From Acidobacteriaceae bacterium (GTDB taxonomy: Bacteria > Acidobacteriota > Terriglobia > Terriglobales > Acidobacteriaceae), in assembly GCA_003135475.1 (NCBI GenBank), contig PLBW01000099.1, forward strand, positions 1 to 57,953: 57,953 nucleotides of DNA. Reading direction: 5' to 3'. This document shows, piece after piece, positions 1 to 57,953 of this stretch (the stretch's first letter is position 1; every line of letters begins with the position of its first letter). Both the position numbers and the translations under genes were made by a program. A model generated the notes under the pieces. That model ran no database searches, was not told where the DNA came from, and was given only the letters and a program-made list of their open reading frames with translations.

Positions 1-440
1 GGTTTGGTGACGTAATCGTAGGCCCCCAGCTTCATCGCCTGCACCGCCGATTCAACCGTGGCAAAGCCAGTCATGACAATCACCAGGTTATCGGGACGGC
101 GCTGCTTGATCTCGCGCAAAACCTCCAGACCGCTGTTGCCCGGCAGACGAAGATCGAGCAGCACGACATCCGTACTGCTGGTTTCGAGGACCTGATAAAC
201 GTGTTCCGGGGTGTCCGCCACCCGGCTGTTAAACCCCAGCGAGCGGGCGACTTCCCGGCAAGACTCCCGCATGGAGCGCTCATCGTCGACGATCAACAGG
301 TTCAGTCCATTGGTCTTGCAAATCGGTTCGCTAACTGCCACTGTCTCAACGGCATGCACGTGCGACATCCCTTCTCCGGCGAGCTCGCCCCCAAGTGGCG
401 GCGCGGAATTGATTTGGGCTTTCGTACTCATTACCATCAT
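1..440 (-). CDS. NtrC-type response regulator, receiver domain (3' end outside window)
   Basis: The reverse strand reads as a receiver domain. It has the acidic pair in LLIVDDE, the phosphoacceptor aspartate in VVLLDLRLPG, the MTGF segment with the conserved Thr, and the Lys in YDYVTKP, where the window ends. Receiver domains take a phosphate from a histidine kinase and change the activity of an attached output domain; here the output lies beyond base 1. The MTGFATVESAVQAMKLGAYDYVTKP pattern is typical of receivers fused to sigma-54 AAA+ activators, so that output is inferred. The ATG at 440-438 overlaps the TGA of the upstream H-box gene (ATGA), so translation is probably coupled. In-frame ATGs at 437 and 431 are alternatives. 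Confidence 0.85.
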   Translation of the reverse strand, partial: MMVMSTKAQINSAPPLGGELAGEGMSHVHAVETVAVSEPICKTNGLNLLIVDDERSMRESCREVARSLGFNSRVADTPEHVYQVLETSSTDVVLLDLRLPGNSGLEVLREIKQRRPDNLVIVMTGFATVESAVQAMKLGAYDYVTK

Positions 441-1036
441 CCCTTTTTGGGAAACGTACTAGTACAACCGTCACATGGTGATGTGAGTTCAACTTCCGGT
501 ATGGAGAAAAGACCAGGAGCCAGGCGGGAATTCGTCCGGGGCGGCAGATTCTCCGCACTCCCGGAGTCAACCCGTGGCTCCTGGGCCGTCACCGTATCGA
601 GCAACCTCAACCCGCGGTCCTGCACGCATCGCCTCGGTTCGTTCGCCGGGTCCGTTCCATCTGTCCCCAGCCGGCGTAACAGGCACTTCATCAATTCACT
701 GCCACGCTGCGCGTTGCGCTCGATTTCCCGCAGCGGACGTTTCAATCGGCTGTAGGGAGGCAATTTCCATCCCAGGACCTGTGCATTCATGAGCACGGCG
801 GTGGTCGTGTTCGCCAGCTCATGCACCAGAGCGGCGCAGCTGTCGTTGAAGGCCCGCGAGGAGCACGAATTCTCCTGATCGCGCTCCTCGCGTCCTTGCC
901 CGGCGGAGGAAATCTGGCTGCTTTCGTCATCGCAGGGGACCGAAAGGCGGTCGAGTTGGTTCGCCAAGAATTCCGTTTGCCTTGCCCTGCCGCTCGGGTT
1001 GTGGCTGGCCCTGTTCATGATCCAGATTCTCTGCAT
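437..1036 (-). CDS. Orphan H-box (HisKA-like) protein without ATPase domain
   Basis: A 199-residue protein. Its centre (LVHELANTTTAVLMNAQVL, then a second helix ending NAQRGSELMKCLL) resembles the two-helix dimerisation/phosphoacceptor region of histidine kinases, with the H-box His in VHEL. No N, G1 or G2 box follows; the C-terminal 80 residues are polar and look disordered. It could be a phosphotransfer or docking partner for the receiver protein encoded immediately downstream with an ATGA overlap. The start may be ATG 1036 or ATG 1018; neither has a good ribosome site. The family assignment rests on the H-box pattern and the position next to a response regulator. Confidence 0.6.
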   Translation of the reverse strand: MQRIWIMNRASHNPSGRARQTEFLANQLDRLSVPCDDESSQISSAGQGREERDQENSCSSRAFNDSCAALVHELANTTTAVLMNAQVLGWKLPPYSRLKRPLREIERNAQRGSELMKCLLRRLGTDGTDPANEPRRCVQDRGLRLLDTVTAQEPRVDSGSAENLPPRTNSRLAPGLFSIPEVELTSPCDGCTSTFPKKG

Positions 1037-1276
1037 TCCCTTGCAAACGTATTTGTATAAAGCACGGCTGCTGCCAAAATTCCAATCGCGCTTAAGTGTT
1101 GATTCTTTTGGGAATTTTCCGATCCCTGCACAGCCGGAACCCCCGTCGCCATTGCTCTAGTTCCAGAATGAAACTCGGTCCCGGCTGGATACGCGTCCAA
1201 GTACTTCTCAGATCAGGGTTTCGATGGATTCCTGTTCGGGGAAGGAAGATGCGCCGGAAGGTCAAATTGGGAAGAG

Positions 1277-1436
1277 CAATTAGCCGTTAGCACTTGGCAC
1301 CTAGCTTTGGCCGCAGTCGGTCCGACTCGCAAGCGCGAAATACGGCGTTGCCTGATGCGATACCCGGCCCACTCTAAGTGCCAGATGTTGGCTGCTCGTT
1401 GCTAATTGCTAAATGCTAAATGCTAATTGCTGGTTG
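1277..1436. repeat. Opposed heptanucleotide-period arrays upstream of dinB
   Basis: Two arrays with exact 7-base phasing flank about 70 bp. The left array, 1277-1304, has four units read as CAATTAG, CCGTTAG, CACTTGG, CACCTAG. The right array, 1374-1436, has nine units: CTAAGTG, CCAGATG, TTGGCTG, CTCGTTG, CTAATTG, CTAAATG, CTAAATG, CTAATTG, CTGGTTG. The left array is the right-hand motif on the opposite strand, so the pair could fold into an imperfect hairpin. The rest of the 1037-1452 gap shows no convincing gene. The right array contains an ATG at 1420 that extends the dinB frame misleadingly. Confidence 0.8.
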
Positions 1437-1452
1437 TAAAATCGCGCACAGC

Positions 1453-2688
1453 ATGGCCCCGGTACAGCGCACCATCTTTCACGTCGACATGGACGCCTTC
1501 TTCGTCTCGGTCGAAGAGTTGTTCGACCCCTCGCTGAAGGGCAGGGCGGTGGTGGTTGGCGGTCAGCGCCACGAGCGCGGCGTGGTGTCGGCCGCCTCCT
1601 ACGAGGCGCGCAAGTTCGGCGTCCATTCGGCCATGCCGCTGCGCACCGCCGCGAAACTGTGTCCTCATGCCATCTTCGTGGACGGACATCCCGAGCGCTA
1701 TCGCGATTATTCCGCCAAGGTTTGCCAGGTGCTGGGCCGCTTCTCTCCCAAGCTGGAGATGGTTTCCATCGACGAGGCCTACGTGGACATGACCGGTACC
1801 GGGCGTCTGCACGGTTCGCCGATGCGCGCCGCCCATGCGCTGCACGGCGCGATGAAAGCGGAGACGCAACTGAATTGCTCCATCGGAATTGGCAGCTCGC
1901 GGCTGCTGGCCAAGATCTGCTCCGACCAGGCCAAGCCCAATGGCGTGCTGTGGATTGTGCCGGGCGGGGAAGCGCAATTCCTGGCGCCGTTGGATGTGCG
2001 CAAGATTCCGGGCGTTGGCAAGGTCATGGAGAAGCGGCTGCTCCAACAGGGCATCCAGAAGATTGGCGATCTCGCCCGGCATGAGGAACGCTGGCTGGAG
2101 GCGAACTTTGGCGCGCTGGGCGTGGCGCTGGCCGGCAAGGCCCGCGGCTTGGATGCCGGCGCCTGGTTCGACAGCGATATTGGCGAGGACGACGGGCCCC
2201 GCTCCATCAGCCACGAGCACACCTACTCCGTCGATACCAACGACGCGCAAGCCTTGGAAGCGACCCTGGCGCGGCTGTCGGAGATGGTGTGCCGCCGTTT
2301 GCGCGAACAGAAGCTGCACGCCCGCACTCTGCAATTGAAGCTGCGCTATTCCGATTTCCGCACGCTCACGCGGGCCCACACTCTGGAGCAGCCGAGCTCG
2401 GTGGATTCGGAGGTGCTGGCCACCGTCCGTGAACTTTTCCGGACAAACTGGAATGGCGGCGGGGTCCGGCTGCTCGGAGTCTGCGCGTCGCATTTTGCAG
2501 CCGAGAGTGAGCAGCTCAGCCTGCAAGGCAGGAGCACTCATGAAAAGTGGAACCAGGCGCTCTCCGCCGCCGACCGGCTGCGCGAGAAGTTCGGAGAGCA
2601 TGCCGTCTCCATGGCGACCGGCATGAAGGCGCGCTTCCGCGAACGCACGCACGAGAACCCGGCCGGGTTACCGGGGAAAAAGAAGTGA
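1453..2688 (+). CDS. dinB: DNA polymerase IV (Y-family translesion polymerase)
   Basis: About 411 residues. The catalytic carboxylates of Y-family polymerases are visible in FHVDMDAFFVSVEEL near the N-terminus and in SIDEAYVDMT. The palm/thumb signature GIGSSRLLAKICSDQAKPNG and the helix-hairpin-helix part (IPGVGKVMEKRL) follow, then the little-finger domain. It performs low-fidelity synthesis past damaged bases in the cytoplasm. I start it at ATG 1453 (MAPVQRTIFHVDMD), because the upstream ATG at 1420 lies inside a heptamer repeat array and would add a non-conserved leader. No LexA-type operator is obvious. The hydrogenase-protease gene follows closely in the same direction. Confidence 0.95.
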   Translation: MAPVQRTIFHVDMDAFFVSVEELFDPSLKGRAVVVGGQRHERGVVSAASYEARKFGVHSAMPLRTAAKLCPHAIFVDGHPERYRDYSAKVCQVLGRFSPKLEMVSIDEAYVDMTGTGRLHGSPMRAAHALHGAMKAETQLNCSIGIGSSRLLAKICSDQAKPNGVLWIVPGGEAQFLAPLDVRKIPGVGKVMEKRLLQQGIQKIGDLARHEERWLEANFGALGVALAGKARGLDAGAWFDSDIGEDDGPRSISHEHTYSVDTNDAQALEATLARLSEMVCRRLREQKLHARTLQLKLRYSDFRTLTRAHTLEQPSSVDSEVLATVRELFRTNWNGGGVRLLGVCASHFAAESEQLSLQGRSTHEKWNQALSAADRLREKFGEHAVSMATGMKARFRERTHENPAGLPGKKK

Positions 2689-2693
2689 ATGCC

Positions 2694-3299
2694 ATGGTAT
2701 TTCGGTGCATCACGGCGGATGGTGAGGCGTCTCACATCCTTCCTCGCGAGAAAGGATTATGCCTGTTAATGCGAAAAGGCCAGGCCAGCGCGCCACTGCC
2801 TGGAGAGGACGAAGTGCCCGGAACCCTGATTATCGGCTATGGAAATCCTATGCGCGGAGATGACGCCATCGGCTGTCATGCCGCGCGCGCCTTGGAACAG
2901 CATTTCTGGAACGATCCGGACGTGGAAGTGATCGCCGCCCAGCAGCTCACCCCGGAGATGGTGGACGACATATTGCAGCGGGACTTCGTGCTGTTTCTGG
3001 ACGCCTCCTTCGGGGAGTCGCCCGGAACCATCCTGCGGACCACCGTTTCGCCAGAACCTGGCCCCGGCAGCTTGACTCACCACCTCAATCCGTCCTCGCT
3101 GCTCACCGCTGCCGAACAGCTTTACGGCGACGCTCCTTTTGCCATGAGAATCACCATGGCGGGATGGTCGTTCGATCTCGGCCAGAAGATGTCGCAAATT
3201 GCCACCCGTCGCCTGCCCGACTTCATTCGCCTGGCGCAAGAGGCGGTCGAAGCCCATCGCCACAGGCCGCAAGCTCGATCTTCGGTGGGACTGAAATAG
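2694..3299 (+). CDS. HycI/HoxW-like hydrogenase maturation protease (orphan)
   Basis: The segment TLIIGYGNPMRGDDAIGCHAA is the N-terminal signature of nickel-dependent endopeptidases that remove the C-terminal tail of the [NiFe]-hydrogenase large subunit; its Asp and Glu/His residues bind the metal. The SFGESPG and HHLNPSSLL segments fit the rest of the fold. Start sites are ambiguous: ATG 2694 (201 residues), ATG 2769, or GTG 2814, which follows GAGAGGAC and puts the signature at the extreme N-terminus as usual in the family. The last may be correct. No hydrogenase structural genes are in the window, so the substrate must be encoded elsewhere. It lies five bases after dinB. Confidence 0.85.
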   Translation: MVFRCITADGEASHILPREKGLCLLMRKGQASAPLPGEDEVPGTLIIGYGNPMRGDDAIGCHAARALEQHFWNDPDVEVIAAQQLTPEMVDDILQRDFVLFLDASFGESPGTILRTTVSPEPGPGSLTHHLNPSSLLTAAEQLYGDAPFAMRITMAGWSFDLGQKMSQIATRRLPDFIRLAQEAVEAHRHRPQARSSVGLK

Positions 3300-3320
3300 C
3301 AATTGGCGGATTTTGCGGCG

Positions 3321-3411
3321 GACGCCTCGCTCAGCACCTTCGAAAATCATTCACCACGGAGGACACGGAGTTTTGGTTTCTATCGCGTTTTCTCCGTGAT
3401 CTTCGTGGTTG
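3321..3411. repeat. Dispersed CACGGAG palindromic element, copy 1
   Basis: Between 3300 and 3500 there is no gene. The stretch has GCTCAG, then CGAAAATCATTCACCACGG, then the inverted pair ACCACGGAGGACACGGAG and TCTCCGTGATCTTCGTGG. Related sequences occur on the opposite strand at 33169-33201 (left flank only) and 50356-50425 (flank plus palindrome). This makes it a dispersed intergenic palindrome able to form RNA or DNA hairpins at the 3' end of the hydrogenase-protease gene, possibly acting as a terminator. Confidence 0.75.
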
Positions 3412-3500
3412 ATTGGATTCTTATAGGCGGGCCGTAGGCCTTTGTGACCCTTGTGATGGTAACCCCGGAGCGGGCATCTCATCGTCTCTGCCACCGCTTA

Positions 3501-4205
3501 CTACTGCAGGTACGTCCGCGCCATCGGCCGCCACCACGGCCAGTCGTGATAGCTTTGCTCGCCCCACACGTATAACTCATGCCGGATGCCGCGCGCCCGC
3601 AGGATGGCCGCGAACTCTTCATTCTTGTTCCAGCACATGTCCCATTCGCCGGTGGCGAGCACTGTCTGCATATGGTTATAGCGCCAGCCGTCGCTGCAGT
3701 TCGCCAGATAATCGGGCGGATTATTGAAGTACACGTCCTCGCTATACCAGCCGTCGAGGAAGCTTTTGATGTCGAACGAGCCGCCCATGGTGACGCAGCC
3801 GGTGACCTTGTCGGGATGACGGAAGGCGAAGTTCGCGGCATGGTAGGCGCCGAAGCTACAGCCGGTCACAATGGTGCGCGAGGTCCAATTCTTGTTCCAC
3901 ATCAGCGGAAGCACGTCATTCAGAATGTAGCACTCGTATTGCAGATGCCGTTGCAGGCGCCAGTAGGGATGCGCTTGCTTGTTGTACCAGCTTTCGCTGT
4001 CCACGCTGTCGACGCAGTAGATCTGCAGTTGCCCGGCTTCCAGGCGGTCGGCCACCGCGGCAACCATCTGGTTGTCTTCGTATTCAAAGTAACGTCCCTG
4101 CGAAGTGGGGAAGACCAGGACCTTGGCGCCAGCGTGGCCAAAAACCAGCAACTCCATGTCGCGTTGCAGGTCGCGGGACCACCAACGATGATATTCGCGA
4201 TTCAC
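3501..4205 (-). CDS. Esterase-D-like alpha/beta hydrolase
   Basis: A 234-residue cytoplasmic protein without a signal peptide. The nucleophile elbow is GCSFGAYHA, and late segments with YVWGEQSYHDWPWW supply a plausible catalytic His (HDW). The pattern matches the putative esterase (esterase D/S-formylglutathione hydrolase-like) branch of the alpha/beta-hydrolase fold. The substrate is unknown. It is divergent from another esterase-fold gene that begins at 4285; the 79-bp shared upstream region must hold both promoters. Such paired esterase genes suggest related ester hydrolysis, which is inference. Confidence 0.8.
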   Translation of the reverse strand: MNREYHRWWSRDLQRDMELLVFGHAGAKVLVFPTSQGRYFEYEDNQMVAAVADRLEAGQLQIYCVDSVDSESWYNKQAHPYWRLQRHLQYECYILNDVLPLMWNKNWTSRTIVTGCSFGAYHAANFAFRHPDKVTGCVTMGGSFDIKSFLDGWYSEDVYFNNPPDYLANCSDGWRYNHMQTVLATGEWDMCWNKNEEFAAILRARGIRHELYVWGEQSYHDWPWWRPMARTYLQ

Positions 4206-4284
4206 AATGTTTGAGCCTCTTCCGTCTGAGATAGGGTTGGATCAGAACTGCATTTGGTAATCTAGGAAGCCACAATTCTACAGA

Positions 4285-5118
4285 ATGAGCACGGATCCGA
4301 TCATAACTGACCAGCCGATTCCGCCAGCGCAGGTGCCCAGCAGCCTGAAGTCGCGCCTGCGCCTGCATCAGCAGTTCCCCTCCGAACGGATGGACGAGAA
4401 GCGCGACTTCATGGTTTACCTTCCGCCCCGGTATGAGGCTGAGCCCGACCGTCGCTATCCTACGCTGTATCTGCAGGACGGCCAGAACCTATTCGATCCC
4501 GACACTTCCTTCATCCCCGGCAAGTATTGGCGTGTAGGCGAAACCGCGGACGAGTTGATCCTGGATGGCGCGATCGAGCCGCTGGTCATCGTCGGCATCT
4601 ACAACACGGGAGTGCGTCGCATCGACGAATACACCCACATCGAAGACAAGCGGCTCGGCGGCGGACAGGCGGACGCCTACGGTCAGATGCTGGTGAAAGA
4701 ACTGAAGCCGTTCGTCGATCACCGCTGCCGGACGCTTCCCGGCATCGAGAATTGCGGCCTGGGTGGATCATCGCTGGGGGGATTGGTTTCGATGTACCTC
4801 GCGCTGCGCTATAGCTGGGTGTTCGGCAAGCTCGCCGTGATGTCTCCGTCGGTCTGGTGGCGTAATCGGGCCATCCTGAAAACTGTCGCCCAGATCAAAA
4901 GAAAGCCGGAACTGCGGATCTGGCTCGATATCGGTACCCAGGAAGGCCAGCGAGCGCTGCTCGATGCCCGCGCTTTGAAGACAGCCTTGGTCAATAAGAG
5001 ATGGAAACTCGGCGAAGACCTTTGCTACACCGAAGTCGAAGGTGGCCAACACGACGAGGTGGCCTGGTCACAGCGCGTCGCGCCCATGCTGCAGTTCCTG
5101 TTCCCGCCGCGACACTGA
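4285..5118 (+). CDS. Alpha/beta hydrolase, enterochelin-esterase-like (COG2819 type)
   Basis: A 277-residue protein with DFMVYLPPRY near the N-terminus, YPTLYLQDGQNLFDP, the nucleophile elbow GGSSLGGLVSMY and a C-terminal EGGQHDEVAW carrying the probable catalytic His. These are the hallmarks of the putative esterase family related to IroE/Fes siderophore esterases and feruloyl-esterase-like enzymes. There is no signal peptide, so it is cytoplasmic. There are no siderophore genes nearby, so the substrate is open. It is divergent from the esterase at 3501-4205. Confidence 0.85.
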   Translation: MSTDPIITDQPIPPAQVPSSLKSRLRLHQQFPSERMDEKRDFMVYLPPRYEAEPDRRYPTLYLQDGQNLFDPDTSFIPGKYWRVGETADELILDGAIEPLVIVGIYNTGVRRIDEYTHIEDKRLGGGQADAYGQMLVKELKPFVDHRCRTLPGIENCGLGGSSLGGLVSMYLALRYSWVFGKLAVMSPSVWWRNRAILKTVAQIKRKPELRIWLDIGTQEGQRALLDARALKTALVNKRWKLGEDLCYTEVEGGQHDEVAWSQRVAPMLQFLFPPRH

Positions 5119-5143
5119 GGCGGTCAAAGCAATCCTGGAATTG

Positions 5144-5269
5144 ATGGTGGTGATCATCCTGGTCATCGAACTGATTTACCTCTTCCGGGGAAGGTTACTA
5201 GGCCTACGGCGAAAGACAGTCGATGATGAACTTATGAATTGTCATTACGAGCGCCGATTGCGGCGCTAG
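5144..5269 (+). CDS. Possible 41-residue membrane peptide or C-terminal gene remnant
   Basis: ATG 5144 opens a short frame beginning MVVIILVIELIYLFRGRL, a single clear hydrophobic helix followed by a basic tail, ending at TAG 5267. The helix resembles the C-terminal membrane anchors of some conserved bacterial proteins (for example the RMD1/DUF155 type), so it could be the remnant of a longer gene. The 3' half enters the repeat element at 5239. No good ribosome site was seen. This is weakly supported. Confidence 0.25.
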   Translation: MVVIILVIELIYLFRGRLLGLRRKTVDDELMNCHYERRLRR

Positions 5270-5377
5270 GAATCTGCTTTTTCCGTGACCAAAGGCAGAG
5301 CAGACCCCTCGCTCCTCCACCCCATCGAGGGCAAAAGCGGCCCTCGCTGGGGACCCCGGCTGCGCCCGTGATGACAA
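5239..5377. mobile_element. MITE-like dispersed element with 7-bp terminal inverted repeats
   Basis: The 139-bp stretch begins TTGTCAT and ends ATGACAA, a perfect 7-bp terminal inverted repeat. It contains the strong hairpin GCGCCGATTGCGGCGC (5251-5266), then AGGAATCTGC and CAGACCCCTCGCTCC. A shorter relative of its right half (AGCAGGTCCCTCCACTCGG to GGGATGACAG) is at 50146-50193. There is no coding capacity. It fills most of the 5119-5425 gap and may be a non-autonomous element or processed palindrome. Confidence 0.55.
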
Positions 5378-5425
5378 GCCTGACGGAAATATCACCGGAT
5401 CTGCGAAGCTGAATTGGGAGGAACT

Positions 5426-5761
5426 ATGACGCTCGACCGCTTTACGAAAGCAATTTTAGTTGTTATTGCAGTTTTTCTTGGGATGATTGCATTTCGCCCA
5501 GTCGTCCACCCGGCGCCGGTGCAGGCACAAACCAGCGAGGCTTATCCCTTCTACATCGAACCGGGTTATACGATGCTGCGCAAGCCCGACGGGACCTCGC
5601 AGGTGTATGGCAAAGTCGCCGTTGACATGCGCACGGGAGATATCTGGGGATTCCCCACCACGGTGCAGGGCCCGTACCCGATTGACAACGCCAAGACCGT
5701 CCCGCCCAAGTCCTATCCCATGTACCTGGGGAAATTCATGTTCAGCGAAGCGACGAAATAG
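5426..5761 (+). CDS. Small exported or membrane-anchored protein of unknown function
   Basis: A 111-residue protein started at ATG 5426 because GGGAGGAAC lies just upstream. An N-terminal hydrophobic segment (AILVVIAVFLGMIAF) followed by VHPAPVQAQ looks like a signal peptide or anchor. The mature part has YPFYIEPGYTMLRKPDGT and a VAVDMRTGDIWGFPT segment that looks like a short beta-strand repeat. I do not recognise a named domain. It stands alone between a repeat element and the convergent pseudopilin cluster. Confidence 0.75.
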   Translation: MTLDRFTKAILVVIAVFLGMIAFRPVVHPAPVQAQTSEAYPFYIEPGYTMLRKPDGTSQVYGKVAVDMRTGDIWGFPTTVQGPYPIDNAKTVPPKSYPMYLGKFMFSEATK

Positions 5762-5855
5762 GCGGCATCCCACGTGGTCTTCGCCGGTTTGCCCCAGAAC
5801 CTTCTTCTGCCCAGGTTAGCGTCCAAAAGACGAACGCAAACCTGGTGCACCAGTC

Positions 5856-5890
5856 CTAAAAGCTGATAGCCGATGGCTGATGGCTCGTCG
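5856..5890. repeat. Heptanucleotide-period array at the pseudopilin 3' end
   Basis: Five units with exact 7-base phasing: CTAAAAG, CTGATAG, CCGATGG, CTGATGG, CTCGTCG. The array ends directly against the stop codon of the leftward pseudopilin gene (5891). It belongs to the same family as the arrays at 1277-1436, 11798-11825 and 44119-44211. Confidence 0.65.
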
Positions 5891-6289
5891 TTACCACGTG
5901 TTATACGCGGTGCCTTCGCTGGAGGTTTGATCGCTGCCGCTATGAACGTCGATAATCCCGGGCTCGGTCTGATCGGGAGACATAATGCTCTCGTCGGTGA
6001 CCGGCACCCAACTATCGCGTGAGTTGGTGAAGGGGTCCTTGGGGAGCTGCTTAAGATATTTGGCATCCACCAGGTCCTCCAAGGATTGCGGGGCCTTTTG
6101 CTTGTCAAGCGTGTACTGGTCGATCAGCGACCTCATGGTGTAGAGATCGTCGCGCAACGCAGTCTCTTTGGCGTGCAGAATGGAAGACGAATAATTCGGG
6201 ATGGCGAGCGAAAGCAGGATGACGATGATGCTGATCACCACCATCAACTCAATCAAAGTAAAGCCGCGTTGTCGCCAGCGCCGGGTCAT
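5891..6289 (-). CDS. Type II secretion pseudopilin, GspG-like
   Basis: A 132-residue prepilin. The leader MTRRWRQRG is cut before FTLIELMVVISIIVILLS, which gives an N-methylated Phe and the conserved Glu at mature position 5. A long hydrophobic helix follows, then a GspG-like C-terminal domain (DLYTMRSLIDQY, then LPKDPFTN). Such subunits form the short periplasmic pseudopilus that pushes substrates through the secretin. It is the last gene of a leftward cluster and starts 17 bases after the second pseudopilin gene. No prepilin peptidase, ATPase or platform protein is in the window. Confidence 0.9.
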   Translation of the reverse strand: MTRRWRQRGFTLIELMVVISIIVILLSLAIPNYSSSILHAKETALRDDLYTMRSLIDQYTLDKQKAPQSLEDLVDAKYLKQLPKDPFTNSRDSWVPVTDESIMSPDQTEPGIIDVHSGSDQTSSEGTAYNTW

Positions 6290-6306
6290 GGTTGCGCCCT
6301 AGGAAA

Positions 6307-6798
6307 TTACCACGTCTTGTACTTGGTGCCGTCCAAGGCAGTGCCTTCGGATTTGGTGTAAACGTCAAAAACGCTCTGCCCGCCCCAGGAATCCGAATCG
6401 GGATCGTCCTGCATCGAGCGCAAGCCCCATTCATCCTTGCCGGTCATGGGATCCACCGGGATGTGCCGCAGGAAACGGATCTTCTTGCCATTGGAGTCCA
6501 CGCCCTTCACCAGGGTGTCGAGATCGGGAGGATATCCCTGGCTGTCCAGCTTGGTCTGGAATGCGCCCCGATCGGCGGCGTCCTTGTAGCGATCAATGGC
6601 ATCGCGCATCTCCCACAGATCGCGGCGCAAATTGCGCTCTTTGTTGCGTTGAATGGCGACCCGCAGCACGGGAGTGGCGACCGCGGTCAGGACCATCAGG
6701 ATGGTCATCGCCACGATCAACTCGACCAGGGTGAAACCGTCCCTGCGGACCGCCCGAGAGGCTGAGGACTGCGAATGAACTGGTGCAAATCCAGGCAC
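6307..6798 (-). CDS. Type II secretion pseudopilin, GspG-like (second copy)
   Basis: The prepilin motif is RRDG before FTLVELIVAMTILMVL, with the conserved Glu 5. A GspG-type domain follows (RDLWEMRDAIDRYKDAAD, LRHIPVDPMTGKDEWG). The open frame extends to ATG 6888, but that gives an unusually long 51-residue leader. GTG 6798 has GAGAGAAG just upstream and yields a normal leader of about 21 residues, so I prefer it. Both pseudopilins end in a similar KTW/NTW motif, suggesting tandem duplication. It is encoded between the secretin and the other pseudopilin on the same strand and is probably co-transcribed. Confidence 0.88.
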   Translation of the reverse strand: MPGFAPVHSQSSASRAVRRDGFTLVELIVAMTILMVLTAVATPVLRVAIQRNKERNLRRDLWEMRDAIDRYKDAADRGAFQTKLDSQGYPPDLDTLVKGVDSNGKKIRFLRHIPVDPMTGKDEWGLRSMQDDPDSDSWGGQSVFDVYTKSEGTALDGTKYKTW

Positions 6799-6965
6799 AC
6801 TGCTTCTCTCAGCAGCCAAACCGCAACTGGAAAGATTAAGGGGCACCGCTCTTAGTTTAGTCCTTCCCGGGACTGACTTCGCAATCAACCGGCTATATCG
6901 TCGCTGGCGTACGCAGGCTCGCGGCGATGACCGCGCCCGGGGCTGCTACCGGTTAGACGCTGCCG

Positions 6966-9302
6966 CTAATGAACGGTCACGATGGCCTGAGAGCCGCTGG
7001 CGGGGACGTTTTGCATGCTTGCGTTCTTCACTCCCGCCCGGTTGACGCTCAAGGTTGCCTGTCCTGGAGCTTTCGCCTGGAAGGTGATCGTAAACACCGC
7101 TCCGTCGCCGCTAACGCCGGCGCTCCCCGGGGGACGTGAGGCGGTGAGTTGCAGAATGCCGGCCATGCTGTCATCGCGGTTGACCAGCGCGACGGTCTGC
7201 CCGTCCTGCGCCAGCAGCGTTCCATTGGAGACGTTCAGCACCTGCAAAACCCGTGGGTTGTAGAGAATCTGCACCGGGACCGAATACACATTCTGCGCGC
7301 CGGTCAGGTTCACGTTCACGGTGAAGGTGGAACCCACCGCCTGGTCCAGCATGGGCGGGTCAAAGCTCACGATCGCACTGCCCGGAGGGGCCGCTGCGAT
7401 GGAAGGCTGGGTGCCAGTGGCTGGGGTCGAGCCGGCCTGCGGCTGCGGTGGATTGGCTTGTGCTCCCTGCGGATTGCCAGCCGGGCCCGAGGGTTGCGTG
7501 CTGCGCGGTTGCTGGTCGGGCGCCTGGTTCATGCCGTGATGCAGGGATATGGTGTTGGCGGTGCCAACGTCAATTGCCTTGACGTTGCTATCGTTCAAAT
7601 CCTGGGCACGCACAATATGCGGAATCAGGATGAAAACGATTTCGTTGTCGTTATTCTGTTTGGTCTCCTCGGCGAACAGATATTTGAAGAGCGGAATGGA
7701 CGCCAAGCCTGGAATTCCCGATAGCGACTTGGTCTGCGTGGATTCAAGGATGCCGCCCATGATGTTCACTTCGCCTTCCCGCAGGCGAATTTCCTGCTCG
7801 ATCTTGCGCTGCCCGATCACCGGCTGCTGAATGCCGCCGATGTTCTGGTAGGAGTCAACCGCCGAGATATCCATGGTGAGTTTCAGGGTTACCTCGTCGA
7901 GCCCGTGCACGTGCGGTGTGATGTCGATATTTACGCCGACATCAATGTAGTTAAATTGAGTGTTGACCAACGGGTTGATGCCGACGCCGCCGATACCGGG
8001 CTGGAACGAACCGGTGGCCACGGGTACCCGCTCGCCGATCTTCAACGAAGCCTTCTGGCCATCCGCGGCGCGGATTTGTGGCTGTTGGATAAGCTTGCTA
8101 CTGCTATCGCTCATCAGGAAATTCGCCGTAGCCGATGGGATCGTCACCTCGAAATTGGTGGCGTTAAGGTGGGCCAAACTATTCAGGTTGATGCCGCCCG
8201 TATTGCCGGTGGTGGTAGTGCCCGTGCCGCCATTGCCGGCATTGCCGTTCACGGTAGTGGTACTGGTGGTTGTGTTGTTGTCCTGCAACTGTACGGTGAC
8301 ACTACCGGGCGGTTGGATGCCGAGATTGCGCATCTTGTTGCGGGTGACTTGCATGATCGCAACTTCCACCACTACCTCGGGCCGACCTTTGTCGAGATCA
8401 TTGATCAGCTTCTCGGCCATCGCAATCTGATCGGGCGTCCCCCGCACCACGATTGCCTGCTGCGAAGGAAACTGTTGCAGGCGCTGGGTATCGAGCAAAG
8501 TTCGCAGAATATTAACCAGGTCCTGCAATTCGTTGGGCTGCGAGAGATTCGTCAGGTAAAAAGTGCGGATGACGCTCTGCTCCAGTTCCTTACGCTTGGC
8601 GGGCGTGTCCGCGGCAACGAAAATGGTATTCGGAGTGACCGGCCGCCAGAAAGTCTTTGATTCCAGCGCCGTAATTTCCAGCGCTTCTTCCAGGGTGACC
8701 CCGTTCAGGTCCACGCGAATGCGTTTCGAAGTGTAATCAGGATCGAACAACACGTTGACGCCCGCCAATTTGCCGATGGTTTCGTAAACCGTCTTCCCGT
8801 CTTCGGTCAGCTTTAAGGTGATGGGCGTCTGGGAAATGGGACTCAGCTCAACCGGTCCGGCGGCTTCCTCCATGCGCTTGGTCAGTCCCGATTCGGTCGT
8901 AGGCGCCGGAGGAGCAGGGTTCAGGCTCTTTTGGAGAAGCAAGCGTGTCTTGGTGGCTCCCTGTTGTGCTATGAAACTGGACGGATCGATGGCAAGCGCC
9001 TGCTCGAAATCGGTCAACCCCTCCTGAAGTTTCCCGGCCTTGAGCAGAATCTCGCCTTGATGAACATAGGACGCCGATGCCAGGAAGCGGACATACTCGA
9101 AGGCGGCACGATAGGTCAGGTCGGCGGGCTTGAGCTGGTAGGCCTGATGGTAAAACTCGTAGGCCGCAATGTAATCCTGCCGAACTTCGGCGTCTTTGCC
9201 CTTTTGAAACAAGACCTTAGCTGCCTTGTCGTTGGAGGCGAGTGCGGGCAGAACGGCGCCGATCAGGAGCACCGCCAGAACGCGGGTAAACCGTTTCATC
9301 AA
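6966..9302 (-). CDS. Secretin with N-terminal TPRs and C-terminal cohesin domain
   Basis: A 778-residue outer-membrane channel subunit of GspD/PilQ type. It has a signal peptide (LAVLLIGAVLPALAS), TPR-like helices at about 30-130, an STN/secretin short domain at about 160-230 (ITLKLTEDGKTVYE), an N1-like domain with VVRGTPDQIAMAEKLI at about 285, and a Ser/Thr/Asn/Gly-rich stretch at about 345-375. The secretin core follows at about 390-570, including VPVATGSFQPG and LREGEVNIMGGILE. A Pro/Gln-rich linker leads to a cohesin-like beta domain at about 640-778 (VGSTFTVNVNLTGAQNVYSVPVQILYNP split across strands). The cohesin fusion is not found in classical T2SS or T4P secretins. It leads the three-gene leftward cluster. 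Confidence 0.92.
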   Translation of the reverse strand: MMKRFTRVLAVLLIGAVLPALASNDKAAKVLFQKGKDAEVRQDYIAAYEFYHQAYQLKPADLTYRAAFEYVRFLASASYVHQGEILLKAGKLQEGLTDFEQALAIDPSSFIAQQGATKTRLLLQKSLNPAPPAPTTESGLTKRMEEAAGPVELSPISQTPITLKLTEDGKTVYETIGKLAGVNVLFDPDYTSKRIRVDLNGVTLEEALEITALESKTFWRPVTPNTIFVAADTPAKRKELEQSVIRTFYLTNLSQPNELQDLVNILRTLLDTQRLQQFPSQQAIVVRGTPDQIAMAEKLINDLDKGRPEVVVEVAIMQVTRNKMRNLGIQPPGSVTVQLQDNNTTTSTTTVNGNAGNGGTGTTTTGNTGGINLNSLAHLNATNFEVTIPSATANFLMSDSSSKLIQQPQIRAADGQKASLKIGERVPVATGSFQPGIGGVGINPLVNTQFNYIDVGVNIDITPHVHGLDEVTLKLTMDISAVDSYQNIGGIQQPVIGQRKIEQEIRLREGEVNIMGGILESTQTKSLSGIPGLASIPLFKYLFAEETKQNNDNEIVFILIPHIVRAQDLNDSNVKAIDVGTANTISLHHGMNQAPDQQPRSTQPSGPAGNPQGAQANPPQPQAGSTPATGTQPSIAAAPPGSAIVSFDPPMLDQAVGSTFTVNVNLTGAQNVYSVPVQILYNPRVLQVLNVSNGTLLAQDGQTVALVNRDDSMAGILQLTASRPPGSAGVSGDGAVFTITFQAKAPGQATLSVNRAGVKNASMQNVPASGSQAIVTVH

Positions 9303-9464
9303 GTTCCTTAAGGTCCCAGGGAATTGCGCCGGAACTCAGCCCTCATGTGATTAAGGATTGCCAGGTTCCGGAGGTTAAGACTGCGGCCCACGCTAAACGT
9401 GAGCATGGTTCGCGTACAAATGCATCACTGCCGCGTGGCGAATCGAGTTAGCGTAATCGGCGCG

Positions 9465-9470
9465 ATTATA
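9465..9470 (-). promoter_or_regulatory. Probable -10 box of the secretin-pseudopilin cluster
   Basis: The reverse strand has a perfect TATAAT 5' of the secretin gene, giving a leader of about 155 nt. The spacer side carries the direct repeat ATGTGAGAG and GTGTGAGATG, and no good -35 at 17 bp, so an activator may be needed. The 9303-9662 gap otherwise shows no gene. Confidence 0.45.
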
Positions 9471-9662
9471 GCATCTCACACACATCTCTCACATAGGATG
9501 CAAGTCGCTGTTTTAATCCTGTGTTAGCATCAAAGATTCGCGCGGCGTGCAAGATGGTTACGGTCAATCCCGCCCAGCGCAAGGTCACCCCGTTCTCCGA
9601 TTTACTGTGATGTACGGTTCGGGACAAGCGTAGCCCGGCGCTGGCGTGGCGCGTGGATATTT

Positions 9663-10190
9663 ATGGCCCGTCAGTCCTCCCCCACAGGTCGTCCCGAAAA
9701 GGAAAAGCAGCCGCGGCGCGATCCCACCGCCAGCGGGGAGCGGGATGCCTCGGTCAACCGCGCCGCGTCGCACAACTACTTTCTGCTGGAGAAGTTCGAA
9801 GCCGGCGTTGCCTTGCGCGGAACGGAAGTGAAATCGGTGCGCGCTGGACGAGCCAACCTCAAGGACGCCTACGGGCTGGTGAAGGATGGCGAACTCTGGC
9901 TGATCAACGCGCACATCGGACCTTATGAACACGGCAACATCTTCAATCATGAACCCCTGCGCACCCGAAAGTTGCTGGTGCACAAGAATGAGTTGCATAA
10001 ACTCATCGGCAAGACGCAGCAGAAGGGACTAACGCTGATCCCGACGCGGCTGTACTTCCGCAATGGCAGGGTGAAAGTGGAGTTGGCCCTAGCGAAAGGC
10101 AAACAGCACTGGGACAAGCGCGAGACCGAACGGCGCAAGACAGCCGACAAAGAAGCGCGCGAGGCCGTCGCCAGAAGCCGAAAGAATTAG
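9663..10190 (+). CDS. smpB: SsrA-binding protein SmpB
   Basis: A 175-residue protein with the family signature: NYFLLEKFEAGVALRGTEVKS near residue 36, then RANLKDAYGLVKDGELWL, IGPYEHGNIFNHEP and the basic C-terminal tail KGKQHWDKRETERRK. SmpB binds tmRNA and delivers it to stalled ribosomes for trans-translation. The N-terminal 30 residues are a charged, low-complexity extension. The tmRNA gene itself was not seen in this window. It is followed by pepA 15 bases downstream, so the two could be co-transcribed. Confidence 0.96.
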   Translation: MARQSSPTGRPEKEKQPRRDPTASGERDASVNRAASHNYFLLEKFEAGVALRGTEVKSVRAGRANLKDAYGLVKDGELWLINAHIGPYEHGNIFNHEPLRTRKLLVHKNELHKLIGKTQQKGLTLIPTRLYFRNGRVKVELALAKGKQHWDKRETERRKTADKEAREAVARSRKN

Positions 10191-10205
10191 AACGGACTAC
10201 TTACT

Positions 10206-11786
10206 ATGAAAACGACTCTTCATACCGCACCACCTTCGCATGTTGAAACCGAGTGCCTCGTCGTCCCGGTGCTCGATGCCGCCGAAAACACCAACAGCGA
10301 CAAATCCGACAAACACAAGCCGCAGATCCAGAGCGATGACAAGGCTGTGCTTGACGCGGCAGCCGACCTTATTGCGTCAGGCGAAGTCACTGGCAAGATG
10401 CTGGAGATTGCTCTGCTGCACAAGCCCTCTGGCCTGAAGGCGAAGCGCCTGATGCTGATTGGCGGTGGCAAGGCCAAGAACTTTTCCTCGTACGAGCTGC
10501 GCAAACTGGCTGGCGCCGCGGTACGGAGCCTGAAGGCCAAGGACCTTAAGAGCTTTGCCTTCGTTGCGCCAAATTCGTGGACAGGGCAGGCCGACCCTGC
10601 GTCGCAGAGCACGCTGGCCTTCCAGCGGGGTGGCATGGAGGATGCCGTGAAGTCGATCGTCGAAGGCGCATTCGTCGGGAACTTCGACCCTGACTATTAC
10701 AAGAGTGACCGCAAAGAGCAGAAGATCGAGGAGCTGATCATCGTCGCTCCGGCAGCAGCAGACCTGAAGGCGTTGCAGACTGCGATGGAGCAGGGGCGCA
10801 TTATTGGCGAAGCGCAGAACTTTACGCGCGATCTGGTCAATGAGCCGAGTAATCGCATGACGCCCACCATCCTCGCTGAGCGCGCCAAGAAGATGTGCGA
10901 CGAGACTGGGCTGAAGTGCGAGATCTACGGTGGCGACAAAATCAAAGAACTGAAGATGGGCGCGTTTTGGAGCGTCGCGCAGGGTTCCGACGAGGAGCCG
11001 CGACTGATTGTCATGCGCCATGAACCCGCGGGCGCCCCAGAGAAGTCGGTCCTCGGCCTGATTGGGAAGGGAATTACCTTTGACAGCGGCGGCATTTCCA
11101 TCAAGCCGGCGGACGGCATGGAGAAGATGAAATACGACATGGCCGGCGGCGCGGCCATGATCGGAGCGATGCGTGCCATTGCGCACCTCAAGCCGAACCT
11201 GCGCGTGATTGGAATCGTCTGCGCCAGCGAGAACATGCCTTCGGGCAAGGCGCAGAAGCCAGGCGACGTGCAGATCGCCATGTCGGGAAAATCAATCGAG
11301 ATCATCAACACCGACGCCGAAGGGCGGCTGGTCTTGGCCGACGGTTTGCACTACGCGCGCCAGTTGGGCTGCACCCACCTCATCGATGCTGCGACGCTCA
11401 CCGGCGCATGCGTGGTGGCGCTGGGCATGGTCAATACCGGCATTTTCGCCAACGACGAAGACTTCTTCGAGCGCTTCAGCAAATCGCTGCAGAAATCGGG
11501 CGAGAAGATGTGGCGGCTGCCGGTGGACGAAGAGTACCGCGACATGATCAAGTCCAACATCGCCGACATCGTCAACAGCGGCGGTCGTTGGGGTGGCGCA
11601 GTCACCGCCGCAATGTTCCTGAAGGAATTCGTCGGCGACACGCCCTGGCTGCATCTCGACATCGCCGGTGTCGCATGGATGGAAGACAACAAGCCCTGGA
11701 TCGCGAAAGGGCCGTCCGGAATTCCGGTGCGCTCGATTGTGGAATTTGTGCGCGATCTCGCAGCGGCCCCTCTATCGAAAAATTAG
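10206..11786 (+). CDS. pepA: Leucyl aminopeptidase (M17 family)
   Basis: A 526-residue cytosolic M17 enzyme that removes N-terminal residues using two metal ions. The metal and substrate signature GKGITFDSGGISIKPADGM and the family motif NTDAEGRLVLADGL are intact, as are DMAGGAAMIGAM and the late IADIVNSGGRWGGAVTAAMFL block. The N-terminal third is the usual divergent Macro-like domain. PepA can also act as a DNA-binding recombination factor in some bacteria, which cannot be judged here. It ends 32 bases from the convergent hydrolase gene, with a heptamer array between. Confidence 0.95.
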   Translation: MKTTLHTAPPSHVETECLVVPVLDAAENTNSDKSDKHKPQIQSDDKAVLDAAADLIASGEVTGKMLEIALLHKPSGLKAKRLMLIGGGKAKNFSSYELRKLAGAAVRSLKAKDLKSFAFVAPNSWTGQADPASQSTLAFQRGGMEDAVKSIVEGAFVGNFDPDYYKSDRKEQKIEELIIVAPAAADLKALQTAMEQGRIIGEAQNFTRDLVNEPSNRMTPTILAERAKKMCDETGLKCEIYGGDKIKELKMGAFWSVAQGSDEEPRLIVMRHEPAGAPEKSVLGLIGKGITFDSGGISIKPADGMEKMKYDMAGGAAMIGAMRAIAHLKPNLRVIGIVCASENMPSGKAQKPGDVQIAMSGKSIEIINTDAEGRLVLADGLHYARQLGCTHLIDAATLTGACVVALGMVNTGIFANDEDFFERFSKSLQKSGEKMWRLPVDEEYRDMIKSNIADIVNSGGRWGGAVTAAMFLKEFVGDTPWLHLDIAGVAWMEDNKPWIAKGPSGIPVRSIVEFVRDLAAAPLSKN

Positions 11787-11797
11787 AGCGGTTTCAG

Positions 11798-11818
11798 CTA
11801 GTTGCTAATTGCTAGTTG

Positions 11819-11825
<7 letters not shown>
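11798..11825. repeat. Heptanucleotide-period array between convergent genes
   Basis: Four units, CTAGTTG, CTAATTG, CTAGTTG, CTAACTG, fill the gap between pepA and the leftward hydrolase. The fourth unit (from 11819) supplies the TAG stop of the hydrolase. Same family as the arrays near dinB and at 44119. Confidence 0.75.
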
Positions 11826-12478
<653 letters not shown>

Positions 12479-12777
12479 GCGTTTCCTGCCTGGTCACCAG
12501 TCGTGGATGCCGCCGGTTAGCTGCGGAACAGCACAATGCACTCCCGGGGAGGCTCGCTATCCCCCGCGGGAGCTTGTACGCCTGTGGAAAGCATTGCCAC
12601 AGAGTTATCAATTTACCGCATAGCCAGAATAGCGTCGAATTACATTTCCGTCATTGTCTCGAGGGTTGCGCACGATGCAATATCTAATCCTTGCGCTTAG
12701 ACTTGTGGACATTCCAATTAGAAGGCCGTCGTGGCGCGTAGTTTATCCGCGTAAGAAATTTTACAAATCACTACGCG

Positions 12778-13782
12778 ATGCAAAAGGACAAGCGAATGGT
12801 TCGATTTGGCATTGTCGGGTTTGGTCTGCACGCGGTGAAACGCCTAATGCCGGGATTCGCCAAGGCGAAACGCTGCCGGGTCACGGCGTTGTCGCGTCGC
12901 GATCTGCAGCAGGCAAAGGAATCTGCGCGGCAACATGGAATCGAACATGCCTTTACTTCCACAGCCGAACTCTGTGCCTGTCCGCAGGTCGATGCAGTTT
13001 TCGTCTCCAGTCCAGATGGACTGCATCACGACGACGTGCTAGAGGCGGTCCGGCATGACAAGCCGGTGCTGTGCGAGAAACCGATGGCCATAAATCCGCA
13101 GCAGGCGCGAGAGATGGTAGAGGCGGCGCGTTCCGCAAAAGTGATGCTCGGCGTGGCGCATGTGATGCGCTTTGAGGAGAGCGTGAAATTGTTCCGGGAT
13201 CATGTAGCCGCCGGTTCAATCGGACGGCCGGTGGCGGCGCGTGCCGACTTCTTTGCTCCCATGCTGAGCAGCGCGCGCAGTTGGATCAACGATGCTCGTC
13301 TGGCCACCGGCGGGCCACTGGCCGACTTAGGGGTGCATTGCATCGATGCGCTGCGCTTCATCCTTGGCCAGGAGGTGCGTTCAGTTTCAGCGCTGGCCCA
13401 CTACGACTCGCATTGGGTTGTGGAAGCCTCGGCGACTGCGGTGCTGCAATTCGAAACCGGGATGCTCGGGACGGTTTCGGTGTCGGCTCGCACGCCGTAC
13501 CAGACCTATCTGGAAGTGGCGGGAGAAGCTGGGGTGCTTTCGTCGGTAAACGCCCTGAACGTGGAGCATCCCCCGACAGTGGAGTTGCGCAGAGGATTCG
13601 ACGTGATCGAGAGAAGGGAAGTCTCGAACGCGCAAGCGTACGCCGCGCAGGTGGACGCGTTTGCTGCGGCCATGGAAGAGGGGCGCGCTTTCGAGATTCC
13701 CGGCGACGAGGGGTTGCGCAACCAGTTGGTCCTGGACGCGGCGTTGCGCAGCGTGAGGAGCGGCAGAGTGGAGAGAGTCTAG
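12778..13782 (+). CDS. Gfo/Idh/MocA family NAD(P)-dependent oxidoreductase
   Basis: A 334-residue protein. The dinucleotide-binding motif VRFGIVGFGLHAVKRLMPGF is at the N-terminus, with SSPDGLHHDDVLEA and the family signature VLCEKPMA (catalytic-site Lys) near residue 100. The C-terminal alpha/beta domain has GGPLADLGVHCIDALRFILG with the conserved His. These enzymes oxidise or reduce sugars, inositols or related polyols; the substrate is not predictable. The 299-bp gap before it (12479-12777) shows no gene or clear promoter. It converges on the M28 peptidase gene, 26 bases away. Confidence 0.9.
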   Translation: MQKDKRMVRFGIVGFGLHAVKRLMPGFAKAKRCRVTALSRRDLQQAKESARQHGIEHAFTSTAELCACPQVDAVFVSSPDGLHHDDVLEAVRHDKPVLCEKPMAINPQQAREMVEAARSAKVMLGVAHVMRFEESVKLFRDHVAAGSIGRPVAARADFFAPMLSSARSWINDARLATGGPLADLGVHCIDALRFILGQEVRSVSALAHYDSHWVVEASATAVLQFETGMLGTVSVSARTPYQTYLEVAGEAGVLSSVNALNVEHPPTVELRRGFDVIERREVSNAQAYAAQVDAFAAAMEEGRAFEIPGDEGLRNQLVLDAALRSVRSGRVERV

Positions 13783-13808
13783 CCAAGAAACGGTGTGTAA
13801 TTAAACCT

Positions 13809-15356
13809 TCAATCCATTGGCGAGGTTGGCTCGGCGTGATGCGGCAGCGCTTGCGGCATCTCGGAGACATTCCACGCCCACGCTGCCAGAAGCGCGGCGC
13901 CCTCGTTGATTTGGTCGGGAACCACTTTGTCGAAGGTGTCGGTCTGGCTGTGGTGGGCTTCGCGGTATTGCGCCGGTAGTTGCACGCAGAAGTAGGCGGG
14001 CACGCCTTTGTTCAGGAAGGGCACGTGGTCCGACGAGCCGAAGTAGCGCGTCGAGAGAGGCTGAAGAGCGAACACCTCCTGTAGCGGCTGATAAATTTCG
14101 TGCATCAGCCCCGCAGTTTCCCACAGATTGTCCAGCGAGATGCTGAACACCTTGCCCGTACCCGTGTCGTGAATGAGCACGGCATCGATCGCAGGAATCT
14201 CTGCGGCGTGGTTCTTCAGGAAAGTGTCAGCACCGATCCCACCTTCTTCCTCGCCGGTAAACAGGATGAAAGTGATGGTGCGCTTCGGCTTCCAGCCCAG
14301 TGCCTGCAAGGCTCGCGCCGCCTCAAGCGTGGCCATCGCGCCGGTGCCGTTATCGAGCGCGCCCTGGCCGAGGTCCCAGGAATCCAGATGTCCGCCGACG
14401 ATGACACGTTCCTCCGGATGCTCGCTGCCCTTGATCTCCGCAACAGTGATGGAAGCGGGCACCGGCTTCTCGCTGAAAGTCTCCTGCAGGTTCGCCTTCA
14501 TGGTTACCGCTCCGGCCTGAAGCAAGCGATAGATGAGGTCGTAATCCTCGTGGGTGAGGAAAGCCATCGGCACGTCGCTGGCAGAGTATCCGGTAAATCC
14601 GCCGGCCATGCTGAACAGGCTGTCGGGCTTGCCGCTGTCCATCAGCACCAGCGCAGGTTGTTCGGCGGCGACCTGCTTTATCAGTTGCAGGCGGCCGCGC
14701 CAGTCCATCTGGTTAGGCTGAGGTATGCCGCGCGAGGGGGGAATGACTGCGTCGTAGGCGTTTTCGGGGTTCGGATCCTCCTGTGAGAGGTCGTATGGCT
14801 TACGCAGCATCACAATGGCACCCTTCAGCTTGCCTTTGTAAGCCTCAAGGTCTGAGAGTTTTGCGATGTTCAGCGCCATCACGCTGCCAGTGATTTCGCC
14901 GTCGGTTGCCTTGCTCCAACCCAGGGCATGGATGCCGATGCGGCGCTGAACGGGACTGGTGATCGCGGCGGTTTCCACTCCGCGCGTCCAACCATGCGCA
15001 ATCTCTGCCGTCTCCAGATGCGCTTCAACGTGGTAATCCTGGAAGCGCTTGAGGGTCCATTGACTCGCCGCCTGCATCTGCGGCGATCCAGTGAGGCGGG
15101 GACCAATTTCCGTAGTCAGATACTCCAGGTTCTTTATCAGCTCGGAGTGAGCTTTTACCTCCGCAGCAATTTTCTGGTCGGCATCTTCCATGGCTTTACG
15201 ATAGGCGTCACATTGCTCCTGGTTGCGTTCTGCCGAAGTCTGCGGAGCGGTTTGTGTGGGTTTTTGTGGAAGTGCTTCGGGGGATTGCGCGAGCAGCGAG
15301 CTGCAGAACAGAAGTATTGCGGCGTAGGCCAGCAACTGGCGGTGAATTCGAATCAT
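13809..15356 (-). CDS. Exported M28 family metallopeptidase (carboxypeptidase Q-like)
   Basis: I start it at ATG 15356 because GAGGAAGG sits five bases upstream; the frame is open to 15395. The signal peptide is LLAYAAILLFCSSLLAQS. Zinc ligands and catalytic residues of the M28 fold are present: GGHLDSWDLG (His), ALDNGTGAMA (bridging Asp), FTGEEEGGIGA (catalytic Glu), HDTGTG, and the late HHSQTDTFD. A PA-type domain probably lies between residues 130 and 260. It is a periplasmic or secreted aminopeptidase or dipeptidase of about 515 residues. It is divergent from the HExxH protein at 15458. Confidence 0.9.
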   Translation of the reverse strand: MIRIHRQLLAYAAILLFCSSLLAQSPEALPQKPTQTAPQTSAERNQEQCDAYRKAMEDADQKIAAEVKAHSELIKNLEYLTTEIGPRLTGSPQMQAASQWTLKRFQDYHVEAHLETAEIAHGWTRGVETAAITSPVQRRIGIHALGWSKATDGEITGSVMALNIAKLSDLEAYKGKLKGAIVMLRKPYDLSQEDPNPENAYDAVIPPSRGIPQPNQMDWRGRLQLIKQVAAEQPALVLMDSGKPDSLFSMAGGFTGYSASDVPMAFLTHEDYDLIYRLLQAGAVTMKANLQETFSEKPVPASITVAEIKGSEHPEERVIVGGHLDSWDLGQGALDNGTGAMATLEAARALQALGWKPKRTITFILFTGEEEGGIGADTFLKNHAAEIPAIDAVLIHDTGTGKVFSISLDNLWETAGLMHEIYQPLQEVFALQPLSTRYFGSSDHVPFLNKGVPAYFCVQLPAQYREAHHSQTDTFDKVVPDQINEGAALLAAWAWNVSEMPQALPHHAEPTSPMD

Positions 15357-15457
15357 TGCACCTTCCTCATGAAGAACCAGCAGAGGTTCGATCATAGCGG
15401 TTGCGGTTTGATCGTGCTACTCAGGACCCAAATGTCCTGTATGCTTAAAGTTTCTGC

Positions 15458-17083
15458 ATGCACGAGAACCGGTTACCGCGCGCTAAATTATCCCGACTCC
15501 TGACGTCGCCTTTCTCCGCAATCTTTCTTGTGCTGCTGCTGTTCGGCTTGTCGTGGGCCCAGGCCACGCCCAGCCCGCCGCAGTCGACCCCGCCAGCGCA
15601 ATCGCCAAACCAGGCTGCGACGCCTTCGCAGCCCGCAGCTCCGCAAACTTCCTCGCAGCCGCCGAATCCATCCGGCGCAACCCAAGTTCCCGGAGCCGGC
15701 GTTGCCGCGCAGAACCAGCGGCAGGGAAGCGCGCCGTCACCATCATCCGGGCAGCCGGAGCCACAGACTCGCATTACCAAGGCACAGGCCAAGGAACTCT
15801 TCCGCTCGGTGGATGAAATCCTGGACTTCGCCAGCCACGACACTGGGCTGCCCATCCAACACAAAGTTAAGCGTAACCTCATCACCCGGGAGTCGGTGGA
15901 GCGCTACGTTGACAAGCGCATGAAGGACGATAAGGATGCGCAGCGGCTGGAGCAATCGCGGCTGGTGCTGGAGAAATTCGGGCTGCTTCCGCCGGGCTAC
16001 GACCTGCACTCGGAATTTCTTCGCCTGCTGGGCGAGCAAGTGGCTGCTTACTACGATTCCAAGTCGAAGAGCGTCAATCTGCTCGACTGGGTGCAGCCGG
16101 ACATTCAGAAGCCGGTGCTGGCGCACGAGCTCACCCACGCTCTGCAAGACCAGAAGATCAATCTCGAGAAATGGGAATTAGCCGGCGCTAAAGACAGCGG
16201 GCCACAGCCCGATCCGCAGGAACAAGTTGTGGAAGAAGCCCAAGCCGCGCGCCAGTGTGTCACCGAGGGCCAGGCGATGGTCGTGCTAGTCGACTACACA
16301 CTGGCCCCCATAGGCAAGGACATTTTGACCGCCCCGGAGATCGTTGACGTCATGCGCGCCAGCATGGCCGACAACAAGGACTCGCCGGTGTTCGCTGCGG
16401 CTCCCATGTTTCTGCGGGAATCGTTGCTAATGCCCTACACGTTTGGATTGGAGTTTGTGCGCGCCGTTCTCGCCGCCAAAGGGAAGGATACGGCCTACAC
16501 TGGCATGCTGGAGAATCCCCCAATTGACACTCGCCAGATCATGCAGCCCGAGACCTACCTACGGAAGCAGAATGTGCCGCCGCTTGCGATTCCCGACCTC
16601 GACAAGCTGGTCTCGCCAGACTATGAGCGCTTTGATTTTGGCGGGATGGGCGAGTTCGACATCTATCTGCTGGCTAAGCAGTACGGTGGGGCTCCCCCGA
16701 ACTACTATCCGCATTGGCGTGGCGGCTACTACTTTGCAGCCCACCCCAAGTCAGCGCCCAAGGACCAGATCGCGATGCTGTATTTCTCGCGATGGGACTC
16801 GCCCGAAGCGGCGCGGGATTTCGCCAAACTGTATGCCGACTACGTTCCCAAACGCTACAAGAAGGCGGTCTTGGAGCAGCCGGCATCGGCGAACGGAGCG
16901 AATGCAACTGGCGCGCTGCCTGCAATCACATTCGACACCAATGAGGGCAAAGTGACCCTGGAGATCCAGGGCAGCGATCTTCTAATCCTCGAGGGCTACG
17001 ATGACAAGGTTGCGGAGAATGCGCGGCAGGTACTATTGCGCGGCATGTCATTGCCGCAGCGGGCAGGGAAGACCGGCAAGTAG
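15458..17083 (+). CDS. Exported putative zinc metallopeptidase (HExxH, gluzincin-like)
   Basis: A 541-residue protein with a signal peptide (FSAIFLVLLLFGLSWAQA) and a Pro/Gln/Ser-rich linker to about residue 105. The zinc motif is His223-Glu224-Leu-Thr-His227 (LAHELTHALQD). A plausible third ligand, Glu270, is in VTEGQAM, spaced as in gluzincins. The region AYYDSKSKSVNLLDW precedes the motif, as in other secreted HELTHALQD proteins. No named peptidase family could be assigned. It neighbours an exported M28 peptidase on the opposite strand, so a shared role in extracellular protein turnover is possible. Confidence 0.75.
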   Translation: MHENRLPRAKLSRLLTSPFSAIFLVLLLFGLSWAQATPSPPQSTPPAQSPNQAATPSQPAAPQTSSQPPNPSGATQVPGAGVAAQNQRQGSAPSPSSGQPEPQTRITKAQAKELFRSVDEILDFASHDTGLPIQHKVKRNLITRESVERYVDKRMKDDKDAQRLEQSRLVLEKFGLLPPGYDLHSEFLRLLGEQVAAYYDSKSKSVNLLDWVQPDIQKPVLAHELTHALQDQKINLEKWELAGAKDSGPQPDPQEQVVEEAQAARQCVTEGQAMVVLVDYTLAPIGKDILTAPEIVDVMRASMADNKDSPVFAAAPMFLRESLLMPYTFGLEFVRAVLAAKGKDTAYTGMLENPPIDTRQIMQPETYLRKQNVPPLAIPDLDKLVSPDYERFDFGGMGEFDIYLLAKQYGGAPPNYYPHWRGGYYFAAHPKSAPKDQIAMLYFSRWDSPEAARDFAKLYADYVPKRYKKAVLEQPASANGANATGALPAITFDTNEGKVTLEIQGSDLLILEGYDDKVAENARQVLLRGMSLPQRAGKTGK

Positions 17084-17313
17084 AACGCTGCGCGGGCTCG
17101 GAAAATCCGGAAGCCTGCTCTGAGTGTCCTGACGTATTGAGAGTGCCAAATCTCGCGGAGTGCCCAAGAAATTACAGGGTCCTGCCTTTAGTCCCACGTC
17201 ACAACCCGATGTGACAAAAGTATTACAAACAGAACTCTCTTAGGTTGTTAGTCTGGAGTTGGGCTTCTGCACTAACCCATCTCGGAATCGACAAGCAGCA
17301 ATTTAGGGGAAAC

Positions 17314-18198
<885 letters not shown>

Positions 18199-18221
18199 CT
18201 TCGAAGTCAGCAGCAATCGCG

Positions 18222-18255
18222 AAGGACGGCGTGAACAGCGCCGTCCTTTCTGTCT
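18222..18255 (+). terminator. Strong hairpin terminator after the desaturase gene
   Basis: A perfect 10-bp stem, AAGGACGGCG with CGCCGTCCTT, closes a 7-base loop and is followed by TCTGTCT. It lies 24 bases after the desaturase stop. Confidence 0.8.
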
Positions 18256-18318
18256 GCGCGTAACTTCACCTAAGCACTGCCGACGAAGCGGTAAAATTAC
18301 TGCGGAGGTAGTGAGCCG

Positions 18319-19236
18319 ATGAATGCTGTACTTCGCGCTTTCCGCAAGAGCATCGCCCGACGCAGGCTGCTTTCGGCTTCGCTGTGTGTTGTGGCAGTCC
18401 AGATGTTTGTAATGAGTCCGGTTTACGTTTGGGCGCAGAAGCAAGAGGTCGTCTGGAGTGCGCAGGAGAAGCCAATCGCTGAGCAGATCCACGGTCTGCG
18501 TCAGTTGTCCGACGACGTCAGGGCAGGCGTTACCAAGCAACTCGCGCTGCAAATCAGGCATTTGCCGGCAACGCCAAACAAGCTTCGGCTGGCCACTGGC
18601 CTGGCTAATCTCTCGACCGAAGGCGATTTCGGACACGACACGTTGCAGGAAGTAGCCACAACCCTGGCCGACACGCTGCGTCAGCAGCCTTTGCCCGACG
18701 ATCACGGCCAGCCCGCCGCGCCTTATCTGGAGCTTGCGCAGTTGGTGCGTTATGAGCATGTGCAGGCGTCGTTAGACGTGCCGCAGTTCAAGGCTGCCAT
18801 GGCGAAGCTGGAAGCCGATGATCAGCGCCGCCAGGAGGCCGATTTCACGCTTACCGACCTTCAAGGGAAAACCTGGACTTTGAAGGAGCTGAAGGGAAAA
18901 GTGGTGCTGGTGAACTTCTGGGCCACATGGTGCCCGCCATGCCGCAAGGAGATGCCCGATCTCAACACGCTCTACCAGCGATTCAAAGATCAAGGTTTCG
19001 TGATCCTGGCGATTTCCGATGAAGAGGCCGACAAGGTAAAGCCCTTTATCGCGGAGCGGAACATCAGCTATCCGGTCATGCTCGATCCCGGACGAAAAAT
19101 TAACGAGCTGTTTCAAGTGGAGGGCATTCCAAAAAGCTTCGTTTACGACCGCGAGGGAAAGCTGGTTGCACAGTCCATCGACATGCGCACGCAGAAGCAA
19201 TTTCTGGAGATGCTGGGGCTGGCGGGATTGCGATAG
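18319..19236 (+). CDS. TlpA-like exported thioredoxin-fold protein
   Basis: A 305-residue protein with a signal peptide or anchor (LLSASLCVVAVQMFVMSPVYVWA), an alpha-helical middle domain of about 140 residues and a C-terminal TlpA/ResA thioredoxin fold. The redox site is WATWCPPCRKEMPDL. The VEGIPKSFVYDREGK segment carries the cis-Pro. Proteins of this type reduce disulfides in the periplasm, for example in cytochrome c maturation, but no cytochrome genes are near. GGAGG lies upstream of ATG 18319 and TAAAAT at about 18292 may be its -10 box. Confidence 0.88.
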   Translation: MNAVLRAFRKSIARRRLLSASLCVVAVQMFVMSPVYVWAQKQEVVWSAQEKPIAEQIHGLRQLSDDVRAGVTKQLALQIRHLPATPNKLRLATGLANLSTEGDFGHDTLQEVATTLADTLRQQPLPDDHGQPAAPYLELAQLVRYEHVQASLDVPQFKAAMAKLEADDQRRQEADFTLTDLQGKTWTLKELKGKVVLVNFWATWCPPCRKEMPDLNTLYQRFKDQGFVILAISDEEADKVKPFIAERNISYPVMLDPGRKINELFQVEGIPKSFVYDREGKLVAQSIDMRTQKQFLEMLGLAGLR

Positions 19237-19327
19237 AAAAAGCGGGAGCCACCGAAGTCATGATGCGCTACAGGCGCTGAAGCGGCGCTCCACCCGTACT
19301 CGTCCTTCCACCAATCCTGAAGCCGCC

Positions 19328-20545
19328 CTATGGGACAGTCACCGTAACTTGTGCGGTGGAGCGGCCATATTTGTTCGTGGCGTAGAGCGTGTAGGTCGTC
19401 GTCAAGCGCGGAGTCACGATGACACGAGTGCCGCGAGTGGCGCCCACCGCGGGAGAAACAATGTAGTACTCGCCGTTGCTCACGTTCCAACTCAGCGTGA
19501 CGGGCTGGCCCGGACCGCCGGAAGAAGTGGCTGTGAAGCTGTTGATAGTAGGGTTTGGGCCTGTGGGCACATTTCCCGGCGTGTAAAGCGGCGAGATAAG
19601 CAGCACCTCAAAGTCCGAGGCCGTCAACTGCCTTAGCAGGCCCAGGTCATCATTGCTCCAGCGATTGTCAGTTGCGCCGCCGAGGAACAGCGAGCTTCCG
19701 TTGTCCGCCATAATCATGCCGTACTGCTTGAGCGCGGTCAGGATGACCTGGTCATCGGGCGGATAGCCGGAAATGTCAACGCTGGACTTCAGGCGCAAAC
19801 GCATGCCCATGGGCGCCGCCAATGGATTGCTGGAGTTTGGCGCCCAATGCGATGCCGGCGGGGTAAACGCCTGTTTGCTGTAATGCAGCGTAAAGCGCAG
19901 AGCGTGGTGAATGGCTCCGGCGGCAACTTCATCATAGCGAACCAACCCCGGGAAGATAGGCAGACCCGCAGCATCGGCCGATGTCCAGGTATAAGGCCGC
20001 TGCTCGTTTGCAATCAAGTCCCATACCGCTGCCGAGTCGGCTTTCCAACTGCCGTTGGGCTGCGGGTATGCGTGATAGAGCTCATAAAGCCAGCAGTTGC
20101 CTTTGTCGATCACCAGCACGTGACGGTCACCATCGTCGGGATTAGGGTAACCCTCGATCGGAGCGTTAAAAGGGATCGGCATCGGGCCGGGATCGCTCTC
20201 ATCACCGTAGGCCGTAAAGGTGATACTGGCCAGCGGCTGGGTAACCGGTACCACGATGTAAGGGATGCCTATCGATTGCCCCTGGTATAGACCGGAGCCG
20301 AAATCAGGGTGCAGCGGGGTAGTGGACCCAATGAAGTTGATGATCGCGTTCGAGTTCGGGTCGAGCGGCGCATTGGCGATGTTGGTGTTCCAAAGGCTGC
20401 TGGTTGGAAAGGGTATGAATCCATTCAAACTGGCTCCCTGTCCCAGGCTGATTCGGTTGCAAGGATTGATTTGCGCTGACACCAGACCGGTGGCCAGTGA
20501 CAGCGTCGCCGCGAACAGCAGGCACTTCAGAAACTTCTGACTCAT
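19328..20545 (-). CDS. Secreted protein of unknown function with C-terminal Ig-like domain
   Basis: A 405-residue protein with a signal peptide (LLFAATLSLATGLVSAQ). The body has FPTSSLWNTNIANAPLDPNS, GDRHVLVIDKGNCWLYELYH and VDISGYPPDDQVILTALKQYG, segments typical of a family of secreted bacterial proteins without a settled enzymatic role. The last 80 residues (INSFTATSSGGPGQPVTLSW, then TTTYTLYATNKYG) read as a PKD/Ig-like beta domain probably used for surface or carbohydrate contact. No catalytic motif was identified. Confidence 0.8.
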   Translation of the reverse strand: MSQKFLKCLLFAATLSLATGLVSAQINPCNRISLGQGASLNGFIPFPTSSLWNTNIANAPLDPNSNAIINFIGSTTPLHPDFGSGLYQGQSIGIPYIVVPVTQPLASITFTAYGDESDPGPMPIPFNAPIEGYPNPDDGDRHVLVIDKGNCWLYELYHAYPQPNGSWKADSAAVWDLIANEQRPYTWTSADAAGLPIFPGLVRYDEVAAGAIHHALRFTLHYSKQAFTPPASHWAPNSSNPLAAPMGMRLRLKSSVDISGYPPDDQVILTALKQYGMIMADNGSSLFLGGATDNRWSNDDLGLLRQLTASDFEVLLISPLYTPGNVPTGPNPTINSFTATSSGGPGQPVTLSWNVSNGEYYIVSPAVGATRGTRVIVTPRLTTTYTLYATNKYGRSTAQVTVTVP

Positions 20546-20600
20546 CGCGGTTCTCCTTCCAGTTGCAAGTGCCGGGCCTGAAAGCTGAATACCGCCGGCC

Positions 20601-21782
20601 TTACTTGCCCATCACCAGCTTGGCGATGGTCAGGAGCTGCATGTTCGACGTGCCTTCGTAGATCTTGCCGATCTTCGAATCGCGGAAGAACTTCTCCACC
20701 GGGTAGTCCTTGGTGAAGCCGTAGCCGCCGTAGATCTCGACGCACAGCGACGCCACGCGCTCGGCAACCTGCGAGGTATAGAGCTTGGTCATGGCCGCTT
20801 CCTTCACGAAGTTCATACCGGCGTCCTTCATCCGGGCGCAGTTGTAAAGCAGCATGCGAGCCGCCTCGATCTCGGTGGCCATCTGCGCGATCTGGAACTG
20901 GATACCCTGGAACTCGGCGATGGCACGGCCGAACTGCTTGCGTTCCTGCGCGTACTTGACGGCGAATTCCCAAGCGCCACGAGCCAGGCCGAGCATCTGC
21001 GCTCCGATGCCGATGCGGCCTTCATTCAGCGTCTCGATGGCGATCTTGTAGCCCTTGCCGACTTCGCCCAGCACGTTGTTCTTGGGCACGCGGCAATCCT
21101 CCATGATCAACTCACACGTGCTGGAAGCACGGATACCGAGTTTGTCCTCCTTCTTGCCGACAGTGAATCCCGGGAAGTCTTTCTCGACGATGAAGGCGGT
21201 GATGCCCTTGTATCCGGCGGAAGGGTCAATCGTCGCGAGCAGGATGAAAACGCCCGCTTCCTTGCCATTGGTGATCCATAACTTCTGGCCGTTGAGGACA
21301 TACTCGTCGCCCTTCAACTCCGCCTTGGTTTGCAGCGCGAAGGCATCCGAACCGGAACCGGCCTCGCTCAACGCGTAGGCGCCCACGGTGTCGCTGCACA
21401 GGCGAGGCAAATAGCGCTTCTTCTGCTCTTCCGTGGCCCAGCGCAGGAGAGCGTTGTTGACCAGAGTATTCTGCACGTCCACCACAACTCCGGCGGACGG
21501 ATCGACACGGGAAAGTTCTTCCACCGCGAGGATAGCCTCGAAGAAGGTGCCTCCCCCGCCGCCGTATTGCTCGGGAACCTCAATGCCCATCAAACCCAAC
21601 TGAAAGAATTGCTCGATAATCTTGTGCTCGAAGACACCCTTCTCGTCCATCTCCTTGACGTAGGGCCGGACGCTCTCGTCCGCGAACTGACGAACCGTGT
21701 CGCGGAAGAGTACTTCGTCTTCGGTAAGCGAAACCAGAGGGGCGGGTGCGGAGGCGGCGAGGTTTGCAACGGCCTGTGACAT
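20601..21782 (-). CDS. Acyl-CoA dehydrogenase
   Basis: A 393-residue FAD enzyme that introduces the alpha-beta double bond in acyl-CoA during beta-oxidation. The family signatures are intact: ALSEAGSGSDAFALQTKA, GQKLWITNGKEA, RIGIGAQMLGLARGA and the C-terminal QIYGGYGFTKDYPVE-like segment (here EIYGGYGFTKDYPVE). The last is followed by IYEGTSNMQLL, whose Glu is the catalytic base in short/medium-chain enzymes. It is on the same strand as the secreted protein downstream (55-base gap) but probably functions with the FadD/FadR module elsewhere. Confidence 0.95.
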   Translation of the reverse strand: MSQAVANLAASAPAPLVSLTEDEVLFRDTVRQFADESVRPYVKEMDEKGVFEHKIIEQFFQLGLMGIEVPEQYGGGGGTFFEAILAVEELSRVDPSAGVVVDVQNTLVNNALLRWATEEQKKRYLPRLCSDTVGAYALSEAGSGSDAFALQTKAELKGDEYVLNGQKLWITNGKEAGVFILLATIDPSAGYKGITAFIVEKDFPGFTVGKKEDKLGIRASSTCELIMEDCRVPKNNVLGEVGKGYKIAIETLNEGRIGIGAQMLGLARGAWEFAVKYAQERKQFGRAIAEFQGIQFQIAQMATEIEAARMLLYNCARMKDAGMNFVKEAAMTKLYTSQVAERVASLCVEIYGGYGFTKDYPVEKFFRDSKIGKIYEGTSNMQLLTIAKLVMGK

Positions 21783-21909
21783 GAGAGCAATCCTTCCAGA
21801 TGGAGTAGGGAACCTTTGATTTTAGCATTCGCGAAGAGCGTGGTTGCGAGTGGGGCAGAAAAGCTCACTCAAAACCGCGCGCAAAGGATGAAGACCGGCT
21901 CGTGAACTG

Positions 21910-23886
21910 GTGATAGAGTATTGCTATTCTCTAGGATCCATCCAACCCTCGGGGGCGGGAGCAGGAGTGATCTCAGCGCAGTCGCGAGCGAAGCAGGGGA
22001 ATCGAAAGGGACCTCAATCTCCTCCTGAACCCGGCTTACTTGTTTCGTCCAAGTCGCGATCCTGGATTTTTGCTCTGGTCTTTGTTTTCGCGACGATCGC
22101 TGTCTACTATCCTGTCAGCCATCATCCGTTCGTCAACTACGACGACGACGCTTATGTAACCGGCAATGCTCATGTCCAGTCTGGATTGAACTGGGACACA
22201 GTCAAGTGGGCGTTTACTACCTACGAATTTGTCAATTGGCATCCGCTAGCTTGGATTTCTCACGCCCTGGATTACCAGATGTTTCAACTGGATCCCGGTG
22301 GCCATCATGAGACCAGTGTCGCACTCCATGTCCTGAATACGCTGCTGCTGTTCTGGGTATTGCTGCGGGCAACCGGCTCCCCCGGCCCTAGCTTGGTGGT
22401 GGCCGCGCTGTTTGCGTTGCATCCCATCAACGTCGAATCCGTGGCTTGGATCTCGGAACGCAAGAACCTGCTGAGCACCCTGTTTTTCCTGCTCGCGTTG
22501 GGCGCTTACCGCTGGTATGCGCGCGAGCCTCGCGTGACACGCTACGCCGCGGTCGCGGCATTATTCGCGCTCGGCTTAATGGCTAAACCGCAGATAATCA
22601 CATTTCCCTTTGTGTTGTTGCTTTGGGATTACTGGCCATTGCAGAGGATGTTTGCTGACCGTGCGGAGGCGTCGTCCGAGAATCTGGCGACGATCCCTGC
22701 AAAGAGTTTCTCCTGGCTGATCCTGGAAAAGCTGCCGCTTTTTGCAATCTGTTTGGCTAGCGCGGTCATTACGTTGCGAGCAGAGCGCACGGGTGGCACG
22801 CTCAGTGGAATCTACTTCCACCCATTTTCCCTCCGGTTGCAGAATGCCATTCTTTCCTACGTACGATATGTGGGGAAGGTGTTCTGGCCTTCGGGCTTGG
22901 CGCTGTACTACCCGTATCCCAGCGGCGATTCGCTGGCACTCTGGAGGGTGATCGCGGCATTTGTCTTCCTGGTGGCCGTCACCGCTCTGGTCATCGCGGA
23001 CCGCCGGCGGCGTTATCTTTTGGTAGGGTGGCTTTGGTTTCTGGGGACCCTGGGGCCGATGATGGGGCTTAAGCAAATAGGTATCCAGGCGATGGCCGAT
23101 CGCTATGCGTACCTGTCATTCGTTGGCCTGTTTATTATGGTCTGCTGGGGCATAGCGGAGTGGGCGAAGCAGCGGCACATTTCCAGCGCAATCTTGGCTG
23201 CCGTGAGTGTTGTCGCTCTGCTGGCCTTGGCGATGCTGACTCACCGCCAGATCTCCTATTGGGACGATAACGTGAAGTTGTGGTCGCATGCAGTCGCGGT
23301 GACGAGGAACAACTACGTGGCGGAGGACCATCTGGGTGGAGCGCTGCTGGCTGACGGACAGCTCGAAGCGGCGATGCCGCATTTCTACCGGGCGGTGGCC
23401 ATCAATCCAGACGATCCTGACAGTAACCTGAATATCGGTGGTTACGAGCAGCAACAACGGAATTTCGCGCAAGCCATCGCGCAGTACAAGAAAGTGATTA
23501 GCGCCACCCAGGACTCCGCAGTATTGAACGCCGGGGTGCGAGCAAAGGCGTTCGACAATATGGGCTACGTTTATCGCGAGCTGGGCGATTTACCTCACGC
23601 CCGGGAGAGCTTTGAAGCCGCGGTGGCCTCGGATCCCCAACTCGCGAAAGCATGGATCGGATTGGGGCTGGTCGACCAAAAATCCGGAAATGTTGGCTCG
23701 GCGATTCAGGCGTATTCCCAGGCCATGAAGCTGCAACCTTCGGATTGGGGATATCTGCTGCTCGCCCGGGCCTTGGAACAAAGCGGCGACAACAACGCAG
23801 CCCTGTCGGCCATTCGGCAAGCCCAGAGCATGACCCACAACCTGGAAAACGCCCAGCGAGGCGCTGACCAGCTGCTGGCTCAATAG
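21910..23886 (+). CDS. TMTC-like membrane protein with C-terminal TPRs (GT-C type)
   Basis: A 658-residue protein. About ten membrane helices run from residue 50 to 450, starting SWIFALVFVFATIAVYYP. The first loop has HPFVNYDDDAYVTGN, whose acidic cluster matches the catalytic-loop position of GT-C glycosyltransferases that use lipid-linked sugars. The lumenal segment HPINVESVAWISERKNLL is typical of the family. At least four TPRs fill residues 480-650. Acceptor and donor are unknown. ATG 21910 gives a long polar leader; GTG 21967 after GGGAGCAGG is an alternative. The histidine kinase gene follows closely. Confidence 0.82.
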   Translation: MIEYCYSLGSIQPSGAGAGVISAQSRAKQGNRKGPQSPPEPGLLVSSKSRSWIFALVFVFATIAVYYPVSHHPFVNYDDDAYVTGNAHVQSGLNWDTVKWAFTTYEFVNWHPLAWISHALDYQMFQLDPGGHHETSVALHVLNTLLLFWVLLRATGSPGPSLVVAALFALHPINVESVAWISERKNLLSTLFFLLALGAYRWYAREPRVTRYAAVAALFALGLMAKPQIITFPFVLLLWDYWPLQRMFADRAEASSENLATIPAKSFSWLILEKLPLFAICLASAVITLRAERTGGTLSGIYFHPFSLRLQNAILSYVRYVGKVFWPSGLALYYPYPSGDSLALWRVIAAFVFLVAVTALVIADRRRRYLLVGWLWFLGTLGPMMGLKQIGIQAMADRYAYLSFVGLFIMVCWGIAEWAKQRHISSAILAAVSVVALLALAMLTHRQISYWDDNVKLWSHAVAVTRNNYVAEDHLGGALLADGQLEAAMPHFYRAVAINPDDPDSNLNIGGYEQQQRNFAQAIAQYKKVISATQDSAVLNAGVRAKAFDNMGYVYRELGDLPHARESFEAAVASDPQLAKAWIGLGLVDQKSGNVGSAIQAYSQAMKLQPSDWGYLLLARALEQSGDNNAALSAIRQAQSMTHNLENAQRGADQLLAQ

Positions 23887-23956
23887 CTGACCCCTGGTGG
23901 CTGCCCATGGCGGGCGCCTCCTGATTTCAGCGGTGCTATTCTCTTTTCGTCACCCC

Positions 23957-24865
23957 ATGCGCATCACCAGCCGCAAAACCACCATCGCGTTCTTCATTAC
24001 GCTCGGCGTTTGTCTGGCGGCGGCGACAGCGGTGCTCAGCACCAGTTGGATCATTCTCAACTGGCGCCAGATCGTGCCTCTCATTCTGGGCGTGATTTTC
24101 TTTGGCTTTATTATTGCCGGGGTCATCCTCAACACCATTTTCCTGGTCCGCGAGATCCGCCGTAATGAACAGCAGGACAGCTTTCTGAATGCGGTGACTC
24201 ATGAGTTGAAGACGCCGATCACCTCCATCCGCCTGTACTTGGAGACTTTGCAGAAGCGCAATATCGACGAAGAGCAGCGCCGCGAGTTCTATCAGGTTAT
24301 GCTCGACGATACCTACCGCCTGATAGGCACGGTCGAGCAGGTGCTGCGCGCGGCCCGGGTGGTGCAGAAGAACGCGCTGCTTTCGCGCAACGAAGTTGAA
24401 ATTGGTCCGCTCGTGCAGGACGCGTTAGATCTGGCGCGCTCGCGCCATCATTTGTCTCCCCAGGCGATGGACTGGGCCGCCGACGGCCGGCCTGCCGAGC
24501 GGCTTTCGGTGATGGGCGATCGCGAAGAACTAGCCACGGCCCTGTCCAACGTGCTCGACAATGCGATTAAATATTCGCAGAAGGACCCGGGTATTCGGGT
24601 TGAAGTGCTCACGCCCGATCTGCGGCATGTGCAGATTCGAGTGAAGGATAATGGCATTGGGATATCTCGAGGCGAACTGAAACGCGTCTTCAAGCGCTTC
24701 TATCGCGTGCTTACGCCAGTCACGCCGCAGGTAAAGGGGAGCGGCTTAGGTCTGTTCATCGTGCGCGCCATCGCGCACCGCCACGGCGGCAAGGCCTTCG
24801 CGGAAAGCGAAGGAACAGGCCGGGGCACAACCGTCACCATCCAATTGCCGAGGAACTTGCAGTGA
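23957..24865 (+). CDS. Sensor histidine kinase
   Basis: About 302 residues from ATG 23957 (MRITSRK); the frame is open to 23897. Two close membrane helices (AFFITLGVCLAAATAVL and VPLILGVIFFGFIIAGVI) leave almost no periplasmic sensor domain. A HisKA domain has the phosphorylated His in NAVTHELKTPITSIR. The HATPase domain has the N box NVLDNAIKYS, G1 VKDNGIGIS and G2 GSGLGLFIV. With so small an external loop it may sense membrane state. It overlaps the response regulator gene by four bases, so the pair is translationally coupled. Confidence 0.93.
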   Translation: MRITSRKTTIAFFITLGVCLAAATAVLSTSWIILNWRQIVPLILGVIFFGFIIAGVILNTIFLVREIRRNEQQDSFLNAVTHELKTPITSIRLYLETLQKRNIDEEQRREFYQVMLDDTYRLIGTVEQVLRAARVVQKNALLSRNEVEIGPLVQDALDLARSRHHLSPQAMDWAADGRPAERLSVMGDREELATALSNVLDNAIKYSQKDPGIRVEVLTPDLRHVQIRVKDNGIGISRGELKRVFKRFYRVLTPVTPQVKGSGLGLFIVRAIAHRHGGKAFAESEGTGRGTTVTIQLPRNLQ

Positions 24866-25626
24866 GCGAAATACTGCTGGTCGAAGACGAAGAGCATCTG
24901 GCGCGAGGCTTGAAGTTCAACCTGGAAGCCGAAGGCTATCCCACCAGGGTCGTGGGCGATGGCGAAACCGCCTTGGATCTGCTGCTGAAGAAGCACACCG
25001 AGTTCGATCTGCTGGTGCTGGACGTCATGCTTCCGGGCAAAGACGGCTTCGCCGTTGCCACCGAACTGCGCAAGGCCAACCAGTACATCCCTCTATTGAT
25101 GCTGACCGCACGCGGTCGCCCGGAGGACGTGTTGAGGGGCTTTGCCTCCGGGGCCGACGACTACCTGCCCAAGCCCTTCGATCTCGCGATTCTGCTGGCG
25201 CGCATTCGCAGCTTGTTGCGCCGCCGCGACTGGAGCCGTACCTTACTCACCGACCCTCCGGCGGGAGTGCGAGTGGCCGAGCCTGGAGGGGCCGATTCCT
25301 TGCGCGAGTTCGACGTTTTCACCTTCGCAGGCAAAGAGGTCGATTTTGGGACGCTTGAACTGCGGGCCCATGGCAAGGTGTTTCGCCTGACCCTCATGGA
25401 AGCCGAACTGTTACGGCATCTGATTCGCAATGGCGGCAAGATTGTTTCGCGCAAGTCCATTCTCGAAGAAGTTTGGGGATTGCACGAAGATACCGACACG
25501 CGCGCCATCGACAATTTTGTTGTGCGCTTGCGTAAATACATCGAGAAAGACCCGTCGCATCCCCAACACCTGCTCACCGTACGCAGCGTGGGCTACCGCT
25601 TCCTGCCCACGCCAGCCGAGGTGTAA
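24862..25626 (+). CDS. OmpR/PhoB-family response regulator
   Basis: A 254-residue protein starting at GTG 24862, which overlaps the kinase stop (GTGA). The receiver domain has LLVEDEEHLARG, the phosphoacceptor Asp in LLVLDVMLPGKDG, the Thr in LMLTARG and the Lys in YLPKPFD. The C-terminal winged helix ends with RAIDNFVVRLRKYIE and VRSVGYRFL, as in OmpR/PhoB DNA-binding domains. An insertion of about 40 residues between the domains (around DPPAGVRVAEPGG) is longer than usual. The target genes are unknown. Confidence 0.94.
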   Translation: MSEILLVEDEEHLARGLKFNLEAEGYPTRVVGDGETALDLLLKKHTEFDLLVLDVMLPGKDGFAVATELRKANQYIPLLMLTARGRPEDVLRGFASGADDYLPKPFDLAILLARIRSLLRRRDWSRTLLTDPPAGVRVAEPGGADSLREFDVFTFAGKEVDFGTLELRAHGKVFRLTLMEAELLRHLIRNGGKIVSRKSILEEVWGLHEDTDTRAIDNFVVRLRKYIEKDPSHPQHLLTVRSVGYRFLPTPAEV

Positions 25627-25699
25627 GGCCACTCTAGGCTGTCTCATAGTTCTTCTGAACGTACAGCGAAGAACGGAAAACGCGATCTCCGGGGCGTGA

Positions 25700-27394
25700 T
25701 TAGCGGCCGAATTCCAGGACCGTAATGTCCTTGAATTGCCATATCGCCGGCGATCCAAACACTAACTGCAACTTGGCGGCAACCGCGGGAGAATCGTCCT
25801 GCAGATTGTCCCGAGCCGGACCTTCACGCCTCACCATGACCCATACGCGACGGAATCCACGAGAGTCGGAACTGAGCGCTTGCAGCAGGGTTTGATCGTT
25901 GTCCCCCTGTCCGTAATACGGTTGCGTGAACAGATGCAAAGCCGGGGCGCGCGGGTTGAGATGGCGGTAGTAATCGAAGCCCGGGATCGCATAGAACGGA
26001 TAGATGACTACAGCGTCCCCGGGCTGCGCGGAGGAGAGAATTACATTCGTAGCGCCGCGCCAGTCTTCCGTGACCCGGGTGTAAGAAATGACGGTACTGA
26101 AGAAGGACAGAACACAGATACCCCCAACGGCAAGAGTTCGCCATAGACGATGACGAATCTGTCGCGCACCGACCGCTGTCATCAGCACCCAAGCTGGCAG
26201 GCAGATGATGAGGAAGCGGTGATAGAAGACCGGCCTCACAATCGACACCAGCAGAGTCAGGACGATGGGAGAAAAAAAGGAACTGGCGACCAAGGCGTGA
26301 CGCGAGCGTTGCAGATCGTTGTCGCGCCCGCGCCACTCCGTTCTTAGTTTGCCGAGGTAAAGTCCCACGATTACGAGATTGAGCGCGAGCAAGACCGCAC
26401 CGACAGCTTTGCCGCCGTTGGCCGCAAGAAACACACCGAGGTGATAAAACTCCAGCAGCGAAGGCGGCTGCACCCAGGAGATGTGCCTGACGTTCTGAGC
26501 GTGAATCAGCCAAAAGATGGGAATGGCCAGGAGTACAAAAATTACACCTGCAACCGAATACTGCTTCCACGGCCACTTGCCCCGCGGCATCGCCAGCAAC
26601 GAGACGGCATGCGCCGCCGCAACCAAGACTCCGAAATAATGGAAGTAGCAGGTGAACCCGGCGGCAAGGCCATAGACAATAGCAAGCCTGTAAGACGGGC
26701 CTTCAATGAGGCGAATGAAGCAATAGGTGGAGATAATCACCATGAGCACAAGAAAGCTGTAGGCGCGAGCTTCCTGCGAGCTAGCAATGGCGCATGGATT
26801 AAGCGCGAATAGCGCCGCGGCGAGTATTCCTGTGCGGGGGCCGAACAGGCGCTTGCCCAGCAGATACATAAGAGGAATGGAAAGGACGCCCGGGAGCACG
26901 GAGAGCAGCCGGACCATAGCTTCGCTGTTCCCGAAGTGCAACCACGGCCGCAGCAACACGTAGTACATCGCCATGTTGCCTTCCTCGTGCCAAAGAAAGT
27001 GCCAGAAGGCGGCGCTAGGCCGCTGAACGATAGCGACGCTGGTGATCTCGTCGAGCCAGAAACTCTTGTGGCCCAGAGCAACCAGCCGCAAGACCGCGCC
27101 CAGGGCGACGACCGACCACAACCGGAGCGAGTTGCGAGGTTCGAAAGGACCGTCGTCGCTCGTCTCACTGGTAGTCGTTACCCCCGCCCCTGATGCGGGA
27201 CGGGGAGTCTTGCCGCGACCCGAGACAAAGGTTGTGGCATGAAAGGTGCCGAGGTGGAACAGACGGAGCCACGCCCCGGCGAGGGTCACAAGAGTAAGTA
27301 ACAAGACTCGGCCACGAGAAGTAGATTCTGGAACCGACACGCGGTATTGCTTCGGTGCAGGATGGACGAGCGGACGCTCGCTGGCTGCGGGCAT
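25700..27394 (-). CDS. Glycosyltransferase family 39-like membrane protein
   Basis: A 564-residue protein with about eleven helices. The first-loop catalytic motif SFWLDEITSV and HEEGNMAMYYVLL are hallmarks of ArnT/PMT-like enzymes that move sugars from polyprenyl phosphate to lipids or proteins outside the membrane. LNPCAIASSQEARAYS is a further family motif. The N-terminus is odd: a first hydrophobic stretch ending LRLFHLGTF is followed by a Gly/Thr/Ser-rich 35-residue spacer, and then a second similar stretch ending LRLVALGHKSFWLDE. This looks like a partial duplication or an insertion. Confidence 0.85.
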   Translation of the reverse strand: MPAASERPLVHPAPKQYRVSVPESTSRGRVLLLTLVTLAGAWLRLFHLGTFHATTFVSGRGKTPRPASGAGVTTTSETSDDGPFEPRNSLRLWSVVALGAVLRLVALGHKSFWLDEITSVAIVQRPSAAFWHFLWHEEGNMAMYYVLLRPWLHFGNSEAMVRLLSVLPGVLSIPLMYLLGKRLFGPRTGILAAALFALNPCAIASSQEARAYSFLVLMVIISTYCFIRLIEGPSYRLAIVYGLAAGFTCYFHYFGVLVAAAHAVSLLAMPRGKWPWKQYSVAGVIFVLLAIPIFWLIHAQNVRHISWVQPPSLLEFYHLGVFLAANGGKAVGAVLLALNLVIVGLYLGKLRTEWRGRDNDLQRSRHALVASSFFSPIVLTLLVSIVRPVFYHRFLIICLPAWVLMTAVGARQIRHRLWRTLAVGGICVLSFFSTVISYTRVTEDWRGATNVILSSAQPGDAVVIYPFYAIPGFDYYRHLNPRAPALHLFTQPYYGQGDNDQTLLQALSSDSRGFRRVWVMVRREGPARDNLQDDSPAVAAKLQLVFGSPAIWQFKDITVLEFGR

Positions 27395-27443
27395 AAGCAG
27401 TAATCTTACCGCGCCAGATGAGGCTTTAGCTCTTGGAACCGCT

Positions 27444-29648
27444 CTAGCGTGCCCGGGCGAGTACCAGGGTCACATCATCCGGTTGTTCACCGCCGGCGAT
27501 CCAGTCAGTCACTGCGCCGGTCACTATCTCGCTGATGCGCGCCAGCGGCTGATCGCGATGGTGTTGGATCAGCTCAATCAGGCGCTCTTCGCCGAACTCG
27601 CCAAACTCGTTCTCCGGCTCGGTGACGCCGTCGCTATAAGCGACGAACATATCTCCCGGCTCCATGCCAATCGTGCTTTCGTCATAACTCATCCCGTCGA
27701 ATAGACCTACGACGGTGCCGGAGGTCGCCAGACGCCTGACCTGCCCACTGTTACTTAGGACCAGGGGAGGCAGGTGTCCTGCGTTGGAATAGGTAAGCGA
27801 GCGCGACGCCGCATCGTAGCAGCCTAGGAACATGGTGGCGTACTTTTCCGGCGGCGTGCTGCGATAGAGCTGATAATTCAGCGTCGCCATCAACAATCCC
27901 GGGGCGAGTTCGGAATCGCCGCTGCCATTGCCGCGGTAGTACATGGGAAGAGCGCTGTCGCTGGGAAGGCCGGCGTCCAGCGCCACGGACGCCAGGGTTC
28001 GCTCCGGTTCCAGCGAATAGGCGCGCACGAATGCATGCACCGTCGCCATCAGCAGGGCCGCCGAAATACCTTTGCCGCTGATATCGCCAACCGCCAGCAC
28101 CAGCCTGTCTTCGCGCATCGGAATGAAATCGTAATAGTCGCCGCTTACCGTCCTCGCCGGACGGCATACTCCGTGTACCTCCAGCGTGGTCAGGCCGGAC
28201 AAATCGGCGGGGAAGAGCAAGGTCTGCACCTCGTGTGCAATCGCCAGTTCACCCTCCAGTCGCTGCTTCTCCTTTTGCTCGCTCATCAGGTTCGACAGCG
28301 ACTGGGTCATGGAGTTGAACGATTGCTCCAGCGCAGCCATCTGATCGTTGGTGCGCACCTTGATGCGATAGGCGAGGTCACCGCTGTTCACGTGCTGGGT
28401 TGCAACGTAGAGATCGGCAACGGACTTGGTGATGCTGCGGGAGAGCCTCATGCCGATGAACAGCGCTATCAGCTCGATAAGACCGAAAAAGATTGCGATG
28501 CCCACCAGGCCATCAAGGAATATCTCGGCTTTGTCTCCAAGGGCATTGAACAAGGTGGCGTTCAGCATCGAAGGCCGGGTATCCACCAGGATCAAGCCAG
28601 TCATGGATTTGCCGGTGTGCCAGTCGATGGCGCTGAAGCGAGTGGCAAATGGAATGTGGACGTCGAAGCGGTTGGTAGGAGGCGGCACGTGTCCAGCCTC
28701 TACCCTTGAGCTGGCGTTTTCGCCCGACAGGCTTACCGTCTCAAGTGACTTTCCCGTGCCGAAGACCAGTTTACTGTTGTCTTTAGCGGGTGCCAAAGAG
28801 GATTTAGGAGTGCGGGTGGAGGTACTCGATGCCGTATCCGGTTCCGCCTTCGTGTCCTCGTCCGGGGGAAGTACAGTTACCGATCCTAGCTGCGACGTGG
28901 CCATCCGCAGGAGATGCGGCGTGACAGGCACATTGGAGATCACCGTCAGGTGATGGGCACCGGCCTCCACGTGTTTGACCACGCGCAGGTGCAGCCGCTT
29001 GCCGTCCAGCACAAAACCCGCGAAATCCCCCTCGATTGCCGCCGATATGTGGATCGGTTCGATTTCGGGAGATGGCCGGCCAGCCGAAAGCACGAACGGC
29101 TTATCTCCGTCCCAGACGCTCACCACCCGATTGCGGAAGTTCTCATCCGAAGCGCTGGAGATCTCGGCGGCCAGCTGCTCATTCAGTTTCTCGGAGCGTG
29201 CCAAACTGCGGAATTGCATGGCCAGGGAGCGGTTGGCTGATTCCAGATGCCGTAACTCCGATTGCAGGTCCGACATGGCGACGTAGGTCGCAAATTGTCC
29301 CGCAAACAGGTAGCCGGCCAGGAGTCCCATCAGCAGCAACAGCACGATGGGAATGACGCCAATGAAGACGTAGGTGACGATTAAGCGGTTACGCAAGCGC
29401 CACATGAGCTGCCGGCGCACCCAGCGCAGGCCCATTAGCATGGCGCAAACAGCGAAGATAAAGACGAGGAACGTGGCCCAGCCGCTCAGCATTGTCCCGT
29501 TGGGCGAACGGAATATCAGGCGCAGCAGTTCGAGGATCAGGGCCAATCCGCCAAACCACAAGGTGGTTCGTCCCAACTTGCTCTTGGGGCGCAGGACCCT
29601 TCGCAGTCGGGCCTTGATTTCGCGGGACTCTGGAAGCTTGAACGCCAT
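27444..29648 (-). CDS. Membrane HAMP-SpoIIE (PP2C-type) serine phosphatase
   Basis: A 734-residue protein. Two helices at about 28-75 and a third at about 90-115 precede an extracytoplasmic sensor domain of about 280 residues and a further helix near 400 (VGIAIFFGLIELIALFIGM). A HAMP domain follows at about 420-470, then a RsbU/SpoIIE phosphatase domain with SGDYYDFIPMREDRL, AVGDISGKGISAALLMA, SNAGHLPPLV and YSDGVTEPEN. The metal-binding Asp residues are conserved. Such enzymes dephosphorylate anti-sigma-factor antagonists; no partner-switching genes lie nearby. The signal sensed is unknown. Confidence 0.92.
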   Translation of the reverse strand: MAFKLPESREIKARLRRVLRPKSKLGRTTLWFGGLALILELLRLIFRSPNGTMLSGWATFLVFIFAVCAMLMGLRWVRRQLMWRLRNRLIVTYVFIGVIPIVLLLLMGLLAGYLFAGQFATYVAMSDLQSELRHLESANRSLAMQFRSLARSEKLNEQLAAEISSASDENFRNRVVSVWDGDKPFVLSAGRPSPEIEPIHISAAIEGDFAGFVLDGKRLHLRVVKHVEAGAHHLTVISNVPVTPHLLRMATSQLGSVTVLPPDEDTKAEPDTASSTSTRTPKSSLAPAKDNSKLVFGTGKSLETVSLSGENASSRVEAGHVPPPTNRFDVHIPFATRFSAIDWHTGKSMTGLILVDTRPSMLNATLFNALGDKAEIFLDGLVGIAIFFGLIELIALFIGMRLSRSITKSVADLYVATQHVNSGDLAYRIKVRTNDQMAALEQSFNSMTQSLSNLMSEQKEKQRLEGELAIAHEVQTLLFPADLSGLTTLEVHGVCRPARTVSGDYYDFIPMREDRLVLAVGDISGKGISAALLMATVHAFVRAYSLEPERTLASVALDAGLPSDSALPMYYRGNGSGDSELAPGLLMATLNYQLYRSTPPEKYATMFLGCYDAASRSLTYSNAGHLPPLVLSNSGQVRRLATSGTVVGLFDGMSYDESTIGMEPGDMFVAYSDGVTEPENEFGEFGEERLIELIQHHRDQPLARISEIVTGAVTDWIAGGEQPDDVTLVLARAR

Positions 29649-29759
29649 AGGGTCTCGTGTTGCTAGTCGGTGGCCTTCGTCGCCAGTCTCAAAAGTGTGA
29701 CGGCAGGCGCCGGGAAAAGTTTCAACATTTACGAGGCCGCACCGCTCACGACAACACTC

Positions 29760-29960
29760 TCAGATCTCGGGATAGAGATCGAAAAACGCCTCCACGCTCG
29801 TGCGTAACTGCCGCTCGATTTCCTCTTTCGAGCCCTCGATAATATGCAGCGTCACGTGCGCCTCGTGCCCATTCTTCAGCTTTACCGCACCCTCGCCGAC
29901 TTCGGCGACTTCTTCTGAGGGTAGAAGACGCAGTCCATACACCAGGGTCAACTTTGCCAT
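29760..29960 (-). CDS. Small conserved-looking protein of unknown function
   Basis: A 66-residue cytosolic protein beginning MAKLTLVYGLRLLPSEEV and ending VEAFFDLYPEI, with an acidic amphipathic second half. Start, stop and codon use look genuine, and it sits alone between the leftward phosphatase and the rightward thioredoxin reductase genes. No motif was recognised. Confidence 0.55.
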   Translation of the reverse strand: MAKLTLVYGLRLLPSEEVAEVGEGAVKLKNGHEAHVTLHIIEGSKEEIERQLRTSVEAFFDLYPEI

Positions 29961-30123
29961 GCCCTGATTCTAAACGTTCCCCAAACCGCAGGCACTTGTT
30001 AGAATCCGATGGTGCGTTCTGTTCATTCAAGCTTTTGAGTAGCAAGCTGTTATTTCTCCGTGTGCACGCCACGACGGGTGCGGTTGCATCTTCCGGCGTG
30101 GCGTGGAATCTAAGTTCAGTCCT

Positions 30124-31080
30124 ATGCCTGACAAGGTGCGTAACGTCATCATCATCGGTTCCGGATGTTCGGGGCTGACCGCCGCAATTTATGCTGCCCG
30201 CGCTAATCTCAGCCCGCTGGTCATCGATGGGCATGAGCCCGGTGGGCAGCTTGCCATCACTACGCTGGTAGAGAATTTTCCGGGGTTTCCAGATGGCGTC
30301 CAGGGCCCGGAACTCATCGAGAACATGCGCAAGCAGGCCATGCGTTTTGGCGCTGAGTTCCTCGCCGGACATGTGGCTACGGTGGACCTGAGCCAAAAGA
30401 GTTCTGACGGCAGCAAGAAGCCGATCGAGGTGAACTTAGGCCGCGAGACGTTGTTGACCCGGACCCTTATCATTGCCAGCGGCGCTTCGGCTCGCTGGCT
30501 GGGCCTGGCGAACGAGCAGGCACTCGTCGGCCACGGCGTTTCCCCTTGCGCTACCTGCGATGGTTTCTTCTTCTCGGGCAAGGAAATTGCCGTCATTGGA
30601 GGCGGCGACTCGGCGATGGAAGAGGCATTGTTCCTGACCCGGTTTGCGACCAAGGTCACCATCATTCATCGCCGCGGCGAGTTCCGGGCCTCGAAAATTA
30701 TGCTGCAGCGTGCGCGTCAGCATCAGCAGATCGAGTTTCTCACCGACACGGTTGTGGATGACGTGTTCGATGTCGGCAAAAAGGAAGTCACCGGACTGCG
30801 GCTGCGTAACCTGAAGACCGGCGAACAGTGGGACCTTCCGGTGAGTGCTATGTTTCTGGGCATCGGGCATACACCGAACGCACAATTCGTGGGTGAGCAA
30901 CTCGACCGCGATGGCGACGGGTATCTTATTCCCGATGGGTATGTCTGTTCTCGGGCGCCGGGTGTATTCATCAGCGGCGACGTGGCCGACCGCCATTATC
31001 GACAGGCGGTCACCGCTGCGGGAACGGGATGCATGGCGGCTCTTGAAGCCGAGAAGTATCTGGAAGAGATCGGGAAATAG
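30124..31080 (+). CDS. trxB: Thioredoxin reductase (FAD/NADPH-dependent)
   Basis: About 318 residues from ATG 30124. It has the FAD motif IIIGSGCSGLTAAIYAARA, the ATG-like segments GGQLAITTLVENFPGFPDG, the active-site Cys142-Ala-Thr-Cys145 pair, the NADPH-binding IAVIGGGDSAMEEALFL and the C-terminal FISGDVADRHYRQAVTAAGTG. It reduces thioredoxin-like proteins with NADPH. The frame opens at 30103, but the fold starts normally at 30124. The 327-bp region after it contains a dispersed palindromic element. A TlpA-like protein and a peroxiredoxin elsewhere in the window are plausible members of the same thiol network. Confidence 0.92.
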   Translation: MPDKVRNVIIIGSGCSGLTAAIYAARANLSPLVIDGHEPGGQLAITTLVENFPGFPDGVQGPELIENMRKQAMRFGAEFLAGHVATVDLSQKSSDGSKKPIEVNLGRETLLTRTLIIASGASARWLGLANEQALVGHGVSPCATCDGFFFSGKEIAVIGGGDSAMEEALFLTRFATKVTIIHRRGEFRASKIMLQRARQHQQIEFLTDTVVDDVFDVGKKEVTGLRLRNLKTGEQWDLPVSAMFLGIGHTPNAQFVGEQLDRDGDGYLIPDGYVCSRAPGVFISGDVADRHYRQAVTAAGTGCMAALEAEKYLEEIGK

Positions 31081-31168
31081 ACCAATTTGCGGCGGCAGAC
31101 AGCGAGTAGTCGGATCTGACTCGCGACCTGGTATTGGTTGCCAGGGTGAAAGTAAGCACACAACAACC

Positions 31169-31294
31169 AGCCCCGAATGGGGCGAAAGAGCTTAGCCCAG
31201 CGCTTACCGGGGTCCCCAAGCCACGCCGTTTTTGCGTGGATTGGGGTGGTTGAGCGCTGGGTAAAGTGTGAAACGAGAGGAGTCCCGTAAGGAC
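31169..31294. repeat. Compound palindromic (REP/BIME-like) element
   Basis: Four hairpins nest in 126 bases: AGCCCCGAATGGGGC (31169-31183); the outer stem AGCCCAGCGC (31194-31203) with GCGCTGGGT (31254-31262); inside it CCCCAAGCCACGC with GCGTGGATTGGGG (31213-31245); and GTCCCGTAAGGAC (31282-31294). This order (small hairpin, long stem, GTCCCGTAAGGAC) is typical of dispersed palindromes linked to REP-associated tyrosine transposases. No transposase gene is in the window. It occupies most of the 31081-31407 gap between trxB and the nucleoside phosphorylase gene, where no gene was seen. Confidence 0.7.
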
Positions 31295-31407
31295 GGCAGA
31301 GGTGCTCACCCGGACTCTTTAGTGCAGTCGTCCAGAGCGCAGGTTGCTTCGCGGCGACGGACCAACATAGGCGACGAATCCCTGAATTTGCAGGAACGCT
31401 GGACAAC

Positions 31408-32274
31408 ATGGCAAACGCACCGTCCGACGACTTCCTCCACGCTGAACAGGCGGCACAGTTCATTCTTGAGCGCGTCAGTGTGCGTCCGCGTGTCGGCCTG
31501 GTGCTGGGATCGGGACTCGGCGCCGTTGCCACTGGGTTAACAGACGCGGTCCGCATCCCCTACGAAGAAATTCCATATTTTCCGAAGAGCACGGCCGAGG
31601 GTCATGCAGGCGTGCTGGTCCTTGGGACGCTCGACAGTATTCCCCTCGCCGTGATGCAAGGTCGCGCGCATCTCTACGAAGGCTATTCGCCCAGCCAGAT
31701 TGTCCTTCCCGTGCGCGCCTTAGGCCGCATGGGCGTGCGTACCCTTGTGCTCACGAATGCAGCAGGTGGAATCAGCCCCGAGTACAGCCGCGGCGCGCTT
31801 GTGGTGTTGCGCGACCACATCAATCTCCAGGGAGCGAACCCGCTCATTGGTTTGAACGACGAGCGTCTTGGGTTGCGTCATCCCGACATGACGGATGCCT
31901 ACAATGCGCAATTCCGGCAGTTCGTGCGCGAGGAATCGGAACGATTGGGCGGGGGCATCTTCGAAGGTGTGTACGCAGCGGTGACCGGACCCAACTTTGA
32001 AACCCCGGCGGAGATTCACTTTCTGCGCGCCATCGGCGCCGACCTGGTTGGCATGTCGACCGTCTCCGAAGTGATTGCCGCGCGGCACATGGGCACGGAA
32101 GTGCTGGCGGTCTCGTGCGTGACCAACATGGCCGCCGGCATCACGGGCGAAAAGATCACAGAGGAGGAAGTTCTGGAAACTGGTGAGCGTCTGGCCAGCA
32201 AGTTTCTTGCGCTGTTGCGGGCGGTGCTGCCCAAGATCGAAGGCTATCTGAAGAGCCGCGCTACTTCCGATTAA
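31408..32274 (+). CDS. punA: Purine nucleoside phosphorylase
   Basis: A 288-residue trimeric-type PNP. It has VGLVLGSGLGAVA (phosphate-binding Ser), the GHAG segment, MQGRAHLYEGY, LVLTNAAGGI, VTGPNFETPAEI and the purine-binding GMSTVSEVIAAR with the Asn in SCVTNMAAGI. It splits purine nucleosides with phosphate to free base and ribose-1-phosphate for salvage. It is followed by uridine kinase on the same strand after 47 bases, giving a small nucleoside-salvage unit. Confidence 0.94.
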   Translation: MANAPSDDFLHAEQAAQFILERVSVRPRVGLVLGSGLGAVATGLTDAVRIPYEEIPYFPKSTAEGHAGVLVLGTLDSIPLAVMQGRAHLYEGYSPSQIVLPVRALGRMGVRTLVLTNAAGGISPEYSRGALVVLRDHINLQGANPLIGLNDERLGLRHPDMTDAYNAQFRQFVREESERLGGGIFEGVYAAVTGPNFETPAEIHFLRAIGADLVGMSTVSEVIAARHMGTEVLAVSCVTNMAAGITGEKITEEEVLETGERLASKFLALLRAVLPKIEGYLKSRATSD

Positions 32275-32321
32275 CGTCTCGTCACAAGGCTTGCAGGTCT
32301 CTGCGCTACACCAATTTGCAC

Positions 32322-33002
32322 ATGCCGGCGGACATATATCTTATTGGGATTGCCGGTCCTTCGGGCGCCGGAAAAACTTACCTCGCGACGCATCTTGCCG
32401 CTGCACTGAATGCCAGCGTGCTGGCGCTGGACAGCTACTATCGGGACCTCTCGCATCTGCCTATGGAGGAACGAGCGCGGATAAATTTCGACGCGCCCGA
32501 AGCGCTCGATCACGAACTCATCGTCGAGCAAGTTGCCAGCTTGCGCAACAATGAAACTGTGCATCTGCCGGTGTACGACTTCGCCAGCCATACTCGAACC
32601 CGGAGGACTGAGGTGCTGCGTCCATCGCACGTCGTCATTGTCGAGGGACTGTTTACTTTGCACTGGCCCAGTCTGCGCCAGTTAATAGGGACCAAGGTTT
32701 TCGTCGATATGAATGACGAAGTCTGCCTGACGCGTCGCCAGACCCGCGATGTGCGCGAGCGAGGCCGCACTCCCGAGTCCGTCATGGAGCAATATGCCGG
32801 GACCGTCGCTCCCATGACCCAGCGCTATGTTCGTCCCAGCATCGTCTTTGCGGATGTCGTGGTCTCCCGGACTGAGTCGATTGACGATGGAGTCTCCCGC
32901 GTTCTGGCGCACTACGAGCGGCAAATTAGCAACACCCGAACAAACGACTCGACCGATCTCGCGCAGCGAGAAGCTTTGCCCGTAATCACGAGGAACGAAT
33001 GA
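32322..33002 (+). CDS. udk: Uridine kinase family protein
   Basis: About 226 residues from ATG 32322. The P-loop GPSGAGKTYLA, the DSYYRDLSHLPMEERARINFDAPEALD block (in pieces: SYYRDL, INFDAPEA), LPVYDFASHTR and VVIVEGLFTLHWP define the uridine/cytidine kinase family, which phosphorylates pyrimidine nucleosides with ATP or GTP. The RRQTRDVRERGRTPESV segment is the lid. Its TGA overlaps the ATG of a very short exported ORF (ATGA). It forms a nucleoside-salvage pair with punA. Confidence 0.92.
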   Translation: MPADIYLIGIAGPSGAGKTYLATHLAAALNASVLALDSYYRDLSHLPMEERARINFDAPEALDHELIVEQVASLRNNETVHLPVYDFASHTRTRRTEVLRPSHVVIVEGLFTLHWPSLRQLIGTKVFVDMNDEVCLTRRQTRDVRERGRTPESVMEQYAGTVAPMTQRYVRPSIVFADVVVSRTESIDDGVSRVLAHYERQISNTRTNDSTDLAQREALPVITRNE

Positions 33003-33091
33003 AGGTCCGCAGCAGCGGCGGCGTTCTGTTATTGCTGTGCCTGGTTAACCTGTTTTCTACAGCTCAATCATCTGGGCGGAAAAGGAAGTAG
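32999..33091 (+). pseudogene. 30-residue signal-peptide ORF coupled to udk, probably truncated gene
   Basis: ATG 32999 overlaps the udk stop as ATGA and encodes MKVRSSGGVLLLLCLVNLFS, a convincing signal peptide, then TAQSSGRKRK and TAG at 33089. This looks like the 5' end of an exported-protein gene whose remainder has been lost. The following 33092-33208 carries part of a dispersed repeat (33169-33201). A genuine secreted micropeptide is the alternative. Confidence 0.45.
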
Positions 33092-33168
33092 GGGCAGGCA
33101 ATAGCAGCAGCTTGCTGGAGAGTAGACTCACTTCGCCTGACACGTTTTTCGACAGAGCAAAGCCGAAG

Positions 33169-33201
33169 CGTGGTGAATGATTTTCGACTGAGCGACGCGC
33201 C
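33169..33201. repeat. Dispersed palindromic element, partial copy 2
   Basis: The reverse strand has GCTCAGTCGAAAATCATTCA followed by CCACG, matching the flank at 3329-3357 (GCTCAG, gap, TCGAAAATCATTCACCACG) and the flank at 50405-50424. The palindromic half is missing here. Confidence 0.6.
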
Positions 33202-33208
33202 CCATTGA

Positions 33209-33529
33209 TCAACCGCTGACTTCTCCCGCCAGCCACGCCAAGTACTCCTCGCTGCCGCCCTGCACGGCTAGTTCGACGCATTCGGGTAGCTCATAAGGGT
33301 GCAGTTCCTTGAAGGCTGAGCGCAGTTGCGCAGCGTGTTCAGCGCTGGTCTTGATCACCAGCAGGTACTCTGGTTCGTTCGAGATTTTTTGCTTCCATCG
33401 GTACACCGACCGGATCGGCCCGACGATGTTGACACAAGCCGCCAATCTGCGCTCGACCAACTGCAAGGCGAGCGTCTCGGCGTCTTGCTTCTGCCCGATC
33501 GTAGTCAGCACAATGCGCGCAGTCGTCAT
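33209..33529 (-). CDS. cutA: Divalent cation tolerance protein CutA
   Basis: A 106-residue protein matching CutA1: RIVLTTIGQKQDAETLALQL, LVERRLAACVNIVGPIRSVY, YRWKQKI and the C-terminal HPYELPECVELAVQGGSEEYL. CutA forms a stable PII-like trimer linked to copper tolerance in some bacteria, though its true role is uncertain. It is a solitary gene in leftward orientation between udk and the FtsB-like gene. Confidence 0.93.
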   Translation of the reverse strand: MTTARIVLTTIGQKQDAETLALQLVERRLAACVNIVGPIRSVYRWKQKISNEPEYLLVIKTSAEHAAQLRSAFKELHPYELPECVELAVQGGSEEYLAWLAGEVSG

Positions 33530-33768
33530 CCCTCCACCCCACCGTGAATATTTTTTGGTTCAGACTGTACCACGGCGGGGAGCGCAAACACCCTCCCGCG
33601 GCGTCTGCGGGTCCACAGTTACGGCAACCATTTGCCAAAGTTGGTTCCTCTTGTCCTTTCGCCAGAACTTTCGCTTGACGTGCGAGGTCATGCGGAAGTC
33701 CACTAAAAGGTTGGAGTGGTGTCAACCGAGACTTGCCGGGAGGCGACGAGCCTCTTGGAGCAGCGACC

Positions 33769-34140
33769 ATGGTGCTGACCGTTCGTATTGCCGGAGGTTG
33801 GTTCTACCGCACGCGCCGCGTGCTGGCGACGCTGTGCATTGGCGTGCTCGCCATTTTCATTGGTTACAAGGTGATCTTTGGCGCCAATGGCATGAAGGTT
33901 TATGAAGGCAAGCGAGCTGAAGCTGTCCGGTTGCAAAAGCAGATTGACGACGAGAAGCGGAAGAACGAACAACTGCAGCAGCGGGTCGATAGCCTGCAAC
34001 GGGAAGATCCCATCGCCATCGAGAAAGAAGCGCGCGAACAACTGGGATACGTTAAACCCGGTGAGGTCGTACTGGTCGAGCCGCAGGCCAGACCTGACCC
34101 AAAGCGCGCCCCACTAGCCGAAAATACCCATCAGAAATAG
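33769..34140 (+). CDS. FtsB/DivIC-like septum formation initiator protein
   Basis: About 123 residues from ATG 33769 (GGAG nine bases upstream). A short basic cytoplasmic part, one membrane helix (VLATLCIGVLAIFIGYKVIF), a coiled coil with heptad Leu/Gln (VRLQKQIDDEKRKNEQLQQR) and the family ending DPIAIEKEAREQLGYVKPGEVV are all visible. FtsB-type proteins bridge FtsL and FtsQ in the division complex. The distal tail after residue 105 is proline-rich. It is away from the dcw cluster, as is common for ftsB. Confidence 0.88.
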   Translation: MVLTVRIAGGWFYRTRRVLATLCIGVLAIFIGYKVIFGANGMKVYEGKRAEAVRLQKQIDDEKRKNEQLQQRVDSLQREDPIAIEKEAREQLGYVKPGEVVLVEPQARPDPKRAPLAENTHQK

Positions 34141-34189
34141 CGTTCCCCTACTCCGCGCGGCGGACCGCTGGGCAACCCCGCACGGCGGT

Positions 34190-34203
34190 ATGACTTCTGT
34201 CAT
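34190..34203. promoter_or_regulatory. Inverted repeat ATGAC-TTCT-GTCAT, possible operator
   Basis: A perfect 5-bp inverted repeat with a 4-base centre lies in the non-coding 34141-34433 region upstream of the small secreted protein gene. The spacing fits a dimeric regulator, but no regulator gene is adjacent. No gene was seen in the region. Confidence 0.3.
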
Positions 34204-34433
34204 GTGCAGCGAGTTTTTTCGCGCAAACCCGGTTTGTGGAATAAACTGGTTGCATCGAAGTCTGTGGGGATTCCTGCCTCGTACCTCGGTTAAGGGTGGA
34301 GGTACCAGCGGGAGTGCACTGGGGTTGCTGTTCATGAAAAGCTACTCTGCAGCCGGCTCGGCATGGGCTGGCCTTTCCCCGATTTATAAACATGGTCAGC
34401 CGCCTGGCGGCAATTTCAAGAGGAGATTTGACG

Positions 34434-34799
34434 ATGACGAAAAAAGTGTTGTTGGTAATTGGGCTCTATTTGTGCAGCATGACCGTGCTGGCGGCAGCGA
34501 AGGACATGAGCTGGAGCGGCTGGGTCAGCGATTCCAAGTGCGGCGCGAAAGGCGCGAATGCTGAACATGCGGCATGCGCCAAGAAGTGCATCGGAGAAGG
34601 CGAGAAGCCGGTGCTGGTGACCGACAAGGACCAAAAGGTCGTCGGCATCGACAACCCCGACGCGCTTGCCGGCCATGAAGGCCATCATGTGGAAGTGACC
34701 GGCAAAATGACCGACAGTGGTACGCTTCATGTTGACAAGGTGAAGATGCTGGCGCAAAAAGGCGGCAGCGGCGGCGCCATGAACGACATGCAACACTGA
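34434..34799 (+). CDS. Small exported protein (possibly DUF5818-like)
   Basis: A 121-residue protein from ATG 34434, preceded by AGAGGAG. The signal peptide is KVLLVIGLYLCSMTVLAAA. The mature part begins WSGWVSDSKCGAKG with three further Cys (AACAKKCIGEGEKPV), then a small beta fold (HHVEVTGKMTDSGTLHVDKV) and a Gly/Asn/His tail. The GWVSDSKCG motif recurs in small acidobacterial secreted proteins. DUF5818 is my best guess from memory and is unverified. It may bind metal or form two disulfides. Confidence 0.75.
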   Translation: MTKKVLLVIGLYLCSMTVLAAAKDMSWSGWVSDSKCGAKGANAEHAACAKKCIGEGEKPVLVTDKDQKVVGIDNPDALAGHEGHHVEVTGKMTDSGTLHVDKVKMLAQKGGSGGAMNDMQH

Positions 34800-34854
34800 G
34801 TTCCATGAACCTCACAGCAAAGCGGCCGGAAGACGGAGCCGCATTGAAATGCTA

Positions 34855-34885
34855 ACGAACCCCGCCATTTGTGGGCGGGGTTCGT
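34855..34885. terminator. 12-bp hairpin, probable bidirectional terminator
   Basis: ACGAACCCCGCC pairs perfectly with GGCGGGGTTCGT around a 7-base loop, 56 bases after the small secreted protein gene. No U-run follows on the plus strand. Confidence 0.6.
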
Positions 34886-35047
34886 ACTATTGCAGCCGGT
34901 TTGAGGCACCGGCAAAGCCGCAAGATCGAAGCTGGATTTGCCAATGTCAGAGAAAAACGCCACGGGTTGTCCAACCTCTGGAAAAGGGTAAACCACATTT
35001 CCAGAGGCCCAACGACACGAAAGAAATCCATGGAGAGACGCGCGAGC

Positions 35048-35863
35048 ATGACTATGACAAATCACTACAGTGGACGAGTTTCAGGGACGCATATTACGGT
35101 GATTCGGCTCGCCATCGGCGCAATCGTCATGATCGCCGTCTCGCTGATTGGACAGGTACCTGCAAGCGCACAAACCTCGGACGCGAATTCGCCTCCATCC
35201 TCCTCGAACAGCCAGTCGCAGACGTCGGCTCCGACAACTGGGAAGAAGGAGCAGGTAGGGAGACCTAAAGTGATTACCGAGCGCTCTCTGTTTTTCCCTG
35301 ACCTGGCTCACAGCCGCCTACCGTTGACCGCGGGCGAAAAGTTTCATCTGGCTATCGCGAACTGCGTTTCTCCTGCGGCGTTTCTCGGGTCAGGGTTCAG
35401 CGCGGCCATGGGGCAAGCAGCCGACAGCCCTGCGGGCTATGGTCAAGGAGCCGACGGCTACGGCAAACGTTACGGAGCGTCGATGGCGAACCGCGCCAGC
35501 TCAAATCTCATTGGCACCTACTTCTTGTCCTCCATAATGCACGATGATCCACGTTATTTCGTGATGGGAGATGGAAGCCTGAAGCAAAGCGTTAAGTATG
35601 CCCTTCGCCGGGTCGTGATCGTGCGCAAAGATGACGGAGGAGAAGCGTTCAACTGGCCTGGAATCATGGCGCCCTTAGCGGCAGCAGGGTTGGCAAACTC
35701 ATATATGCCGGACGCTCAACGAACCGCGGCCTACACCTTTAGGAACTATGGCCTGGCTATTGCTGCTTCCGCGGGGGTGAACCTGCTGAAGGAGTACTGG
35801 CCGACGATTACGAGGAAGATTCTGGTGCCGATCGGAATCGGCCATGATCTACACAAGCCTTGA
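35048..35863 (+). CDS. Exported protein of unknown function, paralogue A
   Basis: About 271 residues from ATG 35048, chosen for GGAGAG upstream; ATG 35030 is also possible. A signal peptide (LAIGAIVMIAVSLIGQVPASAQT) precedes a Ser/Gln-rich linker. The core has GYGQGADGYGKRYGASMANR, MHDDPRYFVMGDGS and YALRRVVIVRKDDGG. The next gene encodes the same core (GYGQGAAGYGRRFGAL, KQDPRYFYKGTGT, YALRNAVVCKGDN). The alternating pattern could be an outer-membrane or lipid-associated fold; no function is known to me. Confidence 0.75.
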   Translation: MTMTNHYSGRVSGTHITVIRLAIGAIVMIAVSLIGQVPASAQTSDANSPPSSSNSQSQTSAPTTGKKEQVGRPKVITERSLFFPDLAHSRLPLTAGEKFHLAIANCVSPAAFLGSGFSAAMGQAADSPAGYGQGADGYGKRYGASMANRASSNLIGTYFLSSIMHDDPRYFVMGDGSLKQSVKYALRRVVIVRKDDGGEAFNWPGIMAPLAAAGLANSYMPDAQRTAAYTFRNYGLAIAASAGVNLLKEYWPTITRKILVPIGIGHDLHKP

Positions 35864-36025
35864 AGGCCTCGACTGCTTTTCGGCCGTCACCCCACCCCTT
35901 GACCCTTTTCATCCGTCCCGTGCTAAGGGAGGTCTCCTCGACGTTCCATTTGACGTCATAGACCCTTCAAGGGCCGAGCGATTAGAATCTAAGTTCAGGC
36001 AATCGATACCAAAGGGAGAAACTTC

Positions 36026-37123
36026 TTGCGTTTGGTTCTGTGGTTTGTACTGATCTTGTCGACCGCTTGCGCATTTGCGCAGCAGGGCGATTCTCCGTCG
36101 ACGTCTCAGCAGGCCCCGACCGTCCAGGGAGGAGAAACTGGCAGACCTGGCGCCCGGGGAACAGGAGCACCCGGTGGCGAGCCGCAGTCAGTCCGGCAAC
36201 CTCAGGGAAGCATCAGTGGAACCGTTGTCGATCGGACTGGAGCCGTCGCCGTTGGCGCGAACGTGCGACTCACCCTTAAGGATCAAGCCCAGAAACAGGA
36301 TGTGTTGTCGGGCGACAATGGGCAATTTTCCTTTTACAATCTTGCTCCTGGCCCTTTCCAGCTCACGGTTAGCGCCCCGGGGTTTGAAACCAAATTGGTT
36401 TCCGGAATTGTGAACTCGGGCCAGGCTTTTATTGTTCCTGCGATCGTGCTTACTGTTGCCGCCACCACAACGGATGTGAAGGTCGAACTCTCGGAAGCTG
36501 AAATTGCTCAGGAAGAGGTTAAAGAGCAGGAGAAGCAACGCGTACTGGGCATCTTCCCGAACTTTTACACCACCTATGTACCCGATCCCGCGCCTTTGCC
36601 CCCGAAGCAGAAGTTCTCGCTGGCCTGGAAATCCGTTACCGACCCCATCAGCGTTGTCGGCGTCGGATTTCTGGCCGGTATTTATCAAGCGAGTGATGAG
36701 TTAGGCGGATACGGGCAGGGTGCGGCAGGCTACGGCAGGCGTTTCGGCGCGCTTTACGGCGACGTCTTTTTTGGCACGTTTATCGACAGCGCGATTCTGC
36801 CATCGTTGCTGAAACAGGATCCACGCTACTTCTACAAGGGCACGGGCACGACCAAGGAGCGATTTTTCTACGCGCTCCGCAATGCGGTGGTCTGCAAGGG
36901 AGACAACAAGCAGTGGCAGCCGAATTACTCGACAATTATCGGCAGCTTTGCCACGGCCGGGCTCTCCTATACGTACTATCCAGCCAGCGATCGCGGTGCG
37001 AGTTTGCTGGTGGGGACTGCGCTGATCAGAATTGCCGAAGGCAGCCTTGCCGGTATTTTCCAGGAATTTGTCATTCCGCATCTAACGCCGCGTCTGAAGA
37101 GCCACCCAGCGCCGCAGCCGTAA
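36026..37123 (+). CDS. Carboxypeptidase-regulatory-like domain protein, paralogue B
   Basis: A 365-residue protein starting at TTG 36026, with AAGGGAGAA upstream. The signal peptide is LVLWFVLILSTACAFAQ. A Gly/Gln-rich linker leads to a CarboxypepD_reg/Ig-like beta-sandwich at about 60-145 (ISGTVVDRTGAVAVGANVRL, YNLAPGPFQLTVSAPGF), then an acidic helix. The C-terminal 190-residue core is shared with the upstream gene (GYGQGAAGYGRRFGA, DPRYFYKG). The pair is a tandem duplication in which one copy gained or the other lost the beta-sandwich. It is exported; its partner is unknown. Confidence 0.8.
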   Translation: MRLVLWFVLILSTACAFAQQGDSPSTSQQAPTVQGGETGRPGARGTGAPGGEPQSVRQPQGSISGTVVDRTGAVAVGANVRLTLKDQAQKQDVLSGDNGQFSFYNLAPGPFQLTVSAPGFETKLVSGIVNSGQAFIVPAIVLTVAATTTDVKVELSEAEIAQEEVKEQEKQRVLGIFPNFYTTYVPDPAPLPPKQKFSLAWKSVTDPISVVGVGFLAGIYQASDELGGYGQGAAGYGRRFGALYGDVFFGTFIDSAILPSLLKQDPRYFYKGTGTTKERFFYALRNAVVCKGDNKQWQPNYSTIIGSFATAGLSYTYYPASDRGASLLVGTALIRIAEGSLAGIFQEFVIPHLTPRLKSHPAPQP

Positions 37124-37704
37124 GAGCACGACTCGGCGCTAGAGCGCCTCCGATATCCAGAAAGCCCTCCGCGAGAAGGCGCGGGTCCCTCGCCCGCTCA
37201 GGTTCGGCGCTCACATGTCCGAATGTTTAATCACGGGAATTCTGGCCGGACATCGCCACGCACGTTCTGCATCGCCACCCGTAAAGCGGGAATGATCGGG
37301 GCCATCTTCACAGGTGCGAACAAACGCAATCTGTGCGATGTCGGCCGTGATGTTTAGGGTGCGTGTAAGCACTCACTTTGACCAGATTTGCCTTGATACG
37401 TCACGCAAACGATTACGACGTAACTTGATGCAGCAAAGACGGTTGCCATGCTCGCAACCGACGAACAATGGTCGCGCTTTTTTTTTGCTTGACCCGGCAG
37501 AACCGTTGTCCTAACCTAACGACCAACCAATCGCAGCAGAATGCAAGTAGCCGCTCACTGTCTCACTCCTCGAGGGAGTACTGCCTCTCGTTGGAACCAT
37601 TGTGGAACTGCATTTTCGGCGTGCGACGGGTTGGCGGGCTTTTTCGGTTTTATGCCTGGAGTTGGATCCGCAGGGCCAGGTCGCGCAGTCAGGACAACGA
37701 AGCT
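37124..37704. other. 581-bp non-coding leader region before the antiterminator gene
   Basis: No convincing gene. It contains an imperfect TetR-like inverted repeat GTAAGCACTCAC (37365-37376), the T-tract CTTTTTTTTTGCTTGACC at about 37478-37495 and a GC-rich stretch near 37172-37215. Several short frames without ribosome sites were ignored. The length is unusual for this compact window and may hold the promoter and an RNA leader for the gene at 37705. Confidence 0.4.
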
Positions 37705-38286
37705 ATGTATGCGGTCAATGAGCACATGCCAGGAGATCTGGATGCAGGTATGATGTCTCCGTCGGGGGCATTGGTCTCCTCGGTTATGGAGCCGCCAAAG
37801 TGGTTTGCCGTGTATACGACTCCCCGTCATGAAAAGGCGGTAGCCAGGCACTTCGAATTCCGAGCGATCGAGTCGTTCCTGCCTTTGTACACGGAAATGC
37901 ACCGGTGGAAGAACGGTTGCAGGGTGAATGTAGAGCAGCCCCTCTTTCCCAGCTATGTTTTCGCGCGAGTCGGACGAGGCGCCACGACCCAGGTGCTCTC
38001 CGTACCTGGCGTCCTCTTGATCGTTGGTTCCGGACGTGAGCCACTGGCTTTGCCGGACTTCGAGATCGAGGCGTTGCGTTCGGGACTTCGCCTCCGCAGA
38101 TTTGAGCCTCACCCTTACCTGGTTGTGGGCGAGAGGGCCCGCATTAAGTCAGGATCACTCGCCGGTATGGTGGGTGTTTTGACCCGCAAGAAGAACAACT
38201 TACGGGTTGTGCTCACCCTGGAACTGATCATGCGGAGTGTGGCCGTGGAAGTGGATGCCGACGAACTGGAGCGGGTCAACGCGTAG
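37705..38286 (+). CDS. UpxY/RfaH-like NusG-paralogue transcription antiterminator
   Basis: About 193 residues from ATG 37705; the frame is open to 37468 but the upstream part is not NusG-like. The NGN domain has KWFAVYTTPRHEKAVARHFE, LPLYTEMHRWKNG, QPLFPSYVFARV and VPGVLLIVG. The KOW domain has GERARIKSGSLAGMVGVLTR. Specialised NusG paralogues of this kind load on RNA polymerase at one operon, usually exopolysaccharide genes, and suppress termination. No polysaccharide cluster follows, so its target is either downstream-distant or trans. Confidence 0.88.
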   Translation: MYAVNEHMPGDLDAGMMSPSGALVSSVMEPPKWFAVYTTPRHEKAVARHFEFRAIESFLPLYTEMHRWKNGCRVNVEQPLFPSYVFARVGRGATTQVLSVPGVLLIVGSGREPLALPDFEIEALRSGLRLRRFEPHPYLVVGERARIKSGSLAGMVGVLTRKKNNLRVVLTLELIMRSVAVEVDADELERVNA

Positions 38287-38354
38287 TGGCAGTTCCCTGA
38301 AGGACCGGAAGCTGAGGGGTAAGCTGCGTTCAGAATTTCCCAGCAGCGATTTTT

Positions 38355-38371
38355 TTCGGATATAGTCCGAA
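38355..38371. promoter_or_regulatory. Inverted repeat TTCGGA-TATAG-TCCGAA
   Basis: A perfect 6-bp inverted repeat with a 5-base centre, preceded by a T-run, follows the antiterminator gene. It may be an operator or a small terminator. It lies immediately before TTGACA. Confidence 0.35.
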
Positions 38372-38427
38372 TTGACACTCAATCGTCGGGAATCGGAAAG
38401 TATCTCCAACGCTGGCTTGATTTCCAG

Positions 38428-38455
38428 TTGGAAACCGTCGCTTTAGTGGTAGAAT
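38428..38455 (+). promoter_or_regulatory. Probable sigma-70 promoter of the CsgG-family gene
   Basis: TTGGAA (38428-38433), 16 bases, TAGAAT (38450-38455). The gene starts 132 bases downstream. The rest of the 38287-38587 gap shows no gene. Confidence 0.45.
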
Positions 38456-38587
38456 CGCGGCGCACGATCCCCGGAACAAATCAAGGTTTAGCCGATTGCG
38501 CCACACACAGCTACGCCCAGCCGGGGTCGATTAGGGGACGTATTCTGTATCGCATGAGGAGAATACTTCAGTGCAGGGAGACTGGTC

Positions 38588-39589
38588 ATGAAACGAATCT
38601 TCTTAATGATACTGGTTGCGACATTTCTTGTGACGGGAGCCATCGCGCAGACCGCCGATGCCCCCCAGGCGCCGCACGCGCGTAAAAAGCGGATTGCTAT
38701 ATTCGATTTCGACTATGCGACGGTCCAGAGCGCTTCGGCCGCGGTCTTCGGCACCAATGTAGACGTCGGAAAAGGTATCGCTGATCTGCTAGTGCGAAAC
38801 TTGGTCAAGGACGGCACCTACTCGGTGATCGAACGCAAGGCCATGGACAAGATCCTGGGCGAGCAGAACTTCTCCAACAGCGATCGAGCCAATTCGAACT
38901 CGGCTGCGAAGATCGGCAAAATCCTGGGCGTGGATGCCATTGTCGTCGGCAGTATTACCCAATTCGGAAACGACACTAAGAATACGAATGTCGGCGGCGG
39001 TGGGGGCGGCTGGGGTGGATATGGCATCGGCGGCTTCTCTCACAAAAAGAGCAAGGCCGTGGTCGTTGTGGACGCGCGTCTGGTGAACATCGACACTGCG
39101 GAAATCATGGGCGTGGCCACTGGCAAAGGTGAGTCCTCCCGCGAAAGCACTTCTCTGCTCGGTGGTGGTGGCGGTTGGCATGGTTGGGGCGGTGGCGCCG
39201 TGGACTTCGGCAGCAGCGATTTCCAGCAGACTATTATCGGCGAGGCCGTGAACGCTGCGGTCACCCAAATGACCACTGAGCTGGTAGCTGACAACTCCAA
39301 GCTGGAGGCCCGCACGATTTCTGTTGAAGGCGTGGTTGCCGCTGTGGATGGAGGCCAGGTCATCCTCAATATCGGGTCAAAGTCGGGGCTGAAAGTTGGC
39401 GATCAGCTCACCGTGCAGAGGGTGACGAAGGAGATCAAGGACCCTTCCACCGGTGCGGTAATTCGTCGCATGACTTCTCCCGTGGGCGTGATTCGCCTGA
39501 CCGACGTGGATGAGATCTCGGCGGTGGGCACACCAGTGTCTGGTTCCGGCTTTAAGGTGGGCGATGCCGTGAAGACGATAACGCAGTAG
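38588..39589 (+). CDS. CsgG-family exported protein
   Basis: A 333-residue protein. The signal peptide is FLMILVATFLVTGAIAQ, without a lipobox Cys, unlike true CsgG. The CsgG/HfaB fold is visible in KRIAIFDFDYATV, VDVGKGIADLLVRNLVKDG, YSVIERKAMDKILGEQNF, AAKIGKILGVDAIVVGSIT and the VDARLVNIDTAEI segment. Two Gly-rich insertions (NVGGGGGGWGGYGIGG and LLGGGGGWHGWGGG) replace the transmembrane hairpin region. A C-terminal beta domain has GSKSGLKVGDQLTVQRV, which is SH3-like. It is probably a periplasmic scaffold or channel-like protein. It has no curli genes nearby. Confidence 0.85.
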   Translation: MKRIFLMILVATFLVTGAIAQTADAPQAPHARKKRIAIFDFDYATVQSASAAVFGTNVDVGKGIADLLVRNLVKDGTYSVIERKAMDKILGEQNFSNSDRANSNSAAKIGKILGVDAIVVGSITQFGNDTKNTNVGGGGGGWGGYGIGGFSHKKSKAVVVVDARLVNIDTAEIMGVATGKGESSRESTSLLGGGGGWHGWGGGAVDFGSSDFQQTIIGEAVNAAVTQMTTELVADNSKLEARTISVEGVVAAVDGGQVILNIGSKSGLKVGDQLTVQRVTKEIKDPSTGAVIRRMTSPVGVIRLTDVDEISAVGTPVSGSGFKVGDAVKTITQ

Positions 39590-39691
39590 GGCAAACAGCC
39601 GACGGCCTCTATTTCTTGCTCAGCTCTGAGGTCTTGAGTACATGCGGATAGTTGTGCAGCGCCGCCAGCAAAACAGAAATTCCTCTGAATT

Positions 39692-40774
39692 ATGAATGCG
39701 CAAAACCCAGTCCCACCCTCCACGGAGGGTGGCACTCCCGTTCCTGATCCCGACCCGATCTCCGATCAGATAAAACAGGTGCGCTTGGCGGCAACTTCTC
39801 TGCTGGAAAGGGCGGAGAAGGGTTCGAGCGTACCGGATCTGGCGGCTGCCGTTGAAAAAGCTGCGGGAGCGCTGAAACTGGCAGCGGAGATGGAAAAAGC
39901 GCGAAACCAACGTGCCGAACGGGTGCGGGACTACGTTGCGCTTTTGACGCCCATGATCACAATCATCATTCTGGCGGCGACGTTGGTCACACAAAACTGG
40001 CAATTCCTGCGGTCCGAGCGTGACAAACGCGAGGAGGCCATGGACGCACAGTGGCAGGATGCGGTGAAGACGATTTCAGCATCAGGCGCACTTTCGCCGG
40101 GCGTGGTGGCGCTTCAGCCCTTTCTGCGCTCCGCGAAATATCGCGAGCAGGCCCACGACGCCGCGGCTCATGTGCTCGCCAACAGCTCTGATCCCACCTT
40201 TTTCACAACCCTCTTTGGCACTGCGCTCACGCCAGTAACGTGGGACAACGTGTATAGGTTAATCCAGCTCGATCGCGGATTTCGCGCTAGGTTGGATCCG
40301 ATCTTCGCCAAAACCTTCGATGCCGCAAAACAGGCTAACGATTGGAACCGACTCAGCCTGGACGAACGTGCCACCCGTAATTACGCGCTGAACGCGGTCC
40401 CAGTCATTGCTTCCGAGATTGGCGGCCTTCTTAGAACACCACACCCGCCCGGAGTGCATATTGATCTTTCTGGCACTTACTTCAATCACGGCGACTGGCG
40501 GGGAGCGGATCTCAGCGGAGCGAACCTCGACAACATCCAGTGGAATTATTGCAGTTTGCAGAATGCGGAACTGGGAGGCGTAACACAGTTCTCGGGTGCA
40601 ATTCTGCTCGGAACGCCGTGGTGGGAAGCCAAGTCCATTAACCGTCCCTTTCTCGACTACCTGACTACCAATTTCAAGCTCAACCCGGGACTTCCGTACG
40701 GTCCTAGCAACGCCAAAGTAACGCAGGATGAATATGACGCGGCTGTCCAGCGCCTCCAGTCGCAACTGAAGTGA
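39692..40774 (+). CDS. Single-helix membrane protein with pentapeptide repeats
   Basis: A 360-residue protein with an N-terminal coiled-coil-like region (residues 20-90), one membrane helix (ALLTPMITIIILAATLV), a helical middle domain and a short right-handed beta-helix of pentapeptide repeats near 265-290 (WRGADLSGANLDNIQ, CSLQNAELGG). The layout (membrane anchor plus pentapeptide sensor-like module) suggests a binding scaffold. No enzyme motif was seen. Confidence 0.72.
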   Translation: MNAQNPVPPSTEGGTPVPDPDPISDQIKQVRLAATSLLERAEKGSSVPDLAAAVEKAAGALKLAAEMEKARNQRAERVRDYVALLTPMITIIILAATLVTQNWQFLRSERDKREEAMDAQWQDAVKTISASGALSPGVVALQPFLRSAKYREQAHDAAAHVLANSSDPTFFTTLFGTALTPVTWDNVYRLIQLDRGFRARLDPIFAKTFDAAKQANDWNRLSLDERATRNYALNAVPVIASEIGGLLRTPHPPGVHIDLSGTYFNHGDWRGADLSGANLDNIQWNYCSLQNAELGGVTQFSGAILLGTPWWEAKSINRPFLDYLTTNFKLNPGLPYGPSNAKVTQDEYDAAVQRLQSQLK

Positions 40775-40807
40775 CCGTCCGAAAAAGAGGCCTGGACATC
40801 CGTGCGC

Positions 40808-40836
40808 ACCCACCCCCCAGATGGCAGAGGGTGGGT
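40808..40836. terminator. 8-bp hairpin between convergent genes
   Basis: ACCCACCC pairs with GGGTGGGT around a 13-base loop. It lies between the rightward pentapeptide gene and the leftward secreted-protein gene and could serve both. Confidence 0.55.
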
Positions 40837-40852
40837 TATAGACGTAAGTGCA

Positions 40853-41644
40853 TTACTGTTTCATTGCCGTAAATTCGCTCTTGGTTCCATGCAGTTTGTC
40901 GTCCACCATAATCTTCATCGTTTTGCCGTCGGGAGCGACTACTATTTTCGCAACGCTAATGGCCTTGCCGTCGCGATAGTCGGTCTCCTCCAGCGTGCTC
41001 TTGCCCATCATCTTTACGGAGACACTGGTGGTGCCCGGATCGCCTTTCATTGGCGCCTGCTCGCCGTTCAGTTTCGCCGTGTAGGACTGACCCGTCTGCG
41101 TGGTCATGGTCAACTCGTCGCCGCTGATCTTGTAGGTCCACATCAGACCATTGTCAGACATGTTCTCCAACTTGGTGGTCCGCCAAGATCCCGATATGGC
41201 ATGGGACCCAGCAGGGCCCTTGGCGACCCGGGTCGCCTCGCCCTTGCCGGTGACTGGGTCCGCGTTGGTATTGCTGCTGTCGCTAAAGCTGAACATTACG
41301 GTGTTGCCGTCCGACGACACCGTCATTTTTGAAGTCGCGACGGTCTTTCCGCTCTTCTTGTCGGTTTCTTCGATCTCATAATCATTCACGACTTTGATCG
41401 CCATGCTGTCGAAATACGGATGTCCGGTGACTTTCTGGTCCTGGCCGTCGGCCTTAATGTCGATCGGTGGCACACAGGTTTTGCATTGATACATGCCATT
41501 CTGCAGCAGGTAAACGTCAGGCTTCTTGGGGAATTCGGCTTTTTTCAGATCGATCTTCCAGGTTCCATCGAAGGCGTTCTGCGCTGAGGCCACTACCGGC
41601 ATCAGCAACAAAATCGCCAGGCCCACGAAAAGTAGTTTCTTCAT
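40853..41644 (-). CDS. Secreted protein of unknown function, lipocalin-like
   Basis: A 263-residue protein with a signal peptide (KKLLFVGLAILLLMPVVASAQ). The mature part starts FDGTWKIDLKKAEFPKKPD, contains one CKTC pair and then runs of alternating strands (GKTVATSKMTVSSDGNTVMF, ISGSWRTTKLENMSD, TMKIMVDDKL). The GTWK/ISGSWR motifs resemble small lipocalin-type beta barrels frequent in acidobacterial exports. The CKTC motif may be redox- or metal-active. No assignment beyond this. Confidence 0.75.
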   Translation of the reverse strand: MKKLLFVGLAILLLMPVVASAQNAFDGTWKIDLKKAEFPKKPDVYLLQNGMYQCKTCVPPIDIKADGQDQKVTGHPYFDSMAIKVVNDYEIEETDKKSGKTVATSKMTVSSDGNTVMFSFSDSSNTNADPVTGKGEATRVAKGPAGSHAISGSWRTTKLENMSDNGLMWTYKISGDELTMTTQTGQSYTAKLNGEQAPMKGDPGTTSVSVKMMGKSTLEETDYRDGKAISVAKIVVAPDGKTMKIMVDDKLHGTKSEFTAMKQ

Positions 41645-41742
41645 TCGCTTATCCTCCGTTAGCTAACTGCGGTCTGCGATTATAGCGGAGTCCGACACGA
41701 CCGGCTGAATTTTCTGGGGAACAGCCCTGTCACCCGCTTCTG

Positions 41743-41748
41743 TATAAT
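41743..41748 (+). promoter_or_regulatory. Perfect -10 box ten bases before the aminotransferase start
   Basis: TATAAT ends 10 bases before ATG 41759, so the transcript would start at or within a few bases of the start codon (near-leaderless). No clear -35 at 17 bp. Confidence 0.5.
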
Positions 41749-41758
41749 CCTTCCTCTC

Positions 41759-42958
41759 ATGCGCAACTTCTTTGCCCGGCGCACTTCGTGGAACCTGATC
41801 ACCAATCGCTACACGGAAGCGCTGGTGGCGCATCGGCAGGCGGGCAGGGAAGTGCTGGATTTGACGGCTTCCAATCCCACCACCATTGGCCTGTGTTACC
41901 GCGAAGACAAACTGCTGAAGGCGCTGGTGCATGGTGAGGCACTGACCTACAACCCCGAACCGAAGGGGCTGCTGGCTGCCCGCGAGGCCGTATCAACCTA
42001 TTACGCAGCGCACGGGAGCCAGGTCTCGCCCGACAATCTCATCCTGACTACCAGCACCAGCGAGGCGTATTCGTTCCTTTTCCGCCTGCTGTGCGATCCG
42101 GGGGACACCGTGCTGGTCCCAGCCCCGAGCTACCCGCTTTTCGATTTCCTCGCCGATCTCCATGATGTGAAGCTCGAACCCTATGAGCTAGTGTATGACC
42201 ACGGATGGCAGATCGATTTTCATTCGGCGCAGGCCGCGATAGAACGCGTGAGCAGTACAGCTTCACGTTGCCGGGCCGTGCTGGCCGTGCATCCCAACAA
42301 CCCCACGGGTTCGTTTGTTACGCCTCTCGAGGCTGGAGAATTGAATCGCATTTGCGCGGCCAACGAAATGGCCATTGTCGCCGATGAAGTGTTTCTCGAT
42401 TACTCGATCGGGAAGGATCCGCCGCTGACCTTTTCGTCAAACAGCACAGTACTGACGTTCACTCTGAGTGGATTGTCAAAAATTTCCGGCCTGCCGCAGA
42501 TGAAAATCGCATGGATTGCGGCGAACGGACCACAGCCGCTGCTGTCGGATGCGATGAGCCGCCTCGAAGTCATCGCCGATACCTACCTGTCTATGAATGC
42601 ACCAGTGGAGTGGGCTGTTCCTGTCATGCTGGAGGAGCGGCACGACATACAGCGCCAACTGCAGCAACGGATGACTGGAAATCTCGCTGTGCTTGATGCT
42701 GAGCTGGCCTCGCAAGAACTCTGTCGCCGGCTGGAAGTCGAGGGCGGATGGTATGCCGTATTGCGGATCCCAGTGGTGGGCCCCGACGAGGACCTTGCCA
42801 TCGCCTTGCTGCGAGAGACTGGGGTGCTGGTGCAGCCGGGCCATTTTTACGACTTCGCTTCGGATGGCTATCTGGTGATTAGCCTTATTACTCCCGGCGA
42901 TGAGTTCGCAGAAGGGATCCGGCGCTTGGTGGCATTTGTTGCTGGCTTTCACTCGTAA
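41759..42958 (+). CDS. PLP-dependent aminotransferase, class I/II
   Basis: A 399-residue fold-type I enzyme. It has LDLTASNPTTIGL, the cofactor contact STSEAYSFLF, VHPNNPTGSF (NPTG), VADEVFLDYSIG (the PLP-pyridine Asp) and the Schiff-base Lys in SGLSKISGLPQMKIAW. The last segment also carries the phosphate-binding Arg/Lys equivalent. The amino-acid substrate is not predictable from sequence. The predicted transcript start lies almost at the ATG, so it may be leaderless. It is followed by the GT2 gene in the same direction, 177 bases later. Confidence 0.9.
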   Translation: MRNFFARRTSWNLITNRYTEALVAHRQAGREVLDLTASNPTTIGLCYREDKLLKALVHGEALTYNPEPKGLLAAREAVSTYYAAHGSQVSPDNLILTTSTSEAYSFLFRLLCDPGDTVLVPAPSYPLFDFLADLHDVKLEPYELVYDHGWQIDFHSAQAAIERVSSTASRCRAVLAVHPNNPTGSFVTPLEAGELNRICAANEMAIVADEVFLDYSIGKDPPLTFSSNSTVLTFTLSGLSKISGLPQMKIAWIAANGPQPLLSDAMSRLEVIADTYLSMNAPVEWAVPVMLEERHDIQRQLQQRMTGNLAVLDAELASQELCRRLEVEGGWYAVLRIPVVGPDEDLAIALLRETGVLVQPGHFYDFASDGYLVISLITPGDEFAEGIRRLVAFVAGFHS

Positions 42959-43121
42959 GAACGCTCTGCTTCAGGAAGGATCAGGGTCTGCCTGAGGCAA
43001 GAAGCGCCGGGTTAGCGCAACGCTGCTAGTTCAGGTCAATGACTTGCAACCGGCATCCGGCGGAGTCACCGGAAGAACGATTCCCGCGAAACATGAGTCC
43101 CATTTGGGAAGGGGGACGGTT

Positions 43122-43127
43122 ATAATT
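43122..43127 (+). promoter_or_regulatory. Perfect -10 box eight bases before the GT2 start
   Basis: TATAAT ends 8 bases before GTG 43136, again predicting a leaderless or near-leaderless transcript. The -35 is weak. Confidence 0.5.
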
Positions 43128-43135
43128 ACAGGACC

Positions 43136-44113
43136 GTGACTAAGTACTCGATTGTCGTCCCATTTCATAACGAAGAAGAGAACGTGACCGAGCTCTATGA
43201 TCGGTTGAAGGTGGTGATGGAAGCCACCGGCGAGCCGTTCGAGCTGGTATTTGTGGACGATGGCAGCCGCGATCACACGTTCTGGATGTTGCAGCAGATC
43301 GCAGCGGTGGATCGTCGCGTGGTCGTTGTGAAACTGCGCCGCAACTTCGGGCAGACCTCGGCGCTGGCTGCGGGCTTCGATCACTCCGAAGGCGAGTACG
43401 TGATTGCCATGGACGGCGATCTGCAGCACGATCCGCATGACATTCCGCTGTTTCTGCAAAAGCTGCGCGAGGGCTACGACATCGTCAGCGGATGGCGCAA
43501 ACAGCGCATTGACAATTTCGTGATGCGGCGCATCCCCTCCAAGATCGCCAACTGGCTGATGGCCAAGTTGAGCGGCGTCGAGTTGCACGATTTCGGCACC
43601 ACCTTCAAGGCGTATCGTCGCGGAGTGGTGCAGGAAATTCCGCTCTACGGGGAACTGCATCGGTTCATTCCGGCGCTGGCGTCGGCTTATGGCGCGACCA
43701 TTTGCGAGATCCCTATCCGCAATGTCAACCGGGAACGGGGTGAGTCGCATTACGGTATTTCGCGGACCTTCCGCGTGTTCTTCGATCTCATCACCATCCG
43801 TTTTCTGCTGAAGTACATGGCTCGGCCGCTGCACTTTTTCGGCACCGTCGGGGCGCTGGGTTCGCTGGCTGGCTTCCTGATCGCAATATGGATGTTGTTC
43901 GAGAAGTTCGTTCGTGGAGTCAACGTCATGGATGAACACGGCCCGCTGCTGGTGTTCGCCGCCGTGTTGATCGTGGCAGGCGTGCAATTGGTCGCGCTGG
44001 GACTGCTGGGTGAGTTGCAAGTGCGGCATTTCCACGAGCCGGCCAAGCGCGCTCCTTACACCGTGGACCGCGTGTTGCGCTCATCGCACAGTCAATCGGC
44101 GCTGGCCGACTGA
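43136..44113 (+). CDS. Family 2 glycosyltransferase, DPM1/ArnC-like
   Basis: A 325-residue protein from GTG 43136. The N-terminal GT-A domain has VVPFHNEEENVTELYD, VFVDDGSRDHTFWML (nucleotide-sugar binding), ALAAGFDHSEGEYVIAMDGD (split) with LQHDP as the metal-binding DxD-like motif, and VSGWRKQR. Two C-terminal helices (LHFFGTVGALGSLAGFLIAIW and LLVFAAVLIVAGVQLVALG) anchor it. Such enzymes transfer a sugar to polyprenyl phosphate and supply donors for GT-C enzymes like those at 21910 and 25700. Confidence 0.9.
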   Translation: MTKYSIVVPFHNEEENVTELYDRLKVVMEATGEPFELVFVDDGSRDHTFWMLQQIAAVDRRVVVVKLRRNFGQTSALAAGFDHSEGEYVIAMDGDLQHDPHDIPLFLQKLREGYDIVSGWRKQRIDNFVMRRIPSKIANWLMAKLSGVELHDFGTTFKAYRRGVVQEIPLYGELHRFIPALASAYGATICEIPIRNVNRERGESHYGISRTFRVFFDLITIRFLLKYMARPLHFFGTVGALGSLAGFLIAIWMLFEKFVRGVNVMDEHGPLLVFAAVLIVAGVQLVALGLLGELQVRHFHEPAKRAPYTVDRVLRSSHSQSALAD

Positions 44114-44118
44114 ACAAG

Positions 44119-44211
44119 GGGATAGGGACTAGGGGCTAGAGGCTAGTGGTGAGTAAACCCTGATGTTCGCTAGCCCCTAATCCCTGACCCCTAGCCCCTA
44201 GCCCCTGACTA
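44119..44211. repeat. Opposed heptanucleotide-period arrays between GT2 and EamA genes
   Basis: The left array, 44119-44153, has units GGGATAG, GGACTAG, GGGCTAG, AGGCTAG, TGGTGAG. The right array, 44170-44211, has units CTAGCCC, CTAATCC, CTGACCC, CTAGCCC, CTAGCCC, CTGACTA. The right-hand motif is the reverse complement of the left, so the 93 bases can fold into a hairpin. The right array runs into the presumed start of the transporter gene. Confidence 0.8.
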
Positions 44212-44213
44212 CT

Positions 44214-45215
44214 TTGACCAGCTTCCCATCAAGCAAGCTCCACGCCGCCCGCGGCTACCTCTTCATCGCTGCGGCTACGTTTTTCTGGGGGTTTTCGGCC
44301 ACCGTGGGCCGCGCAGTGTTTACCGGCAGGCTGTTCGCCAACGGGCAAGCCCTACGCCCAATCGACCCTCTCATCCTGGCCCAGAGTAGAACCACAATTG
44401 CTCTACTGATACTGCTGCCGATCCTGGTGCTGAAGGGGAGATCGTCCCTGCGGGTGCGTAGTAGCAGCCATCTGCTGCAGTTTTTTTTGTTGGGGATTCT
44501 CGGACTTGCAGCCTCCAACTACTTCTACTATTTCGCCATCCAGAAGACGAGCGTTGCGACCGCGATTGTCCTGCAATATGTCGCACCGGTATGGGTGCTG
44601 CTTTACATGCTGGCGCGCCGGCTCCAGCGGCCGACGTTGCGGCGCGTCAGCGCTGTGATCCTGGCTGTGCTGGGCTGCGGCCTGGCGGTGGGAGAACTGG
44701 CGGCACAGCGCGGATTTCCCTGGCTCGTGATCTCCGGGATTCGCTTCAATACGCCGGGCGTCGTGGCGGCGGAACTGGCGGCGATCTCGTTCGCCTTCTA
44801 CAACGTTTACGGTCAACACTTGCTGCAGATTTACCAGCGCTGGACGGTGTTGGTGTATTCGCTGCTGGGTGCGGCTGTTTTCTGGCAACTGGTAAATCCG
44901 CCTTGGAAAATCATCTCTCAGCATTACAGCGGCGGACAGTGGTTGTTCATGGCCATCTTCGCGGTCACTTCCATGCTGGTTCCGTTCTCGCTCTACTTCA
45001 CCGGATTGCAGCATCTCGATCCCACGCGCGCTATCGTGACCGCCTGCCTCGAACCAGTGTGGGCGATCTTGCTGACCGCGGTCATCCTCGGCGAATTAGT
45101 GTCAGCAATGCAGGTGGGGGGAATCGTTGTTGTGCTCACTGCGACCATCCTGGTGCAAAGGCCGGAGCGCAAGGACCGCAGCGAGCCGCTGATTGCAGTT
45201 GAGCCGATTGAGTGA
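44214..45215 (+). CDS. DMT-superfamily transporter, EamA type
   Basis: A 333-residue protein with ten helices in two EamA repeats: first GYLFIAAATFFWGFSATVGRA, second beginning near AAELAAISFAFYNVYGQHLL. The conserved ends FYYFAIQKTSVATAIVLQY and LYFTGLQHLDPTRAIVTACLEPVWA are present. These are usually exporters of amino acids or metabolites; the substrate is unknown. The start is TTG 44214, which lies directly behind a heptamer array; no better start was found. It follows the GT2 gene in the same direction. Confidence 0.88.
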   Translation: MTSFPSSKLHAARGYLFIAAATFFWGFSATVGRAVFTGRLFANGQALRPIDPLILAQSRTTIALLILLPILVLKGRSSLRVRSSSHLLQFFLLGILGLAASNYFYYFAIQKTSVATAIVLQYVAPVWVLLYMLARRLQRPTLRRVSAVILAVLGCGLAVGELAAQRGFPWLVISGIRFNTPGVVAAELAAISFAFYNVYGQHLLQIYQRWTVLVYSLLGAAVFWQLVNPPWKIISQHYSGGQWLFMAIFAVTSMLVPFSLYFTGLQHLDPTRAIVTACLEPVWAILLTAVILGELVSAMQVGGIVVVLTATILVQRPERKDRSEPLIAVEPIE

Positions 45216-45229
45216 GGTCGGCCCTGGTT

Positions 45230-45571
45230 TCAACGAAGGCCGAGCAGAACAGCGAGGTACTGACGTACCTTGCCGACCAGCGCAGGTCCGGCCTTGGAGT
45301 GGAATGCCGCTCTGCGGCCAGCCCAGTCCATGCTCTTTAACTGATCCACCAGGACCGCTCCTTCCACCTGATCAACCGTGACCGGAAGTGCGAACGGATA
45401 GGGTTTGCACTTGCTTGTCAGCGGACAAACGATTGCCAATCCGCTCGCCCGGTTGTACCGCTGGTCGGTGAGCACCAAGGCAGGCCTTCGCTTGGACTGT
45501 TCGCGACCCACTTGCGGATCGAAATCCATCATCACGATATCTCCAGCTTCGGGAACGTACGGGATCACCAT
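45230..45571 (-). CDS. mazF: MazF/PemK-like mRNA interferase toxin
   Basis: A 113-residue protein that I start at ATG 45571 (MVIPYVPEAGDIVMMDF). The MazF fold is shown by DIVMMDFDPQVGREQSKRRP, ALVLTDQRYN, GLAIVCPLTSK and VLVDQLKSMDW, including the Arg and Thr residues used for RNA cleavage. MazF cuts mRNA at short sites and stops growth when released from the antitoxin. It overlaps mazE by seven bases and ends 15 bases from the convergent EamA gene. Confidence 0.93.
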   Translation of the reverse strand: MVIPYVPEAGDIVMMDFDPQVGREQSKRRPALVLTDQRYNRASGLAIVCPLTSKCKPYPFALPVTVDQVEGAVLVDQLKSMDWAGRRAAFHSKAGPALVGKVRQYLAVLLGLR

Positions 45572-45813
45572 TCCACGGCTTCTTTCCCGACCTCCTCGCC
45601 GGTCGAGATCTCTTGGTAGCGGTTCTCCGGAGTAATTTGAGAGACCAACTGCGCTAGGGTGGGCATCTTGCTGGCGCGGCGCAGCTCCAACCGTCCTTCG
45701 GCAGCGGCTTCGATCTCCAGCGAATCGCCTTCCTTCAGCTTGGCCTGCTCGACCACGGGCTTGGGGATGCGAACTGCGAAGCTGTTGCCCCACTTGACCA
45801 TCTGTGCCTTCAT
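45565..45813 (-). CDS. mazE: MazE-like AbrB-fold antitoxin
   Basis: An 82-residue protein from ATG 45813, chosen because GGAAAGGACACC precedes it. The N-terminal swapped-hairpin DNA-binding domain is KAQMVKWGNSFAVRIPKPVV, then LKEGDSLEIEAAAEGRLEL. The acidic C-terminal tail (ENRYQEISTGEEVGKEAVEW in part) would bind MazF and block its RNA site. It is the first gene of the pair, as usual, and with MazF probably autorepresses the promoter at 45841-45872. Confidence 0.92.
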   Translation of the reverse strand: MKAQMVKWGNSFAVRIPKPVVEQAKLKEGDSLEIEAAAEGRLELRRASKMPTLAQLVSQITPENRYQEISTGEEVGKEAVEW

Positions 45814-45840
45814 GAAATGGTGTCCTTTCCAATAATACGG

Positions 45841-45872
45841 AGTATATCCCACTGTATCTACATTGTCGATAC
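45841..45872 (-). promoter_or_regulatory. mazEF promoter with overlapping inverted repeat
   Basis: On the reverse strand TCGACA (45869-45864), a 17-bp spacer and TATACT (45846-45841) form a strong sigma-70 promoter, 27 bases before mazE. The inverted repeat GTATC/GATAC (45854-45858, 45868-45872) covers the -35 and spacer, a plausible MazE operator. Confidence 0.65.
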
Positions 45873-45980
45873 GTCGGCGGGGCACCGCCTGGGCACATTC
45901 AGTTTGGTTGAGCCGATGGAAGGAAGTTCGCCACCTAAGTCAACTTCTGTATTACCGACAAGTCAGAGGTTGGGGGTCAC

Positions 45981-47771
45981 TCACCGCCTTGCCGGAGTCG
46001 AGGCCTTTGCATGCGACTGCGCATCCGCGTATAGCGCATCAATCTCTTTCTTGTAGAGCCCCTCCAGATGGCGGCGACGGAGCTTCATGCTCGGGGTGAG
46101 CGTTCCGTCTTCAATGCTGAGCTCGGTGTGAATTACCAGCACGCGCTTTAGTTTTTCGAACTGCGCGAGGTTCTGATTCAATTCTTCGACGATACCTTCA
46201 TAAAGAGATTGGACCTGTACCGCTTTCACGAGTTGCCTGTGGGTGGAGAACTTCACTCCATGACTGTGCGCCCATTCTTCCAGGATGGGGAAGTTGGGAA
46301 CAATCAGTACGGCGGGGAAGCGCCGCCTGTCGCCGAGCAAGGCCGCCTCACCCACGAACAGGTTCGCTTTGAGCGAACTCTCGATCGGCTGAGGTGCGAT
46401 GAGTTTTCCGCCCGAGGTCTTGATCAGGTCTTTCTTGCGGTCGGTAATGGAGAGGTATCCATCCGCATCCAGGACTGCCACGTCGCCAGTCTTAAACCAC
46501 CCATCTTCAAATACTGCAGCGCTTTCCTCGGGCATCTTCCAGTAACCCTTGAATACCGACGGGCCTCGCGCCAGCAGTTCGCCATCGGCTGCGATTTTGA
46601 CTTCCACGTTCGGCAGGCATTGGCCAACCGTGCCCAGCCGATGATTGATCGGATTGTTCAGTGCAATGACCGGTGAGGTTTCGGTCAGGCCATAGCCTTC
46701 GTGGATGCGAATTCCGATATCGGCGAACCAGGTGGCAATCTCGCGGCCGAGTGGCGCTCCTCCGGAAACAAAGATGCGTGCACGGCCGCCCATTGCGTGG
46801 CGCACCTTGGAGAATACCAGTTTATTAGCCATCTTCCACGAGAGGGAAGTCGGAGTTTCTCCGCGAAGGATCGCCTCGCGGTTGGCGCTTCCGGCGGACA
46901 TGGCCCAGTTAAGGAGCTTGCGTTTCAAACCTTGCGTCTTGTGCTCGACCTGGTTATAGATCTTTTCGTACACTCGGGGCACGGCCACGAAGATCGTGGG
47001 ATGCACCTCGCCCAGTGTGCGCAGGAGGTCGTCAATACTGGGGCAGTAGGCGAGGGGAACACCCCAGGACATCATGGCGTAATCCAGATGCCGCGCCGTG
47101 ACGTGCGACAGCGGCAGAAACGAAACACAGAGGTCATCTTTGCCCACGTCAAACATATCGAGCGAGACGCTCAGATTTGCGGCGAGGTTGCCGTGCGTCA
47201 GCATGACGCCCTTGGGCGTGCCCGTGGTCCCCGACGTGTAAATCAGCGTCGCCAGGTCGTCGGGCTCAACCGCTCGCCCTAAGTCTTCGAGTTCTGCGTC
47301 CGGTCCGGGGACAGCGTTCCGCAGAAAGCTCTGCATGGGGATGGCGTCGGTGAGATCGGGAGCGTCATCCATGATGACGATGCGCGCGATATTGGTCTGG
47401 CGCTGGATGGAAGCGATCTTCTCGTACTGCTTGGGAGTGGAGACGAAGACGATGCTGGCCTCCGAATGTTGCAGCAGGTACACGCACTGCTCGGCGAGCT
47501 GTGTCGCGTAGATCGGCACGTCAACTGCGCCCAGCAGCAATGTGGCGAAGTCAGCGATCGCCCACTCCGGGCGGTTCTCGCTGAGGATGGCGACGCGATC
47601 GCCCTTGCCAATCCCCCAAGCCTGCAATTGGCGCGCGGTAGCGAAAACCTGTGCTTGCAGTTGGGCGGAGGAAATCGGCTTCCACGCGCCTGACTCGCGC
47701 GTCAGCATTACGCGGTCACTGTGGCGCTCCACGACCGCGAAGAAGACTTCGTTGAGGGTCTTAATATTCAT
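45981..47771 (-). CDS. fadD: Long-chain acyl-CoA synthetase
   Basis: A 596-residue ANL-superfamily enzyme. It carries the P-loop-like YTSGTTGTPKGVMLTHGN, the adenylate-binding GYGLTETSPV, the hinge block DGWFKTGDVAVLDADGYLSI with TDRKKDLIKTSGGKLIAP, and the C-terminal catalytic-Lys region near PSMKLRR. It activates fatty acids to acyl-CoA via acyl-AMP for uptake and beta-oxidation. It lies 147 bases downstream of the TetR-family gene on the same strand, an arrangement that suggests FadR control. A 9-bp inverted repeat lies upstream at 47798-47825. Confidence 0.95.
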   Translation of the reverse strand: MNIKTLNEVFFAVVERHSDRVMLTRESGAWKPISSAQLQAQVFATARQLQAWGIGKGDRVAILSENRPEWAIADFATLLLGAVDVPIYATQLAEQCVYLLQHSEASIVFVSTPKQYEKIASIQRQTNIARIVIMDDAPDLTDAIPMQSFLRNAVPGPDAELEDLGRAVEPDDLATLIYTSGTTGTPKGVMLTHGNLAANLSVSLDMFDVGKDDLCVSFLPLSHVTARHLDYAMMSWGVPLAYCPSIDDLLRTLGEVHPTIFVAVPRVYEKIYNQVEHKTQGLKRKLLNWAMSAGSANREAILRGETPTSLSWKMANKLVFSKVRHAMGGRARIFVSGGAPLGREIATWFADIGIRIHEGYGLTETSPVIALNNPINHRLGTVGQCLPNVEVKIAADGELLARGPSVFKGYWKMPEESAAVFEDGWFKTGDVAVLDADGYLSITDRKKDLIKTSGGKLIAPQPIESSLKANLFVGEAALLGDRRRFPAVLIVPNFPILEEWAHSHGVKFSTHRQLVKAVQVQSLYEGIVEELNQNLAQFEKLKRVLVIHTELSIEDGTLTPSMKLRRRHLEGLYKKEIDALYADAQSHAKASTPARR

Positions 47772-47797
47772 CGCTTCCGAGTCAATACGAACGACTG

Positions 47798-47825
47798 GGT
47801 TTTGAGGCAGTAGGCTCTCAAAACC
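47798..47825 (-). promoter_or_regulatory. Inverted repeat GGTTTTGAG/CTCAAAACC before fadD
   Basis: A perfect 9-bp inverted repeat with a 10-base centre lies 27 bases upstream of the fadD ATG. It could be an operator or a leader hairpin. It does not resemble the FadR box at 48680. Confidence 0.4.
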
Positions 47826-47918
47826 AGAATGTTAGCTTTTCACGGCCCAAGAGGCTGTGATCTATGACATCCATGGCTGTGCTAAAACGAAGGGAACTTG
47901 ACGCGGATCTCTCGGGGT

Positions 47919-48590
47919 CTATTGAACCCCTGTGTAAGCCACTTTCTGATTCCCGCCGCTTTGCATTCCGTTAAGAAAAATATCTACCACTGAATCCGAC
48001 ACGTTGGACAGCCGGTACTCGTGTGCACTCAATACCCAGGAGGTCACCATCTCGTCGAGTGCTCCGAAGAAGCAGTTGGCCGCGATTTTCTCTGGCAGGT
48101 CGCGGCGAAAGACCCCCGTCGCCTGGCCTTCGTTGATGGCCGCGCGCACCAAGCTGAGGTATTCGACCATGTGATGGTGTGAGAATTCGGACAGGAAGCG
48201 CGTGCTCTGCCGCAATTCCATTTGGAATACCACCGCCAGATTACGGTTTGACCCCAGTGCATCCAGATGAAGAAAGGCCAGCCGCCGCAACCGCTCGGCG
48301 GGGGTGGCGAGCTTCTCGACTTCCGTACGGGCGTGCCTCATAAATGCATCGAAGGCCGTGTTGATGGCTGTCATCAGGATCTCTTCTTTGTTCTTGAAGT
48401 AGAGATAGACGGTGCCATCAGCGACGTTGGCGCGATCGGCAATGTCGGAGATTCGCGAGTTAAAAAAACCCTTGTCGGCAAATACAGCGACCGCGGCATC
48501 GAGGATGCGCTGATATTTTTCAGCGTTGCGGTTTGTGCCGCCGCCGGCGTTGCCCGTAGCAGGCAAAAGAGGTTGAGATTCCTGCTTCAT
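47919..48590 (-). CDS. TetR-family transcriptional regulator, Bacillus FadR-like
   Basis: About 223 residues from ATG 48590; the frame is open to 48779 but the extension is not conserved-looking. The TetR HTH is RILDAAVAVFADKGFFNSRI, then SDIADRANVADGTVYLYFKN. The C-terminal domain has HLDALGSNRNLAVVFQMELR, a pattern seen in FadR(YsiA)-type acyl-CoA-binding TetR regulators. A near-perfect Bacillus FadR box lies 90 bases upstream (48680-48697). FadR releases DNA on binding long-chain acyl-CoA and derepresses beta-oxidation. The FadD gene downstream supports this role. Confidence 0.85.
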   Translation of the reverse strand: MKQESQPLLPATGNAGGGTNRNAEKYQRILDAAVAVFADKGFFNSRISDIADRANVADGTVYLYFKNKEEILMTAINTAFDAFMRHARTEVEKLATPAERLRRLAFLHLDALGSNRNLAVVFQMELRQSTRFLSEFSHHHMVEYLSLVRAAINEGQATGVFRRDLPEKIAANCFFGALDEMVTSWVLSAHEYRLSNVSDSVVDIFLNGMQSGGNQKVAYTGVQ

Positions 48591-48679
48591 CAAAGGCCCA
48601 CAAACAGAAGCGGCTGTACTTGGTCTGCGACTCCCGCACTCCCGCAACCGATCCGCGCGGCGAGACGGTGCAACGCTGC

Positions 48680-48697
48680 CGAATGAATGTTCATTCA
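48680..48697. promoter_or_regulatory. FadR-type operator
   Basis: CGAATGAATGTTCATTCA matches the Bacillus FadR consensus TGAATGA-MTAN-TCATTCA at 16 of 18 positions, with intact half-sites GAATGA and TCATTC. It sits between the divergent TetR gene (starts 48590) and the peroxiredoxin gene (starts 48856), nearer the former. Confidence 0.7.
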
Positions 48698-48855
48698 GTT
48701 GTAATTTATAGCCATGGCGGGATTTACGCAATCGAAAGCGCGATTCCCAAAATGGTTCGCCGGGCAACCTGTGGCGCATCGTGGCGCTTTAGTGTCACAA
48801 TGCCTCGACTGCCAAATTCTTCAGAGATTGGTGTCGGATCGGGAGGAGAATCTTC

Positions 48856-49401
48856 ATGAACAAATTACTACTGACGCTGTTGCTGGCAGTGTCATTTCTG
48901 CCCGTGAGCCGAGCAGCCGACAAGCCGAGCGAGACCCCGCCGCCCAAGATCAAGGTGGGCGACCTGGCGCCGGATTTCACCCTGCAAGACCAGAACGGAA
49001 ACAAGGTTTCGCTGCACGACTTCAAGGGTAAGAAGAACGTCGCGCTGGCGTTCTACATCTTCGCCTTCACCGGTGGTTGAACCAAGCAGATGCAGGCTTT
49101 CCAGCAGAACTTGAGCAAGCTGGAAGCTGCCGATACCCAGGTGCTGGGTGTGAGCATGGATTCTCCCTTCTCGAACAAGGCGTGGGCGGAAAAGATTGGC
49201 GTTACCTTCCCGTTGCTCAGTGACTGGGGCGGCGACGTGACCAAGGAGTACGGTCTCTATAACCCGAAGTACAAGGCCGCGCGGCGGGTGAATTACCTCA
49301 TCGACAAGGACGGCAAGGTGATCGAGATGCAACTGGACTCGGACGCCATCGATCCGACGAAGGTCGTGGTGGCATGCCAGGCGAGGAAGTTGGGGCGGTA
49401 A
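48856..49401 (+). CDS. Exported peroxiredoxin with in-frame UGA, probable selenoprotein
   Basis: Two frames that look separate (48856-49080 and 49081-49401) are one continuous reading frame broken by a single TGA at 49078-49080. The first half has a signal peptide (LLLTLLLAVSFLPVSRA), the AhpC/TSA beta strand DLAPDFTLQDQNGNKVSL and AFYIFAFTGG. The second resumes TKQMQAFQQNLSKLEA and completes the fold (VLGVSMDSPFSNKAW, FPLLSDWGGDV, VNYLIDKDGKVIEM). Peroxiredoxins have FT-x-x-Cys-T here, so residue 75 (TGA) is exactly the peroxidatic position, and selenocysteine is the natural reading. The only Cys is Cys174 near the C-terminus. The total is 181 residues. GGGAGGAG precedes the start. A SECIS-like hairpin follows. 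A nonsense mutation is the alternative. Confidence 0.85.
49092..49130 (+). promoter_or_regulatory. SECIS-like hairpin downstream of the UGA
   Basis: GCAG-G-CTT-T-CCAGC (49092-49105) pairs with GCTGG-AAG-CTGC (49119-49130): 4, 3 and 5 bp with bulged G and U, closing the 13-base loop AGAACTTGAGCAA. The loop starts 25 bases after the UGA and has G at its second base. Both values fit the published bacterial SECIS model (loop within 16-37 nt of the UGA, G in the first two loop bases). Confidence 0.65.
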
Positions 49402-49468
49402 GGCTTGCCTCAACCCGTCTCGTCGAAGGCACGCAAGCGGGGGCGGCACTGGCTATGAGTGTTTCATT

Positions 49469-50143
49469 GTGATTAATCGTGTGGCCGAGGCATTCGTTGA
49501 TGACACGCCAGGTGAAGCGCCCGTGCGCGGATTTTTGCATCGCGCGAAAGATTCGGGCGCTGACTTCATCGTGCTCACCCACGGAGCGGGTGGCAATTGC
49601 AATGCACCGCTGCTGGTTGCGCTGGCGGACAAGTTCGCGGCGTCTGGGATCAGCACGCTTCGCGGGGACCTGCCGTTTCGCCAGCGGCGTCCGCATGGGC
49701 CGCCGTCTCCCTCCGACGCCAAGCATGATCAAACCGGACTGCGGCGAGCTGTCGAGCTCATGAAGAAGCAGTTTGCGGGATCGGCATTTCTCGGTGGCGT
49801 CTCCTACGGTGGACGTCAGGCGAGTATGTTGGTGGCCGCGGAGCCGACGCTGGTGGAAGGGCTGCTCCTGCTCTCGTATCCGCTACATCCTCCGGGACGG
49901 CCGGCGCAGTTGCGGACTGCGCATTTCCCCAGCCTGCGCGCTCCCATCCTGTTCGTCAGTGGTACGCGTGATCCTTTCGGCTCGATTGAAGAATTGGCGA
50001 GCGCGATTAAGCTGATTCCTGCCCCCACGAAACTGGTTCCGATCGAAAGTGCAGGACACGCTTTGTTGCAGAAGTCGAATCGCGAGGAACTGCCGGAGAA
50101 TGTGGCTCGGGAATTCGACAGGTTCTCCTCCCACGCTAAATAA
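49469..50143 (+). CDS. Alpha/beta hydrolase, KANL3/Tex30-like
   Basis: A 224-residue protein from GTG 49469. It has FIVLTHGAGGNCNAPLLVAL, STLRGDLPFRQRRPHGPPSP, the nucleophile elbow GGVSYGGRQASML, LFVSGTRDPFG and ESAGHALLQKS with the probable catalytic His. This is the small dienelactone-hydrolase-like family with no known substrate. It is the next gene after the peroxiredoxin on the same strand, 67 bases away, so they may share a transcript. Confidence 0.85.
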   Translation: MINRVAEAFVDDTPGEAPVRGFLHRAKDSGADFIVLTHGAGGNCNAPLLVALADKFAASGISTLRGDLPFRQRRPHGPPSPSDAKHDQTGLRRAVELMKKQFAGSAFLGGVSYGGRQASMLVAAEPTLVEGLLLLSYPLHPPGRPAQLRTAHFPSLRAPILFVSGTRDPFGSIEELASAIKLIPAPTKLVPIESAGHALLQKSNREELPENVAREFDRFSSHAK

Positions 50144-50145
50144 AA

Positions 50146-50193
50146 GCAGGTCCCTCCACTCGGTTGCCGTAGCGGCCTCGGTCGGGATGACAG
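50146..50193. repeat. Partial relative of the element at 5239-5377
   Basis: AGCAGGTCCCTCCACTCGG followed by CTCGGTCGGGATGACAG corresponds to the right half of the 5239-5377 element, which ends similarly in GATGACAA. Its last bases overlap unit 1 of the 19-bp array. Confidence 0.5.
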
Positions 50194-50299
50194 GAATGCG
50201 TGGCGATGACAGATATTAGTGTTGATGACATATTTACTATTGGATGACATATTTGGGTTGGGCTGACACCTTGCGCCGGGATGGACACATTACTCCTGA
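50186..50299. repeat. Six-unit array of exactly 19-bp period (GATGACA)
   Basis: Units begin at 50186, 50205, 50224, 50243, 50262 and 50281, reading GATGACA, GATGACA, GATGACA, GATGACA, GCTGACA and a shifted ATGGACA, each followed by 12 variable bases. On the other strand this is TGTCATC every 19 bases. It resembles the multiple terminal repeats of IS21-type elements or replication iterons, but no transposase or replication gene adjoins. The 50144-50474 gap contains no gene. Confidence 0.75.
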
Positions 50300-50355
50300 G
50301 TGGGAATTGACCACTGAGTGCTACGGGGGCCCTGCCGCCTACCCGTAGGAATGAC

Positions 50356-50425
50356 GATCAATCACAGAGAAAACTCCCTATAGAACTCCGTGTCCTCAGT
50401 GTCTCCGTGGTAAATGATTTTCGCC
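50356..50425. repeat. Dispersed CACGGAG palindromic element, copy 3 (reverse)
   Basis: Reverse-complemented, it reads GCGAAAATCATTTACCACGG then AGACACTGAGGACACGGAGT and ends TTTTCTCTGTGAT. It matches the 3321-3411 copy over both the flank and the inner palindrome. Confidence 0.7.
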
Positions 50426-50474
50426 GGGTCGGACTCGGGTGTACGATGTTGCCTTTCCGTACCGGAGGTGCTCC

Positions 50475-51764
50475 TTGCTCGACCGTCGCCGCTTCCTTAC
50501 CAGCACTGCTGGATTGGCTGCCGCTCTTGCCTTTCGCAATGATCTGTACGCCCAACTGCAGAATGTTCCGTCGTCGTTGCCGGACCCGAAGGCATTTGGC
50601 GGCGATGACGAGGAATATTGGGCTGAACTGCGCAAGCAGTTTCTGATCCCCGCGGACGAAATTTACTTGAACAACGGTACCGTGGGCTCCAGTCCTGCTC
50701 CGGTGCTGCGTGCGGTCTTCGATGGCTACACCTCGACGGAGAAGATGGACGCGGCCGATCCCGAGGACTATCCCATCTGGGGCTACGCCGCATGGAATGA
50801 GTTTCGCGATCCGCTGGCTTCGTTCGTGGGCTGCACGCGCGACGAGATTGCCTTGCTGCGCAATGCCACCGAGGCCAACAGCTACATCGCCAACGGCATT
50901 GACATGAAACCGGGCGACGAAGTGCTGATGACCGACCAGGAACATCCGGGCGGCGAACAGCCGTGGCAGTTGAAGGCAAAGCGCTATGGCACTGTGGTGA
51001 AGAAAGTCACGCTGCCCAAGCCGGTGAAGGACGCACCGCAGGTCCTCAATCTGTTCAATGACGCAATCACTGCGCGCACGCGGATCATCTTCTTCAGCCA
51101 CATTACTACGGCGACGGGGGTGGTGTTGCCGGCAAAGGAACTGTGCGCACTGGCGCGGTCGAAGGGCATTCTCTCCGCGGTTGACGGCGCTCATGTCACC
51201 GGCATGATGCGGCTCAACATTCGCGACCTCGGTTGCGACATGTACACCTCAAGCCCGCACAAGTGGCTACAGTCGCCCAAGGGATCAGGCTATCTCTACG
51301 TGCGAGATGAAGTGATCGATCGCCTATGGAACACCATCGTGACCGAAGGCTGGGAAGAGCCGAAGCTGCGGGCGGAGCGCTTCCAGCGGATCGGATCATC
51401 CAATGTGCCGGCGCTTTGCGGGCTGCGTGCGTCCATCAAGATGGCGAACGACATAGGAATGGACCGCATCGAGCGGCGTCATCGTCAGCTTGCAGACTAC
51501 ATGCTGGCGCAGATGCAGAAACGCGGCGCGGAATCGTGGACATCGCCAGACCCAGGGCTTCGTTGCGCCATCGTCACTGTGAACGTTCCGCCGATCCAGC
51601 GCACAGACCTGGAGAACTGGCTGTGGACGACCACGAAGATTCGCATCCGCGGCGGCGAACCGTCGAAGCTGCGGCTCTCCACGCCGTATTATCTGCAGAA
51701 GAAAGACCTCGATCGCTTCCTTGCTTCCTTTGACGAGTACAAGCGGGGAAAGAAGATCACGTGA
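50475..51764 (+). CDS. Tat-exported PLP-dependent class V aminotransferase-like protein
   Basis: About 429 residues from TTG 50475, chosen for GGAGG five bases upstream. The N-terminus [20 protein letters not shown] is a twin-arginine signal, consistent with export after folding with cofactor. The class V fold has [59 protein letters not shown] (PLP Asp and His) and the Schiff-base Lys in [17 protein letters not shown]. Family members include isopenicillin-N epimerase-like and cysteine-desulfurase-like enzymes. Its reaction outside the cytoplasm is not predictable. Confidence 0.9.
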
Positions 51765-51899
51765 ACAGTGCGTTAGGGTGCTCTGCGGTCGAGGTTCGGT
51801 TTTTAGATTCGCCCTACCAACATCTACGAACCGCGTCTTTCGCGTTTGGCTTCTACTTCCGGCTCGGGTACGATGGAGGTTCACCCTAGCTGCATAGCC

Positions 51900-54800
51900 A
51901 TGAAACCAGTTTTCTCGGGACTTCTTTTTCTTTTCTCACTCACGACAGTCTTCGCGGCGGCGCAGCAGGCGCCGGCGGGTGCTCCGACGCAAGCCGTTCC
52001 CGCGCCGCAAACGCCGGTCATTCCAATGCCAGTACCTCCCGGGCAACCAACGCCACAGCAGCCCACTGAGCAAACCGGATCAGTGCAGTCGCCCACGCCT
52101 CCGGATTATTCGCAGGAAGCCTACGTCCTCGAGCATTATCATCAGACAATCCGTTTCGAGAATGACGGGACCGGGCGGGACCAACTGGATGCGCAAATCA
52201 GGGTGGTCAGCGAGAGCGGCGTGCAGGGGCTGGGCCAGCTCAAGGTTGGCTATAGTGCGCTCAGCGACAAACTGGAAATCGTCTATGTGCGAGTGCGCAA
52301 GCCCGACGGAACTGTTATTACCGCCCAGGAGTCCGCCATCCAGGACCTGACCCTGCCCGACGCCCCGGTGTACACCGACTATCACGAGAAACACATCAGC
52401 GTTCCGTCCTTGCGTCCCGGAGACGTGTTGGAATACGAGTTCGTTCGTACCATTACGAATCCGCTGACCCCGGGACAGTTCTGGACCAGTGTCAACTTTT
52501 CCGACAAGGGCATCATCCTCGATCAGCAGTTGGAGATCAATGTTCCCAAGGCACGGCAGACCAAGCTGAAGAGCAAGCCCGGTTATGAGCCCAAGATTAC
52601 CGATGAGGGCGACCGGCGCATCTATCGCTGGACCTACACTCACCTGAAGGACGAGGAGGCAGGCGCAACCGGCAAGAAAAAGAAGAAGAACCCGCACAGG
52701 TCGGAAGAAGAAATTCCCACAGTCCAGCTGACCACCTTTCAAAGCTGGGAAGAGCTGGGAGCCTGGTACGGCTCGCTGGAGCGCGACCGGCGGCAGCCGA
52801 ACGATGCTCTCAAGGCAAAGGCCGCAGAACTGGTGCAAGGCAAGACGGACGACATGGCGAAGGTGAAAGCGCTGTACGAATATGTCTCGCGCAACGTTCG
52901 CTACGTCAGCTTGTCCTTCGGGCTGGGCCGCTATCAGCCGCATGCGGCCGCCGAGGTGCTAAGCAACAGCTACGGTGATTGCAAGGACAAAAACACGCTG
53001 TTGGCTGCCTTGCTGGCGGCCGAGGGATTTCAGGCGACCTCGGTGCTCATCGGGTCGCAACATGAACTCGACCCCGAGATTCCTTCTCCGTCGCAGTTCG
53101 ACCATGTGATAACGCGCGTTGCGGTGAACGGAAAAGATATCTGGCTCGACAGTACCAACGGCGTCGCTCCCTTCCGCGTGCTGGCCGCCCCCTTGCGCAA
53201 GAAGGAAGCCCTGGCGATTCCTCCTGACGGCAAAGCCGGCCTGGTATGGACCCCGGCCGAGCTGCCGTTTGAAGCTTTCGATCGCACGCAGGTCAATGGC
53301 TCGATCAACGAAACCGGGACGCTGAAGGCGCATTTCGCCATTCACGTGCGGGGCGACCAGGAGCTGTTCTTGCGTTTTGCTCTGCGCCAGATGCCGGGAA
53401 ATCGCTGGAAGGACTTCTTCACCATGGTCCTGCAACGCACGGGGATGCAGGGGGCCGAGATCGACAACCTGAAAGTCAGCGATCCCAGCGACCCTGACAA
53501 TCCGCTGCAGATCGATCTGGATGCCACCGTGAACAACTACTTCGACTGGTCGGCCCCGGAATCGAAGATGAGTTTGTCGTTCATGCAGATCGCGCTTGCT
53601 CCGGAGGGTAGCGCCGAGGACGACAATCAGGCGCATCCCAAGCCCATCAAGCTGGGCGCGCCCGGGGAGTCAAACGTCGAGGTGCGAGTCACGGTGCCGC
53701 CGAAGTACACCGTACATCTTCCGATCGGAGTCGAGGTCAAGCGCGACTACATGCAGTATGGTTCGAGCTATAAGTTCGAAGCCGGGCAGTTGACCGCTAT
53801 TCGCACGCTGAAACTGCTCAGCGCGGAACTGCCGGTGGCGCGACGCGAAGATTACGCCGCCTTCCGCCGGGCCGTGGCTGCCGATGAGGCGCAACAGATC
53901 TCGCTGGATAATAAGTCTCCGGGAACGGCTGGAGTGGGCGCCAACGAATCGGCTGACGATTTGGAGGAATCTGCGGAACAGGCCCTCAAGAACAACAACT
54001 ACGAGCTGGCGGTAAGTCTTTTGCAGCGAGTGGTGAAGTTGGAGCCCAAGCATAAGATGGCATGGGACGAACTGGGACGCGCATATTTAGAACTCAACCA
54101 GGACGATCAGGCCATCGACGCGTTCAAAAAGCAGATCGAGGTCGACGCCTACCACCAGTACGCATACAACGACCTGGGAGTGGCCTACCAGCGGGAATTG
54201 AAGTACGACCAGGCCATTCAGCAGTTCCAGAAGCAAATCGAGATCAACCCGCTCGATCCATTGGCCCATGCCAGTTTGGGGCAGGTGTACGTTGCGCAGA
54301 AGAAATTCGCGGAGGCCGCTCCCGAGCTGGAGAAAGCTGTAACCCTTCAGCCCAACAATCCGGTGCTGTTAATTTCGCTCGGGCAGTCTTACATCGCGAC
54401 CAACCAGACCGACAAGGGCATGGCGCAATTTGAGAAGGCCATCAGCGTGTCGCCCAGCCCGCTCACCTGGAACAATATCGCGTATTCCCTGGCGGAACAG
54501 AACGTGCAACTGGATCGCGCTGACAAATATGCCGACGCGGCGATCAATGCGTTGCAGACGCAACTGCGCGAGGTCAAACTGGACAACCTGCGCTTTCAGG
54601 ACCTGGGAGCCGCGCAGTTTTTGTACAACATCTGGGACACTAAGGGCTGGATCGAGTTCAAGCGCGGCGATCTGGACCTGGCGGAGCAGTACATCAATGC
54701 GGCATGGCAGGCCAGCGGTACTGGCACCATCGGCGAACACCTGGGCGAAATTTACGAAAAGCAGGGAAAACGCGAGCAGGCGATTCGTGCCTATATCTCG

Positions 54801-55256
54801 TCGCTGGCCGGCGATCCAGCCAGCGATAGTGCGCGCGCGCGCCTCAGTGCGCTGGGAATCAGCAAGGGAATTGAGCACCAGGTTGAGGAAGCTCGTCGCG
54901 AACTGCAACGGCAGCGCACGACTCCACTCCAGATGTCAGGCAAGGGCAGTGCCGACTTCTTCCTGCTGATCTCACAGGCGAAGGTCGAACAAGTGAAGTT
55001 CATCAAAGGGAACGATGGGTTGAGGAGCTTGTCCGAGGTCCTGGAGAAAACCGACCTGGGCGTGAAGTTTCCGGCGAGCGCCGAGGTGCGCGTGGTGCGG
55101 CGCGGCGTGGTGACGTGCGGGACGCCGGCAAGCGCACCGCATGCGGGAGCATCCGGCAAAGGAAAAGCCCCGCCCACCGCCGTCCAGCAGTCCCAGGGTG
55201 CCGAGCCATGCAGAATCGAGTTGCTTCCTGCCGAAGCCGTGCGCACGTTGGACTGA
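51900..55256 (+). CDS. DUF3857-transglutaminase-TPR exported protein
   Basis: About 1118 residues from ATG 51900. The signal peptide FSGLLFLFSLTTVFAAAQ is followed by a Pro/Gln/Ala linker. A DUF3857 domain follows at about 70-240 (SVPSLRPGDVLEYEFVRT). The transglutaminase-like domain at about 320-420 has the Cys in NSYGDCKDKNTLLAALL, the His in QFDHVIT and the Asp in IWLDSTNG, an intact triad. DUF2569-like strands come next, then at least six TPRs at about 700-960 (HQYAYNDLGVAYQRELKYDQA). The protein is exported. The cysteine triad suggests protein cross-linking or proteolysis. The substrate is unknown. Confidence 0.9.
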   Translation: MKPVFSGLLFLFSLTTVFAAAQQAPAGAPTQAVPAPQTPVIPMPVPPGQPTPQQPTEQTGSVQSPTPPDYSQEAYVLEHYHQTIRFENDGTGRDQLDAQIRVVSESGVQGLGQLKVGYSALSDKLEIVYVRVRKPDGTVITAQESAIQDLTLPDAPVYTDYHEKHISVPSLRPGDVLEYEFVRTITNPLTPGQFWTSVNFSDKGIILDQQLEINVPKARQTKLKSKPGYEPKITDEGDRRIYRWTYTHLKDEEAGATGKKKKKNPHRSEEEIPTVQLTTFQSWEELGAWYGSLERDRRQPNDALKAKAAELVQGKTDDMAKVKALYEYVSRNVRYVSLSFGLGRYQPHAAAEVLSNSYGDCKDKNTLLAALLAAEGFQATSVLIGSQHELDPEIPSPSQFDHVITRVAVNGKDIWLDSTNGVAPFRVLAAPLRKKEALAIPPDGKAGLVWTPAELPFEAFDRTQVNGSINETGTLKAHFAIHVRGDQELFLRFALRQMPGNRWKDFFTMVLQRTGMQGAEIDNLKVSDPSDPDNPLQIDLDATVNNYFDWSAPESKMSLSFMQIALAPEGSAEDDNQAHPKPIKLGAPGESNVEVRVTVPPKYTVHLPIGVEVKRDYMQYGSSYKFEAGQLTAIRTLKLLSAELPVARREDYAAFRRAVAADEAQQISLDNKSPGTAGVGANESADDLEESAEQALKNNNYELAVSLLQRVVKLEPKHKMAWDELGRAYLELNQDDQAIDAFKKQIEVDAYHQYAYNDLGVAYQRELKYDQAIQQFQKQIEINPLDPLAHASLGQVYVAQKKFAEAAPELEKAVTLQPNNPVLLISLGQSYIATNQTDKGMAQFEKAISVSPSPLTWNNIAYSLAEQNVQLDRADKYADAAINALQTQLREVKLDNLRFQDLGAAQFLYNIWDTKGWIEFKRGDLDLAEQYINAAWQASGTGTIGEHLGEIYEKQGKREQAIRAYISSLAGDPASDSARARLSALGISKGIEHQVEEARRELQRQRTTPLQMSGKGSADFFLLISQAKVEQVKFIKGNDGLRSLSEVLEKTDLGVKFPASAEVRVVRRGVVTCGTPASAPHAGASGKGKAPPTAVQQSQGAEPCRIELLPAEAVRTLD

Positions 55257-55324
55257 GGACTGTGCCAGCCGGATCAGAGGTGATCAATTTCGGGGTAAGA
55301 TAGAGCGCTGCACGGGAGATTTCA

Positions 55325-55882
55325 ATGAACGACCTGCGATACCCTATTGGCAAATTCGAATGGATTCCACCTGATGACGAAGCCCAGATGGCCAAGCGGC
55401 GTGTGCATTACATCGAGGTACTGTCCAAGCTGCCGGCGCAGATGCGCGCAGCCGTGCGAGATTTGAGTCCTGTCCAACTCGACACGCCGTATCGTCCCGA
55501 GGGCTGGAGCGTGCGGCAGGTGGTGCATCATGTACCCGATAGTCACCTGAACGCCTACATCCGCTTTAAGCTTGCGCTTACCGAAGACGGGCCGACCATC
55601 AAGCCCTACAACGAAAACTTGTGGGCCGCGCTGCCCGACAACGCCATAACCCCGGTTGAAGTGTCTCTGCAACTGCTGGCCGCGCTCCATTCCCGGTGGG
55701 TCGATTTGTTGAAGACGATGAAGCCCGCGGACTTTGCCCGGACCCTGAACCATCCTGAGCGTGGAGTGCTTTCGCTCGACCAGATGCTGGCCATGTACGC
55801 GTGGCACTCGGCACACCACTTGGCGCACATCACCGCACTGCGCGAACGCATGAGGTGGAAGCCTCGCGCGGCAGCTGGATAA
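55325..55882 (+). CDS. DinB-superfamily (YfiT/BstA-like) putative metal-dependent hydrolase
   Basis: A 185-residue four-helix-bundle protein. The three-His metal site is visible in GWSVRQVVHHVPDSHLNAY and in MYAWHSAHHLAHITAL. YPIGKFEWIP at the N-terminus is typical of the YfiT branch. Family members include thiol transferases such as bacillithiol and mycothiol S-transferases, and hydrolases; the reaction here is unknown. It is 68 bases after the DUF3857 gene and converges on the kinase gene. Confidence 0.9.
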   Translation: MNDLRYPIGKFEWIPPDDEAQMAKRRVHYIEVLSKLPAQMRAAVRDLSPVQLDTPYRPEGWSVRQVVHHVPDSHLNAYIRFKLALTEDGPTIKPYNENLWAALPDNAITPVEVSLQLLAALHSRWVDLLKTMKPADFARTLNHPERGVLSLDQMLAMYAWHSAHHLAHITALRERMRWKPRAAAG

Positions 55883-55962
55883 CGCCACCTTGACTCACCG
55901 TGACCGCCCCTTTCCGCAAGGCAAACCGGCAGAGAAGTTGAGATGGCCATTGGAAAGGTCCG

Positions 55963-57953
55963 TCATGGGGACGACGCATTGCTCGATAACCGGACCGCCT
56001 CCTGGCACTGGCTGGCCGACGTTAACACCTTGTCAATGGCTGGATCGGCACGCAGTTTTGCTAGCAGCGGGTCAGAAACCAGATTGGAGTAAGAGCAATA
56101 GTTCCGCTCGACAGCACTCTGCAACAGATTGAGCGCAGCCTGCTTCTTGCCGCAGTATCCGAGTAAGGCTCCTTCGTAGTACAAGATCTCAGGATCCGCT
56201 TCGGCCGCCTGGTTGCTTTCCAACTCCTGCGCAATCCGGTCCAGCTCTGACGCTGGCCGCAGTTGCAGGCAAGCTTCCAGCAGATCGCGGTGATAGCGCG
56301 GAGCGGTGGACATTTGCTTGACGGCTTCCTTCGCTTCCGCGATTTTGCCCTCGCGCAGAAGAATCGATGGCAGAACATAAGCGGCCCATTCCGAGCCGGC
56401 GTCCAGGCGGACGAAATCCCTGGCCCGCGAAGTATTGCCCAGTTCCATGAAGGCCCAGGCGCAAGAGCGGAAGGTGTAGTTGCCGGGATCGAACGCCAGT
56501 GCCGCATCGCACTCTTTTGTGGACTGCTCCAGCATCCCCGCGTAACGATAAACGTAGCTCAGCGCAAAATGGGCCTGAGCGCTTTCAGGTCGGCGCTTGA
56601 CCAGTGCCTGCGCTGCCTCGTAGGCCTTTCCTAGCTCACCTCTCTCGACCCGGTTGGCGATCAACTGCCCGGCGGCAACGCTGAGATCGGGATCTAAGGC
56701 CAAAGCACGCTCGTAGGCCTGGTTGGAGCGCTGAAACATAACTTCGCCACCGTCGGAATAGGTGGCATCGAAGTAGCAGCGCAGACCCAACTGCTCCCAG
56801 GCTGGCGCGTAGTTCGGATCCATCTCGACCACATGCTCCAGCACCGCGATGGCGTCCTTGTTCGCTCCGGGATCATGGGGCAGCGCCACGCTGTGCAGAT
56901 AGAGGTCATAAGCTTCCGGGTTCTTGGGACGAGTGCCCGTTTCGGCGGGCCCACCGGTCACACCCAGGGTCGGGAGCAATCCCTGACGCACTTGGGCGGT
57001 CATCTCGCCCTGCAAAGCGATGAGGTCCTGGGCGGGGGTGGTCAGGCTGGTTTGCCAAAGTAGCCGGTCGTGGTTGACGTCGATGGCTTCCAACGTAACC
57101 AGCAGATTGTCCCCTTGCTTCAAGAAGTGCCCTGTCAGGACAGTCGCAACGTGCAGTTGCCGCCCCACCTGCTCCGGGTCGACATTGTTTGCTGCATATT
57201 TTTGCGTGCTCGAAGAAGGGCGAACATCCAGGGTACGAGTGTAAGTAAGCACATTGGCGATTTCGTCGGCCAGCGCGAAGCGAAGAAACTCGACGCTAAT
57301 ATCGCCGTTGGTGTTCTGCAAGGGCAGCACGGCAATCGTGTTCTTGGCGGCGGTGCCAACTCCGAGGCGACGCTTTAACCACCACGCTCCCACGGGTATC
57401 AGCACGGTCAGGAGCAATGCGATGACCCCTAGCAGGATGTAGGTTTGGGTCCGGTTCGCGGTTTGAAATGTGCTCGTATGGATACGGTATGGCAAAGCGG
57501 CGCGCAACCGACCGCTCGTGGTTAACCCCGGCTCCGTTTCCCGCTTCAGCGACTGAAGATCGCCCTTCATGGCCAGCGCGGTCGGATAGCGGTTGCCACG
57601 GTTCTTCTCCATCGCCCGGCCGAGGATGCCCTCCAGATCGGGGGGAAGCGCGGGGTTCAGCTTCAGGGGCGAAACTGGCTTGCGGTTCAGGATCGCATCC
57701 AGCGTGGTTACCGCGTTGGTCCCGGCAAAAGGCTTCTGACCGGTCGCCATCTGGTAGATCACGACCCCGAGGGAGAACAAGTCACTGCGCTGGTCAAGTT
57801 CTTCGCCCCGGGCCTGCTCGGGGGACATGTAAACTGCCGTTCCGAAAACGTCGCCCGCAACCGACAGCGGATCTTCCGGCAATCCTTCGCCGGTCTCCAT
57901 TCCGCGCGACAACTTGGCCAGTCCGAAGTCGAGAATCTTGGCCTGCCCGCTCT
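55963..57953 (-). CDS. Ser/Thr protein kinase with FlgO/TolB-like and TPR domains (5' end outside window)
   Basis: The window ends inside the kinase domain, so the N-lobe and HRD loop are missing. Visible from the edge are KILDFGLAKL (DFG), GTAVYMSPEQARGE (activation segment/APE), DLFSLGVVIYQMATGQKPF and the C-lobe Arg in RGNRYPTALAM. One membrane helix follows (YILLGVIALLLTVLIPVGAWW), then a FlgO/TolB-N-like domain (TIAVLPLQNTNGD) and TPRs at the C-terminus (PNYAPAWEQLGLRCYF, SAQAHFALSYVYRYAG). It is a membrane Hanks-type kinase with an external receptor part. Confidence 0.92.
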   Translation of the reverse strand, partial: SGQAKILDFGLAKLSRGMETGEGLPEDPLSVAGDVFGTAVYMSPEQARGEELDQRSDLFSLGVVIYQMATGQKPFAGTNAVTTLDAILNRKPVSPLKLNPALPPDLEGILGRAMEKNRGNRYPTALAMKGDLQSLKRETEPGLTTSGRLRAALPYRIHTSTFQTANRTQTYILLGVIALLLTVLIPVGAWWLKRRLGVGTAAKNTIAVLPLQNTNGDISVEFLRFALADEIANVLTYTRTLDVRPSSSTQKYAANNVDPEQVGRQLHVATVLTGHFLKQGDNLLVTLEAIDVNHDRLLWQTSLTTPAQDLIALQGEMTAQVRQGLLPTLGVTGGPAETGTRPKNPEAYDLYLHSVALPHDPGANKDAIAVLEHVVEMDPNYAPAWEQLGLRCYFDATYSDGGEVMFQRSNQAYERALALDPDLSVAAGQLIANRVERGELGKAYEAAQALVKRRPESAQAHFALSYVYRYAGMLEQSTKECDAALAFDPGNYTFRSCAWAFMELGNTSRARDFVRLDAGSEWAAYVLPSILLREGKIAEAKEAVKQMSTAPRYHRDLLEACLQLRPASELDRIAQELESNQAAEADPEILYYEGALLGYCGKKQAALNLLQSAVERNYCSYSNLVSDPLLAKLRADPAIDKVLTSASQCQEAVRLSSNASSP

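Follow-up and report, generated by a model that had tools for sequence, protein, structure and literature searches.

Opposed heptad arrays upstream of dinB as one copy of a dispersed intergenic element in Acidobacteriaceae

The two opposed arrays of 7-base units upstream of dinB in the window (the whole analysed stretch of 57,953 nt) are one copy of a dispersed element, which is intergenic, occurs in many copies per genome and consists of tandem 7-base units degenerate at fixed positions. Its standard order is (CNNTTAG)n, then a spacer, then (CTAANNG)n. Besides this architecture, the element has a fixed polarity and a heptad family shared by both arms; the family changes between species, one spacer has been inverted, and one array differs in length by three units between closely related alleles. 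Our tentative reading, and the one we place first, is an intergenic foldback repeat, in which opposed heptad arrays at the edges of a gap enclose a private spacer and may act as an imperfect inverted repeat at the level of DNA.

The element at the dinB locus

The first base of the window is also the first of a 67-kb contig, in a 3.9-Mb assembly that is 82% complete. Its named relatives by DNA similarity are Terriglobia MAGs, with identities of up to about 80%, which suggests an acidobacterium of that class. The features discussed here are the following.

1277..1304, minus strand: left arm, four heptads, reading CTAGGTG CCAAGTG CTAACGG CTAATTG on the minus strand
1305..1394, no strand: spacer, of which 1340-1387 runs in the opposite direction in the orthologous alleles L189 (from genome G002) and L197
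1374..1394, plus strand: degenerate units in 7-base phase, CTAAGTG CCAGATG TTGGCTG, only CTAAGTG fitting the motif
1395..1436, plus strand: right arm, CTCGTTG CTAATTG CTAAATG CTAAATG CTAATTG CTGGTTG
1420..1422, plus strand: accidental ATG made by the array
1437..1442, plus strand: TAAAAT, -10-like, a putative promoter box
1453..2688, plus strand: dinB, Y-family DNA polymerase IV (Pfam IMS domains PF00817, PF11798, PF11799)
11798..11825, plus strand: second CTARNNG array, single, adjoining a gene end; its G006 counterpart is shorter and has partly decayed
44117..44150, minus strand: left arm of a second opposed pair, CTANCC-type heptads
44170..44209, plus strand: right arm of that pair (CTAGCCC CTAATCC CTGACCC ...); GTGGATA-type heptads take its place in G006

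An earlier note on this DNA had described four units on the left and nine on the right, all carrying one motif. The opposed arrangement in 7-base phase stands, on the minus strand at 1277-1304 and on the plus strand within 1374-1436, but only about six of the nine right-hand units (1395-1436) are good ones. Likewise, the motif holds for part of the units: CTARNNG is matched exactly by three of the four left heptads (minus strand) and by five of the nine on the right, where the second to fourth units (CCAGATG, TTGGCTG, CTCGTTG) fit poorly. When related alleles are compared, the stretch 1374-1394 appears partly spacer-like, and Tandem Repeats Finder places its call at 1399-1431 (92% matches). 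A search of 1277-1436 against Rfam gave no match. The hairpin that had been suggested gains support as a possibility, with 164 nt at the element folding as RNA to -61 kcal/mol (z -3.1) and the arms paired.

The note had also taken the ATG at 1420 for a false start created by the array, and we agree. This codon is not conserved as a start; its frame reaches a stop in the closest relative, and the codon is missing in the others. The conserved start is the ATG at 1453, which together with TAAAATCGCG is found in all array-bearing relatives and in G003, with a similar form in G004 and G005. For four relatives that do not carry this element, homology at the DNA level begins at 1437, the first base past the array; the array therefore adjoins, rather than interrupts, the apparent -10 box and the dinB start. 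The dinB relatives keep TAAAAT itself whether or not they have the array, and it may act as a -10 promoter box. The dinB copy is atypical in that it sits in a divergent gap, upstream of a start. Between a frame at 3-368 and dinB, the minus strand holds an open frame (window 437-1036) that has no Pfam match and whose DNA aligns in three relatives.

Abundance, polarity and position at gene borders

In the window's own 3.9-Mb assembly (G000), CTAANNGCTAANNG gave 242 matches against 13 for the reversed pattern, and three consecutive units gave 139 against none; since these matches overlap, arrays are fewer than matches. A genome scan, which the earlier note had proposed as the check, thus finds the runs far above chance level. 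Three-unit runs occur in each of the eight other genomes of the genus as well, with array copy number varying more than 10-fold among same-genus genomes. Outside the window's genome the reversed pattern, GNNAATC, is an unclean null, because other acidobacterial genomes have it as an abundant heptad family of its own, and it was dropped from this use. Its abundance in these further genomes of the phylum indicates that different lineages use different heptads. Of 396 genomes sampled from the phylum, 35 had the CTAANNG heptads; most of these belong to the same taxonomic family as the window's genome, the rest to others.

Taking all fetched blocks together, 164 of 737 intergenic regions were strongly 7-periodic as against none of 653 coding stretches, although many of the blocks had been selected for holding arrays and the statistics describe blocks, not whole genomes. 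The only other high periods in these blocks were 14 and 21. Where blocks had been picked regardless of arrays, 25 of 276 intergenic regions were 7-periodic, and no other period occurred more than once per genome.

The polarity of the arrays is nearly invariant. Neighbouring arrays were oriented '-+' in 16 cases and '+-' in one, counted over 350 kb of mostly array-bearing blocks. Arrays with a CTRR or CGAA core numbered 171 in intergenic and two in coding sequence. The 3′ end was aimed into the nearest gene in 149 of the 171 intergenic arrays (71 of 78 at starts, 78 of 93 at stops), and 127 lay within 20 nt of that gene; gene borders here come from a simple in-house gene finder, with approximate start positions. 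In the unselected blocks, 27 of 32 arrays pointed into the nearest gene.

Other repeats occupy similar positions. At L031:9445-9512, L215:6203-6491 and L225:10651-10904, opposed CCACGGAGGCACGGAGGACACGGAG / CTCCGTG repeats stand at the edges of a gap; these lack 7-base periodicity but face each other at gene borders in the same way. Copies of TCATCCTGAGCGCAGCGAAGGACCCC, another dispersed repeat, are opposed at both edges of one gap (L031:11144-11274).

A scan of public genomes extended the polarity to other phyla: among the matches listed, opposed pairs were '-+' in at least 20 cases and '+-' in at least three, and many of the pairs from other phyla adjoin gene borders. Carriers of the same polarity among the matches listed include a Rhodothermia MAG, Chitinophaga hostae, Cnuella takakiae, Bacteroidales and Bacteroidia, together with Ruminococcus, Clostridiales, Phycisphaera, deltaproteobacterial, Roizmanbacteria and Holophagae MAGs. 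The opposite polarity, CTAANNG followed by CNNTTAG, was seen in two cyanobacteria, Microseira wollei (L073:7922-7988) and Iningainema tapete (L074:2051-2113). In Chitinophaga hostae (L091:834-934), the arms are mirrored almost unit by unit around a terminator-like hairpin, making the gap nearly one palindrome. A mirrored order of units was not seen in the genus of the window (p = 0.91), while the matches listed from the mixed public-genome set showed it weakly (p = 0.01); simple unit-by-unit mirror copying of the arms was therefore set aside as unsupported.

Arm families, spacers and the alleles at dinB

Several heptad families replace one another at the same sites, namely CTAANNG, CTGANNG, CGAANNG, CTANCC and CTYGAAA. 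One example is L046:17493, where both arms are of the CTAANNG family in G000, of CTGANNG in G002 and G008, and of CGAANNG in G001 and G003. In 45 of 56 gaps the two arms belonged to one family, against a mean of 17.4 and a maximum of 28 after shuffling, and where orthologous left arms differed in family, the right arm differed too in 17 of 19 comparisons; these counts include orthologous sites, and many of the comparisons are not independent. The correlation of arm flavour was r = 0.74. Beside these non-independent counts, the complementarity of facing gap edges also holds within single genomes, with 22 such gaps in G000 as against 2.9 by random re-pairing, and likewise in other genomes.

Spacers range from about 20 to >400 nt and are homologous between orthologous sites only, with none shared across loci. 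Orthologs of the same arm family often share their spacer, whereas those of different families mostly do not. A change of family therefore resembles replacement of the whole insert.

Alignable dinB upstream regions came from G006, G008, G002 and a second allele in the window's own assembly (L175/L197). The window, G006 and G008 have the spacer in one orientation; G002 and the second allele carry it the other way round, between outer flanks that remain collinear. Taken alone, the spacer scored 54 in inverted and 14 in direct orientation, with 27 as the top score of 2000 shuffles. No other spacer enclosed by heptad arms was found to be clearly inverted. The G002 allele and the second allele are 98% identical, but their right arrays differ by three units, five CTAAGAG as against one CTAGGAG plus seven CTAAGAG, which lends indirect support to the slipped-strand change that the earlier note had envisaged.

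The second allele, L197 (G000:C191:16593-18534), corresponds to window 438-2321. Its upstream region is 98% identical to that of species G002 and about 84-92% identical to the window, from which we conclude that the window's MAG mixes two species or strains. Another dispersed repeat, about 105 nt long (L050:1383-1666), has copies throughout the genomes of the genus; at this site its orientation in G006 and G003 is opposite to that in G000.

Origin of the element and its known counterparts

To our knowledge, heptameric repeats have for years been known to be over-represented in bacteria, and polymerase slippage is the only cause that has been offered. Slippage alone does not suffice for the element described here, given arms at two gene borders, a fixed polarity, joint arm families, a flipped spacer and a polarity that recurs in several phyla. 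We favour a foldback repeat that works at the level of DNA because the arms hold no excess of G-U mismatches, because array length changes in a slippage-like manner, and because the arms share a family and one spacer has flipped. In such a repeat, the arrays would lengthen and shorten via replication slippage; the arms may correct each other or be replaced jointly, via template switching or inverted-repeat recombination, and the same exchange might occasionally flip the spacer. Elements of this kind would survive only outside coding sequence. The usual arrival of a new spacer with a new family speaks against conversion of the arms only and looks more like exchange of the whole insert. As to function, the element most likely has no role beyond that of tolerated intergenic DNA with local side effects, and its copy at dinB supplies the DNA that directly precedes the conserved -10-like box. 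Neither the fixed absolute polarity nor the position of the arms next to genes follows from slippage and arm correction, which is why we keep other readings open.

One of these would make the arrays a cross-phylum class of intergenic foldbacks, universally ordered as CNNTTAG arm, spacer and CTAANNG arm, with both arms aimed into the flanking genes; the arms would coevolve, be exchanged as a unit by a hitherto undescribed process, and the class would shape intergenic gaps in many bacteria. We regard this as possible but on the unlikely side.

Less likely again is a functional RNA hairpin of REP/BIME type, whose arms would pair in mRNA and insulate, stabilise or end transcripts. The stable fold of the window element agrees with it, and so does the preference of the arrays for gaps whose flanking genes run co-directionally or converge: of the divergent gaps in G000, 4 of 49 were 7-periodic as compared with 54 of 216 others (p = 0.012), and complementary pairs numbered none in divergent and 19 in other gaps (p = 0.03), other genomes going in the same direction in both respects. 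This depletion was, however, not significant in the smaller set of unselected blocks, and the dinB copy itself lies in a divergent gap upstream of a start. On the sense strand of co-directional gaps, arm mismatches were G-U in 91 and A-C in 81 cases (p = 0.49), so that selection for an RNA stem leaves no visible trace. Exchanging arms within a family did not weaken their pairing significantly relative to the cognate arms (p = 0.10).

We are also doubtful of a mobile, MITE-like foldback element, in which the arrays would serve as terminal inverted repeats, an enzyme in trans would insert arm, spacer and arm together, and the polarity would mark the ends of the element. It could account for the polarity seen across phyla among the matches listed, for the joint change of arms and spacer at a site, and for some orthologous gaps that are short and element-free. 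On the other hand, loci have no spacer in common, for which reason MITE copies with a common body were rejected, and when orthologous gaps with and without the element were compared by eye, no recurrent target-site duplication was recognised. Y1/RAYT transposases do not track the arrays either: Y1_Tnp matches are lacking in G008 (50 array matches) and in array-bearing G034, while G005, with few arrays, has four. A REPIN/RAYT system was rejected on these array-bearing genomes with no Y1_Tnp match.

An improbable alternative is that the arrays are putative binding sites for a chromosome-organising or boundary protein, with a CTRR core in each 7-bp unit and three units spanning 21 bp, or two helical turns. 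Such a protein would go well with an invariant core plus two variable positions, an even pitch and an oriented position at gene borders, yet unrelated-looking families swap at one site, which would be odd for one protein, and copy number is too variable among genomes of the genus to sit easily with it. Finally, a phase-variation switch of dinB, through slippage as the earlier note had envisaged or through spacer inversion, is very improbable. Array length and spacer orientation do differ between alleles, but the element is a general intergenic feature without a particular link to dinB, similar arrays stand at very many unrelated genes, the frame from 1453 is untouched with its conserved box and start outside the array (and conserved in array-less species too), and the inversion separates species-level alleles with no mixture seen within one population.

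Two further candidates were discarded. Arrays of CTAANNG contain stops in all frames and might have been back-up stop-codon cassettes, but CGAANNG arrays at these sites are free of stops, and stop codons are therefore not the common property. Edge composition, with purines enriched on the 5′ side and pyrimidines on the 3′ side, fails to account for the polarity because the CTANCC family has the opposite composition.

Among known repeats, the STRR sequences of heterocystous cyanobacteria are tandem degenerate heptads of variable copy number that can form hairpin arms, among them those in the hairpin of the tRNA-Leu intron; their sequences and setting differ from those of the element here. Eukaryotic foldback transposons likewise have inverted arms of short tandem repeats around unrelated middles, a likeness of shape only, as neither a transposase nor an insertion event came to light here. 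REP, REPIN and BIME elements are similarly extragenic and palindromic, with inverted pairs and a variable middle. REPs, however, are palindromes of 20-40 bp (PMC3733652, in its available part) and are tied to RAYT transposases, whereas the arms here are arrays of a non-palindromic heptad, with no palindromic unit of that kind and no tracking by Y1 transposases.

The closest counterparts are the paired heptamer arrays of Xanthomonas and Nostoc, GGGAATC and GGGGA(C/T)T. As far as the accessible text of Rehm et al. 2015 (PMC4692102) goes, those of the Xanthomonas type number about 180 per genome, are 89-93% intergenic with only 7-8% between divergent genes, form 70-75 opposed pairs per genome and differ in length at the same genes in related species. 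They thus share with the element here degenerate heptads, intergenic and gene-adjacent position, scarcity in divergent gaps, opposed pairs and length differences, but have a different, G-rich and quadruplex-forming heptad (PMC4692102, same text). The quadruplex-capable unit GGGANTN is absent here; with units of CTAANNG, CTGANNG, CGAANNG and others, we consider the element a variant rather than a member of the GGGAATC family.

TAACTGA direct repeats are described from Beggiatoaceae, some Cyanobacteria and Bacteroidetes in the accessible part of MacGregor 2015 (PMC4679880). They too are intergenic with interspersed related 7-mers, often just before start codons, have stops in all three frames and are patchy across phyla; unlike the element here, they have a nearly invariant unit in one orientation upstream of genes, with a single inverted case in the genome (PMC4679880, same part). 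The earlier note knew of no published name for the repeat class. Paired heptamer arrays had in fact been published for Xanthomonas and Nostoc (PMC4692102) and heptamer direct repeats for Beggiatoaceae (PMC4679880), although for the acidobacterial family our literature search, to which most subscription papers were closed, found no paper. The accessible text of PMC4692102 reports no gene polarity at two borders, joint change of arm family or spacer inversion, and neither there nor in that of PMC4679880 do concerted arm families, two-border polarity, spacer inversion or a cross-phylum CTAANNG polarity appear. What is known, then, is the paired heptamer array of Xanthomonas; what seems new are the regularities of polarity, concerted arms and spacer inversion.

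The sites collected here, some with closely related alleles, form a concrete set on which the origin of heptameric repeats may be tested, and start codons or repeat switches called from such arrays are likely to be false. As a side observation, three-unit runs of GNNAATC reach up to 136 matches in a genome (G141, G201, G234, G279, G310, G344 and others), and this heptad resembles the GGGAATC of Xanthomonas.

Follow-up and report, generated by a model that had tools for sequence, protein, structure and literature searches.

What does a cohesin domain do at the end of a secretin? Little is understood about cargo recognition by type II machines, whose cargo is folded, or about the way in which secretins are held in place. 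The question is raised here by a gene on contig PLBW01000099.1 of an Acidobacteriaceae bacterium (assembly GCA_003135475.1), analysed over a stretch of 57,953 nucleotides that is called the window below. The initial annotation of this gene read its product as a secretin fused to a C-terminal cohesin and suggested that the fused domain could be a receptor or plug for dockerin-tagged cargo in a variant of type II secretion.

Gene, domains and cohesin fold

The gene lies on the minus strand at 6966-9302, and its coordinates as a single ORF of 778 residues had been placed correctly. The minus strand is open throughout this interval, and the plus strand has internal stops. The ORF starts with TTG, and since the codon directly after it is ATG, the protein is probably 777 aa long. 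The proposed order of signal peptide, TPR, secretin and cohesin in one protein was confirmed by Pfam, with the signal peptide recognised by eye. The features listed next are all encoded on that same strand, the minus strand. At residues 1-23 (9234-9302), the signal sequence of the N-terminus has no lipobox Cys in the window's lineage, as judged by eye and from the alignment. The TPR region (residues 24-127, 8922-9233) was identified by the Pfam families TPR_2 and TPR_1, with TPR_2 at residues 79-108, and by helices in the full-length model. A secretin N0/STN-like region at residues about 160-232 (8607-8825) was placed by the STN position in homologues and by strands and helices of the model, with no Pfam match in the window protein. 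Secretin_N covers residues 260-308 (8379-8525; 29.4 bits, cut-off 28.2) and the secretin core residues 396-565 (7608-8117; 125 bits, cut-off 27.5). A linker of 77 aa rich in Pro, Ala, Gly and Gln (residues 567-643, 7374-7604) leads to the C-terminal cohesin (residues 640-778, 6969-7385), which was matched by PF00963 at residues 653-755 with 49.9 bits against a cut-off of 24.1 (E 4.8e-13).

The best NCBIfam match of the secretin was the T2SS GspD family (TIGR02517) with 143.8 bits, under the equivalog cut-off of 351.35; for PilQ it scored 113.2 and did not reach the cut-off of 284.35. Its best PDB sequence matches were likewise T2SS GspD (E 2.4e-19). Downstream of the secretin gene and in the same direction are two genes for prepilin-like proteins with N_methyl matches, both conserved neighbours of the secretin. 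PPA (6307-6888, minus strand) adjoins it, is weakly GspG-like and probably has its true start inside the ORF, and PPB (5891-6289, minus strand) follows. Neither protein reached the equivalog cut-off of 88.85 for the major pseudopilin GspG, with 48.9 bits for PPB and 29.5 bits for the other. Elsewhere in the window, an ORF at 2547-3299 (plus strand), directly after a gene that by eye encodes a DinB-like polymerase, has a second half resembling a hydrogenase maturation protease by eye (GNPMRGDDAIG) and gave no Pfam match at E 1e-5.

The cohesin fold expected from the initial annotation was recovered by structure prediction. Residues 636-778 were modelled by AF2 with 9 sequences (mean pLDDT 86.6, pTM 0.79), and all of the 50 PDB matches listed by Foldseek for this model were cohesins or cohesin complexes, the best being 6kgf_C (E 1.4e-9, TM 0.79). 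Structure comparison gave Z 17.1 and rmsd 2.4 over 139 aligned residues for the CipA cohesin 1aoh_B, and Z 16.0 for 2xdh, an archaeal cohesin from outside cellulosomes. Cohesins were retrieved by sequence as well, with a profile built from 33 related C-terminal domains (E 8.9e-13). The full-length AF2 model was poor (mean pLDDT 54.9) and was used for no placement of the cohesin on the pore.

Throughout the homologue set the cohesin is the last domain, with at most 19 residues after it, and is preceded by a linker of 43-182 aa. Conservation of the cohesin approached that of the pore: identity was 48% for the cohesin versus 54% for the pore in 21 loci of the order, and 26% versus 36% in 18 loci outside it. 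The linker had 23-27% identity in these loci. The cohesin is an ancient and integral part of this secretin, carried at its C-terminus on a proline-rich tether. Among 24 order sequences no variation was seen at Q678, R709 and R723, and D710 is conserved in 92%; all four residues lie on strands 3, 5 and 6 of the cohesin model. In cellulosomal cohesins these strands presumably belong to the side that binds dockerin.

Distribution of the fusion and the split secretion cluster

The distribution of the domain was surveyed in the order and the phylum with a first-look filter (E 0.001). Of 249 order genomes, 243 gave a PF00963 match, 242 of them over the cut-off, and exactly one cohesin was present in 231 of the 243 positive genomes. 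The own genome of the window (3.89 Mb, 233 contigs, 82% complete) likewise has one cohesin, located in the secretin. At every order locus checked (30/30, comprising 29 fetched loci and the window) the cohesin lay within the secretin ORF. The secretin-cohesin fusion is certain; it is more than a chance event, because all 29 further loci of the order have it in one ORF, and it is old. Six order genomes without a cohesin match were examined. G121 and G218 have only N-terminal secretin fragments, for which contig breaks are the likely explanation, G009 has a full-length secretin with a 31% C-terminal match, and for G138, G230 and G017, in which only distant secretins were found, a loss is possible.

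A cohesin match was obtained in 138 of the 247 phylum genomes sampled, and 109 had none. Among the 29 best-scoring phylum loci, 13 of which came from the window's own order, the cohesin was in a secretin in 20 and elsewhere in 9. At the loci outside the order it was in a secretin in 7/16 and in other proteins in 9/16, so cohesins do other jobs in the phylum. No description of a secretin-cohesin fusion was found in the open-access literature searched, a search too limited to call the fusion unpublished. Public annotation already shows this domain architecture, and we therefore regard the system as a variant of type II secretion and not as a new system.

The type-II-secretion-like setting was borne out by the phylum, where the secretin clusters with GspE and GspF homologues. 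Twenty phylum neighbourhoods were picked for long ORFs and family spread, including L112 and L122 from the window's class or order. In 15 of the 20, GspF and GspE genes accompany the cohesin-secretin within one stretch. Of the others, L123 has GspE at the contig edge, L121 has PilP at the contig edge, L116 has only PilM, and L112 and L122 have smpB instead of GspF and GspE. PPA- and PPB-like genes were found before or after the secretin, again in 15/20 loci. In one phylum homologue the PilM_2 match was over its cut-off, with 36.5, and the PilN match fell just short of its own, with 20.7 against 22.8; PilO and PilP were identified by position and similarity only.

The ATPase and platform genes had been thought to be missing. 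None stands beside the secretin, but GspE and GspF family genes were found by Pfam matches on contig C29 of the same genome. This contig carries GspF-GspE-PilM-PilN-PilO-PilP-like genes, interrupted by scaffold Ns and reaching near the contig end. The F protein scored 307.9 for GspF, under the cut-off of 424. In the window's family, smpB, secretin, PPA and PPB were together in 20/20 loci, and none of these 20 loci had GspF or GspE in 20 kb. Loci L136 and L004, both 174,824 long, come from one contig. Conversely, 14 second loci of the order had GspF, GspE, PilM and PilP together in 14/14 and PilN in 13/14, and the secretin was in none of them. Where both halves were on one contig (12/12 cases), they were 494-2590 kb apart. 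An ancestral cluster was thus split in the lineage to which the window belongs, and one half of it, beside smpB, is what the window contains; the genes for GspE, GspF and PilM to PilP are on another contig because the cluster is split in the order. A GspF ortholog was matched in 120/120 order genomes (E 1e-30), in 119 of them at 46% identity at least, and genome G068 has only a paralog of 34% identity. The cohesin-secretin is a near-universal part of the order's T2SS-like machine.

Neighbour clustering found no near-universal neighbours of the secretin beyond the machine genes, smpB and the adjoining aminopeptidase gene. A secretin-N1-like protein and Ig-like lipoproteins, each seen in 4 loci, made no convincing conserved partners. 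Directly upstream of GspF on contig C29 (L028:4327-8143), a PF04185 phosphoesterase-family protein and a DUF885 protein are encoded, as also in the same-genus locus L164; both proteins are possible substrates. In L164 two small ORFs right after the PilP-like gene (L164:10761-11701) resemble, by eye, a pair of antitoxin and RES-type toxin genes. The own genome carries further genes of these families. T2SSE and T2SSF genes on contigs C50 and C131 look Tad-like by arrangement, the short contig C90 carries a broken T2SSE-family gene, and two further secretins are on contigs C50 and C85. The secretin on C85 (L029:2406-4556, plus strand) is a second TPR-secretin without cohesin, 28% identical to that of the window, with a Big_2 Ig-like protein after it (L029:4699-5490); paralogs similar to it are also present in relatives.

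Known relatives and the membrane side

The GspD/PulD secretins of type II systems (TIGR02517; 6hcg, 5wln), to which the best NCBIfam and PDB matches belong, share Secretin_N and the core with the window protein. In contrast to them, the window secretin is under the equivalog cut-off, has an N-terminal TPR and carries a cohesin instead of the S-domain, and the partners of its machine are PilM-, PilN-, PilO- and PilP-like. The Geobacter Pul/Oxp system is a second T2SS that is likewise compact and has two or three pseudopilins. This 'atypical' type II system is described, in PMC3543383 with reference to Mehta 2006, as required for secreting the multicopper oxidase OmpB. A related secretin with a proline-rich tail and without cohesin is encoded on the megaplasmid of Cupriavidus metallidurans (L193:12375-16005). 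Its neighbour genes give a hint that this may be the same machine type as Geobacter Pul/Oxp. Adjoining this secretin are a large cadherin/Ig-like protein and two ORFs that overlap each other and carry multicopper-oxidase domains; they are candidate substrates of this machine type.

Proteins with Secretin and Cohesin domains were also found on plasmids of Burkholderiales, in Janthinobacterium lividum (NZ_CP139977) and Eleftheria terrae (NZ_CP106952), where they adjoin prepilin-type, GspF and GspE genes in a single cluster. Both are annotated by NCBI as 'cohesin domain-containing protein' and are about 27% and 25% identical, respectively, to the window protein over the matched parts. Paraburkholderia caribensis has a Secretin and Cohesin protein as well. 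The cellulosomal and non-cellulosomal cohesins 1aoh and 2xdh have the same fold as the window's cohesin, which unlike them is present in one copy, is fused to an outer-membrane pore and rarely occurs with dockerins.

The phylum secretins L104-L123 were compared with L124-L143 of the window's lineage for an N-terminal lipobox. By eye on the alignment, a lipobox Cys was present in 17/20 phylum secretins, and a regular expression found it in 11/20. The same expression found it in 0/24 sequences of the window's lineage; six order sequences do have a Cys in the hydrophobic stretch, and L137 is ambiguous. Judged from these N-termini, most phylum relatives look like liposecretins. They share the lipobox with the liposecretin HxcQ, whereas the window's lineage, the same one whose cluster is split, has lost it. 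Cohesin and lipobox coexist in phylum secretins, so the cohesin did not arise as a lipobox substitute.

The membrane side of the cohesin can be approached by analogy. In PulD the S-domain lies just after the secretin domain and binds pilotin lipoproteins on the periplasmic side, as stated in PMC3542185. Because known T2SS secretins end in such a pilotin-binding domain, the tether would start on the periplasmic side, and a surface position of the cohesin is unlikely for the same reason. PMC10550240 gives 15 as the usual number of secretin subunits, and the pore would therefore carry about 15 cohesins there.

Dockerins and the role of the cohesin

The idea of dockerin-tagged cargo proved weak when the genomes were searched. 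In the own genome, which is incomplete, two Dockerin_1 matches were obtained at E up to 10, none over the cut-off, the better with 19.7 bits against 22.9. Dockerin_1 was over the cut-off in 16/249 order genomes, and dockerin matches were present in 89/247 phylum genomes; weak dockerins like that of the own genome (E 0.004) are not counted in these numbers. Cohesin and dockerin were not associated in the phylum, where 48 genomes had both, 90 cohesin only, 41 dockerin only and 68 neither (247 genomes, Fisher p 0.69), nor outside the window's family (47, 62, 41 and 68, respectively; p 0.49). Since dockerins are rare and not associated with the cohesin, classical dockerin partners are not needed. 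Four phylum genomes of one family (G262, G275, G285 and G304) had 13 to 25 dockerin matches each and were none of the 138 with a cohesin match; they have dockerins without recognisable cohesins. A scaffoldin with several cohesins was not found in the own genome, which has one cohesin, and the system is not a cellulosome.

The genome search was not entirely negative, since the sub-threshold module has an ortholog over the cut-off; it thus gave no clean absence of dockerin proteins, the outcome that the initial annotation had named as refuting its idea. P0002 is a protein of 492 aa on contig C176 (L033:5770-7248, minus strand) with a dockerin-like module at residues 42-94, which consists of two Ca-loop-like repeats; the rest of the protein has no family. 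Its same-genus ortholog is 79% identical and is over the Dockerin_1 cut-off with 31.7 bits. The nearest PDB sequence to the module was the xylanase dockerin of a cohesin complex, only at E 0.2. On these sequence features the dockerin-like module is convincing, and P0002 is the one concrete candidate for the proposed dockerin interaction, as a putative partner of the secretin cohesin. By eye it has an apparent N-terminal signal anchor, which would put the module in the periplasm and not on the surface.

A cargo receptor, in which exoproteins with a dockerin would be bound by the cohesin and then either passed to the pore or retained on the cell surface, agrees with the genuine cohesin fold, with the module of P0002 and its passing ortholog, and with the conserved residues on the presumed dockerin-binding strands. 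We nevertheless consider it improbable, given that dockerins pass the cut-off in so few of the order genomes against 242 for cohesin, that no cohesin-dockerin association was seen in the phylum, and that the cohesin positions conserved phylum-wide are mainly Gly and core residues. The mostly structural nature of the conserved residues would suit a passive Ig-like extension, a spacer or stabiliser without specific ligand, and cohesin-fold modules do exist outside cellulosomes, as 2xdh exemplifies. Such an extension is very improbable to us all the same, for the domain is kept in nearly all order genomes at almost the conservation of the pore while the linker varies.

The cohesin could also be a targeting or anchoring module that replaces the step of S-domain and pilotin, bringing the secretin to the outer membrane or fixing it to the wall. 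It occupies the place of the PulD S-domain as given in PMC3542185, and the order secretins, having no lipobox, need another route to the outer membrane. Coexistence of cohesin and lipobox in the phylum shows that the domain is not simply a substitute, however, and neighbour clustering found no pilotin-like gene conserved beside the secretin, so that this role appears rather unlikely.

Our preferred reading, which we rate a little better than an even chance, is a T2SS-like machine of the type IV filament kind, in which cohesins on tethers bind one fixed partner of the envelope from the periplasmic side, independently of classical dockerin-tagged cargo. The machine occurs in nearly all genomes of the order and comprises the GspE ATPase, the GspF platform, PilM-, PilN-, PilO- and PilP-like assembly proteins, two or three pseudopilins and the secretin. 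Its pseudopilus would push folded proteins from the periplasm through the ring of the secretin. Each subunit would contribute one tethered cohesin to a collar that faces the periplasm, by analogy with the known secretins, and this collar may dock a constant envelope partner, either a machine component or an anchoring lipoprotein. The docked partner would then hold or load the complex. A fixed partner fits better than many tagged enzymes because the domain is constant, single-copy and lineage-wide, without abundant tagged cargo. Against this reading stand the dockerin-like protein of the own genome, the phylum cohesins that lie outside secretins, the 109 phylum genomes without a cohesin match, and the machine of the Cupriavidus relative, in which the cohesin is dispensable, since the secretin there has a proline-rich tail and lacks the domain.

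We tentatively consider a broader and less likely possibility, a phylum-level type II variant in which the periplasmic cohesin ring would be a docking collar. Its ligand would be a partner or cargo tag specific to the machine and for the most part not a dockerin. The own-genus protein on C176 could be such a partner, giving a cohesin-dockerin bridge from the inner to the outer membrane.

The presence of a cohesin in a genome is no proof of a cellulosome, and here, in this order, the domain marks a secretin. This docking domain has a known fold and is fused to a pore in nearly all genomes of a major soil lineage; it offers an experimental handle that can be expressed alone as bait, and the nature of the ligand gripped by the tethered cohesins becomes a sharp, testable question.
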